Assembly (NCBI GenBank): GCA_024689585.1
Contig: JAILDF010000172.1
Span: 1 to 43,145 of the forward strand
Reading direction: 5' to 3'
Length of the DNA: 43,145 bases
Source of the DNA: Oribacterium sp.
Lineage (GTDB): Bacteria; Bacillota; Clostridia; Lachnospirales; Lachnospiraceae
The position numbers and the translations under genes were made by a program. Shown one piece after another: positions 1 through 43,145 of the stretch. Positions within the stretch are counted from its first letter, which is position 1; each line of letters starts with the position of its first letter. The notes under the pieces are model-generated. The model did no database searches. It was not told the origin of the DNA and saw only the letters and a list, made by a program, of their open reading frames with translations.

Positions 1-938
1 CAATATTCAGAGGAGATTCACGAAAGTTTCTCCTTATTATAGGACCATGTTCCGCGGATCATCCGGATCCTGTACTTGACTACTGTAACCGCCTTAAAGA
101 AATTGCGGAGCAGGTCAAAGACAGCATCATGATAGTGCCCCGTATATATACAAACAAACCCCGTACTACAGGTCAGGGCTACAAAGGCATGCTCCATCAG
201 CCGGATCCTGAAAAGGATGCCAATGTTTTGGGCGGCATCGCAGCCATCAGAAAGCTTCACATGGAAGTCCTTCAGCAGACCGGTATGTCAACCGCTGACG
301 AGATGCTCTATCCGGATAACCTCCGTTACTTAAGTGATATTATGAGCTATGTAGCGGTAGGTGCCCGCTCAGTTGAGAACCAGCAGCACAGACTTGTGGC
401 ATCAGGAATAGATGTTCCTACAGGAATGAAGAATCCGACATCCGGAGACTTCGGGGTAATGCTTAACTCCATTTATGCAGGACAGCATGCTCACGATTTC
501 ATCTTCCGTGAGTGGGAAGTTCAGTCAGACGGAAACCCCTATACACATGCCATTTTAAGAGGTGCCCAGTCAAAGCACGGTCAGATGATGCCGAACTATC
601 ATTATGAAGACCTTAAGCTCCTCTACAACCTATACACCAAGAAAGAGCTTGTATATCCCGCAGTAGTTGTGGACACTAACCATTGCAATTCAGCCAAGAA
701 GTACAAAGAGCAGCTTCGTATCGCTCAGGAAGTAATGCATTCCAGAAAGTATTCACCTGAGCTTGCAGGCTTTGTAAAGGGCCTCATGGTAGAGTCCTAC
801 ATCGAAGAAGGCAGTTGCAAGGTGGAAGACCACATTTACGGAAAGTCCATCACCGACGCCTGCATCGGCTGGGATGACACAAAACGTCTCATCTCAAACG
901 TCTACGACTACGTTCAAATGACAAAATTCGAGGACTGA
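1..938 (+). CDS. aroF: DAHP synthase, class I, 3' part (5' end outside window)
   Basis: 3-Deoxy-7-phosphoheptulonate synthase condenses phosphoenolpyruvate and erythrose-4-phosphate, the first step of the shikimate pathway to aromatic amino acids. The ORF track starts at 129, but the same frame is open to the window edge (first full codon at 3) and reads GPCSADHPDPVLDY, which matches the conserved GPCS segment of AroF/G/H enzymes. Further family segments are PRIYTNKPRTTGQGYKG, GARSVENQQHR, the lysine-containing GMKNPTSGD, and VVVDTNHCNSAKK with its metal-site His and Cys. It ends in the usual SITDACIGWDDT region. The gene is therefore truncated by the window, not broken. A class I enzyme is certain. 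Which of the AroF/G/H feedback types it is cannot be read from this part. A family A palindrome begins 12 nt after the stop, with no other terminator visible. Confidence 0.93.
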   Translation, partial: IFRGDSRKFLLIIGPCSADHPDPVLDYCNRLKEIAEQVKDSIMIVPRIYTNKPRTTGQGYKGMLHQPDPEKDANVLGGIAAIRKLHMEVLQQTGMSTADEMLYPDNLRYLSDIMSYVAVGARSVENQQHRLVASGIDVPTGMKNPTSGDFGVMLNSIYAGQHAHDFIFREWEVQSDGNPYTHAILRGAQSKHGQMMPNYHYEDLKLLYNLYTKKELVYPAVVVDTNHCNSAKKYKEQLRIAQEVMHSRKYSPELAGFVKGLMVESYIEEGSCKVEDHIYGKSITDACIGWDDTKRLISNVYDYVQMTKFED

Positions 939-949
939 TAAGACTAGGA

Positions 950-1173
950 CAGAGACGGCAGGCTTCCATTCAAAAACGTTGAGCAAGGCGCTGAAAAATC
1001 GAAATCGGACCCCTTAGAACCACTTGGCTCTATTTTCCTTAGCCCCCTCGCCAAGTCAGATTTTTCATAAAGAAAATATCTGACATTGGCGAGGGCCTAG
1101 TGGTTCTTAGGGGTCCGATTTCGGATTTTTCCGCCGAAGCGACCCGTTTTTGAATGGAAGCCTGCCGTCTCTG
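950..1173. repeat. Family A long palindromic repeat, copy 1 (224 bp)
   Basis: The outer arms (950-978 and 1145-1173) are 29 bp perfect inverted repeats beginning CAGAGACGGCAGGCTTCCAT. Inside are further near-perfect paired blocks (GAAAAATCGAAATCGGACC against its complement, then CCCTCGCCAA against TTGGCGAGGG), so the whole element folds into one long interrupted hairpin. The core CCTTAGCCCCCTCGCCAAG is shared with the copies at 8064 and 34831. It fills most of the 333 nt spacer between aroF and tyrS. No open reading frame lies inside. Confidence 0.9.
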
Positions 1174-1194
1174 GACGCATTGTATCGATTTTAT

Positions 1195-1222
1195 TTGCAT
1201 TTACGATTATGCTGGGTATAAT
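1195..1222 (+). promoter_or_regulatory. tyrS promoter
   Basis: TTGCAT (1195-1200), a 16 nt spacer and a perfect TATAAT (1217-1222), about 50 nt before the tyrS start. No T-box leader (no AGGGTGGNACCGCG-like sequence) is present, although many Firmicute tyrS genes have one. The upstream palindrome ends 21 nt before the -35. Confidence 0.65.
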
Positions 1223-1271
1223 AGGGTGATATGAGTGTGAAAACACATTAATTGCAAAGGAGAATGATTCG

Positions 1272-2492
1272 ATGGGAGTATACGAAGAATTAGTAGCCAG
1301 AGGCCTGATCGCTCAGGTAACAAATGAAGAAGAGATCAAGAATCTCGTTAATAACGGTAAGGCTACATTTTATATAGGCTTTGACCCGACTGCTGATTCT
1401 CTGCATGTCGGACACTTTATGGCACTGACACTTATGAAGCGTCTTCAGGAAGCCGGCAACAAGCCGATCGCTCTTGTAGGCGGAGGAACTGCCATGATCG
1501 GTGATCCTTCAGGACGTTCAGACATGCGTTCCATGATGACCATTGAGCAGATCGATCATAACTGCGAGTGCTTCAAGAAGCAGATGAGCCGCTTCATCGA
1601 GTTCGGTGAAGGAAAGGCTATGCTGGTAAACAATGCTGACTGGCTGAGAAACCTCAACTTCCTTGATTTCATGCGTGAGATCGGACCTTGCTTCTCAGTA
1701 AATGACATGCTTCGCGCAAGATGTTATGTAAACCGTATGGAGCAGGGACTTACCTTCCTTGAGTTCTCATACATGCTTATGCAGGGATATGATTTCTACA
1801 GACTCTTCAAGGATTACGGCTGTAACATGGAGTTCGGTGGCGATGACCAGTGGTCAAACATGCTTGCCGGAACAGAGCTCATCCGTAAGAAAGAAGCTAA
1901 AGATGCCCATGCCCTTACCATCACACTTCTTACAAACAAAGAAGGAAAGAAGATGGGTAAGACCGCAAGCGGCGCTGTATGGCTTGATCCTGAGAAGACT
2001 ACACCTTATGACTTCTACCAGTATTGGAGAAATGTTGACGACGCGGACGTTATCAAGTGCCTTAAGCTCCTTACCTTTGTTCCTCTTGAGGAGATTCAGG
2101 AGATGGAGAAGTGGGAAGGCGCAGAGCTTAATAAGGCCAAGGAGAGACTTGCATACTCACTTACAGAGCTTGTTCACGGAAAGGAAGAGGCTGATAAGGC
2201 CGATTCAGCTGCAAAGGCTATATTTGTAAGCGGAAGCGACAGTGAGAATATGCCTAAGTACACACTTAAGGCTGAGGATTACAGAGACGGCGCTGTAGAC
2301 ATTTGCGGAATTCTTACAGTTTCGGGACTTACAAAATCAAGATCCGAAGCACGTCAGAACGTACAGCAGGGCGGTGTTCAGGTTGCCGGAGAAAAGGTTT
2401 CCGACATAAAGGCAAGCTACACAGCAGACTTCTTCAAGGATGGTGTAGTAGTACAGCGAGGAAAGAAGAAATTTGTAAAGATTTTCTCCTAA
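1272..2492 (+). CDS. tyrS: Tyrosyl-tRNA synthetase
   Basis: Cytoplasmic class I aminoacyl-tRNA synthetase that charges tRNA-Tyr with tyrosine. At 406 aa it has the usual length of the bacterial TyrS type. Class I signatures are HVGH (residues 45-48, the HIGH motif) in FDPTADSLHVGH, and KMGKT (227-231, the KMSKS loop). The tyrosine-binding region includes GGDDQW (189-194). The C-terminal roughly 65 residues form an S4 RNA-binding domain (SGLTKSRSEARQNVQQGGV). The start is supported by AAAGGAG about 8 nt upstream. It is a single-gene unit with its own promoter and a downstream hairpin at 2601. Two ORF-track entries inside it (1759-2229 and 2303-2512) are frame shadows. Confidence 0.97.
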   Translation: MGVYEELVARGLIAQVTNEEEIKNLVNNGKATFYIGFDPTADSLHVGHFMALTLMKRLQEAGNKPIALVGGGTAMIGDPSGRSDMRSMMTIEQIDHNCECFKKQMSRFIEFGEGKAMLVNNADWLRNLNFLDFMREIGPCFSVNDMLRARCYVNRMEQGLTFLEFSYMLMQGYDFYRLFKDYGCNMEFGGDDQWSNMLAGTELIRKKEAKDAHALTITLLTNKEGKKMGKTASGAVWLDPEKTTPYDFYQYWRNVDDADVIKCLKLLTFVPLEEIQEMEKWEGAELNKAKERLAYSLTELVHGKEEADKADSAAKAIFVSGSDSENMPKYTLKAEDYRDGAVDICGILTVSGLTKSRSEARQNVQQGGVQVAGEKVSDIKASYTADFFKDGVVVQRGKKKFVKIFS

Positions 2493-2600
2493 GGGCTTTA
2501 AGATATAGTTAAAAATCAACGTATTCAAAGACTTTTCGGCTTTTTTTACGGCTGGTTTATTTAGAAAGAATTACTTCTTTAGTCTTAAATTTAGTTTACA

Positions 2601-2635
2601 GATGGGGCTTCGGTATTGTCGGGCTCCATCTTTTA
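2601..2635 (+). terminator. Rho-independent terminator after tyrS
   Basis: GATGGGGC pairs with GCTCCATC (one G-U pair) around a 14 nt loop and is followed by TTTTA. It lies 108 nt after the tyrS stop. Confidence 0.6.
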
Positions 2636-2728
2636 CTTTATAATGGATTTGTAGGTTGATTAAAATTTAACATGTTTATGCGGTTTTTAAGTATTTACAT
2701 GAAATCTTAGAAGGAGCTATATCAATCC

Positions 2729-3298
2729 ATGCTATTAAAAAACATACTCCGTGGAACTATCGCGGCCTCTGTTCTGGCAGCTGCATTTAGTTTTACGGCA
2801 TTGGCCTCCTCAAAGGAAGGTGTTGTGGATCCCATAAAGATAGTGGTCGACAGCGACTATATATTGTACAAGGTTAATGATCCTGTTACACGTATGACCA
2901 AGCAGGCTTATATTGTGTGTGACAATGCAGAATTTCATTTTGTTTCCGGTTCGTACAATGAAGCTGAAACGATATTCTATATCAACGAATTTATCTCAGG
3001 ACAGGATGCAGGTGTATCAAACAGAGTACTGAAGAAGAAAGTCAGGATGGGCGAACAGCTCACCATGCTTCCCGAAGATGTATTCGATGAGGATGTAAGC
3101 GACGGTTCGGCATACAGATTTACAGACCGCTGCTATGATGTAAGGGTTTATTACGGACCCGGCGACAATTACGATGATTTCTATTTCGGACTTGTGGATT
3201 CCAAGACATTTGAAAAGATGTCAGAGAGTATCGGAACCTCTGAAGAGAAGGAAGAAGTTACCGAAATCAGTTACACCCCAGGACCTGTAGCAGGCTAA
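2729..3298 (+). CDS. Small secreted protein of unknown function
   Basis: I do not recognise a family. The 189 aa protein begins with a clear Sec signal peptide: basic start MLLKNILRG, a hydrophobic stretch to about residue 25, then TALAS|SK as a likely signal peptidase I site. There is no lipobox. The mature part has alternating beta-like segments (DPIKIVVDSDYILYKV, KQAYIVCDNAEFHFV) and an acidic tail, with two cysteines (VCDN, RCYD) that could pair outside the cell. The start is set by AAGGAG at 2711-2716, 12 nt from the ATG. A strong terminator follows the stop. The next gene is also secreted, but has its own ribosome site and lies beyond that terminator. A cell-surface or extracellular role is inferred from the signal peptide only. 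Confidence 0.75.
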   Translation: MLLKNILRGTIAASVLAAAFSFTALASSKEGVVDPIKIVVDSDYILYKVNDPVTRMTKQAYIVCDNAEFHFVSGSYNEAETIFYINEFISGQDAGVSNRVLKKKVRMGEQLTMLPEDVFDEDVSDGSAYRFTDRCYDVRVYYGPGDNYDDFYFGLVDSKTFEKMSESIGTSEEKEEVTEISYTPGPVAG

Positions 3299-3333
3299 AG
3301 GAATTGCTTTAAAATTAAATAATGATCATAAAG

Positions 3334-3370
3334 AGGATACATACGGGTTCGCCTGTAGGTATCCTTTTTT
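3334..3370 (+). terminator. Rho-independent terminator
   Basis: AGGATAC pairs with GTATCCT around an inner TACGGG/CCTGTA stem, then TTTTTT. It ends the transcript of the small secreted protein gene. Confidence 0.85.
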
Positions 3371-3383
3371 GTCCCCGGTGGAT
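3371..3383. repeat. Family B palindrome remnant (one half-arm)
   Basis: GTCCCCGGTGGAT matches 13 of 13 bases of the right arm of the family B palindrome at 17041. It starts at the base after the preceding terminator's T-run. The left half is absent, so this is read as a decayed copy. Confidence 0.5.
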
Positions 3384-3503
3384 TCACAACAATTAATAAT
3401 CAAGATATTTTTATTTAATCAACTCTTTCATAAGAGTAAGAAAAAAGCTATAGGTTGGGATTTTTTGAAATGATATACTTTTCATACCTGGGAGGAAAAG
3501 TAA

Positions 3504-5312
3504 ATGACATTTAAATCATATAAATACAAATTGATGACATTGGCTGTAACAGGCACATTCGTTGCATTGTCACAGCTTACAGCCTTTGCGGAGGTTGTGG
3601 GTAAAGGAGTGGATCCTTCCCTTATTCAGGGGCCGGCGTCGGCAACAACACAGGAGGATTATTCCGGAACTGCTGCCAATGCTTCCATCAGCGTCGGAAA
3701 CGGTTATGGTTACAAAATCGACTACACTACAGCGGATTCCCTGAGAGCATCCACGGTGGTATCGGGACAGGCAACCATAACAAATGTAAGTTTGAATATC
3801 AATGACCCGACAAAAATAAACATTGCAGTTGATGCAAGTTCTCTTCTTGGTCAGGTTCAGGAATTAACTCTGTTTGACATTAAGCCTTACGAAACAGATC
3901 TTTTTACCAGAACAGACCCGCTGTTGGTCCAGCCCATAGGAAACGGAATATTTACAGTGACTGTGGACCTTTTCAAAGAAGATGGAAGCAACAGATTATA
4001 CGATGCTTTTGTTCTTGGGATTCCTACTGAAAACGGGTACTACGTAGTTTCCAACAGATGTTATATTTCAAATCCGGAGGCCATAGCTGCGGATCAGACA
4101 CCGGCTCAAAACCTCGGGAAAAAGGGTCTGATGGTTGACCCAAATATACTGGATGATGCCATTGATCAGAACATAAAGCATGCCTTCATTGCCGTAACCA
4201 CCAGCCAGCTTTTCGGAACCGGAATAAACTATTCCTTCGAAGGAAAAACCTATTCCTTTGATTCGGGACTCATCAATCAGCTGGATCAGGAGATAAACCG
4301 TCTCAGCTCAAGCGGCATAGCTGTGACAGCCGGTATCGTAAACGGATGGAATGCTTCATATCCTGAACTCTACAGACCGGGTACTGCAGTTCAGAGTTCG
4401 GCCGCAGCACTTTACTACGGTTTTAATGTTGAGACTGAGGAAGGCTTCCAGATGGTGAAAGCATTGGCCTCCTTCCTGGCAAACCGATACAACGGACATA
4501 ACAGTCACGGAAAGATTACCAACTGGGTTATAGGAAACGAGATCAACAACCAGTATTGGAATTATGTTGGTAACTACAGTGTCAATGACTATACCAGGAT
4601 ATTCCAGAGGTCCTTCAGAGTATTCTATAACGCTATCAAGTCGGTTTCCGCCAATGATAATGTCATGTTTTCACTGGACTTCTACTGGACGATTCCCGCA
4701 GAATCCGGATTTGTGGGTAAATATCCCGGAAAGGATGTACTTGACAGCTTTGCGGCTCTTGATAAACAGGAGGGAAGCTCCAACTGGGCACTGGCCATCC
4801 ATCCTTATCCATATCCCTTGATTGATCCGAACTTCTGGGATGATGAAAGCTCCGGAAAGGTTACTCAGGATCTCACCACACCTGTTGTCAGCTATCTGAA
4901 CCTTAGTGTACTTACAAACTATATGCATAACAGTTACATGCTTGATAACAGCGGAAACGTGCGTAACATCTTTATGACAGAGCAGGGCTTCAGTTCTGTA
5001 AGAAACCTGTCCCAGGATGCACAGACGGAACAGGCTGCGGCAGTTGCCTACGGACACTACATAGTGGAGAACAATCCTGACATAGATGCATATATGCTTT
5101 CTCGACAGCTGGATAATGCCGGAGAAACCGTGGATGGTCTGTATTTCGGCCTGTCCACCACAGGTGCAGACGGTTCTCTGGTTGCAAAGCCTGCAAGAGA
5201 GGTATTTAAGTACATCGATGATCCTGCAAAATCTTTACAGGTTTCCGATTTTGCCAAAAAAATCATCGGTATAACGGACTGGTCAGAAGTCATTCCGAAT
5301 TTCCATATTTAA
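3504..5312 (+). CDS. Secreted DUF5722-type protein, probable glycoside hydrolase
   Basis: 602 aa, exported. The signal peptide MTFKSYKYKL...LTAFA|EV ends near residue 29. Residues 60-190 look like a beta-sandwich domain (ITNVSLNINDPTKINIAVDASSL). From about 205 to 590 the sequence reads as a TIM-barrel hydrolase. WVIGNEINNQYW places an Asn-Glu pair at N345-E346, as in the acid/base position of clan GH-A. FMTEQGFSS places E493 where a clan GH-A nucleophile would sit, at the end of a late strand. IHPYPYPL and the long GIAVTAGIVNGW stretch fit sugar-binding loops. From memory this resembles DUF5722 proteins. Substrate is unknown. GGAGG at 3491-3495 sets the start. No cell-wall anchor (LPXTG, SLH) is seen at the C-terminus, so it is probably released or loosely attached. 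Confidence 0.8.
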   Translation: MTFKSYKYKLMTLAVTGTFVALSQLTAFAEVVGKGVDPSLIQGPASATTQEDYSGTAANASISVGNGYGYKIDYTTADSLRASTVVSGQATITNVSLNINDPTKINIAVDASSLLGQVQELTLFDIKPYETDLFTRTDPLLVQPIGNGIFTVTVDLFKEDGSNRLYDAFVLGIPTENGYYVVSNRCYISNPEAIAADQTPAQNLGKKGLMVDPNILDDAIDQNIKHAFIAVTTSQLFGTGINYSFEGKTYSFDSGLINQLDQEINRLSSSGIAVTAGIVNGWNASYPELYRPGTAVQSSAAALYYGFNVETEEGFQMVKALASFLANRYNGHNSHGKITNWVIGNEINNQYWNYVGNYSVNDYTRIFQRSFRVFYNAIKSVSANDNVMFSLDFYWTIPAESGFVGKYPGKDVLDSFAALDKQEGSSNWALAIHPYPYPLIDPNFWDDESSGKVTQDLTTPVVSYLNLSVLTNYMHNSYMLDNSGNVRNIFMTEQGFSSVRNLSQDAQTEQAAAVAYGHYIVENNPDIDAYMLSRQLDNAGETVDGLYFGLSTTGADGSLVAKPAREVFKYIDDPAKSLQVSDFAKKIIGITDWSEVIPNFHI

Positions 5313-5329
5313 AAAGATGTCTCATTCAG

Positions 5330-5362
5330 GGCAGGTCGGTTTCATCCCGGCCTGCCTTCTTT
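5330..5362 (+). terminator. Rho-independent terminator
   Basis: GGCAGGTCGG pairs with CCGGCCTGCC around a short loop, followed by TTCTTTAA. It lies 18 nt after the stop of the DUF5722-type gene. Confidence 0.8.
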
Positions 5363-5372
5363 AATTCGCAGG

Positions 5373-5406
5373 AAACCCATCGGGGACGGTTCTCGCCGGT
5401 GGGTTT
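5373..5406. repeat. Family B palindrome, hybrid or truncated copy
   Basis: The left half of family B (CGGGGACGGTTCTCGCCGG, 19 nt identical to the copy at 17041) is kept. The right half is replaced, and the ends are a new inverted pair AAACCCA/TGGGTTT. It sits 10 nt after a terminator, like the other family B copies. Confidence 0.6.
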
Positions 5407-5516
5407 GAATGAAACAGGAAGAGGGTAGTAAAAGTTAGTTATGATGTGTACAAGTTTCAAAACTAACCGAAAGATTTTTTTGTGAAAATTTGTAGAAATA
5501 TTGATAAAATATAGAC

Positions 5517-5546
5517 GTGACTAACGTTATAGTAAAAAACTATAAT
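5517..5546 (+). promoter_or_regulatory. Promoter with overlapping inverted repeat (candidate metal operator)
   Basis: GTGACT (5517-5522), an 18 nt spacer and a perfect TATAAT (5541-5546) precede the small membrane protein and ATPase pair. A perfect 7-5-7 inverted repeat, TTATAGT-AAAAA-ACTATAA (5527-5545), overlaps the -10 box, where a repressor would block polymerase. An alternative promoter is TTGTGA-N17-GATAAA at 5480-5508. Metal control is inferred from the ATPase downstream. No regulator gene lies next to it. Confidence 0.45.
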
Positions 5547-5633
5547 TGACTCATAAACAATGAAAGGCTTAGGTCAGGGCATCACATGCCTCATGATCCA
5601 TCCCCGAATATAAAACCGAAAGGAGAACATATT

Positions 5634-5936
5634 ATGTGGTTAACAGATTGTTTTTGTAAGGTCAATTGGAAGAAGGTTGGCATTTTCATGAGCGGATTTG
5701 CTTTCGGAACAGCAGGCCTCAAGATCCTTGCGTCAAAGGATGCAAAGAAGGCTTATGTTCAGGCAACGGCGGCTGCACTTCGTGCAAAGGAGTGCGTTCT
5801 TGACACAGCAGCCTGCATCCAGGAGAATGCTGAGGACGTTCTTGCCGCTGCAAAGGAAGAAAACGAAAAGAGAGCCGCAGAAGTTATAACAGACGAAGAT
5901 CTTGCAGAAGATACAGAGTCAGACGATGAGGAATGA
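5634..5936 (+). CDS. Small one-helix membrane protein coupled to metal ATPase (PacL-like)
   Basis: 100 aa from the ATG at 5634. The ORF-track start at 5586 has no ribosome site, while AAAGGAGAAC lies just before 5634. After a short Cys-containing start (MWLTDCFCKVNWKK) comes one membrane helix, VGIFMSGFAFGTAGLKIL. It is followed by KKAYVQATAAALRAKECVLDTA, an Ala/Glu-rich amphipathic helix, and a strongly acidic tail (EDLAEDTESDDEE). The layout and the YVQATAAALRAKE stretch resemble mycobacterial PacL (DUF1490) proteins, which are encoded just upstream of the CtpC ATPase, scaffold it in the membrane and bind zinc through a C-terminal motif. Here the His/Asp tail is replaced by Asp/Glu. Its stop overlaps the ATPase start (ATGA), so the two are translationally coupled. 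A DUF6110-type name is possible. PacL-like function is inference. Confidence 0.7.
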   Translation: MWLTDCFCKVNWKKVGIFMSGFAFGTAGLKILASKDAKKAYVQATAAALRAKECVLDTAACIQENAEDVLAAAKEENEKRAAEVITDEDLAEDTESDDEE

Positions 5937-8038
5937 TGAAGATCATCATCCGTGATGATATCAGAGGGCGTATACGTTTTACTTTAGGTAAAAAGAGATT
6001 TACTGAAAAGCAGGCGGATATGCTCTTATATTATCTGCTTTCACTTGACCAGGTAGAAAAAGCAAAGGTTTACCAGCGTACGGGAAGTGCGGCAGTCACA
6101 TATACGGGAGATAAGCAGACTCTTTTAAAAGAGATACTAAGGTTTAGATTTGAATCCGATGAAATTGCAGCTCTTGTGCCGGAGCATACCGGAAGAGCTC
6201 TTGCAAATGAATATCAGGATCGTATCGTGACAAAAGTGGTTCTGCATTATCTTTTAAATGTGATTCTTCCCAGACCTCTCAGGAACCTTAAAACACTTAT
6301 TCTGTCTGTTAAATATCTTAAAGAAGGCCTCAAATGTCTTTGGGAGAAAAAACTTGAAGTCCCTGTACTGGATGCAACGGCCATAGGAGTATCTATTCTA
6401 CGGAAGGATTTCAAGACTGCCTCCAGTGTCATGTTTCTTCTCGGCATCGGTGACATCCTTGAAGAATGGACTCACAAAAAATCCGTTGAAGATCTTGCCC
6501 GGTCCATGGCCCTTACAGATGAAAAGGTATGGGTTAAGAGCGGTGAGGACGAAGTTCTGGTTCCTGTCAAAAGTGTCAAAGCGGGAACATTGATATGCGT
6601 TCATATGGGCAGACAGATACCTTTGGACGGAGTCGTTGTTGATGGTGAGGCAATGGTCAATCAGGCATCCCTTACCGGAGAGGGCGTTCCTGTTCACAAG
6701 GATGCCGGTGCTTATGTTTACGCCGGAACAGCCATTGAGGAAGGCGACCTCCTTGTCAGAGTTGAAAATGCAAAGGGTACGACAAGATATGAAAAGATCA
6801 TTAAGATGATCGAAGACTCCGAGAAACTGAAAGCAGGACTCGAAGCCAAGGCTTCAAATCTTGCAGACAGACTTGTGCCCTGGAGCTTTGCGGGAACAGG
6901 ATTAACCTATCTTCTTACAGGAAACATCACAAAGGCTATATCAATCCTTATGGTGGATTTCTCCTGTGCACTTAAACTAAGTATGCCCGTGTCTGTCCTC
7001 TCGGCAATGAGAGAAGCCCAGGATCACAACCTGACAGTAAAGGGCGGACGCTATCTTGAAGCAGTGGCCGAGGCGGATACACTTATATTCGATAAGACGG
7101 GAACCCTCACCAAGGCTACACCGACAGTTGCGGATGTCATACCTTTTAACGGTATGGATGAAAAAGAAGTTTTAAGAATCGCAGCCTGCCTCGAAGAGCA
7201 TTACCCCCACAGTATAGCCAATGCAGTTGTGAAAAAGGCAGAAGAAGAGGGACTGGACCACGAAGAAATGCATAAGGAAGTTCAGTATGTGGTGGCTCAT
7301 GGAATAGCTTCGCTTATTGAAGGCAAAAAGGTCGTGATCGGAAGCTCACACTTCGTGTTTGAAGATGAGAAGGTGAAGATACCTGCAAAGGAAAAGAAAA
7401 AGTTCAATTCAATATCTACACAGTACTCACATCTGTACCTTGCCATAGGCGGAAAACTGGCAGCTGTAATATGCATAGAGGATCCCCTCCGTCCGGAAGC
7501 ACCTGAAGTCATCAGAAAACTTCACGAAGCAGGCTTCAGGCATATAGTTATGATGACAGGAGATTCAAAGCACACAGCCGAGAATGTTGCTTCCATCGTT
7601 GGTGTTGACGAGTTTTATGCAGAAGTATTACCGGAGGATAAAGCATCCTTTGTGGAAAAGCAGAAGGCAAACGGACATAAAGTTATCATGGTGGGAGACG
7701 GTATCAATGACTCCCCGGCACTTAGTGCTGCGGATGTAGGCATTGCCATTTCGGAAGGTGCCCAGATTGCAAGAGACATAGCGGATATCACCATCTCAGG
7801 CTCCGACCTTGAAGGATTACTCACACTTAAAGAAATCGCCAATGGCCTCATGAAGAGAGTAAATCACAACTATCACTTCATAATCGACTGGAATCTCGGC
7901 CTCATCGCACTTGGCCTCATGAGCGTTATCCGACCAAGCACCAGTGCCCTGTTCCATAACCTCAGCACCATAGGCATCGGAATGCACAGCCTCACCAATT
8001 TGCTTCCCGAGAAAAAACCGAGAAACAAAAAAAAATAA
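5933..8038 (+). CDS. P1B-type metal-transporting ATPase (CtpC-like)
   Basis: 701 aa membrane pump, likely exporting a transition metal. The first 75 residues look like an HMA-type fold without the CxxC metal site (IIIRDDIRGRIRFTLG). P-type ATPase signatures in order: SLTGEGVP (actuator loop, 247-253), DKTGTLT with the phosphorylated Asp (387-393), EEHYPHS (P1B His-Pro motif), MTGDS, and GDGINDSPAL (hinge). The intramembrane ligand motif is FSCALKLSMP (343-352), with Cys-Ala where most P1B pumps have CPC, SPC or TPC. That argues against a simple copper pump and fits the CtpC-like group reported for Mn/Zn. It overlaps the upstream small membrane protein by 4 nt. Two ATGs are adjacent (5933, 5936); the first is used here. 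Metal specificity is not certain. Confidence 0.88.
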   Translation: MMKIIIRDDIRGRIRFTLGKKRFTEKQADMLLYYLLSLDQVEKAKVYQRTGSAAVTYTGDKQTLLKEILRFRFESDEIAALVPEHTGRALANEYQDRIVTKVVLHYLLNVILPRPLRNLKTLILSVKYLKEGLKCLWEKKLEVPVLDATAIGVSILRKDFKTASSVMFLLGIGDILEEWTHKKSVEDLARSMALTDEKVWVKSGEDEVLVPVKSVKAGTLICVHMGRQIPLDGVVVDGEAMVNQASLTGEGVPVHKDAGAYVYAGTAIEEGDLLVRVENAKGTTRYEKIIKMIEDSEKLKAGLEAKASNLADRLVPWSFAGTGLTYLLTGNITKAISILMVDFSCALKLSMPVSVLSAMREAQDHNLTVKGGRYLEAVAEADTLIFDKTGTLTKATPTVADVIPFNGMDEKEVLRIAACLEEHYPHSIANAVVKKAEEEGLDHEEMHKEVQYVVAHGIASLIEGKKVVIGSSHFVFEDEKVKIPAKEKKKFNSISTQYSHLYLAIGGKLAAVICIEDPLRPEAPEVIRKLHEAGFRHIVMMTGDSKHTAENVASIVGVDEFYAEVLPEDKASFVEKQKANGHKVIMVGDGINDSPALSAADVGIAISEGAQIARDIADITISGSDLEGLLTLKEIANGLMKRVNHNYHFIIDWNLGLIALGLMSVIRPSTSALFHNLSTIGIGMHSLTNLLPEKKPRNKKK

Positions 8039-8063
8039 ATTTCAGTTCAAAAGATTAAACGGT

Positions 8064-8292
8064 GGAACGAGCGGTCGGGCATCCATTTGAATGCGTTGAG
8101 CTGAGTCGAGAAAAATCAATATCAGACCCCTTAGAGGCTCTTGATCCATTTTCCTTAGCCCCCTCGCCAAGTCTGAGTTTTCATAAAAGTAAACTCAGAC
8201 ATTGGCGAGGGTCTAGAGCCTCTTAGGGGTCTGATATTAGATTTTTCCGACGAAGCGACTCGCATTCAAATGGATGCCCGACCGCTCGTTCC
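8064..8292. repeat. Family A long palindromic repeat, copy 2 (229 bp)
   Basis: Perfect 32 bp outer arms (8064-8095 and 8261-8292) begin GGAACGAGCGGTCGGGCATC. The inner paired blocks (ATATCAGACCCCTTAGAGGCTC against its near complement) and the core TTCCTTAGCCCCCTCGCCAAG match copy 1 in the same orientation. The arm sequence differs from copy 1, yet both arms match each other. It starts 26 nt after the ATPase stop and fills most of the 364 nt spacer. Confidence 0.9.
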
Positions 8293-8324
8293 TTCACAAC
8301 CTAGAGTTACTGAAACAAATATTA

Positions 8325-8353
8325 TTGTTTCGAGAAAAAAATTGTTTTATAAT
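8325..8353 (+). promoter_or_regulatory. Promoter of the SPFH gene
   Basis: TTGTTT (8325-8330), 17 nt spacer and a perfect TATAAT (8348-8353), 50 nt before the start codon. It begins 33 nt after the end of the family A element. Confidence 0.7.
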
Positions 8354-8402
8354 TGAAGGAAATAAAACAGATTTTTAATAGTTTTAGAGGAGGAATGTAA
8401 AT

Positions 8403-9674
8403 ATGGGACTTGTGCGTGTTGCTATGGGAGCTCTGAATACAGTTCTCGCCGATCAGTGGCGTGAATACTTCTACTGCGATTCCTTAAGCGAAAATGTGCT
8501 TATGCAGAAGGGCTTACCACGTAAGCAAAAGAACAGCCAGAACACAAAGAACTCTGAGAACCTGATTTCAAACGGATCTGTTGTAGCTGTTAATGAGGGA
8601 CAGTGTATGATCATCGTTGACAACGGTGCCATCGTTGAAGTCAGTGCTGAACCCGGACAGTACGTGTTCGATTCATCAACAGAGCCGTCAATCTTCTACG
8701 GCGGACTTGGAAAGGGTATCGTTGATTCCTTTAACCAGTGGAAGAAGCGTGTAGGCTTCGGTGGAGATACAGCAACAGATCAGAGAGTATATTTCTTCAA
8801 CACAAAGGACATTATGGGCAATAAATACGGAACACAGAATCCGATCCCATTCCGTCTTATTGACAGAAATATCAATCTTGATGTTGAATTTGGTGTACGC
8901 TGTCATGGTGAATACAGCTACAGACTTGTAGATCCTATTCTTTTCTACAAGAAGGTTTGCGGTAATGTAACTGAAGAGTTCACTCGTGACCGTATCGACA
9001 GCCAGCTTAAGTCAGAGCTTCTTACAGCACTTCAGCCGGCATTTGCAGATATTTCAGCAAAGGGAATCCGTTATTCCGAGTTACCTGCACACGCTGATGA
9101 TATCGCAGAGGCACTTAACAAGCACCTTACAGAAACCTGGGGCAAGAACTACGGCGTAGAGATCGCTGCCTTCGGATTAAGCTCTGCTACTATCTCTGAG
9201 GCAGATGCAGAGAAGATCCAGACACTCCAGCTCAATGCTTCCCTTCGTGATCCCGGAATGGCCGGTGCTACACTTGCGGCAGCTCAGGCTCAGGCTATGA
9301 AGGACGCTGCAAACAATCAGAGTGCAGGACCTATGATGGCATTTGCCGGTCTTAATATGGCTAATATGGCCGGCGGAATGAATACCGGCAACCTTTACAA
9401 CATGGCTGCTCAACAGCAGCAGATGGCTCAGCAGGCTCAGCCACAGATGCAGCAGCCGGGAGCACCTGTAGCAGGAGTTGTAGCCGGCGGACCGGCTGAG
9501 GCTCCAAAGATGCAGGCAGGCAGCTGGACATGCGAGTGCGGAAGTGAGAATAACGGTAACTTCTGTACAAATTGCGGAAAGCCAAAGCCACAGCCAAAGA
9601 GCTGGTTCTGTCCACAGTGCGGAATTGAAAACACAGGAAACTTCTGCACAAACTGCGGAACAAAGAAACCATAA
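8403..9674 (+). CDS. SPFH domain protein with C-terminal double zinc ribbon
   Basis: 423 aa. Residues from about 20 to 290 match the SPFH/band 7 type often annotated as virion core protein or YdjI-like: SNGSVVAVNEGQCMIIVDNGAIVEVSAEPGQYVFD, then FNTKDIMGNKYGTQNPIPFRLID and an alpha-helical region ending near AQAQAMKDAA. A low-complexity Met/Gln/Ala/Gly linker follows (MAAQQQQMAQQAQPQMQQPG). The last 50 residues hold two four-cysteine zinc ribbons, CECGSENNGNFCTNCG and CPQCGIENTGNFCTNCG, close repeats of each other. There is no membrane helix, so membrane contact, if any, would be peripheral. GAGGAGG sets the start. It is a single-gene unit with its own promoter and terminator. Function of this bacterial group is unclear; membrane-stress scaffolding is an inference from band 7 relatives. 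Confidence 0.87.
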   Translation: MGLVRVAMGALNTVLADQWREYFYCDSLSENVLMQKGLPRKQKNSQNTKNSENLISNGSVVAVNEGQCMIIVDNGAIVEVSAEPGQYVFDSSTEPSIFYGGLGKGIVDSFNQWKKRVGFGGDTATDQRVYFFNTKDIMGNKYGTQNPIPFRLIDRNINLDVEFGVRCHGEYSYRLVDPILFYKKVCGNVTEEFTRDRIDSQLKSELLTALQPAFADISAKGIRYSELPAHADDIAEALNKHLTETWGKNYGVEIAAFGLSSATISEADAEKIQTLQLNASLRDPGMAGATLAAAQAQAMKDAANNQSAGPMMAFAGLNMANMAGGMNTGNLYNMAAQQQQMAQQAQPQMQQPGAPVAGVVAGGPAEAPKMQAGSWTCECGSENNGNFCTNCGKPKPQPKSWFCPQCGIENTGNFCTNCGTKKP

Positions 9675-9692
9675 GATATGAATTGTTGATCC

Positions 9693-9729
9693 AAACCGGA
9701 CTCTTGAGGAAACTCAGGGTCCGGTTTTT
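9693..9729 (+). terminator. Rho-independent terminator after SPFH gene
   Basis: AACCGGAC pairs with GTCCGGTT around an inner CTTGAG/CTCAGG stem, followed by a T-run. A family B palindrome starts 2 nt later. Confidence 0.85.
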
Positions 9730-9731
9730 AA

Positions 9732-9777
9732 ATCCACCGGGGCCGGTTCTCGCCGGCGAGAACCGGCCCCGGTGGAT
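9732..9777. repeat. Family B palindrome (46 bp, perfect)
   Basis: A perfect palindrome centred on CGCCGGCG with ends ATCCACC/GGTGGAT. Compared with the copies at 17041 and 26566, one arm base has changed (GGGGCCGG for GGGGACGG) and the partner arm has changed to match, so pairing is kept. Confidence 0.9.
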
Positions 9778-9782
9778 AAATA

Positions 9783-9824
9783 AAAGAGAGAGTCATCCCT
9801 CAAAAAAGGAATAACTCTCTCTTT
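9783..9824 (-). terminator. Terminator of tRNA-Arg, probably bidirectional
   Basis: AGAGAGAGT pairs with ACTCTCTCT, with an A-rich side on the plus strand that becomes a T-rich end on the minus strand (TCTTTTATTTA). It lies directly downstream of the tRNA on the minus strand. Confidence 0.65.
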
Positions 9825-9825
9825 G

Positions 9826-9898
9826 TGTTCCTAGACGGACTCGAACCGTCACTACAGGCGTCGGAGGCCTGCGCTCTATCCGGTTAAGCTATAGAAAC
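9826..9898 (-). tRNA. tRNA-Arg (anticodon CCG)
   Basis: Read on the minus strand: acceptor GTTTCTA pairs with TAGGAAC (one G-U), D stem GCTT/GAGC, anticodon stem CAGGC/GCCTG with loop CTCCGAC (anticodon CCG, reads codon CGG), and T arm GACGG-TTCGAGT-CCGTC. Length is 73 nt with discriminator A. The CCA end is not encoded and must be added. It has its own promoter and terminator, and it stands alone rather than in a tRNA cluster. Confidence 0.95.
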
Positions 9899-9925
9899 AA
9901 AATTTATTCTTTTCAGAACTTCTAG

Positions 9926-9954
9926 AGTATAAAACATTTGAACCTAAAAAACAA
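9926..9954 (-). promoter_or_regulatory. tRNA-Arg promoter
   Basis: On the minus strand, TTGTTT (9949-9954), 17 nt spacer and TATACT (9926-9931), placing the transcript start just ahead of the tRNA 5' end at 9898. Confidence 0.7.
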
Positions 9955-9961
9955 GACTGCA

Positions 9962-10032
9962 CAGGACTTGTCTTTTAATCATGGGAGCCGCGCGAAATTC
10001 ATAGTTTCAAAAGAATTCGCAAAGATTCTCTC
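9962..10032 (+). repeat. Family C repeat, copy 1 (about 70 bp)
   Basis: By eye about 54 of 71 positions match the reverse complement of 34917-34988. Best conserved are TTTTAATC-N-TGGGAGCCGCGCG (21 of 22) and TTCAAAAGAAT. This copy lies behind the tRNA-Arg promoter. Its inverted pairs are weaker than in copy 2. No reading frame is shared. Confidence 0.65.
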
Positions 10033-10103
10033 CTCGTTGATCATAAAGAAGAAAAATCATACATACCAATAAATAAAAGTGATATCTTTTAATATTCTTT
10101 AGA

Positions 10104-10132
10104 TTGAAACTAATTTTCGAAGGTGCTATGAT
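10104..10132 (+). promoter_or_regulatory. Promoter of the RpiR-type regulator
   Basis: TTGAAA (10104-10109), 17 nt spacer and TATGAT (10127-10132). It gives a leader of about 160 nt. The leader contains a perfect 9 bp inverted pair AAATCTGTC (10147-10155) and GACAGATTT (10247-10255), a 12 bp palindrome ATCCGATCGGAT, and TATTAAGGCTT twice (10211 and 10273). A second, weaker promoter could use TTGACA at 10176. Confidence 0.6.
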
Positions 10133-10299
10133 GTTATAAGAGTGATAAATCTGTCTCACGATCTGTTGATAAGCATTGACATCCGATCGGATCTGCATCT
10201 GTGTATCTGATATTAAGGCTTAAAATATCAAAATAGATGAGGAAGGGACAGATTTGGTATCGTTTTATAGATTATTAAGGCTTTTGAGAGGAGAAAGAA

Positions 10300-11163
10300 A
10301 TGCAGGAGGATTATATCTCAAAAATTCGTTCCGCATATAATCAGTTTACTAAGGCTGAGAAAAAGGTAGCAGATTATATCCTGGCACATCCGAGAGAAGT
10401 ATTGTTTATGTCCATATCAGACCTGGCAGAGGCGTGTGATGTAGGTGATACCTCCGTATTCAGATTTTGTAAGACCATGAATGTGAAGGGATATCAGGAA
10501 TTCAAAATGATGCTCTCCCTCAGCATGAGATCCGGCGAAACCGCCATACCCTCAACTGATGATGACGTTATAGATCTGGAAGATGATTTTGATAACCTTT
10601 CAAAAAAGGTTCTCATGGAAAATATTTCTGCAATAAAAGAAACCTACAACCTGATCGATGCCGCTCAGATGAAAGAAGTCATGAACGCCATGACATCAGC
10701 AGAAAGAATCGTATTCTTCGGAATCGGAACCTCAATGCTTACAGCCATGAAGGCCATGAACAAATTCCTGCGTATCGAACCCAAGGTTGTATGTAATATG
10801 GATGTCAACATGCAGCTTATCATGGCATCTACACTGACCGACAGGGACGTTGCACTGATCTTTTCCTACTCAGGATCAACCAAGGATACAGTAGAAATAG
10901 CAAAATATGCTAAAAAGGCCAATGCAAAGACCGTGGTGATCACAAGATTCGCAAAATCCCAGCTCACCCAGTATGCAGACATCCTTCTGCTCTGCGGAGC
11001 CAACGAAGGAAACCTCCAGAACGGTTCCACCTCCGCCGAAATCTCCCAGCTGTTCCTGGTAGATGTAATGTACAGCGAGTACTACCGCCGTCACTACAAA
11101 AAGTGCAAACCCATCTGGGACAGTACCACCGAAGCCGTCAAAGACAAAAACTATCTAAACTAA
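10300..11163 (+). CDS. MurR/RpiR-family transcriptional regulator (HTH-SIS)
   Basis: 287 aa cytoplasmic DNA-binding protein. Residues 1-77 are the RpiR N-terminal helix-turn-helix (FTKAEKKVADYILAHPREVLFMSISDLAEACDVGDTSVFRFCKTMNVKGYQEFK). Residues about 125-255 are a SIS sugar-phosphate-binding domain (RIVFFGIGTSMLTAMKAMNKFLRI ... IFSYSGSTKDTVEIAKYAKKANAKTVVIT). Members sense a phosphosugar and control sugar or amino-sugar genes. Here no sugar gene sits beside it, so the target is distant or the gene itself. The long structured leader would suit autoregulation. GAGAGGAG at 10286-10293 sets the start. A bidirectional terminator separates it from the convergent uvrB. Confidence 0.92.
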   Translation: MQEDYISKIRSAYNQFTKAEKKVADYILAHPREVLFMSISDLAEACDVGDTSVFRFCKTMNVKGYQEFKMMLSLSMRSGETAIPSTDDDVIDLEDDFDNLSKKVLMENISAIKETYNLIDAAQMKEVMNAMTSAERIVFFGIGTSMLTAMKAMNKFLRIEPKVVCNMDVNMQLIMASTLTDRDVALIFSYSGSTKDTVEIAKYAKKANAKTVVITRFAKSQLTQYADILLLCGANEGNLQNGSTSAEISQLFLVDVMYSEYYRRHYKKCKPIWDSTTEAVKDKNYLN

Positions 11164-11169
11164 AAATAA

Positions 11170-11196
11170 GCCGGAGGGTCATCCCCTCCGGCTTTC
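11170..11196. terminator. Bidirectional terminator between rpiR-type gene and uvrB
   Basis: GCCGGAGGG pairs with CCCTCCGGC. The plus side ends TTTCAT and the minus side ends TTATTTTT. The convergent genes end 7-8 nt away on each side. Confidence 0.85.
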
Positions 11197-11203
11197 ATGA
11201 TGA

Positions 11204-13198
11204 TTAATCTTCTTTACTGAGTCGTTTCCTGATCTCCTCGATCCTGTCTCGGTACTTTGCCGCATCCTCAAAGTTGAGCTCGGTAGCCGCAGCCCGCATC
11301 TTCTTCGTAAGCTCCCTGATAAGCTTGTCAATCTCCTGATGATTCATGGACTCGATATCCTTCTTTATACCGGTCTTATCATCAGAATCCGCCGCCCTGG
11401 AAATAGCGATAAGCTCCGCCACCGCCTTTTTGATGGTGGTAGGTGTAATGTTGTGCTCCTCATTGTAAGCCATCTGAACCTTGCGGCGCCTGTTGGTCTC
11501 ATCAATGGTACGTTTCATGGAGTCGGTGATACTATCCGCATACATGATGACGTGACCCTCCGAATTTCTTGCGGCACGTCCTACCGTCTGAATAAGAGAT
11601 GTTTCCGAACGAAGGAAGCCCTCCTTGTCGGCATCAAGAATAGCTACCAATGCAACCTCGGGAATATCCAGACCCTCCCTCAAAAGATTGATACCCACAA
11701 GAACATCAAACTTATCAAGACGCATGTCCCTTATGATGGAAGCACGCTCCAGAGTGTCTATATCCGAGTGGAGATATTTGACTCTGATATCTGCATCCTT
11801 AAGATATTTCGTGAGATCCTCCGCCATACGCTTGGTTAATGTTGTAACCAGAATCTTATGGTTTGCTTTAGTCTCTTTATGAATCTGGGCAATGAGATCA
11901 TCAATCTGCCCCTTGGTAGGACGGACATCGATCTCCGGATCCAGAAGACCTGTAGGTCTGATGATCTGTTCCGCTCTCAAAAGCTCATGATCAGCCTCAT
12001 AGTCACCCGGAGTTGCAGATACAAAAAGCATCTGATCAACCTTCTGCTCGAACTCTTCAAAATTAAGAGGACGGTTATCAAGCGCAGAAGGCAGTCTGAA
12101 ACCGAAATCCACAAGAGTGGTTTTTCTGGACAGATTTCCATTGTACATACCCCTCACCTGCGGAAGAGTAACATGTGACTCATCGATAATGATGAGATAG
12201 TCATCCGGAAAATAATCCATAAGAGTATAGGGTGGCTCCCCCGGCTTCGCAAAATTCAGATGCCTCGTATAGTTCTCGATACCGGAACAGAAACCTGTCT
12301 CCTTAAGCATTTCCACATCGTAATTGGTTCTTTCGGAAATGCGCTGTGCTTCTATAAGCTTGTCATTATCCTTAAAGTACTTAACCCGTTCCTCAAGCTC
12401 ACTTATTATATTCTCACATGCAAGATTCAGCTTTTCCTGAGGGATGACATAAGGACTTGCCGGGAAAATCATGATATGTTCCATGGTGGCGGTGGCCTTG
12501 GCTGTGAGAGCATTTATTCGGGTTATACGATCAATCTCGTCCCCGAAAAACTCAACTCTGTAAGCCTCTTCACCTTCACTTGCGGGAAATACATCCACAA
12601 CATCACCCATGACACGGAAAGTACCACGTTTGAAATCCATATCATTACGATTGTACTGAATATCTATAAGCTGCCTTATAAACTGATCCCTGTCCTTCTG
12701 CATTCCCGGACGCAGAGAAATCGCCATATTCAGATATTCCGTAGGCGCACCCAGACCATAGATACATGAAACCGAAGAAACCACGATGACATCATCCCTC
12801 TCCGAAAGAGAAGCCATGGCAGAGTTCCTGAGCTTATCGATCTCATCATTGATATCCGAATCCTTTTCGATGTAGGTATCAGTGGATGGAACATAAGCTT
12901 CCGGCTGATAATAATCATAGTAGGACACAAAATACTCCACTGCATTCTCCGGAAAAAACTCCTTCATCTCGGAATACAACTGCGCCGCCAGAGTCTTGTT
13001 ATGTGAAATGATTAGCGTCGGCTTTTTCACCGCCTGTATAACATTCGCCATAGTAAAAGTCTTACCTGATCCCGTGACCCCAAGCAGCGTCTCAAACTGA
13101 TTTCCCTCTTTGAACCCCGCCACCAGCAAATCTATCGCCTGCGGCTGATCTCCCGTAGGCGCATAATCAGAGTGTAGTTTAAATTCATGATGTTCCAT
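11204..13198 (-). CDS. uvrB: Excinuclease ABC subunit B
   Basis: 664 aa helicase-like damage-verification subunit of nucleotide excision repair. It receives damaged DNA from UvrA and recruits UvrC. Walker A is GVTGSGKT (residues 40-47). The beta-hairpin region [21 protein letters not shown] follows. Walker B/motif II is [12 protein letters not shown] and the helicase motif is QTVGRAARN. The last 40 residues are a UVR domain ([34 protein letters not shown]), which contacts UvrA and UvrC. Length is normal. AGAGGAAAT lies just before the ATG on the minus strand. uvrA is not adjacent in this window. The many plus-strand ORFs over it are shadows. Confidence 0.98.
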
Positions 13199-13264
13199 AT
13201 ATATTTCCTCTTGTGCATTCTTGTTACATCACATTGTATCATATCAGTCATAGCGTATATATAT

Positions 13265-13295
13265 TTGTTTTCTCATTATGGAATTGTAGTATAAT
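13265..13295 (+). promoter_or_regulatory. Probable leuB promoter
   Basis: TTGTTT (13265-13270) and a perfect TATAAT (13290-13295), with a long 19 nt spacer. It is the best candidate in the 137 nt divergent spacer between uvrB and leuB. Confidence 0.4.
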
Positions 13296-13335
13296 ATGTA
13301 TATTAGTTATATCAATTCATAGAGAGGAAAAACTG

Positions 13336-14430
13336 ATGAATTACAAGATCGTAACCATTCCGGGAGACGGAATAGGACCTGAAATAGTCAGGGAAGCACA
13401 AAAGGTACTTGAAAAGGTGGCTAATGTTTACGGCCACAACTTCACCTTCGAAAAGGTACTCATGGGCGGTTGTTCCATAGATGCCTACGGAGTCCCCCTT
13501 ACAGACGAAACCATAGAAAAATGTAAGAGTGCAGACGCAGTACTTATGGGTTCCATAGGAGGAAAAGTAGGAGTTTCAAAGTGGTATGAACTTCCTGCAG
13601 ACAAGCGCCCGGAAGCAGGACTGCTGAAGCTCCGTAAGTCCCTGGGACTGTTCTGTAATCTGAGACCGGCACACCTTTATCCGGAACTTAAAAACGCCTG
13701 CCCGCTCAAAGAGTCCATCGCTGAAAAAGGCTTTGATGTAATGATGGTGAGAGAGCTTACCGGCGGTCTTTACTTCGGCGCCCGTAAGACAGAAATCATT
13801 GACGGAGAGGAAGTAGCTATCGATACCCTTGAGTATCATGATTACGAGATTAGACGTATAGCAAAGAAAGCATTTGAAATAGCCGGAAAGAGAAACAAGA
13901 AACTCACCTCAGTCGATAAGGCAAATGTTCTGGATTCCTCTAGACTCTGGAGAAAGATATTCAAGGAAGTATCAAAAGACTATCCTGAAGTGACACTTGA
14001 GGATGCACTTGTTGACTCAACCGCCATGCAGCTGGTTCGTAACCCTGCACAGTTTGACGTGGTAGCCACAGAGAATATGTTCGGAGACATTCTTTCCGAT
14101 GAAATGGCAGAGATTGCAGGATCCCTGGGAATGCTTCCGTCGGCCTCACTCCGTGAGGACAGCTTCGGCCTTTATGAGCCGTCAGGCGGATCCGCACCTG
14201 ATATTGCAGGAAAGAATATAGCCAATCCTCTGGCAACCATCCTTAGCGCAGCCATGCTCCTGAGATATTCCTTCAATCTTTCCGAGGAAGCGGATGCTAT
14301 TGAGAATGCGGTGGAGAAGGCATTGGCACAGGGCTATCGTACCGGAGACATTCTGGAGGAAGGCGTTGAAGGTCTGACACTTCTTCATACAGATGAAATG
14401 GGAGATAAGATCGCAGAGCTGATCGGCTGA
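13336..14430 (+). CDS. leuB: 3-Isopropylmalate dehydrogenase
   Basis: 364 aa cytoplasmic NAD-dependent beta-decarboxylating dehydrogenase of leucine biosynthesis. Family segments: [10 protein letters not shown] at the N-terminus, GSIGGK, the substrate-binding [32 protein letters not shown], and the metal-site signature [26 protein letters not shown], then [18 protein letters not shown]. The ORF-track start at 13213 adds 41 non-homologous residues. The ATG at 13336 is preceded by GAGAGG and begins with [14 protein letters not shown] as in other LeuB. It is separate from leuA, leuC and leuD, none of which is in this window. Confidence 0.96.
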
Positions 14431-14481
14431 ATTCTATAGAAGAGTAATTTGAGCTGATCGATTGAACTTTATAAAACAATT

Positions 14482-14529
14482 ATTTACCTGTATGAGTCCA
14501 ATGTTTCCTGCGGACACATACAGGTAAAT
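14482..14529. terminator. Long hairpin after leuB (no T-run)
   Basis: ATTTACCTGTATG and CATACAGGTAAAT form a perfect 13 bp stem with an inner GTCC/GGAC pair. No run of T follows, so it may act as a weak terminator, an mRNA end stabiliser or an operator. Confidence 0.45.
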
Positions 14530-14623
14530 GTATCTATATTAATACATAAAAATATTTTATATATACGATAAAGCCTAATGGTGCTATATTATGCACATAT
14601 CCAAAAGCAATCACGAAAAACAT

Positions 14624-14652
14624 TTGTATAAAAGCAGGTTATATCTGATAAA
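14624..14652 (+). promoter_or_regulatory. Possible serC promoter
   Basis: TTGTAT (14624-14629), 17 nt spacer and GATAAA (14647-14652), 48 nt before the serC start. The -10 match is only moderate. Confidence 0.4.
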
Positions 14653-14699
14653 TACGTGTTTTATGGATGCCGTAAAATAAAATGAAGGGGAAACAAATT

Positions 14700-15782
14700 A
14701 TGAGCAGAGTTTACAATTTCAGTGCAGGTCCGGCAGTATTACCGGAGGAGGTTCTTAAAACAGCAGCGGCAGAAATGCTTGACTATCACGGCTGTGGTAT
14801 GTCAGTCATGGAGATGTCTCACAGATCAAAGGACTACCAGAACATCATAGATACAGCTGAGGCTGATTTCAGAGAGCTTCTCAACGTACCTGATAATTAC
14901 AAAGTACTTTTCCTTCAGGGAGGCGGAAACACACAGTTCGCCATGGTTCCCATGAACCTTATGAAGAATAAGGTTGCAGACTACATCCTTACAGGTCAGT
15001 GGGCCAAGAAAGCGGCCAAGGAAGCTGAGATGTACGGTAAAGTCAATATCATCGCAAGTTCTGCGGACAAGACTTTCTCATATATTCCCGATCTTACAAA
15101 TCTTAAAATTTCAGACGATGCGGATTACGTATACATTTGCCAGAACAACACTATCTACGGAACTACCTTCAAGGAGCTTCCAGATACAAAGGGCAAAACA
15201 CTTGTTTCGGATGTTTCTTCCATGTTCCTGAGTGAGCCTATGGATGTATCAAAGTACGGTGTACTCTGGGGCGGTGTTCAGAAGAATATCGGACCCGCAG
15301 GTGTAACCATCGTAGTTATCCGTGAAGACCTCATCACGGAAGATGTTCTTCCGGGCACACCTACCATGCTCCGTTACAAGATCCACGCAGATAACAAGTC
15401 ACTTTACAACACACCTCCTTGCTACAATATCTACATTTGCGGACTTGTATTCAAGTGGCTTAAGGAAATGGGCGGTCTTTCAGTCATGAAGGAACGTAAC
15501 GAAGAAAAGGCAAAGGTTCTCTACGATTTCCTTGACGCTTCAAATATGTTCCACGGAACCGTAGTTCCTAAGGATCGTTCTCTTATGAATGTTCCGTTTA
15601 TCACAGGCAACGAAGAGCTTGACAAGAAGTTCATCGCAGAGGCTTCTGCAGCAGGCTTCAAGAACCTGAAGGGACACCGTACAGTAGGCGGTATGAGAGC
15701 TTCCATCTACAATGCTATGCCGAAGGAAGGCGTAGAAAAGCTTGTAGAGTTTATGGACAATTTTGAAAAGAATAATAAATAA
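14700..15782 (+). CDS. serC: Phosphoserine aminotransferase
   Basis: 360 aa PLP enzyme converting 3-phosphohydroxypyruvate and glutamate to phosphoserine, step two of serine synthesis (also used in pyridoxine synthesis). It begins MSRVYNFSAGPAVLPEEV, the family N-terminus. The PLP lysine is K195 in LWGGVQKNIGPAG, with DVSSMFLSEPMDV just before it. FLQGGGNTQF binds cofactor phosphate. The ATG at 14682 used by the ORF track overlaps the ribosome site AAGGGG (14685-14690), so 14700 is the real start and gives the standard length. serA begins 21 nt after the stop, so the two are an operon. Confidence 0.97.
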   Translation: MSRVYNFSAGPAVLPEEVLKTAAAEMLDYHGCGMSVMEMSHRSKDYQNIIDTAEADFRELLNVPDNYKVLFLQGGGNTQFAMVPMNLMKNKVADYILTGQWAKKAAKEAEMYGKVNIIASSADKTFSYIPDLTNLKISDDADYVYICQNNTIYGTTFKELPDTKGKTLVSDVSSMFLSEPMDVSKYGVLWGGVQKNIGPAGVTIVVIREDLITEDVLPGTPTMLRYKIHADNKSLYNTPPCYNIYICGLVFKWLKEMGGLSVMKERNEEKAKVLYDFLDASNMFHGTVVPKDRSLMNVPFITGNEELDKKFIAEASAAGFKNLKGHRTVGGMRASIYNAMPKEGVEKLVEFMDNFEKNNK

Positions 15783-15803
15783 GCGGAAGGGTCGTGAGAT
15801 AAC

Positions 15804-16973
15804 ATGAAAGATCGTGAAATTTTTTGCCTCAATAACATTAGCCGTGTGGGTACCACAAAATTCAGAAAGGGCTATACACTTGTAGACAGTATCGATAATG
15901 CAGCAGGCGTTCTTGTACGTTCAGCTGACATGAAAGCTATGGATTTTCCGAAGCCTCTTCGTGCCATCGGACGTGCCGGTGCCGGAGTAAACAACATCCC
16001 TATCGATAAGTGCTCCGAGCAGGGAATCGTTGTTTTCAACACACCGGGTGCCAATGCCAACGCCGTTAAGGAACTGGTTATCGCAGGTCTCATGCTGGCG
16101 AGCCGTGATGTTATCGGAGGAGCAGAGTGGATAAAGGCTAATGCTTCCGACCCTGACATCGCAAAGAATGCAGAAAAGGCAAAGAAGAATTTTGCGGGAA
16201 ATGAGATCAAAGGCAAAAAGCTCGGAGTTATCGGACTCGGTGCCATCGGTGTTCTGGTAGCCAATGCCGCAGTTGAACTTGGAATGGATGTTTACGGCTA
16301 TGATCCGTATCTTTCTGTAAATTCCGCATGGAAGCTTAGTCAGAAGGTTCATCACGCTGCAGTAGTTGATGAAATCTATGAGAAGTCAGACTATATCACA
16401 GTTCATGTTCCGGCACTTGATTCAACCAAGGGCATGATCAACAGAGACTCCATCAGCAGGATGAAGGACGGAGTACATATCCTTAATTTTGCAAGAGATG
16501 TTCTGGTTAATGATGATGACATCGCAGAGGCATTGGCAAAGGGCAAGGTAAAGACCTATGTTACCGATTTCCCTAATGCTAAATCCGCCAATATGCAGGG
16601 TGCGGTAGTTCTTCCTCATCTCGGAGCATCCACAGAAGAAGCAGAGGATAACTGTGCGGTAATGGCAGTTGAGCAGGTTCAGGATTATCTTGATAATGGT
16701 AATATCCATAACTCAGTCAACTTCCCTGAGACCGATATGGGAGTTTGCCAGAGCGGCGGACGTATCGCAATCCTTCACAGAAACATCCCCAACATGCTGG
16801 GACAGATCACAAAGGCTCTCGGTGATGCTTCCATAAACATTGACGGACTTCAGAATAAGTCAAAGGGTAATTTCGCATATACTCTTATGGATATCGATAA
16901 GCATCTCACAGACGACGGACTTGAGAACCTCGGAAAGATCGAAGGAATCCTGAGAGTCCGTAAAGTTAAATAA
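15804..16973 (+). CDS. serA: D-3-phosphoglycerate dehydrogenase with ACT domain
   Basis: 389 aa, first step of serine synthesis: 3-phosphoglycerate to 3-phosphohydroxypyruvate with NAD. The Rossmann motif is GVIGLGAIG (141-149). Catalytic R231 is in LNFARD and H272 in LPHLGAST. The expected catalytic Glu of the DVFPTEP-like segment aligns with Ala in TDFPNAK (254-260), an oddity discussed under findings. The C-terminal roughly 75 residues form an ACT domain (NIPNMLGQITKALGDASINIDGLQNKS), the usual site for serine feedback. It directly follows serC, the common clostridial pairing. A terminator follows at 16996. Confidence 0.94.
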   Translation: MKDREIFCLNNISRVGTTKFRKGYTLVDSIDNAAGVLVRSADMKAMDFPKPLRAIGRAGAGVNNIPIDKCSEQGIVVFNTPGANANAVKELVIAGLMLASRDVIGGAEWIKANASDPDIAKNAEKAKKNFAGNEIKGKKLGVIGLGAIGVLVANAAVELGMDVYGYDPYLSVNSAWKLSQKVHHAAVVDEIYEKSDYITVHVPALDSTKGMINRDSISRMKDGVHILNFARDVLVNDDDIAEALAKGKVKTYVTDFPNAKSANMQGAVVLPHLGASTEEAEDNCAVMAVEQVQDYLDNGNIHNSVNFPETDMGVCQSGGRIAILHRNIPNMLGQITKALGDASINIDGLQNKSKGNFAYTLMDIDKHLTDDGLENLGKIEGILRVRKVK

Positions 16974-16995
16974 AAAAGATAAGAACATAATAACG

Positions 16996-17035
16996 AATAT
17001 CAGTCGGAGAAAAGTTTCTCTGGCTGATATTTTTG
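16996..17035 (+). terminator. Rho-independent terminator after serA
   Basis: AATATCAG pairs with CTGATATT, continued by GGAGAAA/TTTCTC, then a TTTTTG end. Confidence 0.85.
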
Positions 17036-17040
17036 TGTAG

Positions 17041-17088
17041 TATCCACCGGGGACGGTTCTCGCCGGCGAGAACCGTCCCCGGTGGATA
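17041..17088. repeat. Family B palindrome (48 bp, perfect)
   Basis: Perfect palindrome with ends TATCCACC/GGTGGATA and centre CGCCGGCG, starting 5 nt after the serA terminator. Confidence 0.9.
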
Positions 17089-17126
17089 AGTGGGCAGTTC
17101 ATCAGTCAGGTTTGCTTGCAAGGATG

Positions 17127-17174
17127 TGCTGACATCTGATACGATATCAGGTATCGAAATTTAGAGTGTCAGCA
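17127..17174 (+). promoter_or_regulatory. Structured leader before DUF1015 gene
   Basis: TGCTGACA (17127-17134) pairs perfectly with TGTCAGCA (17167-17174). Enclosed is a second perfect stem CTGATA-CGA-TATCAG (17136-17150). It ends 27 nt before the ribosome site. It could be an operator or an RNA element. No known riboswitch core was recognised. Confidence 0.4.
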
Positions 17175-17214
17175 TAGTAATGCAAAGGATTTATAGATTG
17201 TGGAGGATAGATAT

Positions 17215-18504
17215 ATGGCAACAGTCAAGCCTTTCAAAGCCATTAGACCAAATATCGATGTTGTAAGTGAAGTTGCGGCACTTCCCTACGACGTTTACTC
17301 AAGAGCAGAAGCAAGGGAAGCAGTGAAGGGTCACCCGCTTTCATTTTTAAACATTGACAGACCGGAAACACAGTTCCCCGAGGATCAGGATATGTATGCT
17401 CCCGAGGTTTATGAAAAGGCCTCAGAGCTCCTTTCCGAAAGAATAAAAGACGGTACTTATATAAGAGATGATGAAGCCTGCTTCTACGTATATGAGCTCA
17501 CCATGGAGGGACGTACCCAGACAGGAATAGCAGCCCTGAGCTCCATTGATGATTATCTGAACGGAGTATGCAAAAAGCATGAAAATACAGTGGAAGAAAA
17601 AGAACAGGACCGCATAAGACATGTAGATACCTGCTCCTGCCAGACCGGTCCCATCTTCCTTGCCTACAGGGAGAAAAGAGAAATCTCCGATATAGTTAAT
17701 GAGGCCAAGAAAAACGAAACAGTCTACGACTTTGTTTCGGAAGACGGCATCAGACACAGAGTGTGGGTGATTTCTGAAAGAGCAGTGGTGGAACGGCTTG
17801 AAAAAGCATTTTCAGAAGTACCCGCTACCTACATAGCAGACGGTCATCACCGTGCAGCCAGCGCAGTAAAAGTAGGACTTAAAAGAAGAGAAGAACACCC
17901 GGGCTATTCCGGAAACGAAGAATTCAACTTCTTCCTTTCGGTTCTGTTCCCTGATGACCAGTTAAAGATCCTTGATTATAACCGTGTGGTGAAGGATCTG
18001 CGGGGCCATGATCCAGAAGAACTGATGCTGAGCATCGAGGAAAACTTTACTGTATTTAATGTAAAGGAAGCCTTCGTACCAAAGGTAAAAGGCGAGATGC
18101 TCATGTACATTTCCGGCGAATGGTTCCTCCTCCGCGCCAAGGATGAGGTTATGGAAGCACGCAGGAACGATCCGGTAGCCTCCCTTGACGTCTCCATACT
18201 CCAGGAGCTGATACTAGAACCATTACTCGGAATAGGAGATCCAAGAACTGACAAACGCATCGAATTCGTTGGCGGCATCCGCGGCTTAAAGGAACTCGAA
18301 AAACGTGTAAGCCAGCATACCTACAGCCATGCCATGGACGGAACCCTGGAAGAAACCGGTCCTGCCGTAGCCTTTGCCATGCATCCCACCGACATAAAAG
18401 AGCTCCTGGACGTAGCCGACCACAAACTCCTGATGCCCCCGAAATCCACCTGGTTCGAACCCAAACTCCGCTCCGGCATATTCTTACACGAGTTTGAGAG
18501 ATAA
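17215..18504 (+). CDS. DUF1015 family protein, likely linked to serine metabolism
   Basis: 429 aa, cytoplasmic, no signal peptide or membrane helix. Family features are the N-terminal VKPFKAIRPNIDVVSEVAALPYDVYSRAEA, the HENTVEEKEQDRIRHVD segment, and the hallmark YIADGHHRAASAV (ADGHHR at 208-213). The end HPTDIKELLDVADHKLLMPPKSTWFEPKLRSGIFLHEF is also typical. The DGHHR box recalls the DGxHR box of the ParB/sulfiredoxin fold, which includes free-serine kinases such as SerK and SbnI. Together with serC-serA directly upstream, this suggests a serine-related enzyme or sensor. That is inference. TGGAGG at 17201-17206 selects the ATG at 17215 over the GTG at 17200. Confidence 0.88.
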   Translation: MATVKPFKAIRPNIDVVSEVAALPYDVYSRAEAREAVKGHPLSFLNIDRPETQFPEDQDMYAPEVYEKASELLSERIKDGTYIRDDEACFYVYELTMEGRTQTGIAALSSIDDYLNGVCKKHENTVEEKEQDRIRHVDTCSCQTGPIFLAYREKREISDIVNEAKKNETVYDFVSEDGIRHRVWVISERAVVERLEKAFSEVPATYIADGHHRAASAVKVGLKRREEHPGYSGNEEFNFFLSVLFPDDQLKILDYNRVVKDLRGHDPEELMLSIEENFTVFNVKEAFVPKVKGEMLMYISGEWFLLRAKDEVMEARRNDPVASLDVSILQELILEPLLGIGDPRTDKRIEFVGGIRGLKELEKRVSQHTYSHAMDGTLEETGPAVAFAMHPTDIKELLDVADHKLLMPPKSTWFEPKLRSGIFLHEFER

Positions 18505-18537
18505 GGCGCATTGAACCAACGCTTCACACTGTCTGTC

Positions 18538-18566
18538 TTGATTTTGGCTCTTGCGTTCTTTATAAT
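18538..18566 (+). promoter_or_regulatory. ftsH promoter
   Basis: TTGATT (18538-18543), 17 nt spacer and a perfect TATAAT (18561-18566). The short leader contains TGCCC/GGGCA and CCTTG/CAAGG, two mutually exclusive small hairpins just before the ribosome site. Confidence 0.7.
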
Positions 18567-18626
18567 TAAAAGTGCTTTAAAAGCAGAAGTCTGCCCTTGA
18601 AAAGGGGCAAGGGAATGGAGACATAG

Positions 18627-20819
18627 ATGGATAACAATAACAGCCAGGGTAATGACGGAAAGAGATTCAATCATTCAAGTCAGACTTTTATCATTCTGAT
18701 AATCGCTGCAGTTATTACTTTCTTTGTTTACACCATGATAAGAGGATTTTTCGTTTCAGGTGTTACACAGGAAGTAAGTTACACAGAGTTCATTTCAATG
18801 ATAGACGGAAACCAGATTTCCGAAGTGGAGTGGGGGGACTCGGATATAACCATATATCTTAAGTCTTCAGCAGAAGCTTCTGTCAAAAATCCTCCGGTAA
18901 ATACAAAGGATCAGTACAGCCAGTATCTCAGTCAGATGAATGTGAGATATTATGTTGTACCTGTCAATGCTGACGCCGAAAATCTTGTGGACCGCATGCT
19001 TCGTCATGGTGTCGAGATCTATAAGCTTAAGCCTGATAATTCAGGCTATATCATGGAAGCCATGATAAGTATAGTTATTCCTTTCGTACTTATCTTTGTG
19101 ATCATGAATATGACCATGCGTCGTATGGGAAACGGCGGCGGTGGTCTTATGGGAGTTGGAAAATCCACTGCAAAGATGTACATGCAGAAAGAAACCGGAG
19201 TTACATTTAAGGATGTTGCCGGTGAAGATGAAGCCAAGGAATCACTTGTGGAAATAGTCGACTTCCTTCATAATCCGACAAAGTATACCGCAATAGGTGC
19301 AAAGCTTCCGAAGGGAGCACTTCTTGTGGGACCTCCCGGAACAGGAAAGACACTTCTTGCAAAAGCCGTTGCCGGTGAGGCACAGGTACCATTTTACAGT
19401 CTCTCGGGTTCTGATTTCGTAGAGATGTTTGTAGGTGTAGGTGCCAGCCGTGTAAGAGATCTTTTTAAGAATGCAACACAGTCTGCGCCATGTATCATAT
19501 TCATCGATGAGATCGATGCCATCGGTAAGACAAGAGATACAAGATACGGCGGAAACGATGAGCGTGAGCAGACCCTGAACCAGCTGCTTTCGGAAATGGA
19601 TGGTTTTGATGCATCAAAGGGTATCATGGTTATGGGCGCAACAAACAGACCTGAGATCCTGGATCCCGCACTTTTAAGACCCGGTCGTTTCGACAGACGT
19701 ATAGTTGTTGAAAAACCGGACCTTAAAGGCCGTGTCAATATCCTCAAGGTTCATGCAAAAGATGTTCAGCTGGACGATACAGTTGATTTCAATGAGATAG
19801 CCCTTGCAACTTCAGGTGCGGTAGGTGCGGATCTTGCCAACATGATGAATGAAGCAGCCATTACAGCTGTCAAGCATGGACGCAAGAAGGTGTCACAGGC
19901 AGATCTTTTTGAAGCTGTTGAAGTAGTCCTGGTAGGTAAGGAAAAGAAGGATCGTATCCTTTCAAAAGAGGAGAGACGTATCGTTTCCTATCACGAGGTT
20001 GGACATGCACTTGTATCCGCTATCCAGAAGGATGCAGAGCCTGTACAGAAGATCACCATCGTTCCCAGAACCATGGGCGCTTTGGGATACGTTATGCAGG
20101 TTCCCGAAGAAGAGAAATATCTCAACACCAAGGATGAGCTTCATGCCATGCTTGTGGGCTATCTCGGCGGAAGAGCAGCTGAAGAGATAGTATTCGGCAC
20201 AGTCACAACCGGTGCTTCCAATGACATTGAAAAAGCCACAAAGCTTGCAAGAGCCATGGTCACACAGTATGGTATGACCGAAAAGTTCGGACTCATGGGT
20301 CTCGCCACTCAGGAATCACTGTATCTCAATACCGGAAGAACGGTCATGAACTGTGGAGATGATACAGCTACACAGGTTGATCAGGAAGTCATGCGTATCC
20401 TTAAGGAATGCTACGAAGAGGCTAAGGAGATACTTAACAGTAACAGATTCGCACTTGATCGTATAGCTGAGTATCTCATTGAAAGAGAGACCATAACAGG
20501 AAAAGAGTTCTTACATATCCTTCATGATGTACAGAAGGAAGAAGATATGAAGCTTCATCCTGAGAAGTATGCAAACGAAAATGCAGTAACAGATACTTCT
20601 TTTGATGCCGGTTCTACTGAAACAGTTCCAAGGATTGAGGATTCCGGTACAGGCTTTTCTTCATCTGTTTCCGGATCCGGATCACAGGAGAATAAAGGAA
20701 AGATGCCTTTTGAAGAAGTAAGAGCAAAGTATGCTGCACAGGATGTCACAGAACAGCTTGATAAAACAACTTCGGACAGTGGCGAAAGCTCAGGAAACGA
20801 TAGCACATCTTCATTATGA
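18627..20819 (+). CDS. ftsH: ATP-dependent zinc metalloprotease FtsH
   Basis: 730 aa membrane-anchored AAA+ protease that degrades misfolded and regulatory membrane and cytosolic proteins. The N-terminal helix is about residues 20-40, the external domain to about 143, and the second helix 145-163. Walker A is GPPGTGKT (235-242), Walker B IIFIDEIDAIG (about 290-300), and the second region of homology includes MVMGATNRPEILDPALLRPGRFDRR. The zinc site is HEVGH (456-460). After the protease domain, residues from about 650 form a Ser/Thr/Gly-rich low-complexity tail (SGTGFSSSVSGSGSQ), longer than in many homologues. It is a single-gene unit with a promoter and a strong terminator. Confidence 0.98.
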   Translation: MDNNNSQGNDGKRFNHSSQTFIILIIAAVITFFVYTMIRGFFVSGVTQEVSYTEFISMIDGNQISEVEWGDSDITIYLKSSAEASVKNPPVNTKDQYSQYLSQMNVRYYVVPVNADAENLVDRMLRHGVEIYKLKPDNSGYIMEAMISIVIPFVLIFVIMNMTMRRMGNGGGGLMGVGKSTAKMYMQKETGVTFKDVAGEDEAKESLVEIVDFLHNPTKYTAIGAKLPKGALLVGPPGTGKTLLAKAVAGEAQVPFYSLSGSDFVEMFVGVGASRVRDLFKNATQSAPCIIFIDEIDAIGKTRDTRYGGNDEREQTLNQLLSEMDGFDASKGIMVMGATNRPEILDPALLRPGRFDRRIVVEKPDLKGRVNILKVHAKDVQLDDTVDFNEIALATSGAVGADLANMMNEAAITAVKHGRKKVSQADLFEAVEVVLVGKEKKDRILSKEERRIVSYHEVGHALVSAIQKDAEPVQKITIVPRTMGALGYVMQVPEEEKYLNTKDELHAMLVGYLGGRAAEEIVFGTVTTGASNDIEKATKLARAMVTQYGMTEKFGLMGLATQESLYLNTGRTVMNCGDDTATQVDQEVMRILKECYEEAKEILNSNRFALDRIAEYLIERETITGKEFLHILHDVQKEEDMKLHPEKYANENAVTDTSFDAGSTETVPRIEDSGTGFSSSVSGSGSQENKGKMPFEEVRAKYAAQDVTEQLDKTTSDSGESSGNDSTSSL

Positions 20820-20835
20820 TCGGTTTTTGTTCAAG

Positions 20836-20872
20836 AAAAAAGTGTCGGTACTTTATCCCGGCACTTTTTTTC
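20836..20872 (+). terminator. Rho-independent terminator after ftsH
   Basis: AAAAAAGTGTCGG pairs with CCGGCACTTTTTTT around a short loop. Confidence 0.9.
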
Positions 20873-20928
20873 TTCGTAGAATACCATTGATTTCACATTA
20901 GAGTGAAAAAGATCATATGATAATCTGA

Positions 20929-21189
20929 TTAAATGATTGCCGGTTTCTTTCTGTCGGGACATAGGATGAAGATATCAGAAGGATGAATATTAAGTCGTAA
21001 ACATAGCATGGCTATGGATTTTAAAGTCAGAGGCTGGTCTTTTCTGAGCTTCTGAAGCATGCTTGAAGAAATATAAAGCTTATTTACCAGATCGTATTGA
21101 GATAGCTTTTTCTTTTTGAGTGTGTTCCAGAACGGAGCATAAGAGATTACATCCTCATAAGAAGATGGTTCGTCGAAATAATTGTTCAT
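20929..21189 (-). CDS. Small Cro/C1-type helix-turn-helix regulator
   Basis: 86 aa from the ATG at 21189. The longer ORF start at 21381 would run through the upstream promoter region and the start of the divergent gene, and its first 64 residues look like translated AT-rich spacer. The protein reads FWNTLKKKKLSQYDLVNKLYISSSMLQKLRKDQPLTLKSIAMLCLRLNIHPSDIF, a compact XRE-type HTH of the kind seen as a lone domain in Firmicutes. AAAGG about 11 nt upstream is a modest ribosome site. It is divergent from the phosphoesterase gene and may regulate it or itself. No toxin or phage neighbour is present, so an antitoxin or phage repressor role is not supported. Confidence 0.75.
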   Translation of the reverse strand: MNNYFDEPSSYEDVISYAPFWNTLKKKKLSQYDLVNKLYISSSMLQKLRKDQPLTLKSIAMLCLRLNIHPSDIFILCPDRKKPAII

Positions 21190-21322
21190 ACTACTTGTTA
21201 CCTTTTGAAATATGGGGTTGATAGTTACAATCGGGTTATTTATTAAAGAAGTGAATAAAAACCCAAAGAAATGTGAGAATTTAATAAAAATAACCGAATG
21301 AAATAATATAACGAGAGGTTTT

Positions 21323-22255
21323 ATGTTTTCAATCGTAATAAGCACCATTTTTTTTATTCTGATTTTTATCATAATCACCATAACTATATCAAATTGGGAG
21401 AGAAATAACCTGAAAGTATACCGGTATAATATTCACTCCGGAAAGCTTAAGGATACTCACAGATTTGTATATATAAGTGATCTTCATGAAAAGGAATTTG
21501 GTGAGAATAACAAAGAGCTTTTAGAAAAAATTGACGAACTTAATCCGGAATTCATTATAATCGGCGGTGATCTCATCAGATGCCGAAAGGTTAGAGACCC
21601 TGAGAAATATAAGGATAAAGATAAAATTGAGGTTTCATTAAAGCTTTTAAATAACCTGAAAAACAAATACAGGTTATATTTCTGCTATGGTAATCATGAA
21701 CAGAGACTCCTGGACAAAGCCGGTTTCAATGATTGCAATGAGACCTCAAAATATGATAAATATATACAGGATATTTCTTTGGAGAGAGCCACACGTCTGA
21801 AGCAGACTTTGGAAGGGATAACGGTATTGGACGATGAAACCGTAAGCTTCTCTGACTTCGATCTGACGGGCTTTACTCTGCCGCTTGATTACTACAGGCC
21901 TTTGTTTATGAAATCCAAAGAAATGCTTCAAGAAGAAGACATTGCCCTTCACATAGCTAAACCGGATAATGAAAAATTTCATATAATCATGCTTCATACA
22001 CCTATGTATTATAAAGAAATGATAGATTATGGAGCAGATCTGGTTCTTTCCGGTCATTATCATGGAGGAACCGTAAGATTACCGTTTTTAGGTGCTCTTA
22101 TGACTCCGCAATACCAGTTTTTCGTAAAGGAATGTGCAGGGGAGTTTAAATATAAAACCGGAACCTTGATAGCCACCAGGGGACTGGGAACCCATTCCAT
22201 AAATATACGCATCAATGACCCTCCGGAAATAAGTTTTATAACCATTGAACCATAA
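21323..22255 (+). CDS. Membrane-anchored calcineurin-like phosphoesterase
   Basis: 310 aa. An N-terminal membrane helix (residues 1-24, FSIVISTIFFILIFIIITITI) anchors it, with the catalytic domain probably outside the membrane. Metallophosphoesterase motifs in order: ISDLH (51-55), GGDL (81-84), GNHE (123-126), LHTP (224-227) and GHYHGG (244-249), which supply the two-metal site. The layout is that of YkuE/YaeI-type proteins, some of which act on lipid phosphates. The substrate here is unknown. GAGAGG precedes the ATG. scpA starts 12 nt after the stop, so this gene is probably the first of a phosphoesterase-scpA-scpB transcript. Confidence 0.88.
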   Translation: MFSIVISTIFFILIFIIITITISNWERNNLKVYRYNIHSGKLKDTHRFVYISDLHEKEFGENNKELLEKIDELNPEFIIIGGDLIRCRKVRDPEKYKDKDKIEVSLKLLNNLKNKYRLYFCYGNHEQRLLDKAGFNDCNETSKYDKYIQDISLERATRLKQTLEGITVLDDETVSFSDFDLTGFTLPLDYYRPLFMKSKEMLQEEDIALHIAKPDNEKFHIIMLHTPMYYKEMIDYGADLVLSGHYHGGTVRLPFLGALMTPQYQFFVKECAGEFKYKTGTLIATRGLGTHSINIRINDPPEISFITIEP

Positions 22256-22266
22256 GGAAGTATTTT

Positions 22267-23067
22267 ATGTCTGAAATCACATATAAACTGGATAAATTTG
22301 AAGGTCCGCTGGATCTGCTCCTTCATCTGATAGAGAGAGACAAGGTTGATATATTTGATATCCCTATTGTTCAGATTACAGCAGAATATCTTGAGTATGT
22401 CAGCAATATGGAAGAAGAGAATCTGGATGTGGTTTCGGATTTCCTTGTTATGGCAGCGACTTTACTTGAGATTAAATCCCGGATGCTGCTTCCGAGAGAA
22501 GTGGATGAGGAAACCGGTGAGGAAGTTGACCCGAGAGCAGAACTTGTTGAGAGACTCCTTGAGTACAGGAAATATAAGCTTATGGGACAGATACTTCAGG
22601 ATCGTGAGGATGCTGCAGACAGATTCTATTACAAAGGCCCGACTATACCAAAGGAAGTTGAAAAGTATGTTCCGCCCATTGATCTGGATGATCTTTTGAA
22701 AAATGTTTCTCTGGAAAATCTCAAAACCGTTTTTGAAGATGTAATGAGACGTAAAGAGGATTCCATTGATAAGGTTCGTTCAAAATTTGGCGTGATCAAG
22801 AAGGAAAAGATATCCCTGGAAGGCCGTATAAGGGATGTTTTAAAGTATGTCCGGGGACATCATAAGTTTTCTTTCAGACATATGATAAGAAAGAAAAAGG
22901 ACAAGATGGACGTGGTAGTAAGCTTCCTTGCCATACTGGAGCTTATGAAAATGGGACGTATAACCCTGGTCCAGGATACTCCCTTTGGAGATATGGATAT
23001 AACTGAAGTTGAAGATCCAAATCAGAGTGATGAAGAACTGGATCTTACAAATCTGGAGGACTTGTAA
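22267..23067 (+). CDS. scpA: Segregation and condensation protein A
   Basis: 266 aa kleisin subunit of the SMC-ScpAB condensin that organises and segregates the chromosome. The N-terminus has the typical YKLDKFEGPLDLLLHLIERDKVDIFDIPI, the SMC neck-binding helices. A charged middle follows and the C-terminal winged helix (FRHMIRKKKDKMDVVVSFLAILELMKMGRITLVQ) binds the SMC head. AAGGAAG precedes the ATG. scpB begins 3 nt after the stop, so the two are co-translated. SMC itself is not in the window. Confidence 0.96.
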   Translation: MSEITYKLDKFEGPLDLLLHLIERDKVDIFDIPIVQITAEYLEYVSNMEEENLDVVSDFLVMAATLLEIKSRMLLPREVDEETGEEVDPRAELVERLLEYRKYKLMGQILQDREDAADRFYYKGPTIPKEVEKYVPPIDLDDLLKNVSLENLKTVFEDVMRRKEDSIDKVRSKFGVIKKEKISLEGRIRDVLKYVRGHHKFSFRHMIRKKKDKMDVVVSFLAILELMKMGRITLVQDTPFGDMDITEVEDPNQSDEELDLTNLEDL

Positions 23068-23070
23068 TTA

Positions 23071-23841
23071 ATGAATGATGTTGAACAGTTAAGACTTCCC
23101 ATAGACGGAGATCAGCTTTCCGAAAAGGAAAGGAAGCTTGCAAAGGAAATAGACAAGGAATTTACCGATGAACTCCAGATGGAAGAGAATATTATCGAAG
23201 CCCTTTTATTTGCGAAAGGGAATTCCGTAAGTCTTGAAGAGATTAAGACAGCCCTTGACTGTGGAGAAAAGCCGGCCCTTAAGGCTCTTAACAGACTGAT
23301 AAAAAAATATGAAGAACGCCATGGAGGAATCATTATCCAGACAGTGGGTAATCATTACCAGATGACCACAAATCCCGAATGCTTTGACGGACTTATCAGA
23401 GTCGCAAAGCATCCCAAGAAGCCTGTGCTTTCAGATATTGTTATGGAAACACTTGCCATAATCGCATATAAACAGCCGGTAACAAAGGCCGAGATTGAAA
23501 GAGTCAGAGGTGTATCCTCGGATCACGCGGTAAACAAGCTTGTAGAGTATGGACTTGCCTACGAGGTTGGTCGTTTAAATGCTCCCGGCCGTCCTGCATT
23601 ATTTGCCACCACAGAAGAATTCTTGCGAAGATTTGGTGTAAGTTCTCTGGATAACCTTCCGAATCTCAATCCTGAAATGGAGGATGAGATCAAGAAGGAG
23701 GTTAACGAAGAAGTTATCGACATCATGGGCGCCGCACCAACCACAAATCAGGAAGAAGTGAAACCGGATCAGAAGGATAATGCTGACGAAACGAAGACTC
23801 CGGCTCAAACCGGGACTGAAACCACCGGATCAGAATCCTGA
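23071..23841 (+). CDS. scpB: Segregation and condensation protein B
   Basis: 256 aa, two winged-helix domains that dimerise and bind ScpA. Recognised by NIIEALLFAKGNSVSLEEIKTAL, GIIIQTVGNHYQMTTNPE, and the conserved SDIVMETLAIIAYKQPVTKAEIERVRGVSSDHAVNKL followed by GRPALFATTEEFLRRFG. The first 35 residues (to EFTDELQMEE) are an extra charged extension. The C-terminal about 50 residues are an acidic, low-complexity tail (PDQKDNADETKTPAQTGTE), longer than usual. GGAGG inside the end of scpA serves as its ribosome site. Confidence 0.95.
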   Translation: MNDVEQLRLPIDGDQLSEKERKLAKEIDKEFTDELQMEENIIEALLFAKGNSVSLEEIKTALDCGEKPALKALNRLIKKYEERHGGIIIQTVGNHYQMTTNPECFDGLIRVAKHPKKPVLSDIVMETLAIIAYKQPVTKAEIERVRGVSSDHAVNKLVEYGLAYEVGRLNAPGRPALFATTEEFLRRFGVSSLDNLPNLNPEMEDEIKKEVNEEVIDIMGAAPTTNQEEVKPDQKDNADETKTPAQTGTETTGSES

Positions 23842-23900
23842 TGATAGTTTCTGTACCGGTTGGCTAAAATAAATATAGTAGTGAGATGAGGAGAAAAATC

Positions 23901-24338
23901 ATGGAAAAAACAATCAGAATAAAGTACCATTCAGAAGAAATTGAAAAGCTTGAGTACATAGCCGGAAAAAGCGACTGGATCGATCTGAGAGTTGCTGAGG
24001 ATGTTACATTAAAAAAAGGTGATTTCAAGCTGATCAGTATGGGAATCTCACTTCAGGTTCCCGAAGGCTACGAGATGCTTCTGGCACCGAGAAGCTCAAC
24101 CTTCAAAAACTTCGGACTCATCCAGACCAACTCTCTCGGAGTTATTGATGAAACCTATTGCGGAGATAATGACATTATCCGCATGCCGGTTTACGCCACA
24201 AGAGATACCGAGCTTCATGTAAACGACCGTATCGCCCAGTTCCGTATCATTGAACATCAGCCCCATATAGTATTTGATGAAGTTGATTCTCTCGGAAATG
24301 CTGACAGAGGCGGATTTGGATCTACCGGTAAAAACTGA
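23901..24338 (+). CDS. dut: dUTP diphosphatase
   Basis: 145 aa trimeric dUTPase that hydrolyses dUTP to dUMP and pyrophosphate, keeping uracil out of DNA and feeding dTMP synthesis. The five family motifs are readable: DLRVAEDVTL, APRSSTFKNFGLI, NSLGVIDETYCGDN, DRIAQFRI and the C-terminal RGGFGSTG that closes over the substrate. The ORF-track start at 23886 overlaps the ribosome site GAGGAG, so the ATG at 23901 is used. It lies between scpB and the lipoprotein gene with short gaps. Confidence 0.96.
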   Translation: MEKTIRIKYHSEEIEKLEYIAGKSDWIDLRVAEDVTLKKGDFKLISMGISLQVPEGYEMLLAPRSSTFKNFGLIQTNSLGVIDETYCGDNDIIRMPVYATRDTELHVNDRIAQFRIIEHQPHIVFDEVDSLGNADRGGFGSTGKN

Positions 24339-24364
24339 TTTTTTTAGATTGGGTGTTTTTCAAT

Positions 24365-24991
24365 ATGTTCAAAAACAGATCATTAACAAAATTCATAAAA
24401 AGAACAGCCATCATAGCTTCGATGCTTCTTCTAACCGCCTGTTCCTCAAAAAAGGTATACGAACTGAGAGAGAAAGGCATAGAAGAGCTTCAGATGGCAA
24501 AATATGAGCAGGCCATCGAGACCTTTAATGAAGCTTTGGATAACAGCAACGGAAAAGTCACTGAAACCCAGTTCGACATCCTTCTCTACAGAGCTGAAGC
24601 CGAGTATATGCTTGGGGATTATTCTGCTGCCCAGAAAACCATTGACACCTTAAGGGAAGTTGACGGAGACAAAGAAAACTATCTTAAATTCCAGGGCCAG
24701 CTCGATGCCAAAAAGCTCATTGCAGAGGCAACCGAAGCCCTGAACAACAACGATCCGGAAACAGCAAGGGAAAAGCTTGATGCTGCAAAAGCCGCAGGAA
24801 TCTCCAACGACCGTGACCTCCAGTTTAACGAGATAGTCTACCTTGAGAAAACTGCAAAATGGCGCGAAGCCTACGAGGCAGTAAAAAACTACCTCACTCA
24901 GTTTCCCGGAGACGAAGCCGCCGAGCGGGAAAAATTCTTCCTGGAAACTCGAGTCGAAGCGTTAGACAGTAACCCTTTACTTTCAGAGTAG
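24365..24991 (+). CDS. TPR-like lipoprotein
   Basis: 208 aa. The signal sequence FIKRTAIIASMLLLTAC has a clear lipobox (LLTAC, Cys26), so the protein should be lipid-anchored on the outer face of the membrane. The mature part is alpha-helical with TPR-like repeats (YELREKGIEELQMAKYEQAIETFNEAL, then ILLYRAEAEYMLGDYSAAQKTIDTLREV, and AEATEALNNNDPETAREKLDAAKAAG), which suggests a protein-binding surface. No partner can be named. The start is uncertain: GTG at 24353 adds four residues, and neither has a strong ribosome site. It lies 26 nt downstream of dut and is likely co-transcribed. A 38 bp palindrome follows the stop. Confidence 0.82.
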   Translation: MFKNRSLTKFIKRTAIIASMLLLTACSSKKVYELREKGIEELQMAKYEQAIETFNEALDNSNGKVTETQFDILLYRAEAEYMLGDYSAAQKTIDTLREVDGDKENYLKFQGQLDAKKLIAEATEALNNNDPETAREKLDAAKAAGISNDRDLQFNEIVYLEKTAKWREAYEAVKNYLTQFPGDEAAEREKFFLETRVEALDSNPLLSE

Positions 24992-25001
24992 TAGTGGGTA
25001 A

Positions 25002-25039
25002 AGCGGTCGGGCATCCATTTAAATGGATGCCCGACCGCT
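25002..25039. repeat. Family A minimal copy (arms only, 38 bp perfect palindrome)
   Basis: AGCGGTCGGGCATCCATTT and its exact complement meet with no interior. The 19 nt arm is identical to the outer arm of the 229 bp copy at 8064. It lies 11 nt after a stop codon, like the full copies. It is read as a copy that lost its core. Confidence 0.85.
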
Positions 25040-25094
25040 CTTTCAATGTGCACCTGATTATCCCTGCTATCATGAAGAGTTATGGATTTCTACC

Positions 25095-25123
25095 GCCCGA
25101 CGCTTGCAAGCATCGGGCTTTTT
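25095..25123 (+). terminator. Rho-independent terminator before the aminotransferase gene
   Basis: GCCCGA-CGCTTGCAAGCA-TCGGGC followed by TTTTT. It ends the dut-lipoprotein transcript. Confidence 0.85.
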
Positions 25124-25132
25124 GATTATACT
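25104..25132 (+). promoter_or_regulatory. Possible aminotransferase promoter inside the terminator
   Basis: TTGCAA (25104-25109), 17 nt spacer and TATACT (25127-25132). The -35 is the loop of the preceding terminator hairpin. Only 46 nt separate the terminator from the start codon, so a promoter here is likely to overlap it. Confidence 0.4.
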
Positions 25133-25169
25133 CGGAAAGTATAAAAACATAACAGGCGGGAGGCCACTT

Positions 25170-26516
25170 ATGAAAGCTTACACAAAAATGACAAAAGAAG
25201 AGCTTCAGAAGGAGCTTGTGAATCTTAAAAAAGAGTATGAAAAATATCAGGCAATGGAAATGAGTCTTGATATGAGCCGCGGAAAACCATGTAAAGAGCA
25301 GCTCGATCTCAGCATGGGACTCATGGACGCCCTTACCAGCGGTGCCGACATGTATTGTGAAGACGGAACTGACTGCAGAAATTACGGTGTTCTGGGAGGA
25401 ATAGATGAGGCCAAGGTTCTTCTTTCTGACATGATGGAGAATAATCCCTACAACATTATCATTTACGGAAATTCATCCCTGAACGTAATGTATGACTCGA
25501 TTTCCAGATCCATGACACATGGCGTTATGGGAAATACACCCTGGTGTAAGCTTGATAAGGTTAAGTGGCTCTGCCCTGTACCGGGATATGACAGACATTT
25601 CGGAATAACCGAGTATTTTGGCATTGAGATGATCAATGTTCCTATGACACCAACCGGACCTGATATGGATATGGTGGAAAAGCTTGTAAGTGAAGACGAA
25701 GCTATAAAGGGAATCTGGTGCGTTCCCAAATATTCCAATCCTCAAGGCTACAGCTATAATGACGAAACAGTCCGTCGTTTTGCCAGACTCCGTCCTGCTG
25801 CCAAGGATTTCAGAATTTATTGGGACAATGCTTACGGCATCCATCATCTTTATGATAAAAATCAGGATTACCTTATTGAAATCCTTGCCGAGTGTAAACG
25901 TGCGGGAAATCCTGATCTGGTATATAAATTTGCATCCACTTCCAAGATAACCTTCCCTGGTTCGGGAATTGCGGCACTGGCTACCTCATCAAACAACCTG
26001 GATGATATAAGAAATCAGATGCAGCATCAGACTATCGGATACGATAAGGTTAACCAGCTTCGTCATGTACGTTTCTTCAAAGATATTCATGGTATGGTAG
26101 AGCATATGCGTAAGCATGCGGATATCATCAGACCAAAGTTTGAAATGGTTGAAAAGATTTTTGCCGAAAAGCTTGATGGCCTTGGAATAGGAGAATGGAC
26201 TAAGCCTAACGGAGGATATTTTATCAGCTTTGATACTATGGATGGCTGTGCAAAGTCTGTTGTAGATCATTGCAAGAAAGCAGGTGTCAAGCTCACAGGT
26301 GCCGGAGCTACCTTCCCTTACCATAAGGACCCTAAGGACAGTAATATCCGTATCGCACCAACATATCCGCCACTTGAAGACCTTAAGACAGCTGCCGATC
26401 TGTTCACACTCTGCGTCAAGCTTGTTTCTGCCGAAAAGCTTCTTTCTCAGAAAACCGGCGAGGACATCGAGACTCTGGATGCAGAAAAGCCTGAAGAGGT
26501 TATTGCAAAAGGTTAA
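25170..26516 (+). CDS. PLP-dependent aminotransferase, AspT-type
   Basis: 448 aa fold-type I aminotransferase. The N-terminal helix region MTKEELQKELVNLKKEYEKYQAMEMSLDMSRGKP and the segments IIYGNSSLNVMYDS, CPVPGYDRHFGI, CVPKYSNPQGYSY and IYWDNAYGIHHL match the group often named aspartate aminotransferase or MocR-type aminotransferase (PF12897, from memory), whose Corynebacterium member AspT is an aspartate aminotransferase. The PLP lysine is K259 in KFASTSKITFPGSG, and D219 would hold the pyridine nitrogen. The ORF-track start at 25023 adds 49 residues read through the terminator. GGGAGG selects the ATG at 25170. Aspartate as substrate is likely but not proven. Confidence 0.9.
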   Translation: MKAYTKMTKEELQKELVNLKKEYEKYQAMEMSLDMSRGKPCKEQLDLSMGLMDALTSGADMYCEDGTDCRNYGVLGGIDEAKVLLSDMMENNPYNIIIYGNSSLNVMYDSISRSMTHGVMGNTPWCKLDKVKWLCPVPGYDRHFGITEYFGIEMINVPMTPTGPDMDMVEKLVSEDEAIKGIWCVPKYSNPQGYSYNDETVRRFARLRPAAKDFRIYWDNAYGIHHLYDKNQDYLIEILAECKRAGNPDLVYKFASTSKITFPGSGIAALATSSNNLDDIRNQMQHQTIGYDKVNQLRHVRFFKDIHGMVEHMRKHADIIRPKFEMVEKIFAEKLDGLGIGEWTKPNGGYFISFDTMDGCAKSVVDHCKKAGVKLTGAGATFPYHKDPKDSNIRIAPTYPPLEDLKTAADLFTLCVKLVSAEKLLSQKTGEDIETLDAEKPEEVIAKG

Positions 26517-26526
26517 TGATAAATTT

Positions 26527-26559
26527 AAGGACGGTTCGCAATGAACCGTCCTTATTTTT
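26527..26559 (+). terminator. Rho-independent terminator after the aminotransferase gene
   Basis: AAGGACGGTT pairs with AACCGTCCTT, then ATTTTTG. The stem GGACGGTTC is also part of the family B palindrome that follows 6 nt later. Confidence 0.9.
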
Positions 26560-26565
26560 GATTTG

Positions 26566-26613
26566 ATCCACCGGGGGACGGTTCTCGCCGGCGAGAACCG
26601 TCCCCCGGTGGAT
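26566..26613. repeat. Family B palindrome (48 bp, perfect)
   Basis: Same design as the 17041 copy with one extra G-C pair in the arms (CCGGGGGACGG), present symmetrically on both sides. It starts 6 nt after a terminator and ends in a T-run. Confidence 0.9.
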
Positions 26614-26628
26614 TTTTTTCAACAGCTT

Positions 26629-27147
26629 TTAACTTAACAACTGCTTTACTATGAACGCATAGATTTCCTGATTTTTCTCACTCCACCTTACACACATTCT
26701 CTCGGCAGATTCCTTATCCGGAACATTGATATCCAGAGCATAGAGAATGGAGTTCTCTTCTCTTACTTCGGCATGAACTATGTAATCACCGCCATCTGTT
26801 TCGTAATAATCAGTAAAATTCGAGGATTCCTGACGGAGCTTTATCTTGTTTTCTCTCAGAAAGTCATCCATATCCTTGATGGCACCGGAGGAAATATCGT
26901 TTCCGAAAAGCTCAACAGTATTGGAACCTTCCTGTGTGATCTCATAACGAGTGGATTTTTTGCTCTGATGGGTTTTTATAAAACCTGCATCATCCAGTTC
27001 GGAAATGGCCTGCTGTAATGTGAAATAGGTTGTGTATTCGTAATCAAGGAAAAATCCACTTAACTGATTGTTTGTTAAAGGATAGTTTACGGTTTTTAAT
27101 AAGTATAAGATCATAAGCTTATACAGTGTGATCGGTTCTGTTATCAT
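26629..27147 (-). CDS. DUF4364 family protein, winged-helix type
   Basis: 172 aa from the ATG at 27147, chosen because AAAGGAAC lies just upstream and the 55 extra residues of the longer ORF run through the promoter. The N-terminal half reads as a winged helix-turn-helix (TLYKLMILYLLKTVNYPLTNNQLSGFFLDYEYTTYFTLQQAISELDDAGFIKTHQSKKSTRYEITQEG). The C-terminal half is a mixed alpha/beta domain (DYIVHAEVREENSILYALDINVPDKESAERMCVRWSEKN). The fold is similar to transcription factors for membrane or metabolic genes, but no target is known. It is divergent from the DUF5717-DUF5716-TPR operon and is the obvious candidate regulator for it, which is inference. Confidence 0.85.
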   Translation of the reverse strand: MITEPITLYKLMILYLLKTVNYPLTNNQLSGFFLDYEYTTYFTLQQAISELDDAGFIKTHQSKKSTRYEITQEGSNTVELFGNDISSGAIKDMDDFLRENKIKLRQESSNFTDYYETDGGDYIVHAEVREENSILYALDINVPDKESAERMCVRWSEKNQEIYAFIVKQLLS

Positions 27148-27221
27148 ATGGGGTTCCTTTGCTGGTTTAATGTAAAAGCCGGAGAATGATGTTGAAAATC
27201 CTTCCGTTCTTTGCCTATACA

Positions 27222-27250
27222 ATGATACCAACAAAAGCTCCGTATTACAA
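27222..27250 (-). promoter_or_regulatory. DUF4364 gene promoter
   Basis: On the minus strand TTGTAA (27245-27250), 17 nt spacer and TATCAT (27222-27227). It lies within the 168 nt divergent spacer shared with the DUF5717 operon. Confidence 0.55.
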
Positions 27251-27315
27251 TTACTCTTTAATAAGACCCTTTTCTGTGTTAAAATACATGGAGATTTTCT
27301 CGGAGAAAACACAGT

Positions 27316-30000
27316 ATGAAAGAACGTATAAATAAATTGGCAAGAGGAATAGTTGAGATAGACCGTCCTTTGCTTAAATTAAGTGATAAATCTTTTAAAG
27401 GAACTTTGGATGTCGGTGAACTCACAAAGTTCGATCTGATCATTTATTCCGAAAACGGAATACTGCTTAAAGGACTCATTTATTCTGACAATCCTGCAGT
27501 AACCGTACAAAAGGATGCTTTCGGTGGAATCAGATCCCGTATCAAGTGTTCTGTTGATACCCATAACCTGCAGGATGGAGACAAAATTGAAGGACAGCTC
27601 TGTATAGTATCAAACGGAGGCGAATTTAAGCTCCCGTATTCTTTTGATGTTTGTTCATCACACAAGTCCGGTGAGGTTATTTCAGGATTTGAAACAAAAG
27701 AAGATTTTATAGAGTTTTACGGAAAAGAACCTGAGCTTGCAAGAAGAGTATTTGATTACAGTGATTTTGAGAATGCTCCCTTCATGAAGGACTCGGGTAT
27801 TTATACCATTTACCGCGGACTTAAGAGAGGCCATGACAGAAACATTGCACTGAAACAGTTTTTAAGAGCACTTGGATGCCCTCAGGAGAAGGAAAATGAT
27901 ACTGATGTATCGGATGCCGGAGAAAGAAGCATTCAGGACGGGAATGAGCAGTCTGAAAAGATAGAGCTGTTCCCCCTTGATGTTAATGATAAGCCGCTTA
28001 TAGAGAAGGCAGCCAGCATTTGTATAAGAGAAGGGGCAACCGATGAGATGGCTTTTTACATATATCAGAGAGCCATAGAGATGGGATCCACCATCACAAG
28101 GCTTTATGAATATTATGTTTATGCCATGCCCAAGGGCTATAAAGGATTACTGCCGAGAGAAGTATATCTGTACTTTGCATATGAGCGCTCCATAGAGGAA
28201 AACATGAAGCTTCCTCTTTTTTATAATGTCATCGTAAATTTCAGGGAATCCGATGATATATACCAGAGGTTTGAACATAAGATTCAAAGCTACGCAATCG
28301 ATATGCTTCTGAAATCCGAATTCAACCAGCGTCTGAGTGTTATTTATGACAGGATGATCCTTGAGGACATGATAGACGAAAGGATCGCTTCGGTATTTCC
28401 TGCCATTCTTCGTTCCTACAGGCTTACAACAAATGATTCACGTCTTAGCTACGTGGTTGTGAAGTACAGGGAGCTTGACCGTGAAGAGGTATATGCATTA
28501 AAAGAGGGTAATGCTTACATCCCTATCTTCTTTGAAAACAGTGAGCTTTTGTTCCAGGACGGCTATGGAAACCGTTATACGGATGTTGTATACGAAACAA
28601 CCCGCATAATGCATAAGGAGGAAATGGAAAGAAAGTGCTTTGAGATATTACCTGAGCATGCCATGTTAAAGCTTGCAAAAGCAAGGAACATTGCGAACAA
28701 GGGTATAGCGGACATAGCTCAGCTCAGGATCGTCGAGCAGGTTATGACGGATATGGATATTTCGAAGCCTTACCGCAGCTTCCTCAATAAAGTTATTCTT
28801 GAGTATCATGATGCCTTTACAAAGGATTCCGACAAGGATCTCAGTGAGCTGGATATCAGGATACTTAAGAATATAGATATCAGAAATCTTGATCGTAAAG
28901 AGAAGGATATTCTTCTCTGCACTTATATAAAGCTTTCAATGTTTAAGGATGCCTATAAGCTCATTCTTGAGATGGGTGAAACCGACATTGAGATGACCTA
29001 TCTTGAAAAACTGATAAAAGCTCTTATAATAGACGAGCAAGCAGGAGAATCCAAGGAAATCATGATGCTGACGCTTCATGCGTTCCGAAAAGGCTCTGAG
29101 GATATGGATATTTTGAATTTCCTTCTCAGGGAATACAATGGCCTTTCAAAGGATATGCTGGAGCTTTTAAGGAAGGGTCAGAAAGCAGGTGCCGGAATCA
29201 ATGATATGGCAGAGAGGCTTCTGGCACAGATGATCTTCTGCTGGGCCGATGATGACCTTGATGAGGTTTATCATATATACAGACATAGCTCGGCGCCTCA
29301 GAATGTGCTTATCAGGGCTTATATAACAAAGCGCTGTATCGATTATTTCCTTTACGGAAAGGGCGCATCGGAAGAGGTATTTGCCGATGTTTACGGCATC
29401 ATACATGACGAGAGATATAAGGAAAAAGTACCTGTGATTTATCTCCTTGCCATGTCAAAGTATATGTCGGAGAATAAGAAGCTTACCGGTGAAGAGAAGT
29501 ATGTTCTTCAGGAGGTTGTGGATCTTCTTGTTCAGAAGAAGCTGGTATTCCCGTACACCAGAACCCTCAGTGATATTATTCGTATCCCTGACAGTGTCAT
29601 GGATAAATATTACATTGAGTATCATGGCGAAAAGTCCATAAGACCTTCTTTATATTTAAGGATCTTGCCGGATGAGCGTGACTTTGAGGAAGTTGAGATA
29701 ACAAGGGTTTATCAGAATATTTACGTCCGTCCGTTAACACTCTTCAGCGGAGAAAGAGCAGAATATCAGATATATGATGAAGAAAAGGGTGAAGACTTTG
29801 TTGAAAGCGGTACGATAAAAGCCGATAACAAAGTACGTCTTAAAGGCGACACCTTTGACATAATAAATGAGATGTCCGGCCTGCTTAGTCAGGATAATGA
29901 CGTTAAGCTGCGGGATGTTATGCTTCGCTATGTGAAAAATGAATCGGTTATTGACGAGCTTTTCACTAAAGAGCTGGATGAAACGAATGATAAGGAGTAA
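27316..30000 (+). CDS. DUF5717 family protein (beta domain plus helical repeats)
   Basis: 894 aa, no signal peptide and no membrane helix, so cytosolic. Residues 1-115 look like an Ig-like beta domain (PLLKLSDKSFKGTLDVGELTKFDLIIYSENGILLKGLIYSDNPAV). From about 120 to 780 the protein is almost all alpha-helical with repeated 35-40 residue hairpins (DEMAFYIYQRAIEMGSTITRLYEYYVYAMP, DILLCTYIKLSMFKDAYKLILEMGE), a solenoid of the TPR/SEL kind. The last about 110 residues return to beta structure (YQNIYVRPLTLFSGERAEYQIYDEEKGEDFVESG). From memory this is the Lachnospiraceae DUF5717 family, with no known function. CGGAGAA sets the start. The DUF5716 gene follows after 8 nt. A scaffold for the Hsp70-like partner is the simplest reading, as inference. 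Confidence 0.85.
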   Translation: MKERINKLARGIVEIDRPLLKLSDKSFKGTLDVGELTKFDLIIYSENGILLKGLIYSDNPAVTVQKDAFGGIRSRIKCSVDTHNLQDGDKIEGQLCIVSNGGEFKLPYSFDVCSSHKSGEVISGFETKEDFIEFYGKEPELARRVFDYSDFENAPFMKDSGIYTIYRGLKRGHDRNIALKQFLRALGCPQEKENDTDVSDAGERSIQDGNEQSEKIELFPLDVNDKPLIEKAASICIREGATDEMAFYIYQRAIEMGSTITRLYEYYVYAMPKGYKGLLPREVYLYFAYERSIEENMKLPLFYNVIVNFRESDDIYQRFEHKIQSYAIDMLLKSEFNQRLSVIYDRMILEDMIDERIASVFPAILRSYRLTTNDSRLSYVVVKYRELDREEVYALKEGNAYIPIFFENSELLFQDGYGNRYTDVVYETTRIMHKEEMERKCFEILPEHAMLKLAKARNIANKGIADIAQLRIVEQVMTDMDISKPYRSFLNKVILEYHDAFTKDSDKDLSELDIRILKNIDIRNLDRKEKDILLCTYIKLSMFKDAYKLILEMGETDIEMTYLEKLIKALIIDEQAGESKEIMMLTLHAFRKGSEDMDILNFLLREYNGLSKDMLELLRKGQKAGAGINDMAERLLAQMIFCWADDDLDEVYHIYRHSSAPQNVLIRAYITKRCIDYFLYGKGASEEVFADVYGIIHDERYKEKVPVIYLLAMSKYMSENKKLTGEEKYVLQEVVDLLVQKKLVFPYTRTLSDIIRIPDSVMDKYYIEYHGEKSIRPSLYLRILPDERDFEEVEITRVYQNIYVRPLTLFSGERAEYQIYDEEKGEDFVESGTIKADNKVRLKGDTFDIINEMSGLLSQDNDVKLRDVMLRYVKNESVIDELFTKELDETNDKE

Positions 30001-30008
30001 TAAATATA

Positions 30009-31226
30009 GTGAGTCGCTACATTGGAATTTCACTAAATGATGATTATACATGCATCTGCATAAACGATAAAACCATATCCACATATCATCCCACAGTCAT
30101 CGCCAGGGACAAAAATGATGATACATGGACTATAGGTGAGGATGCTTATAAGTCTACTCTTGCAGGTTCGGGAGTTATAGTGGATAAACTTCTGAGCCTT
30201 ATTGAAAAGAACGGTACGGCAACCATTGCAAGGGTTAAGTACCACGCTGTAGATATACTTGCCCACTATTTCCATGAGCTTTTGGGAAAAGACAGCATCA
30301 AAGCGGATGAAGATCTGGTGGCCATCACCATCAGAAAGCCAAGCCGTGAGGTGGTAGTCAGGATAAAAGAAGCGCTTATAAGAGCAGGTGTTCATGAGGA
30401 TAACATTTATATCCTGAGCCATACGGAGAGCTTTGCCCATTTCGTTCTGGATCAGGATCCCAATCTTTACAATCGCATGGTTGGGATGTTTGAGCTTAAC
30501 AATCAGTGCCTTTACTACTATGAGATGCATGTTTCCAGAGGCACCAGACGTTATGTCATGGTGGCTCATGAAGCGGAGGAGGAAGCTTTCAATCTGGATA
30601 TCCTGAAGACAGCTTCAGGCGGAAAGATAGCAGATAAGATACTGACCACCGTGGCAGAAAGAGTGATGGGAAAGAATTACTACTCATCCATATTCTTATC
30701 CGGAAGAGGTTTCCAGGATACGAACTTTGCCACCAATTTTATGAACTATATCTGTAAGAAAAGAAGAGTTCTTATAGAACCCGGAATGTTCGCAATTGGT
30801 GCTGAGATTTATGTAAAGAATAAATCTGAAGGAAAAGGCGAGGATTACATGATCTTATGTGACACTCGCAGCAAATCGGATGTTTCCGTAAAAGTAGTTG
30901 TGAATGAAAAGGTTGAGAGCCTGCCGATCGTTCGTGCGGGAGAACCCTGGATGGATACCTGTTCAAGCTATGATATGATACTTGATGATCAGGATTTCAT
31001 TGATTTCCAGGTCACTTCCATAACAAAACCGCAAAGACCTCTGAGACTCCGCATGATGCTGGATTCTTTTCCTGAAAGAGAGAATCGTACAACCAAAGTC
31101 CGTATGACAACGGAATTCAGGGACGCCGATACTTTGAGGGTGACAGTTAAGGATCTTGGATTCGGAGATATTTTCCCTGCCTCGGATAAAGAGATTGTGG
31201 AAGAAATCGATCTGTCTGATAAGTAA
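30009..31226 (+). CDS. DUF5716 family protein, degenerate Hsp70-like
   Basis: 405 aa, GTG start with AAGGAG upstream. It can be laid along an Hsp70: YIGISLNDDYTCI (4-16) at phosphate-1; PTVIARDKNDDTWTIGEDAYKS (28-49) like PSVVAF...VGEAAK; ITIRKPSREVVVRIKEALIRAGVHEDNIYILSHTESFAHFVL (107-147) like the segment around INEPTAAAL; MFELNNQCLYYYEM (160-173) at phosphate-2; SIFLSGRGF (227-235) at the adenosine motif; and FAIGAEIYVKN (261-271). The C-terminal VRMTTEFRDADTLRVTVKD (364-382) recalls the Hsp70 beta substrate domain. The Asp of GIDLGTT is Ser, DLGGGT is ELNNQC, and VGGST is LSGRG, so ATP hydrolysis is doubtful. There is no lid domain. It lies between DUF5717 and a TPR gene. Fold call is good; chaperone role is inference. 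Confidence 0.85.
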   Translation: MSRYIGISLNDDYTCICINDKTISTYHPTVIARDKNDDTWTIGEDAYKSTLAGSGVIVDKLLSLIEKNGTATIARVKYHAVDILAHYFHELLGKDSIKADEDLVAITIRKPSREVVVRIKEALIRAGVHEDNIYILSHTESFAHFVLDQDPNLYNRMVGMFELNNQCLYYYEMHVSRGTRRYVMVAHEAEEEAFNLDILKTASGGKIADKILTTVAERVMGKNYYSSIFLSGRGFQDTNFATNFMNYICKKRRVLIEPGMFAIGAEIYVKNKSEGKGEDYMILCDTRSKSDVSVKVVVNEKVESLPIVRAGEPWMDTCSSYDMILDDQDFIDFQVTSITKPQRPLRLRMMLDSFPERENRTTKVRMTTEFRDADTLRVTVKDLGFGDIFPASDKEIVEEIDLSDK

Positions 31227-31258
31227 AGGTATGCCTTTAGATTTTTGGTACAGATGGT

Positions 31259-31283
31259 TGTGCCATGTCCGGCACAGATTTTT
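31259..31283 (+). terminator. Hairpin with T-run inside the operon (attenuator-like)
   Basis: TGTGCC pairs with GGCACA around a 6 nt loop, then ATTTTTA, all within the 70 nt gap between DUF5716 and the TPR gene. It could reduce readthrough to the TPR gene and valS. Confidence 0.45.
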
Positions 31284-31296
31284 ATAGGAAAAATTC

Positions 31297-32088
31297 ATGG
31301 GATTACTTTTGTGTAATAAGGATGCACGACATCCGTTTTACTATGAAAAACTGGATATAGATATCTGGTCTATACAGGAGCTTAGCTATGTAATATACAA
31401 TTATCCTGTTATCATACCTGAGGATTTTGTTGATCATAAGCTTACCACGTGGATCAGAGATGAGCTTTCCATGGGTATACTTGCGGCCAAGCTTGAGCAG
31501 TATCTGAGTGTTTCTGATGAAATCGATCAGGAACGTCTCATAGTCCTGATCCTTAAGGAAAGCAATTACTACACTCAGTTAGAGATATCAAGGTTTCAAA
31601 ATGAGTTTAAAAAGCTCAGAAATATCGACAAACACGTATTTTTGAATATGCTTGGCGATACTTATTTTCATATGGGACGATACGGAAAAGCTATCGAGTC
31701 GTATGAAGAGTCGCTTTTTCTGAATGCCGATAACAAGGTTCAGATGAAACTTGCCGGAACTTATGTTACAGTTATGCAGTTCCGGAAAGCCGCAGATCTT
31801 TATGAGGAGATCTATGTGACTACCCAGTCGGAAGAGGCGCTTTATAAGCTGTATCTGATCAATAAGCTTGAGCCTGCGGTGAAAACCATAGAGAAATATA
31901 TCGATGTTATCGATGTGGAAACTCTTGCAGGCTGGGAGCTTGAGTATAACAATGCAGTGACCGATGCTGAGCATGATGGTCGCGCAAAGGAAATCTATGA
32001 TATATTTCAGAAAAGCCATTCAGCTTTTCGTGAACATGCAAAGATCATGGTGCTCAAATGGAAACGAGAGTATCGTGCCAAACTTTGA
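31297..32088 (+). CDS. TPR-repeat protein, partner in the DUF5717/DUF5716 operon
   Basis: 263 aa, cytosolic. The N-terminal about 120 residues are an unrecognised domain (FYYEKLDIDIWSIQELSYVIYNYPVIIPEDFVDHKLTTWIRDELSMGILAAKLEQYL). Residues about 117-180 contain TPR-type hairpins (VFLNMLGDTYFHMGRYGKAIESYEESLFLNADNKVQMKLAGTYVTVMQFRKAADLYEEIY). The C-terminal stretch is helical and basic (KIMVLKWKREYRAKL). AGGAAAA lies before the ATG. It is the third gene of the operon and is followed 23 nt later by valS, so valS may be partly transcribed from the same promoter. TPR proteins are the common docking partners of Hsp70s, which fits the neighbour. Confidence 0.82.
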   Translation: MGLLLCNKDARHPFYYEKLDIDIWSIQELSYVIYNYPVIIPEDFVDHKLTTWIRDELSMGILAAKLEQYLSVSDEIDQERLIVLILKESNYYTQLEISRFQNEFKKLRNIDKHVFLNMLGDTYFHMGRYGKAIESYEESLFLNADNKVQMKLAGTYVTVMQFRKAADLYEEIYVTTQSEEALYKLYLINKLEPAVKTIEKYIDVIDVETLAGWELEYNNAVTDAEHDGRAKEIYDIFQKSHSAFREHAKIMVLKWKREYRAKL

Positions 32089-32111
32089 TAAAAAAAGAAA
32101 GGTAAACATAT

Positions 32112-34751
32112 ATGAAGGAACTTGCTAAACAGTACAATCCGGAAGAGGTTGAGGACCGCATTTATGAAATGTGGATGAAAGGTAATTATTTTCATGCAGA
32201 GGTAAATGCCAATAAAAAGCCATTTACCATCATGATGCCTCCTCCAAACGTAACCGGACAGTTACATATGGGACATGCTCTCGACAATACATTACAGGAT
32301 TCACTTATCCGTTTTAAGAGAATGCAGGGTTACGAGGCTCTCTGGCAGCCCGGATGTGACCATGCAGCCATTGCTACAGAGGTTAAGGTTACCAATAAAC
32401 TTAAGGAGCAGGGCATCGACAAGCATGATCTCGGACGTGAGGGATTCCTTAAGGAGGCATGGAAGTGGAAGGAAGAATATGAGTCAAGAATCGTTGACCA
32501 GCTCCACAAAATGGGTTCCTCCGCTGACTGGGACAGACTCCGTTTCACTATGGATGAGGGCTGTTCAAAAGCTGTTGAGACAACCTTTATAAAGCTTTAC
32601 AAGAAGGGCTATATCTATAAGGGCTCACGTATCATTAACTGGTGCCCGGTTTGCCATACATCACTTTCCGATGCCGAGGTTATCCATGAGGAGCAGGAAG
32701 GACATTTCTGGCATATCAATTACCCTATCGCAGGACAGGAAGGCAGATTTATCGAGATCGCCACAACAAGACCTGAGACAATGCTTGGTGATACAGCGGT
32801 TGCAGTTAACCCTGAGGATCCGAGATATAAGGATCTCATCGGAAAGAATGTCAAGCTTCCTCTTACAGACAGGGAGATCCCTATCGTAGGAGATGAGCAT
32901 GCCGATATGGAGGTTGGTACAGGTGCTGTTAAGATCACTCCTGCACATGACCCTAACGACTTCGAGGTAGGAAAGAGACATAACCTTCCTGAGCTTAACA
33001 TCATGAATGATGATGCTACCATCAACTGCCCGGGCTCAAAGTATCACGGTATGGATCGTTACGAAGCCCGTAAGCTCATCGTGGAGGATCTCAAGGAGCT
33101 CGGTCTTCTGGTTAAGATCATGCCTACAAAGCACAATGTCGGAACCCACGACCGTTGCGGTACAACCGTTGAGCCTATGATCAAGCCTCAGTGGTTTGTA
33201 AAGATGGCTGAGATGGCTAAGCCTGCTATCAAGGCTATAGAGACCGGTGACCTTCAGTTTGTTCCCGAGAACTACTCAAAGACATATCTTCACTGGCTTG
33301 AGAATATCAAAGACTGGTGTATCTCCAGACAGCTTTGGTGGGGACACAGAATCCCGGCATATTACTGCGATGATTGCGGTGAGATGGTGGTTTCTTCAGA
33401 GGTTCCGACAGTTTGTCCTAAGTGCGGAAAGAATCATTTCACACAGGATCCGGATACTCTGGATACCTGGTTCTCAAGTGCTCTCTGGCCTTTTGAGACA
33501 TTAGGATGGCCTGAAGAGACACCTGAGTATAAATATTTCTATCCTACAAATGTACTTGTAACAGGTTACGATATAATTTTCTTCTGGGTAGTACGTATGG
33601 TATTCTCCGGAATCGAGCAGACAGGAAAGGTTCCTTTCGGAAAGGTACTTATCCATGGTCTTGTAAGAGATGATCAGGGACGTAAGATGAGTAAGTCCCT
33701 TGGAAACGGTATCGATCCTCTTGAGGTTATCAAGACTTACGGTGCTGATGCCCTTCGTATGACACTTCTTACAGGAAATGCTCCGGGAAATGACATGCGT
33801 TTCTACTGGTCAAGAGTAGAGGCATCACGTAACTTCATGAACAAGGTATGGAATGCTTCAAGATTTATCATGATGAATCTTGATAAGGCAGATATCCCTG
33901 AGACAATGCCGGAAAACCTCTCAATGGCTGACCGCTGGATACTCAGCAAGGTTAATAACCTGGTTACCGATGTTACACGTAATATGGAGGCATTTGACCT
34001 TGGTATCGCTCTTGATAAGGTTCAGAACTTCATCTGGGAAGAGTTCTGCGACTGGTATATCGAGATGGTTAAGCCAAGACTCTGGAGTGAGGAGGATGAG
34101 ACAAAGGGTGCAGCTCTCTGGACTCTTAAGCATGTTCTCATCACATCTCTTAAGCTTCTTCATCCATTCTGTCCGTTCATTACAGAGGAGATTTACGATA
34201 CACTTACTGACAGTTCATCACCTCTTATGAGACAGGATTGGCCATCTTACGATAAGGCTCTTGATTTTGCTGAGGATGAGGCTGAGATCGAGGCTATAAA
34301 GGAAGCTGTACGTGCTATCAGAAATATCCGTACAGAGATGAATGTTGCTCCTTCCAGAAAGGCCCAGAACTATGTTGTTACAACCAACGACAGAGTAAGA
34401 AAGACTTTCGAGCACAGTAAGGTATTCTTTGCTACTCTTGCTTATGCTTCTGAGGTATTTATCCAGGAGGATAAGAACGGTATCGCTGATGATGCGGTTT
34501 CTGTAGCTATTCCTGATGCGGTTATCTACATTCCGTTTGCGGATCTTGTGGATATCGAGAAGGAGAAGGAGAGACTTCTCAAGGAAAAGGCTAAGTGGGA
34601 GGCTGAGATCAAGCGTTCCGAGGGCATGCTCAATAACGAGCGTTTCATCTCCAAGGCACCTGAGGCTAAGGTTCAGGAGGAGAGAGACAAGCTCGAGAAG
34701 AATAAACAGATGCTCAAGCAGGTTACTGACCGACTTGAGGCACTTCACTAA
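32112..34751 (+). CDS. valS: Valyl-tRNA synthetase
   Basis: 879 aa class I synthetase charging tRNA-Val, with editing activity. The HIGH motif is in PPPNVTGQLHMGHALDNTLQD. The CP1 editing domain includes ATTRPETMLGDTAVAVNPEDPRY and KITPAHDPNDFEVG. A Cys4 zinc knuckle is seen as CDDCGEMVVSSEVPTVCPKCG. The KMSKS loop is GRKMSKSLGNGIDP. The C-terminal coiled-coil arm that grips tRNA is DIEKEKERLLKEKAKWEAEIKRSEGMLNNERFISKAP. Length is normal. AGAAAGG precedes the ATG. No T-box is present, since the gene is the fourth of an apparent operon. The nested family A repeat begins 12 nt after the stop. Confidence 0.98.
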   Translation: MKELAKQYNPEEVEDRIYEMWMKGNYFHAEVNANKKPFTIMMPPPNVTGQLHMGHALDNTLQDSLIRFKRMQGYEALWQPGCDHAAIATEVKVTNKLKEQGIDKHDLGREGFLKEAWKWKEEYESRIVDQLHKMGSSADWDRLRFTMDEGCSKAVETTFIKLYKKGYIYKGSRIINWCPVCHTSLSDAEVIHEEQEGHFWHINYPIAGQEGRFIEIATTRPETMLGDTAVAVNPEDPRYKDLIGKNVKLPLTDREIPIVGDEHADMEVGTGAVKITPAHDPNDFEVGKRHNLPELNIMNDDATINCPGSKYHGMDRYEARKLIVEDLKELGLLVKIMPTKHNVGTHDRCGTTVEPMIKPQWFVKMAEMAKPAIKAIETGDLQFVPENYSKTYLHWLENIKDWCISRQLWWGHRIPAYYCDDCGEMVVSSEVPTVCPKCGKNHFTQDPDTLDTWFSSALWPFETLGWPEETPEYKYFYPTNVLVTGYDIIFFWVVRMVFSGIEQTGKVPFGKVLIHGLVRDDQGRKMSKSLGNGIDPLEVIKTYGADALRMTLLTGNAPGNDMRFYWSRVEASRNFMNKVWNASRFIMMNLDKADIPETMPENLSMADRWILSKVNNLVTDVTRNMEAFDLGIALDKVQNFIWEEFCDWYIEMVKPRLWSEEDETKGAALWTLKHVLITSLKLLHPFCPFITEEIYDTLTDSSSPLMRQDWPSYDKALDFAEDEAEIEAIKEAVRAIRNIRTEMNVAPSRKAQNYVVTTNDRVRKTFEHSKVFFATLAYASEVFIQEDKNGIADDAVSVAIPDAVIYIPFADLVDIEKEKERLLKEKAKWEAEIKRSEGMLNNERFISKAPEAKVQEERDKLEKNKQMLKQVTDRLEALH

Positions 34752-34830
34752 TTAAAACTTACGCCTGAGTCAGTGGGCATCCTTTTTATAACGGATAGCT
34801 TTGGCGGAAAAATCAAAATCTGACTCCTAC

Positions 34831-35129
34831 GAGGCTGTGGGCATCCTTTTAAAATCGAGGCGCCTTGGCAGAAAATCTAAAACAGACCCCCTAAGAACCA
34901 CTAGGCCCTCGCCAAAGAAAGAATCCTATCGGATTCTTTTGAACCGCTCAAAGCCGCGCGGCTCCCAGGATTAAAAAACAAATCCTGGGCAGAAATGTCA
35001 GATATTTTCTTTATGAAAAATCTGACTTGGCGAGGGGGCTAAGGAAAATGGGACCAAGTGGTTCTAAGGGGGTCTGTTTTGATTTTTCAAGCCTCGGCTT
35101 TACGATTTTAAAAGGATGCCCACAGCCTC
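34831..35129. repeat. Family A repeat, inner nested copy, carrying a family C insert
   Basis: Arms GAGGCTGTGGGCATCCTTTT (34831-34857) and 35103-35129 are perfect over 27 bp. The core runs in the opposite orientation to copies 1 and 2: CTTGGCGAGGGGGCTAAGG is the complement of their CCTTAGCCCCCTCGCCAAG. Relative to copy 1 an extra block of about 75 bp (34916-34992) interrupts the core. Confidence 0.88.
34917..34988 (-). repeat. Family C repeat, copy 2, inserted in a family A core
   Basis: On the minus strand this block aligns with 9962-10032 (about 54 of 71 positions, including GGGAGCCGCGCG). It contains two hairpins, CCCAGGATT/AATCCTGGG and AAGAATCC/GGATTCTT, that the other copy lacks or has only in part. 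Confidence 0.65.
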
Positions 35130-35222
35130 TAAGAAGTCAGAGTTTGATTTTTCTAGTTTAATTTTACGAAATAAAAAGGATGCCCACTGACTCAGGCTGA
35201 TTTTGATTATGATTTAAATGTT

Positions 35223-35702
35223 ATGAAGATTACACTTATTACAGTTGGAAAAATTAAAGAAAAGTATCTGAAAGACGCCATTGCTGAATATTCAAAGAGG
35301 CTTAGTGCTTATTGTGATATCAATATTATCGAGCTGCAGGACGAGAAGACGCCGGACAGGGCACCGGCGGCGGTGGAGGAGAAGATCAAGGAGACTGAAG
35401 GAGGACGGATTCTTCAGAAGATTGGGGACAGGGCTTATGTGATTGCGCTGGCTATCAACGGGGATATGCTTAGTTCTGAGGAGCTGGCGGAGAAGATGTC
35501 GGATCTTATGGTCAGGGGGAACTCGGATATCGTGTTTGTTATCGGAGGGTCCCTGGGGCTTTCGCCGGAGGTTCTCAAGAGAGCGAATTATAAGCTCAGT
35601 TTCAGCAGGATGACTTTCCCGCACCAGCTTATGAGGGTGATTCTTCTGGAACAGGTTTACAGGGCTTTCAAGATAAACAGTAATGAGCCGTATCATAAGT
35701 GA
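35223..35702 (+). CDS. rlmH: 23S rRNA (pseudouridine-1915-N3)-methyltransferase
   Basis: 159 aa SPOUT methyltransferase that modifies 23S rRNA position 1915 in helix 69, using SAM. Family features are the start [27 protein letters not shown], the SAM-knot segment [19 protein letters not shown], and the C-terminal [35 protein letters not shown], which ends exactly as RlmH proteins do. Length is standard. No Shine-Dalgarno is visible (TGATTTAAATGTT before the ATG), and the start lies 26 nt beyond the nested palindrome. Codon use differs from the neighbours: seven of nine arginines are AGG and many codons end in G. Confidence 0.95.
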
Positions 35703-35847
35703 TCATCAGAAGAATGGGTGTGTTATCCCTGGAACTGTTATGACAAATCCCATCTAAAACATACAGACTCTTTGTAAAAAACCTATTTGTAAGTATACGG
35801 ACTAAGATGATAAAATTGTCTGTCTGAATATCTGATTTGAAAGTAAT

Positions 35848-35880
35848 AAGGGCTTCGGATTTTTGAATCCGAAGCCCTTT
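35848..35880. terminator. Bidirectional terminator between rlmH and carD-like gene
   Basis: AAGGGCTTCGGATT pairs with AATCCGAAGCCCTT. The plus strand ends TTTG and the minus strand ends in an AT-rich run. Confidence 0.8.
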
Positions 35881-35966
35881 GTCTTATCTATATCTATACT
35901 AAATTTTAGTTATTATCCAAATCTCGATGCAATAGCTTTAAATCAGGGCCCATCACCCTTTTTTAC

Positions 35967-36476
35967 TCATACTACAGATTTATGTACGATGCCGGAAATA
36001 TACTCGGGAACATTGTCCTTCGGCATATCCAGTACGAGAGCAAGCTCGTCATAAAGGATGCCTTCTGCCTGCTGCATATAGTGTGAATCTGTAAGTGTAA
36101 GTTTCTTGCCCTGGCTGATACGTTCCTCTTTGCGAACGTATAAAGTTTTGATGACCCTCATAAGCTCGTCCGGGTCGCAGCTGCGGATACACTCTTTATA
36201 AGCATCTTCGCGCTGTTTGTTGTTTTTGATGTCAAGGATGCCTATGCCCGGAACTGTTTTGATGAAAGCATTAGCTTCTTCCTTTGACATGATCTTTCTC
36301 ATGTTGATCTTCTGAGCATCAACAGGAGCATAAACGGAACCTGATGGCTTATCAAATGGCTGCATCACATAATACTCTTTGTTCTTGGATACGCCATCCA
36401 TGTTAAGCGTTGTTTTGTCGATGATTTTGTGTATGCCTTTACATCCGTAAACTACATAATCACCATTTTGAAACAT
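35967..36476 (-). CDS. CarD/CdnL-family RNA polymerase-binding regulator
   Basis: 169 aa. The N-terminal CarD/TRCF RNA polymerase-interaction domain reads MFQNGDYVVYGCKGIHKIIDKTTLNMDGVSKNKEYYVMQPFDKPSGSVYAPVD, a Tudor-like fold that binds the polymerase beta subunit. The rest is helical (DPDELMRVIKTLYVRKEERISQGKKLTLTDSHYMQQAEGILYDELALVL), the usual DNA-contacting C-terminal domain. Members stabilise open promoter complexes, often at rRNA promoters. Length is typical. AAAGGAGG precedes the ATG on the minus strand. It is alone, facing away from gtrA-yfhO across a 373 nt AT-rich spacer. Confidence 0.93.
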   Translation of the reverse strand: MFQNGDYVVYGCKGIHKIIDKTTLNMDGVSKNKEYYVMQPFDKPSGSVYAPVDAQKINMRKIMSKEEANAFIKTVPGIGILDIKNNKQREDAYKECIRSCDPDELMRVIKTLYVRKEERISQGKKLTLTDSHYMQQAEGILYDELALVLDMPKDNVPEYISGIVHKSVV

Positions 36477-36627
36477 AATACCTCCTTTAAAAAATATGGT
36501 CTAACTAGAAACAAGTTCTGATGGGAACTTAAACAATTACTTAAATCACAATAAAATTACGATTGATTTGTAAGAAAATAATCTGAATTTAATATTGACA
36601 ATCAAAGTAGGAATTCATATATTATAT

Positions 36628-36655
36628 ATTTTACATTTTTTGGCAAAACTTTCAA
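36628..36655 (-). promoter_or_regulatory. Possible promoter of the carD-like gene
   Basis: On the minus strand TTGAAA (36650-36655), 16 nt spacer and TAAAAT (36628-36633). The region is so AT-rich that chance matches are likely. Confidence 0.3.
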
Positions 36656-36697
36656 AGTCAATATTGCACAATTAAGATTTAAAATTTCACCCTTTTC

Positions 36698-36726
36698 TTG
36701 ATATGAATTAAGCTCTGGGCTATACT
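36698..36726 (+). promoter_or_regulatory. gtrA-yfhO promoter
   Basis: TTGATA (36698-36703), 17 nt spacer and TATACT (36721-36726), about 124 nt before the gtrA start. Confidence 0.6.
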
Positions 36727-36849
36727 TTAGCGAGGTTATATATATCAAAATTACGTAATATGCCAAAACCGGAACAAGGTTTGGACCTCATATAAGAGCC
36801 CGAAATTGAGCTTGTTTTGATTAAAAAACATCCGTCCGGAGAGATATTT

Positions 36850-37275
36850 ATGGATAAATTAAAAGAGTTATACTTTAAATATAAAGAGATAGTTAACTAT
36901 CTGATAGTTGGGGGATTAACAACCGTTGTAAGCCTTAGTGTATATTTTATCTGTGTTTCCACCTTTTGTGATCCGACTTCACCGCTTCAGCTTCAGGTAG
37001 CTAATGTTATTTCATGGGTAGCGGCAGTAACATTTGCCTTTTTCACTAACCGAAAATATGTTTTTGAGAGCACCGGTAAAAACATCTGGGCTGAAGCCGG
37101 TAAATTCTACATTTCCAGGCTAAGTACCCTGGGGATAGATATGCTGATAATGTTTATAACGGTAACTGTTCTAGGCATGAATGATAAGGTGGCCAAGCTG
37201 ATTGTTCAGGTTGTTGTCACCATCACGAATTATTTATTCAGTAAATACCTGGTGTTCAACAATAAGAATCCATAA
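36850..37275 (+). CDS. GtrA family membrane protein
   Basis: 141 aa with four membrane helices (about IVNYLIVGGLTTVVSLSVYFICV, VANVISWVAAVTFAFFTNRKYVF, LGIDMLIMFITVTVLG and LIVQVVVTITNYLFSKYLVF), the compact GtrA layout. The FFTNRKYVF and NYLFSKYLVF ends of helices 2 and 4 are family signatures. GtrA proteins are thought to flip undecaprenyl-phosphate-linked sugars or otherwise serve envelope glycan modification. GGAGAG selects the ATG at 36850 over the upstream one at 36817. The YfhO-type gene follows after 130 nt, a pairing that supports transfer of a lipid-carried sugar to a surface polymer. Confidence 0.9.
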   Translation: MDKLKELYFKYKEIVNYLIVGGLTTVVSLSVYFICVSTFCDPTSPLQLQVANVISWVAAVTFAFFTNRKYVFESTGKNIWAEAGKFYISRLSTLGIDMLIMFITVTVLGMNDKVAKLIVQVVVTITNYLFSKYLVFNNKNP

Positions 37276-37322
37276 ATCGGGATGAGAACATCTTGATATC
37301 AGATAATAAGACCAAAACAGCT

Positions 37323-37351
37323 TTGACAGATGAGCCTTTCAGATTTACATA
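37323..37351 (+). promoter_or_regulatory. Possible second promoter before yfhO
   Basis: A perfect TTGACA (37323-37328), 17 nt spacer and a weak TACATA. It would let yfhO be expressed apart from gtrA. Confidence 0.3.
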
Positions 37352-37405
37352 TGAGTGTCAGATATTAAGGTGAAAAAGCAGAGCTGATATATGAGGAGTC
37401 GACAG

Positions 37406-40069
37406 ATGAGTTTAAAATATTTCAAGAATAAAAGAGCCTATGTTATGGCGTTTATATTCCCGGTCATAGCAATGATTCTCATTTTCTTCTTCAGGGGAAT
37501 CTATCCTTTTGGAGATGAGACATTCCTTCGTACTGATATGTATCATCAGTATGCTCCGTTTTCATCTGAGTTTAATTATAAGCTTCAGCATGGAGGCTCC
37601 CTTTTATACACCTGGGACGTAGGACTGGGTATCAATTTTACGGCGCTGTACGCATATTATCTGGCCAGTCCTCTTAACTGGCTTATGGCTCTTTGCCCCA
37701 AGGGACTTATTCTTGAATTCATGACCTACATGATCGTGCTCAAGATCGGTCTTTGCGGTGTTACCATGTGCTATTATCTCAGACATCATTATATTAATGA
37801 TGACCTGGGCTCCGCCTTCTTCGCAGTCTGCTATGCTTTATCAGGCTACATTTCAGCCTACAGTTGGAACTGGATGTGGCTTGACTGCATTGTTCTTTTC
37901 CCGCTAATCATGCTTGGCCTTGAAAGACTGGTAAAAGGGAAGAGCGGAATGCTGTATGTTGTGACATTGGGCCTCAGCATTCTTTCAAACTACTACATTT
38001 CCATAATGATCTGCATCTTTATGGTGTTTTACTTTATATGTCTTAACTTCCTCGAAGGCCTGGACAGCTTTGAGACATTTATCGTAAGGAGCATAAGATT
38101 CGGTATTTATTCAATGATAGCCGGAGGACTTGCGGCAGTTACTCTGATTCCGGAAATATTTGCTCTCCAGCTTACAGCTTCGGGAGATTTCAGCTTTCCG
38201 AAAACCGCACAGCAGTATTTCACCATCATAGACATGTTTGCAAGACAGATGCCGCTGGTTGAGACAGAGCAGGGACTTGATCATTGGCCTAATGTCTATG
38301 CCGGGTCCATGGTGTTCATGATGCTGCCACTGTATTTCATGAACGGTGCAATAAGAGTTAAGGATAAAGTCATAAACGGCATTCTCCTTTTGTTCTTTTT
38401 CCTTAGCTTCAGCATAAATATACTTAACTTCATCTGGCACGGGTTCCATTTCCCGAACTCGCTGCCCTGCAGACAGAGCTTCATATACATTTTCATAATC
38501 CTTTATATGTGCTATGAGGCTTATATCAAGAGACATAATTCCGGAATCAAGGAAATCGGCGTAGCCTTTTTCACGGCAGCTGCATTCATCCTTCTTGCCC
38601 AGAAGCTGGTAACAGATGATGCCTTAAAGTGGTACACCTTCTATGTGTCCCTGCTTTTTGTGCTGATTTACTTCGGCTTCCTCTATGCAGATGTATTAAA
38701 AAAATTCGATCATGATATAGGAGTTATACTTCTCACCTTTGTACTGTTCTTGGAGCTTACCCTCAACATGGCGGTAACCTCTGTGCCGACAACTTCAAGG
38801 GAATCCTATACAGCAGACAATCAGGATGTAATAAAGCTGGTTTCCGAAATAAAAGAAAAGGACAACAGTTTTTACCGCTTCGAGAAGATGACCAGAAAGA
38901 GCAAGGATGACGGAGCCTGGATGAACTTCAGAAGCGTTTCAATGTTTTCGTCCACAGCCTATTCAGCCTGCTCGGATTTCTTCAAGTCCATGGGTATGGA
39001 AGCATCCACCAATGCCTACTCCATAACAGGCTCAACTCCTCTTATGAATATGCTGTTTGCGGTAAAATACAGCATCTATTCACAGAAAGTAGATAAACCC
39101 GAAGAACTTTCCCTTAAGCTTCTGGAAGACTCGGGAAACACCTACATGTATGAGAATGCCTATGCATTACCCCTTGGATACATGCTTTCCGATAAAGAAC
39201 TGTCATCCTGGTACACAGACATGGGCACACCGACAATGAACCAAAACAGCTTGTGCGACGCCCTGGAAACAAACCTGGTATTGAAAAGCGTTCTCGGAGA
39301 GCAGAACGGAAAACAATACAGCTTTACCGCAGGCGTGCCCGGCGATTACTATGCCTATGTCACCGACTCTTCAATAAAAGAAGTCAATGTTGACTACGGG
39401 TACAGATCCAAAAAAGTAAACAACTTAAACAGAGGTTACTTTATAGAGATAGGCTACCTCAACATGGGAGATTCGGTAACCCTTAAAAATGAGACCAATG
39501 ATAAAGCATTGACACTGGACATCTTCCGCTTTGACTATGAAGCCCTTAAGGAAGTCTACGACAAGCTTAATGACGAAGGCTGGAACCTTACAACAATAGA
39601 AGACACCTATCTGTCCGGAGAAATCACAGCGACCGCCGACGGCACCATGATGACCTCAATTCCCTACGACGAAGGCTGGAGCATCTTCGTAGACGGCGAA
39701 AAGCAGGAACTCACAAAGGTAAAAGACACCTTCATAGGCGTAAAACTCCGTGAAGGCACCCACAAAGTGGAAATGAAATACTTCCCCCGCGGCCTAAAAG
39801 AAGGCGCCGCCATTTCCGCCCTCAGCATCCTCGCCCTCATCCTCATAGCCATCTTCATCAAAAAATTCGGCTACCTTGAACACCTCCTCCCGGAAACTAT
39901 TGAAGAAGATGACGACGAAGAAGACGATTATGAAGAGGATGCCGTCACCGAAGATAACGCTGACGAAATCAAAGCCAAAGATGAGGTGGAAGAAATCCTG
40001 GAAGAAACTCTCGAAGAACTGGAGGAAGTCGAAAAACCGGATGTTCCGGAAGATGAGGAAAATCATTAA
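37406..40069 (+). CDS. YfhO family membrane glycosyltransferase-like protein
   Basis: 887 aa. The N-terminal half has about a dozen membrane helices (YVMAFIFPVIAMILIFFFRGIYPFG onward). The first external loop carries GDETFLRTDMYHQYAPF, where Asp residues resemble the catalytic loop of GT-C type enzymes, and helices continue to about residue 470. A large outside domain follows (about 480-815), then a last helix (AAISALSILALILIAIFIKKFGY) and a cytosolic tail of about 60 residues that is almost wholly Asp/Glu. YfhO-type proteins add sugars to lipoteichoic acid in other Firmicutes. The target polymer here is not known. GAGGAG sets the ATG at 37406 rather than 37391. Confidence 0.9.
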   Translation: MSLKYFKNKRAYVMAFIFPVIAMILIFFFRGIYPFGDETFLRTDMYHQYAPFSSEFNYKLQHGGSLLYTWDVGLGINFTALYAYYLASPLNWLMALCPKGLILEFMTYMIVLKIGLCGVTMCYYLRHHYINDDLGSAFFAVCYALSGYISAYSWNWMWLDCIVLFPLIMLGLERLVKGKSGMLYVVTLGLSILSNYYISIMICIFMVFYFICLNFLEGLDSFETFIVRSIRFGIYSMIAGGLAAVTLIPEIFALQLTASGDFSFPKTAQQYFTIIDMFARQMPLVETEQGLDHWPNVYAGSMVFMMLPLYFMNGAIRVKDKVINGILLLFFFLSFSINILNFIWHGFHFPNSLPCRQSFIYIFIILYMCYEAYIKRHNSGIKEIGVAFFTAAAFILLAQKLVTDDALKWYTFYVSLLFVLIYFGFLYADVLKKFDHDIGVILLTFVLFLELTLNMAVTSVPTTSRESYTADNQDVIKLVSEIKEKDNSFYRFEKMTRKSKDDGAWMNFRSVSMFSSTAYSACSDFFKSMGMEASTNAYSITGSTPLMNMLFAVKYSIYSQKVDKPEELSLKLLEDSGNTYMYENAYALPLGYMLSDKELSSWYTDMGTPTMNQNSLCDALETNLVLKSVLGEQNGKQYSFTAGVPGDYYAYVTDSSIKEVNVDYGYRSKKVNNLNRGYFIEIGYLNMGDSVTLKNETNDKALTLDIFRFDYEALKEVYDKLNDEGWNLTTIEDTYLSGEITATADGTMMTSIPYDEGWSIFVDGEKQELTKVKDTFIGVKLREGTHKVEMKYFPRGLKEGAAISALSILALILIAIFIKKFGYLEHLLPETIEEDDDEEDDYEEDAVTEDNADEIKAKDEVEEILEETLEELEEVEKPDVPEDEENH

Positions 40070-40099
40070 TACCAGATATTCATTTAAAATATTTAACAT

Positions 40100-40138
40100 A
40101 ATATCCCTTGTGTAGTAAAATACACAGGGGATATTTTT
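40100..40138 (+). terminator. Rho-independent terminator between yfhO and argH
   Basis: AATATCCC and GTGTA pair with TACAC and GGGATATT around AGTAAAA, then TTTATT. Confidence 0.88.
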
Positions 40139-40170
40139 ATTCAAAAAATTCAGATCACGGAGGAACGCCA

Positions 40171-41502
40171 ATGAAGCTTTGGGGCGGCAGATTTACAGAA
40201 GCAGAAGATGCATTAACAGAAGCATTTAACGAATCACTCAGTTTTGATAAACGCATGTACAGACAGGACATCAGAGGATCCATAGCACATGCAAAAATGC
40301 TTGGAAAACAAAGCATCATCTCAGAAGAAGACAGCGAAGCCATCGTAAAAGGCCTCGAAGGAATCCTTTCAGACATAGAAGCAGGAAAACTCACAATAGG
40401 AGGAGATGCCGAAGACATTCACAGCTTTATAGAAGCAGAACTTACAGAGCGAATCGGAGAAGCAGGAAAAAGACTTCACACAGGACGCAGCCGTAATGAT
40501 CAGGTAGCCCTTGATATGAAGATGTATACCCGCGACCATATGGACAGCATGGTGGAAGAGATCAAAGAACTCATTAACACCTTTGAAAAGCTGATAAATG
40601 AAAATCGCGACACATATATGCCGGGCTTTACACATCTTCAGAAGGCACAGCCCACAACCCTCGCACATCACATGAGTGCGTATAAAGAAATGTTTCTGAG
40701 AGACCTGAGCCGTCTCAGCGATACAAGAGACCGTCTTAACGAGTGCCCCCTTGGAGCAGGAGCATTTGCAGGCACCACATATCCTCTGGACAGAGACTAT
40801 ACAGCGAAGCTTCTGGAATTCAGAAAACCCACAAACAACTCCATGGATTCCGTATCTGACAGAGATTATCTTCTTGAATATGTATTTGATCTTTCAACCA
40901 TACAGATGCACCTGAGCCGTTTAAGCGAAGAAATCATCATCTGGAACTCCAATGAGTACCAGTTTGTCCGCATATCCGACGCCTATTCCACCGGCTCCAG
41001 CATTATGCCGCAGAAGAAGAACCCGGATATAGCCGAACTTATTCGCGGAAAGACCGGACGTGTTTACGGAGCACTTCAGAGCCTTCTGGTCGTTATGAAG
41101 GGCCTTCCACTTGCCTACAACAAAGATATGCAGGAGGATAAAGAATTTGCCTTTGATGCAATGGATACCGTTCTTGATTCCGTAAAACTGATGAACGGAA
41201 TGCTTAGCACCATAACCTTCAACAAGAACCGCATGGAGGATTCAGCAAAGCGCGGCTTCACCAATGCTACAGATGTTGCAGATTACCTCGTAAGAAAAGG
41301 CGTACCCTTCAGAACAGCTCACGGCATCGTAGGAGAGCTTGTTCTCTTATGCGAAGAAAAGAAGTGCGCCCTCGACGACCTCACACTCACAGATTATAAG
41401 AACATTTGCGACAAAATAGATGAAGACATCTATGACGCCATCTCCCTCGAGACCTGCGTTAAAAACCGTAAAACCACCGGCGCTCCCGGAGAGTTACTGT
41501 AA
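40171..41502 (+). CDS. argH: Argininosuccinate lyase
   Basis: 443 aa cytosolic enzyme of the fumarase/aspartase superfamily. It cleaves argininosuccinate to arginine and fumarate, the last step of arginine synthesis. It begins MKLWGGRFTEAEDALTEAFNESLSFD as in other ArgH. Key segments are HTGRSRNDQVA, TPGFTHLQ-like MPGFTHLQKAQPTTLAHH, and the signature GSSIMPQKKNPDIAELIRGK with its catalytic Ser loop. It ends slightly early compared with ArgH of about 460 residues, but no conserved segment is missing. GGAGGAA selects 40171, while the ORF-track start at 40108 lies in the terminator. Only 33 nt separate the terminator from the start, so its promoter is not clear. Confidence 0.96.
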   Translation: MKLWGGRFTEAEDALTEAFNESLSFDKRMYRQDIRGSIAHAKMLGKQSIISEEDSEAIVKGLEGILSDIEAGKLTIGGDAEDIHSFIEAELTERIGEAGKRLHTGRSRNDQVALDMKMYTRDHMDSMVEEIKELINTFEKLINENRDTYMPGFTHLQKAQPTTLAHHMSAYKEMFLRDLSRLSDTRDRLNECPLGAGAFAGTTYPLDRDYTAKLLEFRKPTNNSMDSVSDRDYLLEYVFDLSTIQMHLSRLSEEIIIWNSNEYQFVRISDAYSTGSSIMPQKKNPDIAELIRGKTGRVYGALQSLLVVMKGLPLAYNKDMQEDKEFAFDAMDTVLDSVKLMNGMLSTITFNKNRMEDSAKRGFTNATDVADYLVRKGVPFRTAHGIVGELVLLCEEKKCALDDLTLTDYKNICDKIDEDIYDAISLETCVKNRKTTGAPGELL

Positions 41503-41505
41503 ATC

Positions 41506-41543
41506 ATAGGGGAAGGTTCCCGAAGTCGGGAATCTTCCCCTAT
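41506..41543. terminator. Palindromic hairpin after argH
   Basis: ATAGGGGAAG-N-TTCCCGA pairs with TCGGGAA-N-CTTCCCCTAT, but no T-run follows. It resembles family B in size and position but not in sequence. Confidence 0.5.
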
Positions 41544-41556
41544 AATGCATTAACGA

Positions 41557-41655
41557 TGTATAAATATGCTACAAATATGCATTGAATGAAGTTTTATACA
41601 AGATAAAATAACTAAATATGCATTTTTATACAATTAACACTTGCATTTTCATGCA
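41557..41655 (+). promoter_or_regulatory. Cluster of four ArgR-type boxes upstream of argG
   Basis: Sites of the form TGNAT-4nt-ATNCA: TGTATAAATATGCT (41557), TGAAGTTTTATACA (41587), TGCATTTTTATACA (41619) and TGCATTTTCATGCA (41642). Each differs from the consensus at one or two bases. Centres are 30, 32 and 23 nt apart. The last overlaps the argG promoter, as expected for arginine-dependent repression by an ArgR/AhrC hexamer. No argR is in this window. Confidence 0.6.
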
Positions 41656-41669
41656 AGAAAGCGTATTAT
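41641..41669 (+). promoter_or_regulatory. argG promoter
   Basis: TTGCAT (41641-41646), 17 nt spacer and TATTAT (41664-41669). Its -35 and spacer lie within the fourth ArgR-type box. Confidence 0.6.
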
Positions 41670-41765
41670 CCAAACAGCAGTAAAGTAAATGCTTTTTGAA
41701 GAAGTACTTACCACACTTCACAGGATAACCTGTAAAGTCAAAAAGTTTTGAAAAGGAGAAAAGAT

Positions 41766-43028
41766 ATGGGCAATCTTACACCAAAGAACAACACACAGGG
41801 CGAGAAAGTAGTACTCGCGTATTCCGGCGGACTTGACACAACAGCTATCGTACCATGGCTTAAAGAAACCTTTGGATACGAAGTAATCTGCTGCTGTGTA
41901 GACGTAGGACAGGGCAATGAGCTCGACGGACTTGCTGAGAGAGCAAAGCTTTCCGGAGCTGCAAAGCTTTACATCGAAGACATTACCGACGATTTCTGTG
42001 ACAACTACGTTGTACCCTGCCTCCAGGCAGATGCAACATATGAGAATAAATATTTACTTGGAACTTCCATGGCGAGACCGGCCATCGCAAAGAAGCTGGT
42101 TGATATAGCACGTAAGGAAGGCGCAAAGGCAATCTGCCACGGAGCTACAGGAAAGGGCAACGACCAGATCCGTTTCGAGCTTTCCATCAAGGCTCTTGCA
42201 CCTGACCTTGACATCATCGCTCCATGGAGAATGACAGATATCTGGACCTTCCAGTCACGTGAAGATGAGTACGACTACATCAAGTCAAAGGGAATTCCTC
42301 TTACATTCTCTGCGGACAATTCCTACAGCCGTGACAGAAACATTGTTCATATCTCACACGAGGGACTTGAGCTTGAGGATCCTTCACAGGAGCCGAATTA
42401 TGACCACATGCTGGTTCTTTCAAACTCTCCCGAAAAGGCACCGGACAAGGTGACAGATGTGGAGATCAAGTGGGAGGCAGGAATCCCTGTTGAGCTTAAC
42501 GGCAAGAAGATGTCAGTAAAGGATATCATTATAGAGCTCAACAAGCTTGGCGGAGAGAACGGCATCGGTATCATCGATATCGTTGAGAACCGTGTAGTAG
42601 GTATGAAGAGCCGTGGTGTTTATGAGACTCCGGGACTTACCATCCTTATGGAAGCTCATAAGCAGATCGAGGAGCTGATCCTTGACCGTCAGACCATGGA
42701 ATTCAAGCAGATGGTAGATGTTAAGTACTCTCAGGTAGTATATGAGGGTAAGTGGTTCGATCCTCTTCGTGAGGCTCTTCAGGCATTTGTAGAGTCAACA
42801 CAGAAGTATGTTACAGGTGTTACGAAGCTTAAGCTTTACAAGGGCAACATCACAAAGGCAGGAACAACTTCACCATATTCACTTTACAACGAGTCTCTTG
42901 CATCCTTCACAACAGGAGATCTTTACGATCACCATGACGCTTCAGGATTCATCACCTTATTCGGTCTTCCCGAGAAGGTTCGCGCAATGAAGATGCTTGA
43001 GGTTAAGAACCTTCAAAATAACAAATAA
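41766..43028 (+). CDS. argG: Argininosuccinate synthase
   Basis: 420 aa cytosolic enzyme that joins citrulline and aspartate with ATP to give argininosuccinate, the substrate of ArgH encoded just upstream. The N-type ATP pyrophosphatase motif is VVLAYSGGLDTT, and substrate segments are CHGATGKGNDQIRFE and DNSYSRDRNIVHISHEG. It has a few extra N-terminal residues (MGNLTPKNNTQGEK). AAAGGAG precedes the ATG at 41766. The TTG at 41748 used by the ORF track overlaps that ribosome site. Its separate promoter with ArgR-type boxes means it can be controlled apart from argH. Confidence 0.97.
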   Translation: MGNLTPKNNTQGEKVVLAYSGGLDTTAIVPWLKETFGYEVICCCVDVGQGNELDGLAERAKLSGAAKLYIEDITDDFCDNYVVPCLQADATYENKYLLGTSMARPAIAKKLVDIARKEGAKAICHGATGKGNDQIRFELSIKALAPDLDIIAPWRMTDIWTFQSREDEYDYIKSKGIPLTFSADNSYSRDRNIVHISHEGLELEDPSQEPNYDHMLVLSNSPEKAPDKVTDVEIKWEAGIPVELNGKKMSVKDIIIELNKLGGENGIGIIDIVENRVVGMKSRGVYETPGLTILMEAHKQIEELILDRQTMEFKQMVDVKYSQVVYEGKWFDPLREALQAFVESTQKYVTGVTKLKLYKGNITKAGTTSPYSLYNESLASFTTGDLYDHHDASGFITLFGLPEKVRAMKMLEVKNLQNNK

Positions 43029-43049
43029 ATCCGGTAAGAACTTTGTATG

Positions 43050-43081
43050 ATGCCTTCATCGGAAAAATACCGATAAGGCAT
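43050..43081. terminator. Hairpin after argG
   Basis: ATGCCTT-ATCGG pairs with CCGAT-AAGGCAT with one bulge. There is no T-run directly after, so it may be a weak terminator. Confidence 0.45.
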
Positions 43082-43106
43082 TATAGAGAGTTTGCTCATA
43101 GAATGA

Positions 43107-43135
43107 AGCTCTTCGGCTCGGTAAACCGAAGAGCT
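43107..43135. terminator. Second hairpin at window end
   Basis: AGCTCTTCGG pairs perfectly with CCGAAGAGCT. What follows is cut by the window end, so a T-run cannot be checked. Confidence 0.4.
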
Positions 43136-43145
43136 GAGTTCACAT

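Follow-up and report, generated by a model that had tools for sequence, protein, structure and literature searches.

Repeats that are short, palindromic, intergenic, high in copy number and lineage-specific are known as REPs, BIMEs and REPINs; they lie near gene 3′ ends and are linked to RAYT transposases, whose genes sit between two copies (PMC2817692; PMC3116915). In published work, REPs stand some 20 bp or less from the 3′ ends of genes (PMC3733652). The TIRYT transposases and their TIRtrons (Di Nocera et al. 2013, PMC3733652) are Y1 HUH transposases with a C-terminal helix-turn-helix and with flanking inverted repeats that carry a GGGG-A/T-C/G tag, and some TIRYT repeats can pair with themselves and make up families of moderate abundance (PMC3733652). 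TIRYTs/TIRtrons (PMC3733652) are probably the same as TnpA-REP subclass 2.1 (PMC6006769), for whose genes no REP-like repeats have been reported nearby (PMC6006769). A further type, the CGTC-tagged REPs, often forms HH dimers, carries an unpaired tag and has no associated transposase (PMC3733652).

Here, we describe a palindromic repeat family (family B) found in a 43,145-nt stretch of Oribacterium DNA (the window). We put the probability at about 0.7 that it consists of REP-like non-autonomous repeats made from the end sequence (the GGGGACGGTTC tag) of a RAYT/TIRYT-type Y1 HUH transposase. Family B shares with REPs, BIMEs and REPINs all the features listed above, including a RAYT gene between two copies (canonical flanking copies are inverted, and a perfect palindrome has no orientation), and agrees with the published REP placement at gene 3′ ends, but it departs from the canonical forms in two respects. 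The unpaired GT[AG]G that stands 5′ of the hairpin foot in a canonical REP is absent, GTGG occurring only in paired form at the 3′ side; and a REPIN joins two inverted REPs through a variable spacer, whereas perfect family B copies are abutting halves with zero spacer. It is possible that family B is itself an inverted dimer, since monomer forms exist (at 5373 in the window and at L095:12788). The letters of the CGTC tag are present as well (one family B arm carries CCGTCCCC), but they sit inside the stem. The family B tag, GGGGACGG, resembles the TIRYT consensus in the literature, GGGGWSAS, without matching it exactly, and in contrast to subclass 2.1 genes we find about 95 dispersed palindromes in one Lachnospiraceae genome. 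We found no paper on the GGGGACGGTTCT repeat, the sole text match being unrelated; the palindrome family itself is apparently undescribed, although the kind of element is known.

The window holds three perfect palindromes without spacer, one of 46 bp and two of 48 bp, with the ends 5′ ATCCACC...GGTGGAT 3′ (Table 1). Their 20-bp core, CGGTTCTCGCCGGCGAGAAC, occurs at three places, against 0 expected in shuffled sequence. The half copy at 3371 (GTCCCCGGTGGAT) and the hybrid copy at 5373 (AAACCCATCGGGGACGGTTCTCGCCGGTGGGTTT) are also real, and a possible sixth, degenerate relative begins 3 nt past a stop codon with no terminator in between. The symmetric arm differences of the original prediction proved correct: the two arms at 9732 carry GGGGCCGG/CCGGCCCC, and a G/C pair has been added at 26566. 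Equally, an independent scan of the + strand places each of the five named copies after a terminator, with gaps of 0, 14, 2, 6 and 6 nt; the range of 1 to 11 nt given earlier hinges on where the T-tract is cut. The palindrome at 9732 is flanked by two convergent terminators, the second on the − strand at 9782 to 9821. The terminator preceding the copy at 26566 has the same letters in its stem as the palindrome arm (GGACGGTTC/GAACCGTCC) and may derive from an old palindrome copy. An Rfam search of the window returned only a tRNA.

Table 1. Family B copies and the terminators that precede them in the window.
Feature	Position	Strand	Basis or remark
Intrinsic terminator before half copy	3334–3370	+	Terminator scan, dG −16.5
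Family B half copy (GTCCCCGGTGGATT), remnant of full element	3371–3384		Full palindrome at the orthologous site of NK2B42
Intrinsic terminator before hybrid copy	5328–5358	+	Terminator scan, dG −21.2
Hybrid copy, monomer form	5373–5406		Stem AAACCCA.C / GGTGGGTTT around GGGGACGGTTCTCGCC; hairpin when folded
Intrinsic terminator before 9732 copy	9694–9729	+	Terminator scan, dG −21.9
Family B perfect palindrome	9732–9777		23-bp arms; symmetric A/T to C/G variant
Intrinsic terminator before 17041 copy	16997–17034	+	Terminator scan, dG −19.8
Family B perfect palindrome	17041–17088		24-bp arms; fold −45.7 kcal/mol
Intrinsic terminator before 26566 copy	26526–26559	+	Stem contains GGACGGTTC/GAACCGTCC; conserved in KHPX15 and NK2B42
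Family B perfect palindrome	26566–26613		24-bp arms, extra G/C pair
Possible degenerate relative (sixth)	41503–41546		8 mismatches to core

When up to 3 mismatches are allowed, the 26-bp core is found 95 times in the whole genome from which the window comes (genus Oribacterium; 2.7 Mb in 317 contigs, 77% complete); a reversed control pattern is found nowhere in it. A 30-bp pattern gave 92 matches in this genome, 81 in Oribacterium sp. NK2B42 and 49 in Oribacterium sp. KHPX15, while among the 41 genomes compared the repeat was absent from the 14 other congeners and from the 24 genomes outside the genus. Apart from NK2B42 and KHPX15, the only genomes of the GTDB species collection with the exact 30-bp palindrome were two Lachnospiraceae MAGs. 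The distribution within Oribacterium is patchy.

The link to a transposase comes from NK2B42, where a 249-amino-acid Y1 HUH protein (C1:192976–193722) is encoded between two perfect palindromes, the nearer of which starts about 8 nt past its stop codon. The protein matches PF01797 (E 2e-16), contains the motif NHVHLLLH and hits the NCBIfam model for REP-associated tyrosine transposases with an E value of 1e-14 that lies under the model's cut-off; its C-terminus gives weak, below-cut-off matches to the helix-turn-helix families HTH_3 and HTH_23, and a PDB sequence search with the protein returned no match at 0.001. This linkage involves one gene in one genome, and the flanking could partly reflect local copy density, the stretch being already rich in copies. 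A broader signal is provided by homologues of the gene across the order: 19 of 26 loci, and 0 of 21 controls, have an inverted GGGGAC[GA][GT] no more than 500 nt away (upstream + 19 and downstream − 19 vs upstream − 6 and downstream + 4). The tags found in inverted orientation at these relatives are GGGGACGG, the tag of family B, GGGGACAG or GGGGACGT, and some of the loci hold tag-based palindromes of their own (AACAAAATAGGGACGGTTCTAATCTACAAATTAGAACCGTCCCTATTTTGTT at L277 and a 67-nt one at L265). One high-copy family of palindromes from Lachnospiraceae is thereby tied to the little-studied TIRYT or subclass 2.1 RAYTs, and NK2B42 offers a named isolate that holds the gene and the repeats together.

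The repeat is present in three genomes, and the RAYT was found in one of them. At the homologous locus of the window's genome and of KHPX15 there is no RAYT, only one degenerate solo element by the same right flank, and a cognate RAYT was found neither in the window's genome (77% complete) nor in KHPX15 (98% complete, 49 copies). Other candidates were considered and set aside. An IS200 tnpA (C160) with its TnpB lies in a locus with a single mixed palindrome copy, away from the gene; contig C138 of the window's genome ends in a RAYT-like gene that has a different repeat, GGGGACGGAGTC, at its flanks; and the RAYTs of G001, G008, KHPX15 and NK2B42 contigs C10 and C66 have no GGGGACGG nearby. In the window's genome, the RAYT-like gene cut by a contig end (L018, 1028–1110) lies beside GGGGACGGAGTCA repeats, a sister repeat type.

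Several features of the NK2B42 RAYT locus (L155, 5500–9700) deserve mention. Relative to C43 of the window's genome and C23 of KHPX15, the segment that encodes DNA-alkylation-repair-like and lipoprotein-like products has been inverted between palindromes. Next to the RAYT lies a cysteine-desulfurase-like gene without its 5′ end. NK2B42 further yields about 30 Y1 transposase hits, many of them cut by contig ends, which represent a high-copy IS200/IS605-type element that breaks the assembly.

Most copies are common to the three Oribacterium species. Among comparable sites of the window's genome and its sister species, 21 are shared and 5 were called absent. Of these five, one proved to be a false copy and one corresponds to the half copy left at 3371. 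The 17041 palindrome is identical in NK2B42 and has a 13-nt apex deletion in KHPX15; in outgroup congeners, the intergenic region does not align. The element at 3371 is a full palindrome in NK2B42 and a remnant in the window; KHPX15 has no element there but an intact terminator. At 5373, a larger compound array in NK2B42 corresponds to the short form in the window, and KHPX15 again has only the terminator. These two comparisons indicate that the half and hybrid copies represent one and the same element after deletion or expansion, and that terminators can exist without the palindrome. In this comparison of occupied and empty terminators, two stand empty in KHPX15; at 9732, terminator and palindrome are jointly absent from both NK2B42 and KHPX15. 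None of the compared sites was a clean empty site that would fix the exact insertion boundaries, and at these same sites no target-site duplication, as expected of a MITE of a DDE transposon, was seen. At other shared palindromes (L044:4782 vs L161; L057 vs L198; L048:6975 vs L215/L201), the neighboring hairpins, terminators included, have given way in the sister species to hairpins of unrelated sequence, the outer flanks being conserved.

Orthologous sites in three species whose arms change together amount to a natural experiment on how palindromes stay perfect. The inner 13 bp are strongly conserved; farther out, at positions 14 to 24, a copy's own arms agree in 619 of 748 cells in the window's genome, compared with 482 when the right arms are permuted (maximum 523 in 2,000 permutations), and the agreement stops near position 26. 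The 26566 orthologues exist in three different versions in the three species, each of them paired. Both arms carry an 11-nt insertion in L047:2553 vs L209 and GGGAC/GTCCC in L044:4782 vs L161, and L048:5602 vs L201 shows paired substitutions. At L044:5941, a cluster of changes in one arm makes that arm match the other, and one-sided arm changes occur at other shared sites. While single pairs could be explained by stepwise compensation, the symmetric multi-base insertions point to one arm having been copied from the other, as described for template switching during replication (PMC8794818). The joint changes fit a hairpin-templated correction, a mechanism like that of quasipalindromes, in which a single event rewrites one arm to perfect complementarity, multi-base differences included (PMC8794818, PMC7202029); the quasipalindrome process has been measured, whereas ours is deduced from dispersed repeats at orthologous sites. 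Tentatively, and with somewhat less than even confidence, we propose that family B palindromes are self-correcting, an arm being rewritten from its partner, with the element fixed in place on the chromosome, in single events that include the nested symmetric 5- and 11-nt insertions, so that each locus acquires a private, always near-perfect palindrome; such an insertion might be one hairpin that entered another at its apex, perhaps through the action of the RAYT.

The symmetric substitutions could also have arisen through compensatory selection on a functional hairpin, which leads to the alternative that survives best, namely that family B is a selected RNA element whose transcript hairpin serves as a back-up terminator, readthrough barrier or 3′-end stabilizer, with selection maintaining both pairing and location. 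REPs of other bacteria hold such roles (PMC3733652, PMC6006769), the hairpins are very stable (−46 kcal/mol), the arm changes are compensatory and the copies are placed at gene 3′ ends. We assessed this placement in 1.05 Mb of the window's genome and 0.35 Mb of NK2B42, in stretches picked largely for containing copies, which leaves a same-region null unaffected; genes were called with a home-made dicodon model (86% coding) and terminators with a home-made hairpin-plus-T scan that ignored the palindromes. In the window's genome, 65 of 66 placeable copies are intergenic and one is genic, six more lying at contig edges. Distances to the stop codon are bimodal, at ~2 to 27 nt with no terminator between and at ~43 to 93 nt with a terminator between, as would result if copies favored the ends of transcription units, or survived there, and terminator hairpins were spared. 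Yet 9 of the 65 copies lie between divergent promoters (36 are co-directional and 20 convergent), whole loci in KHPX15 and NK2B42 lack the palindrome, and stepwise compensation could produce symmetric insertions of 5 and 11 nt only with difficulty. An intrinsic terminator, moreover, is a hairpin followed by a T-run, whereas family B as a rule has none: the T fraction past the palindromes is 0.32 to 0.34 in the sense direction against 0.30 in controls, with no enrichment of T-runs, and within the window a T7 follows only the palindrome at 26566. The family is therefore not a set of intrinsic terminators, and the readthrough-stopping role suggested earlier finds no support in these T contents. 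We accordingly regard a selected RNA element as unlikely.

Slightly less probable still, and already largely refuted, is that family B is a terminator-targeted element whose inserting enzyme recognizes the terminator hairpin or T-run and inserts just downstream of it. The original prediction that copies always lie just after a terminator holds for the five named window copies, all five of which do so, but not genome-wide. In the window's genome, 14, 20 and 29 of the 65 copies lie within 12, 20 and 40 nt after a called terminator, compared with 6.3, 9.6 and 14.5% of points drawn at random from the same intergenic regions (p 4e-5, 2e-6 and 5e-9), a threefold excess at 20 nt; nevertheless, for more than half of the copies there is no terminator close by. 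NK2B42 follows the same trend more weakly, with 3, 6 and 10 of 37 copies at these distances. The excess is real, and the two KHPX15 terminators that stand without an element also suit targeting, but it shrinks once gene 3′ ends are controlled for. This test used only ends with a copy within 130 nt; each end provided its own null, and the interiors of terminators were left out. In it, 21 copies followed a terminator at 20 nt or less, where 14.5 were expected (p 0.03; for NK2B42 alone, 5 vs 3.9, not significant), whereas 40 lay within 30 nt of a stop codon without a terminator against 21 expected (p 2e-7). This greater enrichment after bare stop codons, the copies between divergent genes and copy-to-terminator distances scattered over 1 to 36 nt without a fixed register all speak against target choice by hairpin or T-run, and copies without any terminator link, which were named beforehand as the finding that would count against the idea, are among those that the genome-wide search returned. 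Terminators are often adjacent to copies but are probably not the attractant, and such adjacency can arise merely from where insertions survive.

A family of protein-binding sites (e.g., for a nucleoid protein or a regulator with its operator) that was amplified by recombination without a transposase would account for the perfect dyad and the conserved inner 13 bp, yet it is highly improbable given the patchy occurrence within one genus, the tag shared with RAYT ends across the order and the existence of compound and half copies. That the palindromes are an artefact of a fragmented metagenome-assembled genome, with its 317 contigs and several copies at contig ends, can be set aside almost completely, as two separately assembled genomes carry the same elements at the same sites.

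Under the RAYT/TIRYT reading, then, copies would have spread in an ancestor of the three Oribacterium species through a RAYT that bound single-stranded DNA at the hairpin ends, as the one linked gene suggests. Selection may have purged insertions from genes, promoters and terminator hairpins, leaving copies just past gene 3′ ends, directly after the stop codon or the terminator, where they are now distributed. Most copies are today inherited rather than moving: they occupy the same sites in sister species, and the RAYT was found in one of three genomes. Their arms would be kept complementary by rewriting of an altered arm from the other during replication, and hairpin template switching of this kind could yield the symmetric changes, symmetric multi-base insertions and apex deletions that we observe.

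Family B is not the only repeat in these genomes. A second family, with the ends GAGCGGTCGGGCATCCATTT...AAATGGATGCCCGACCGCTC, occupies positions 947–1171, 8064–8287 and 25002–25039 of the window, the last in a short palindrome form, and has dozens of partial copies in NK2B42 and KHPX15. At positions 34767–34882 and 35099–35193 of the window, related repeats form two pairs in which GGATGCCCAC is oppositely oriented. A palindrome of about 110 nt (CAGTTCAGTCGGTGG...GGGGGACGGGGTTGGTGGTCCATTTT...) with GGGGACGG inside it occurs at L048 (about 6990–7100), L161 and L218 and probably represents a second RAYT-type family. Finally, half units of family B form a tandem array with a period of about 19 nt (GGGACGGTTCTCATCTGGA) at L078 (about 8480–8670).
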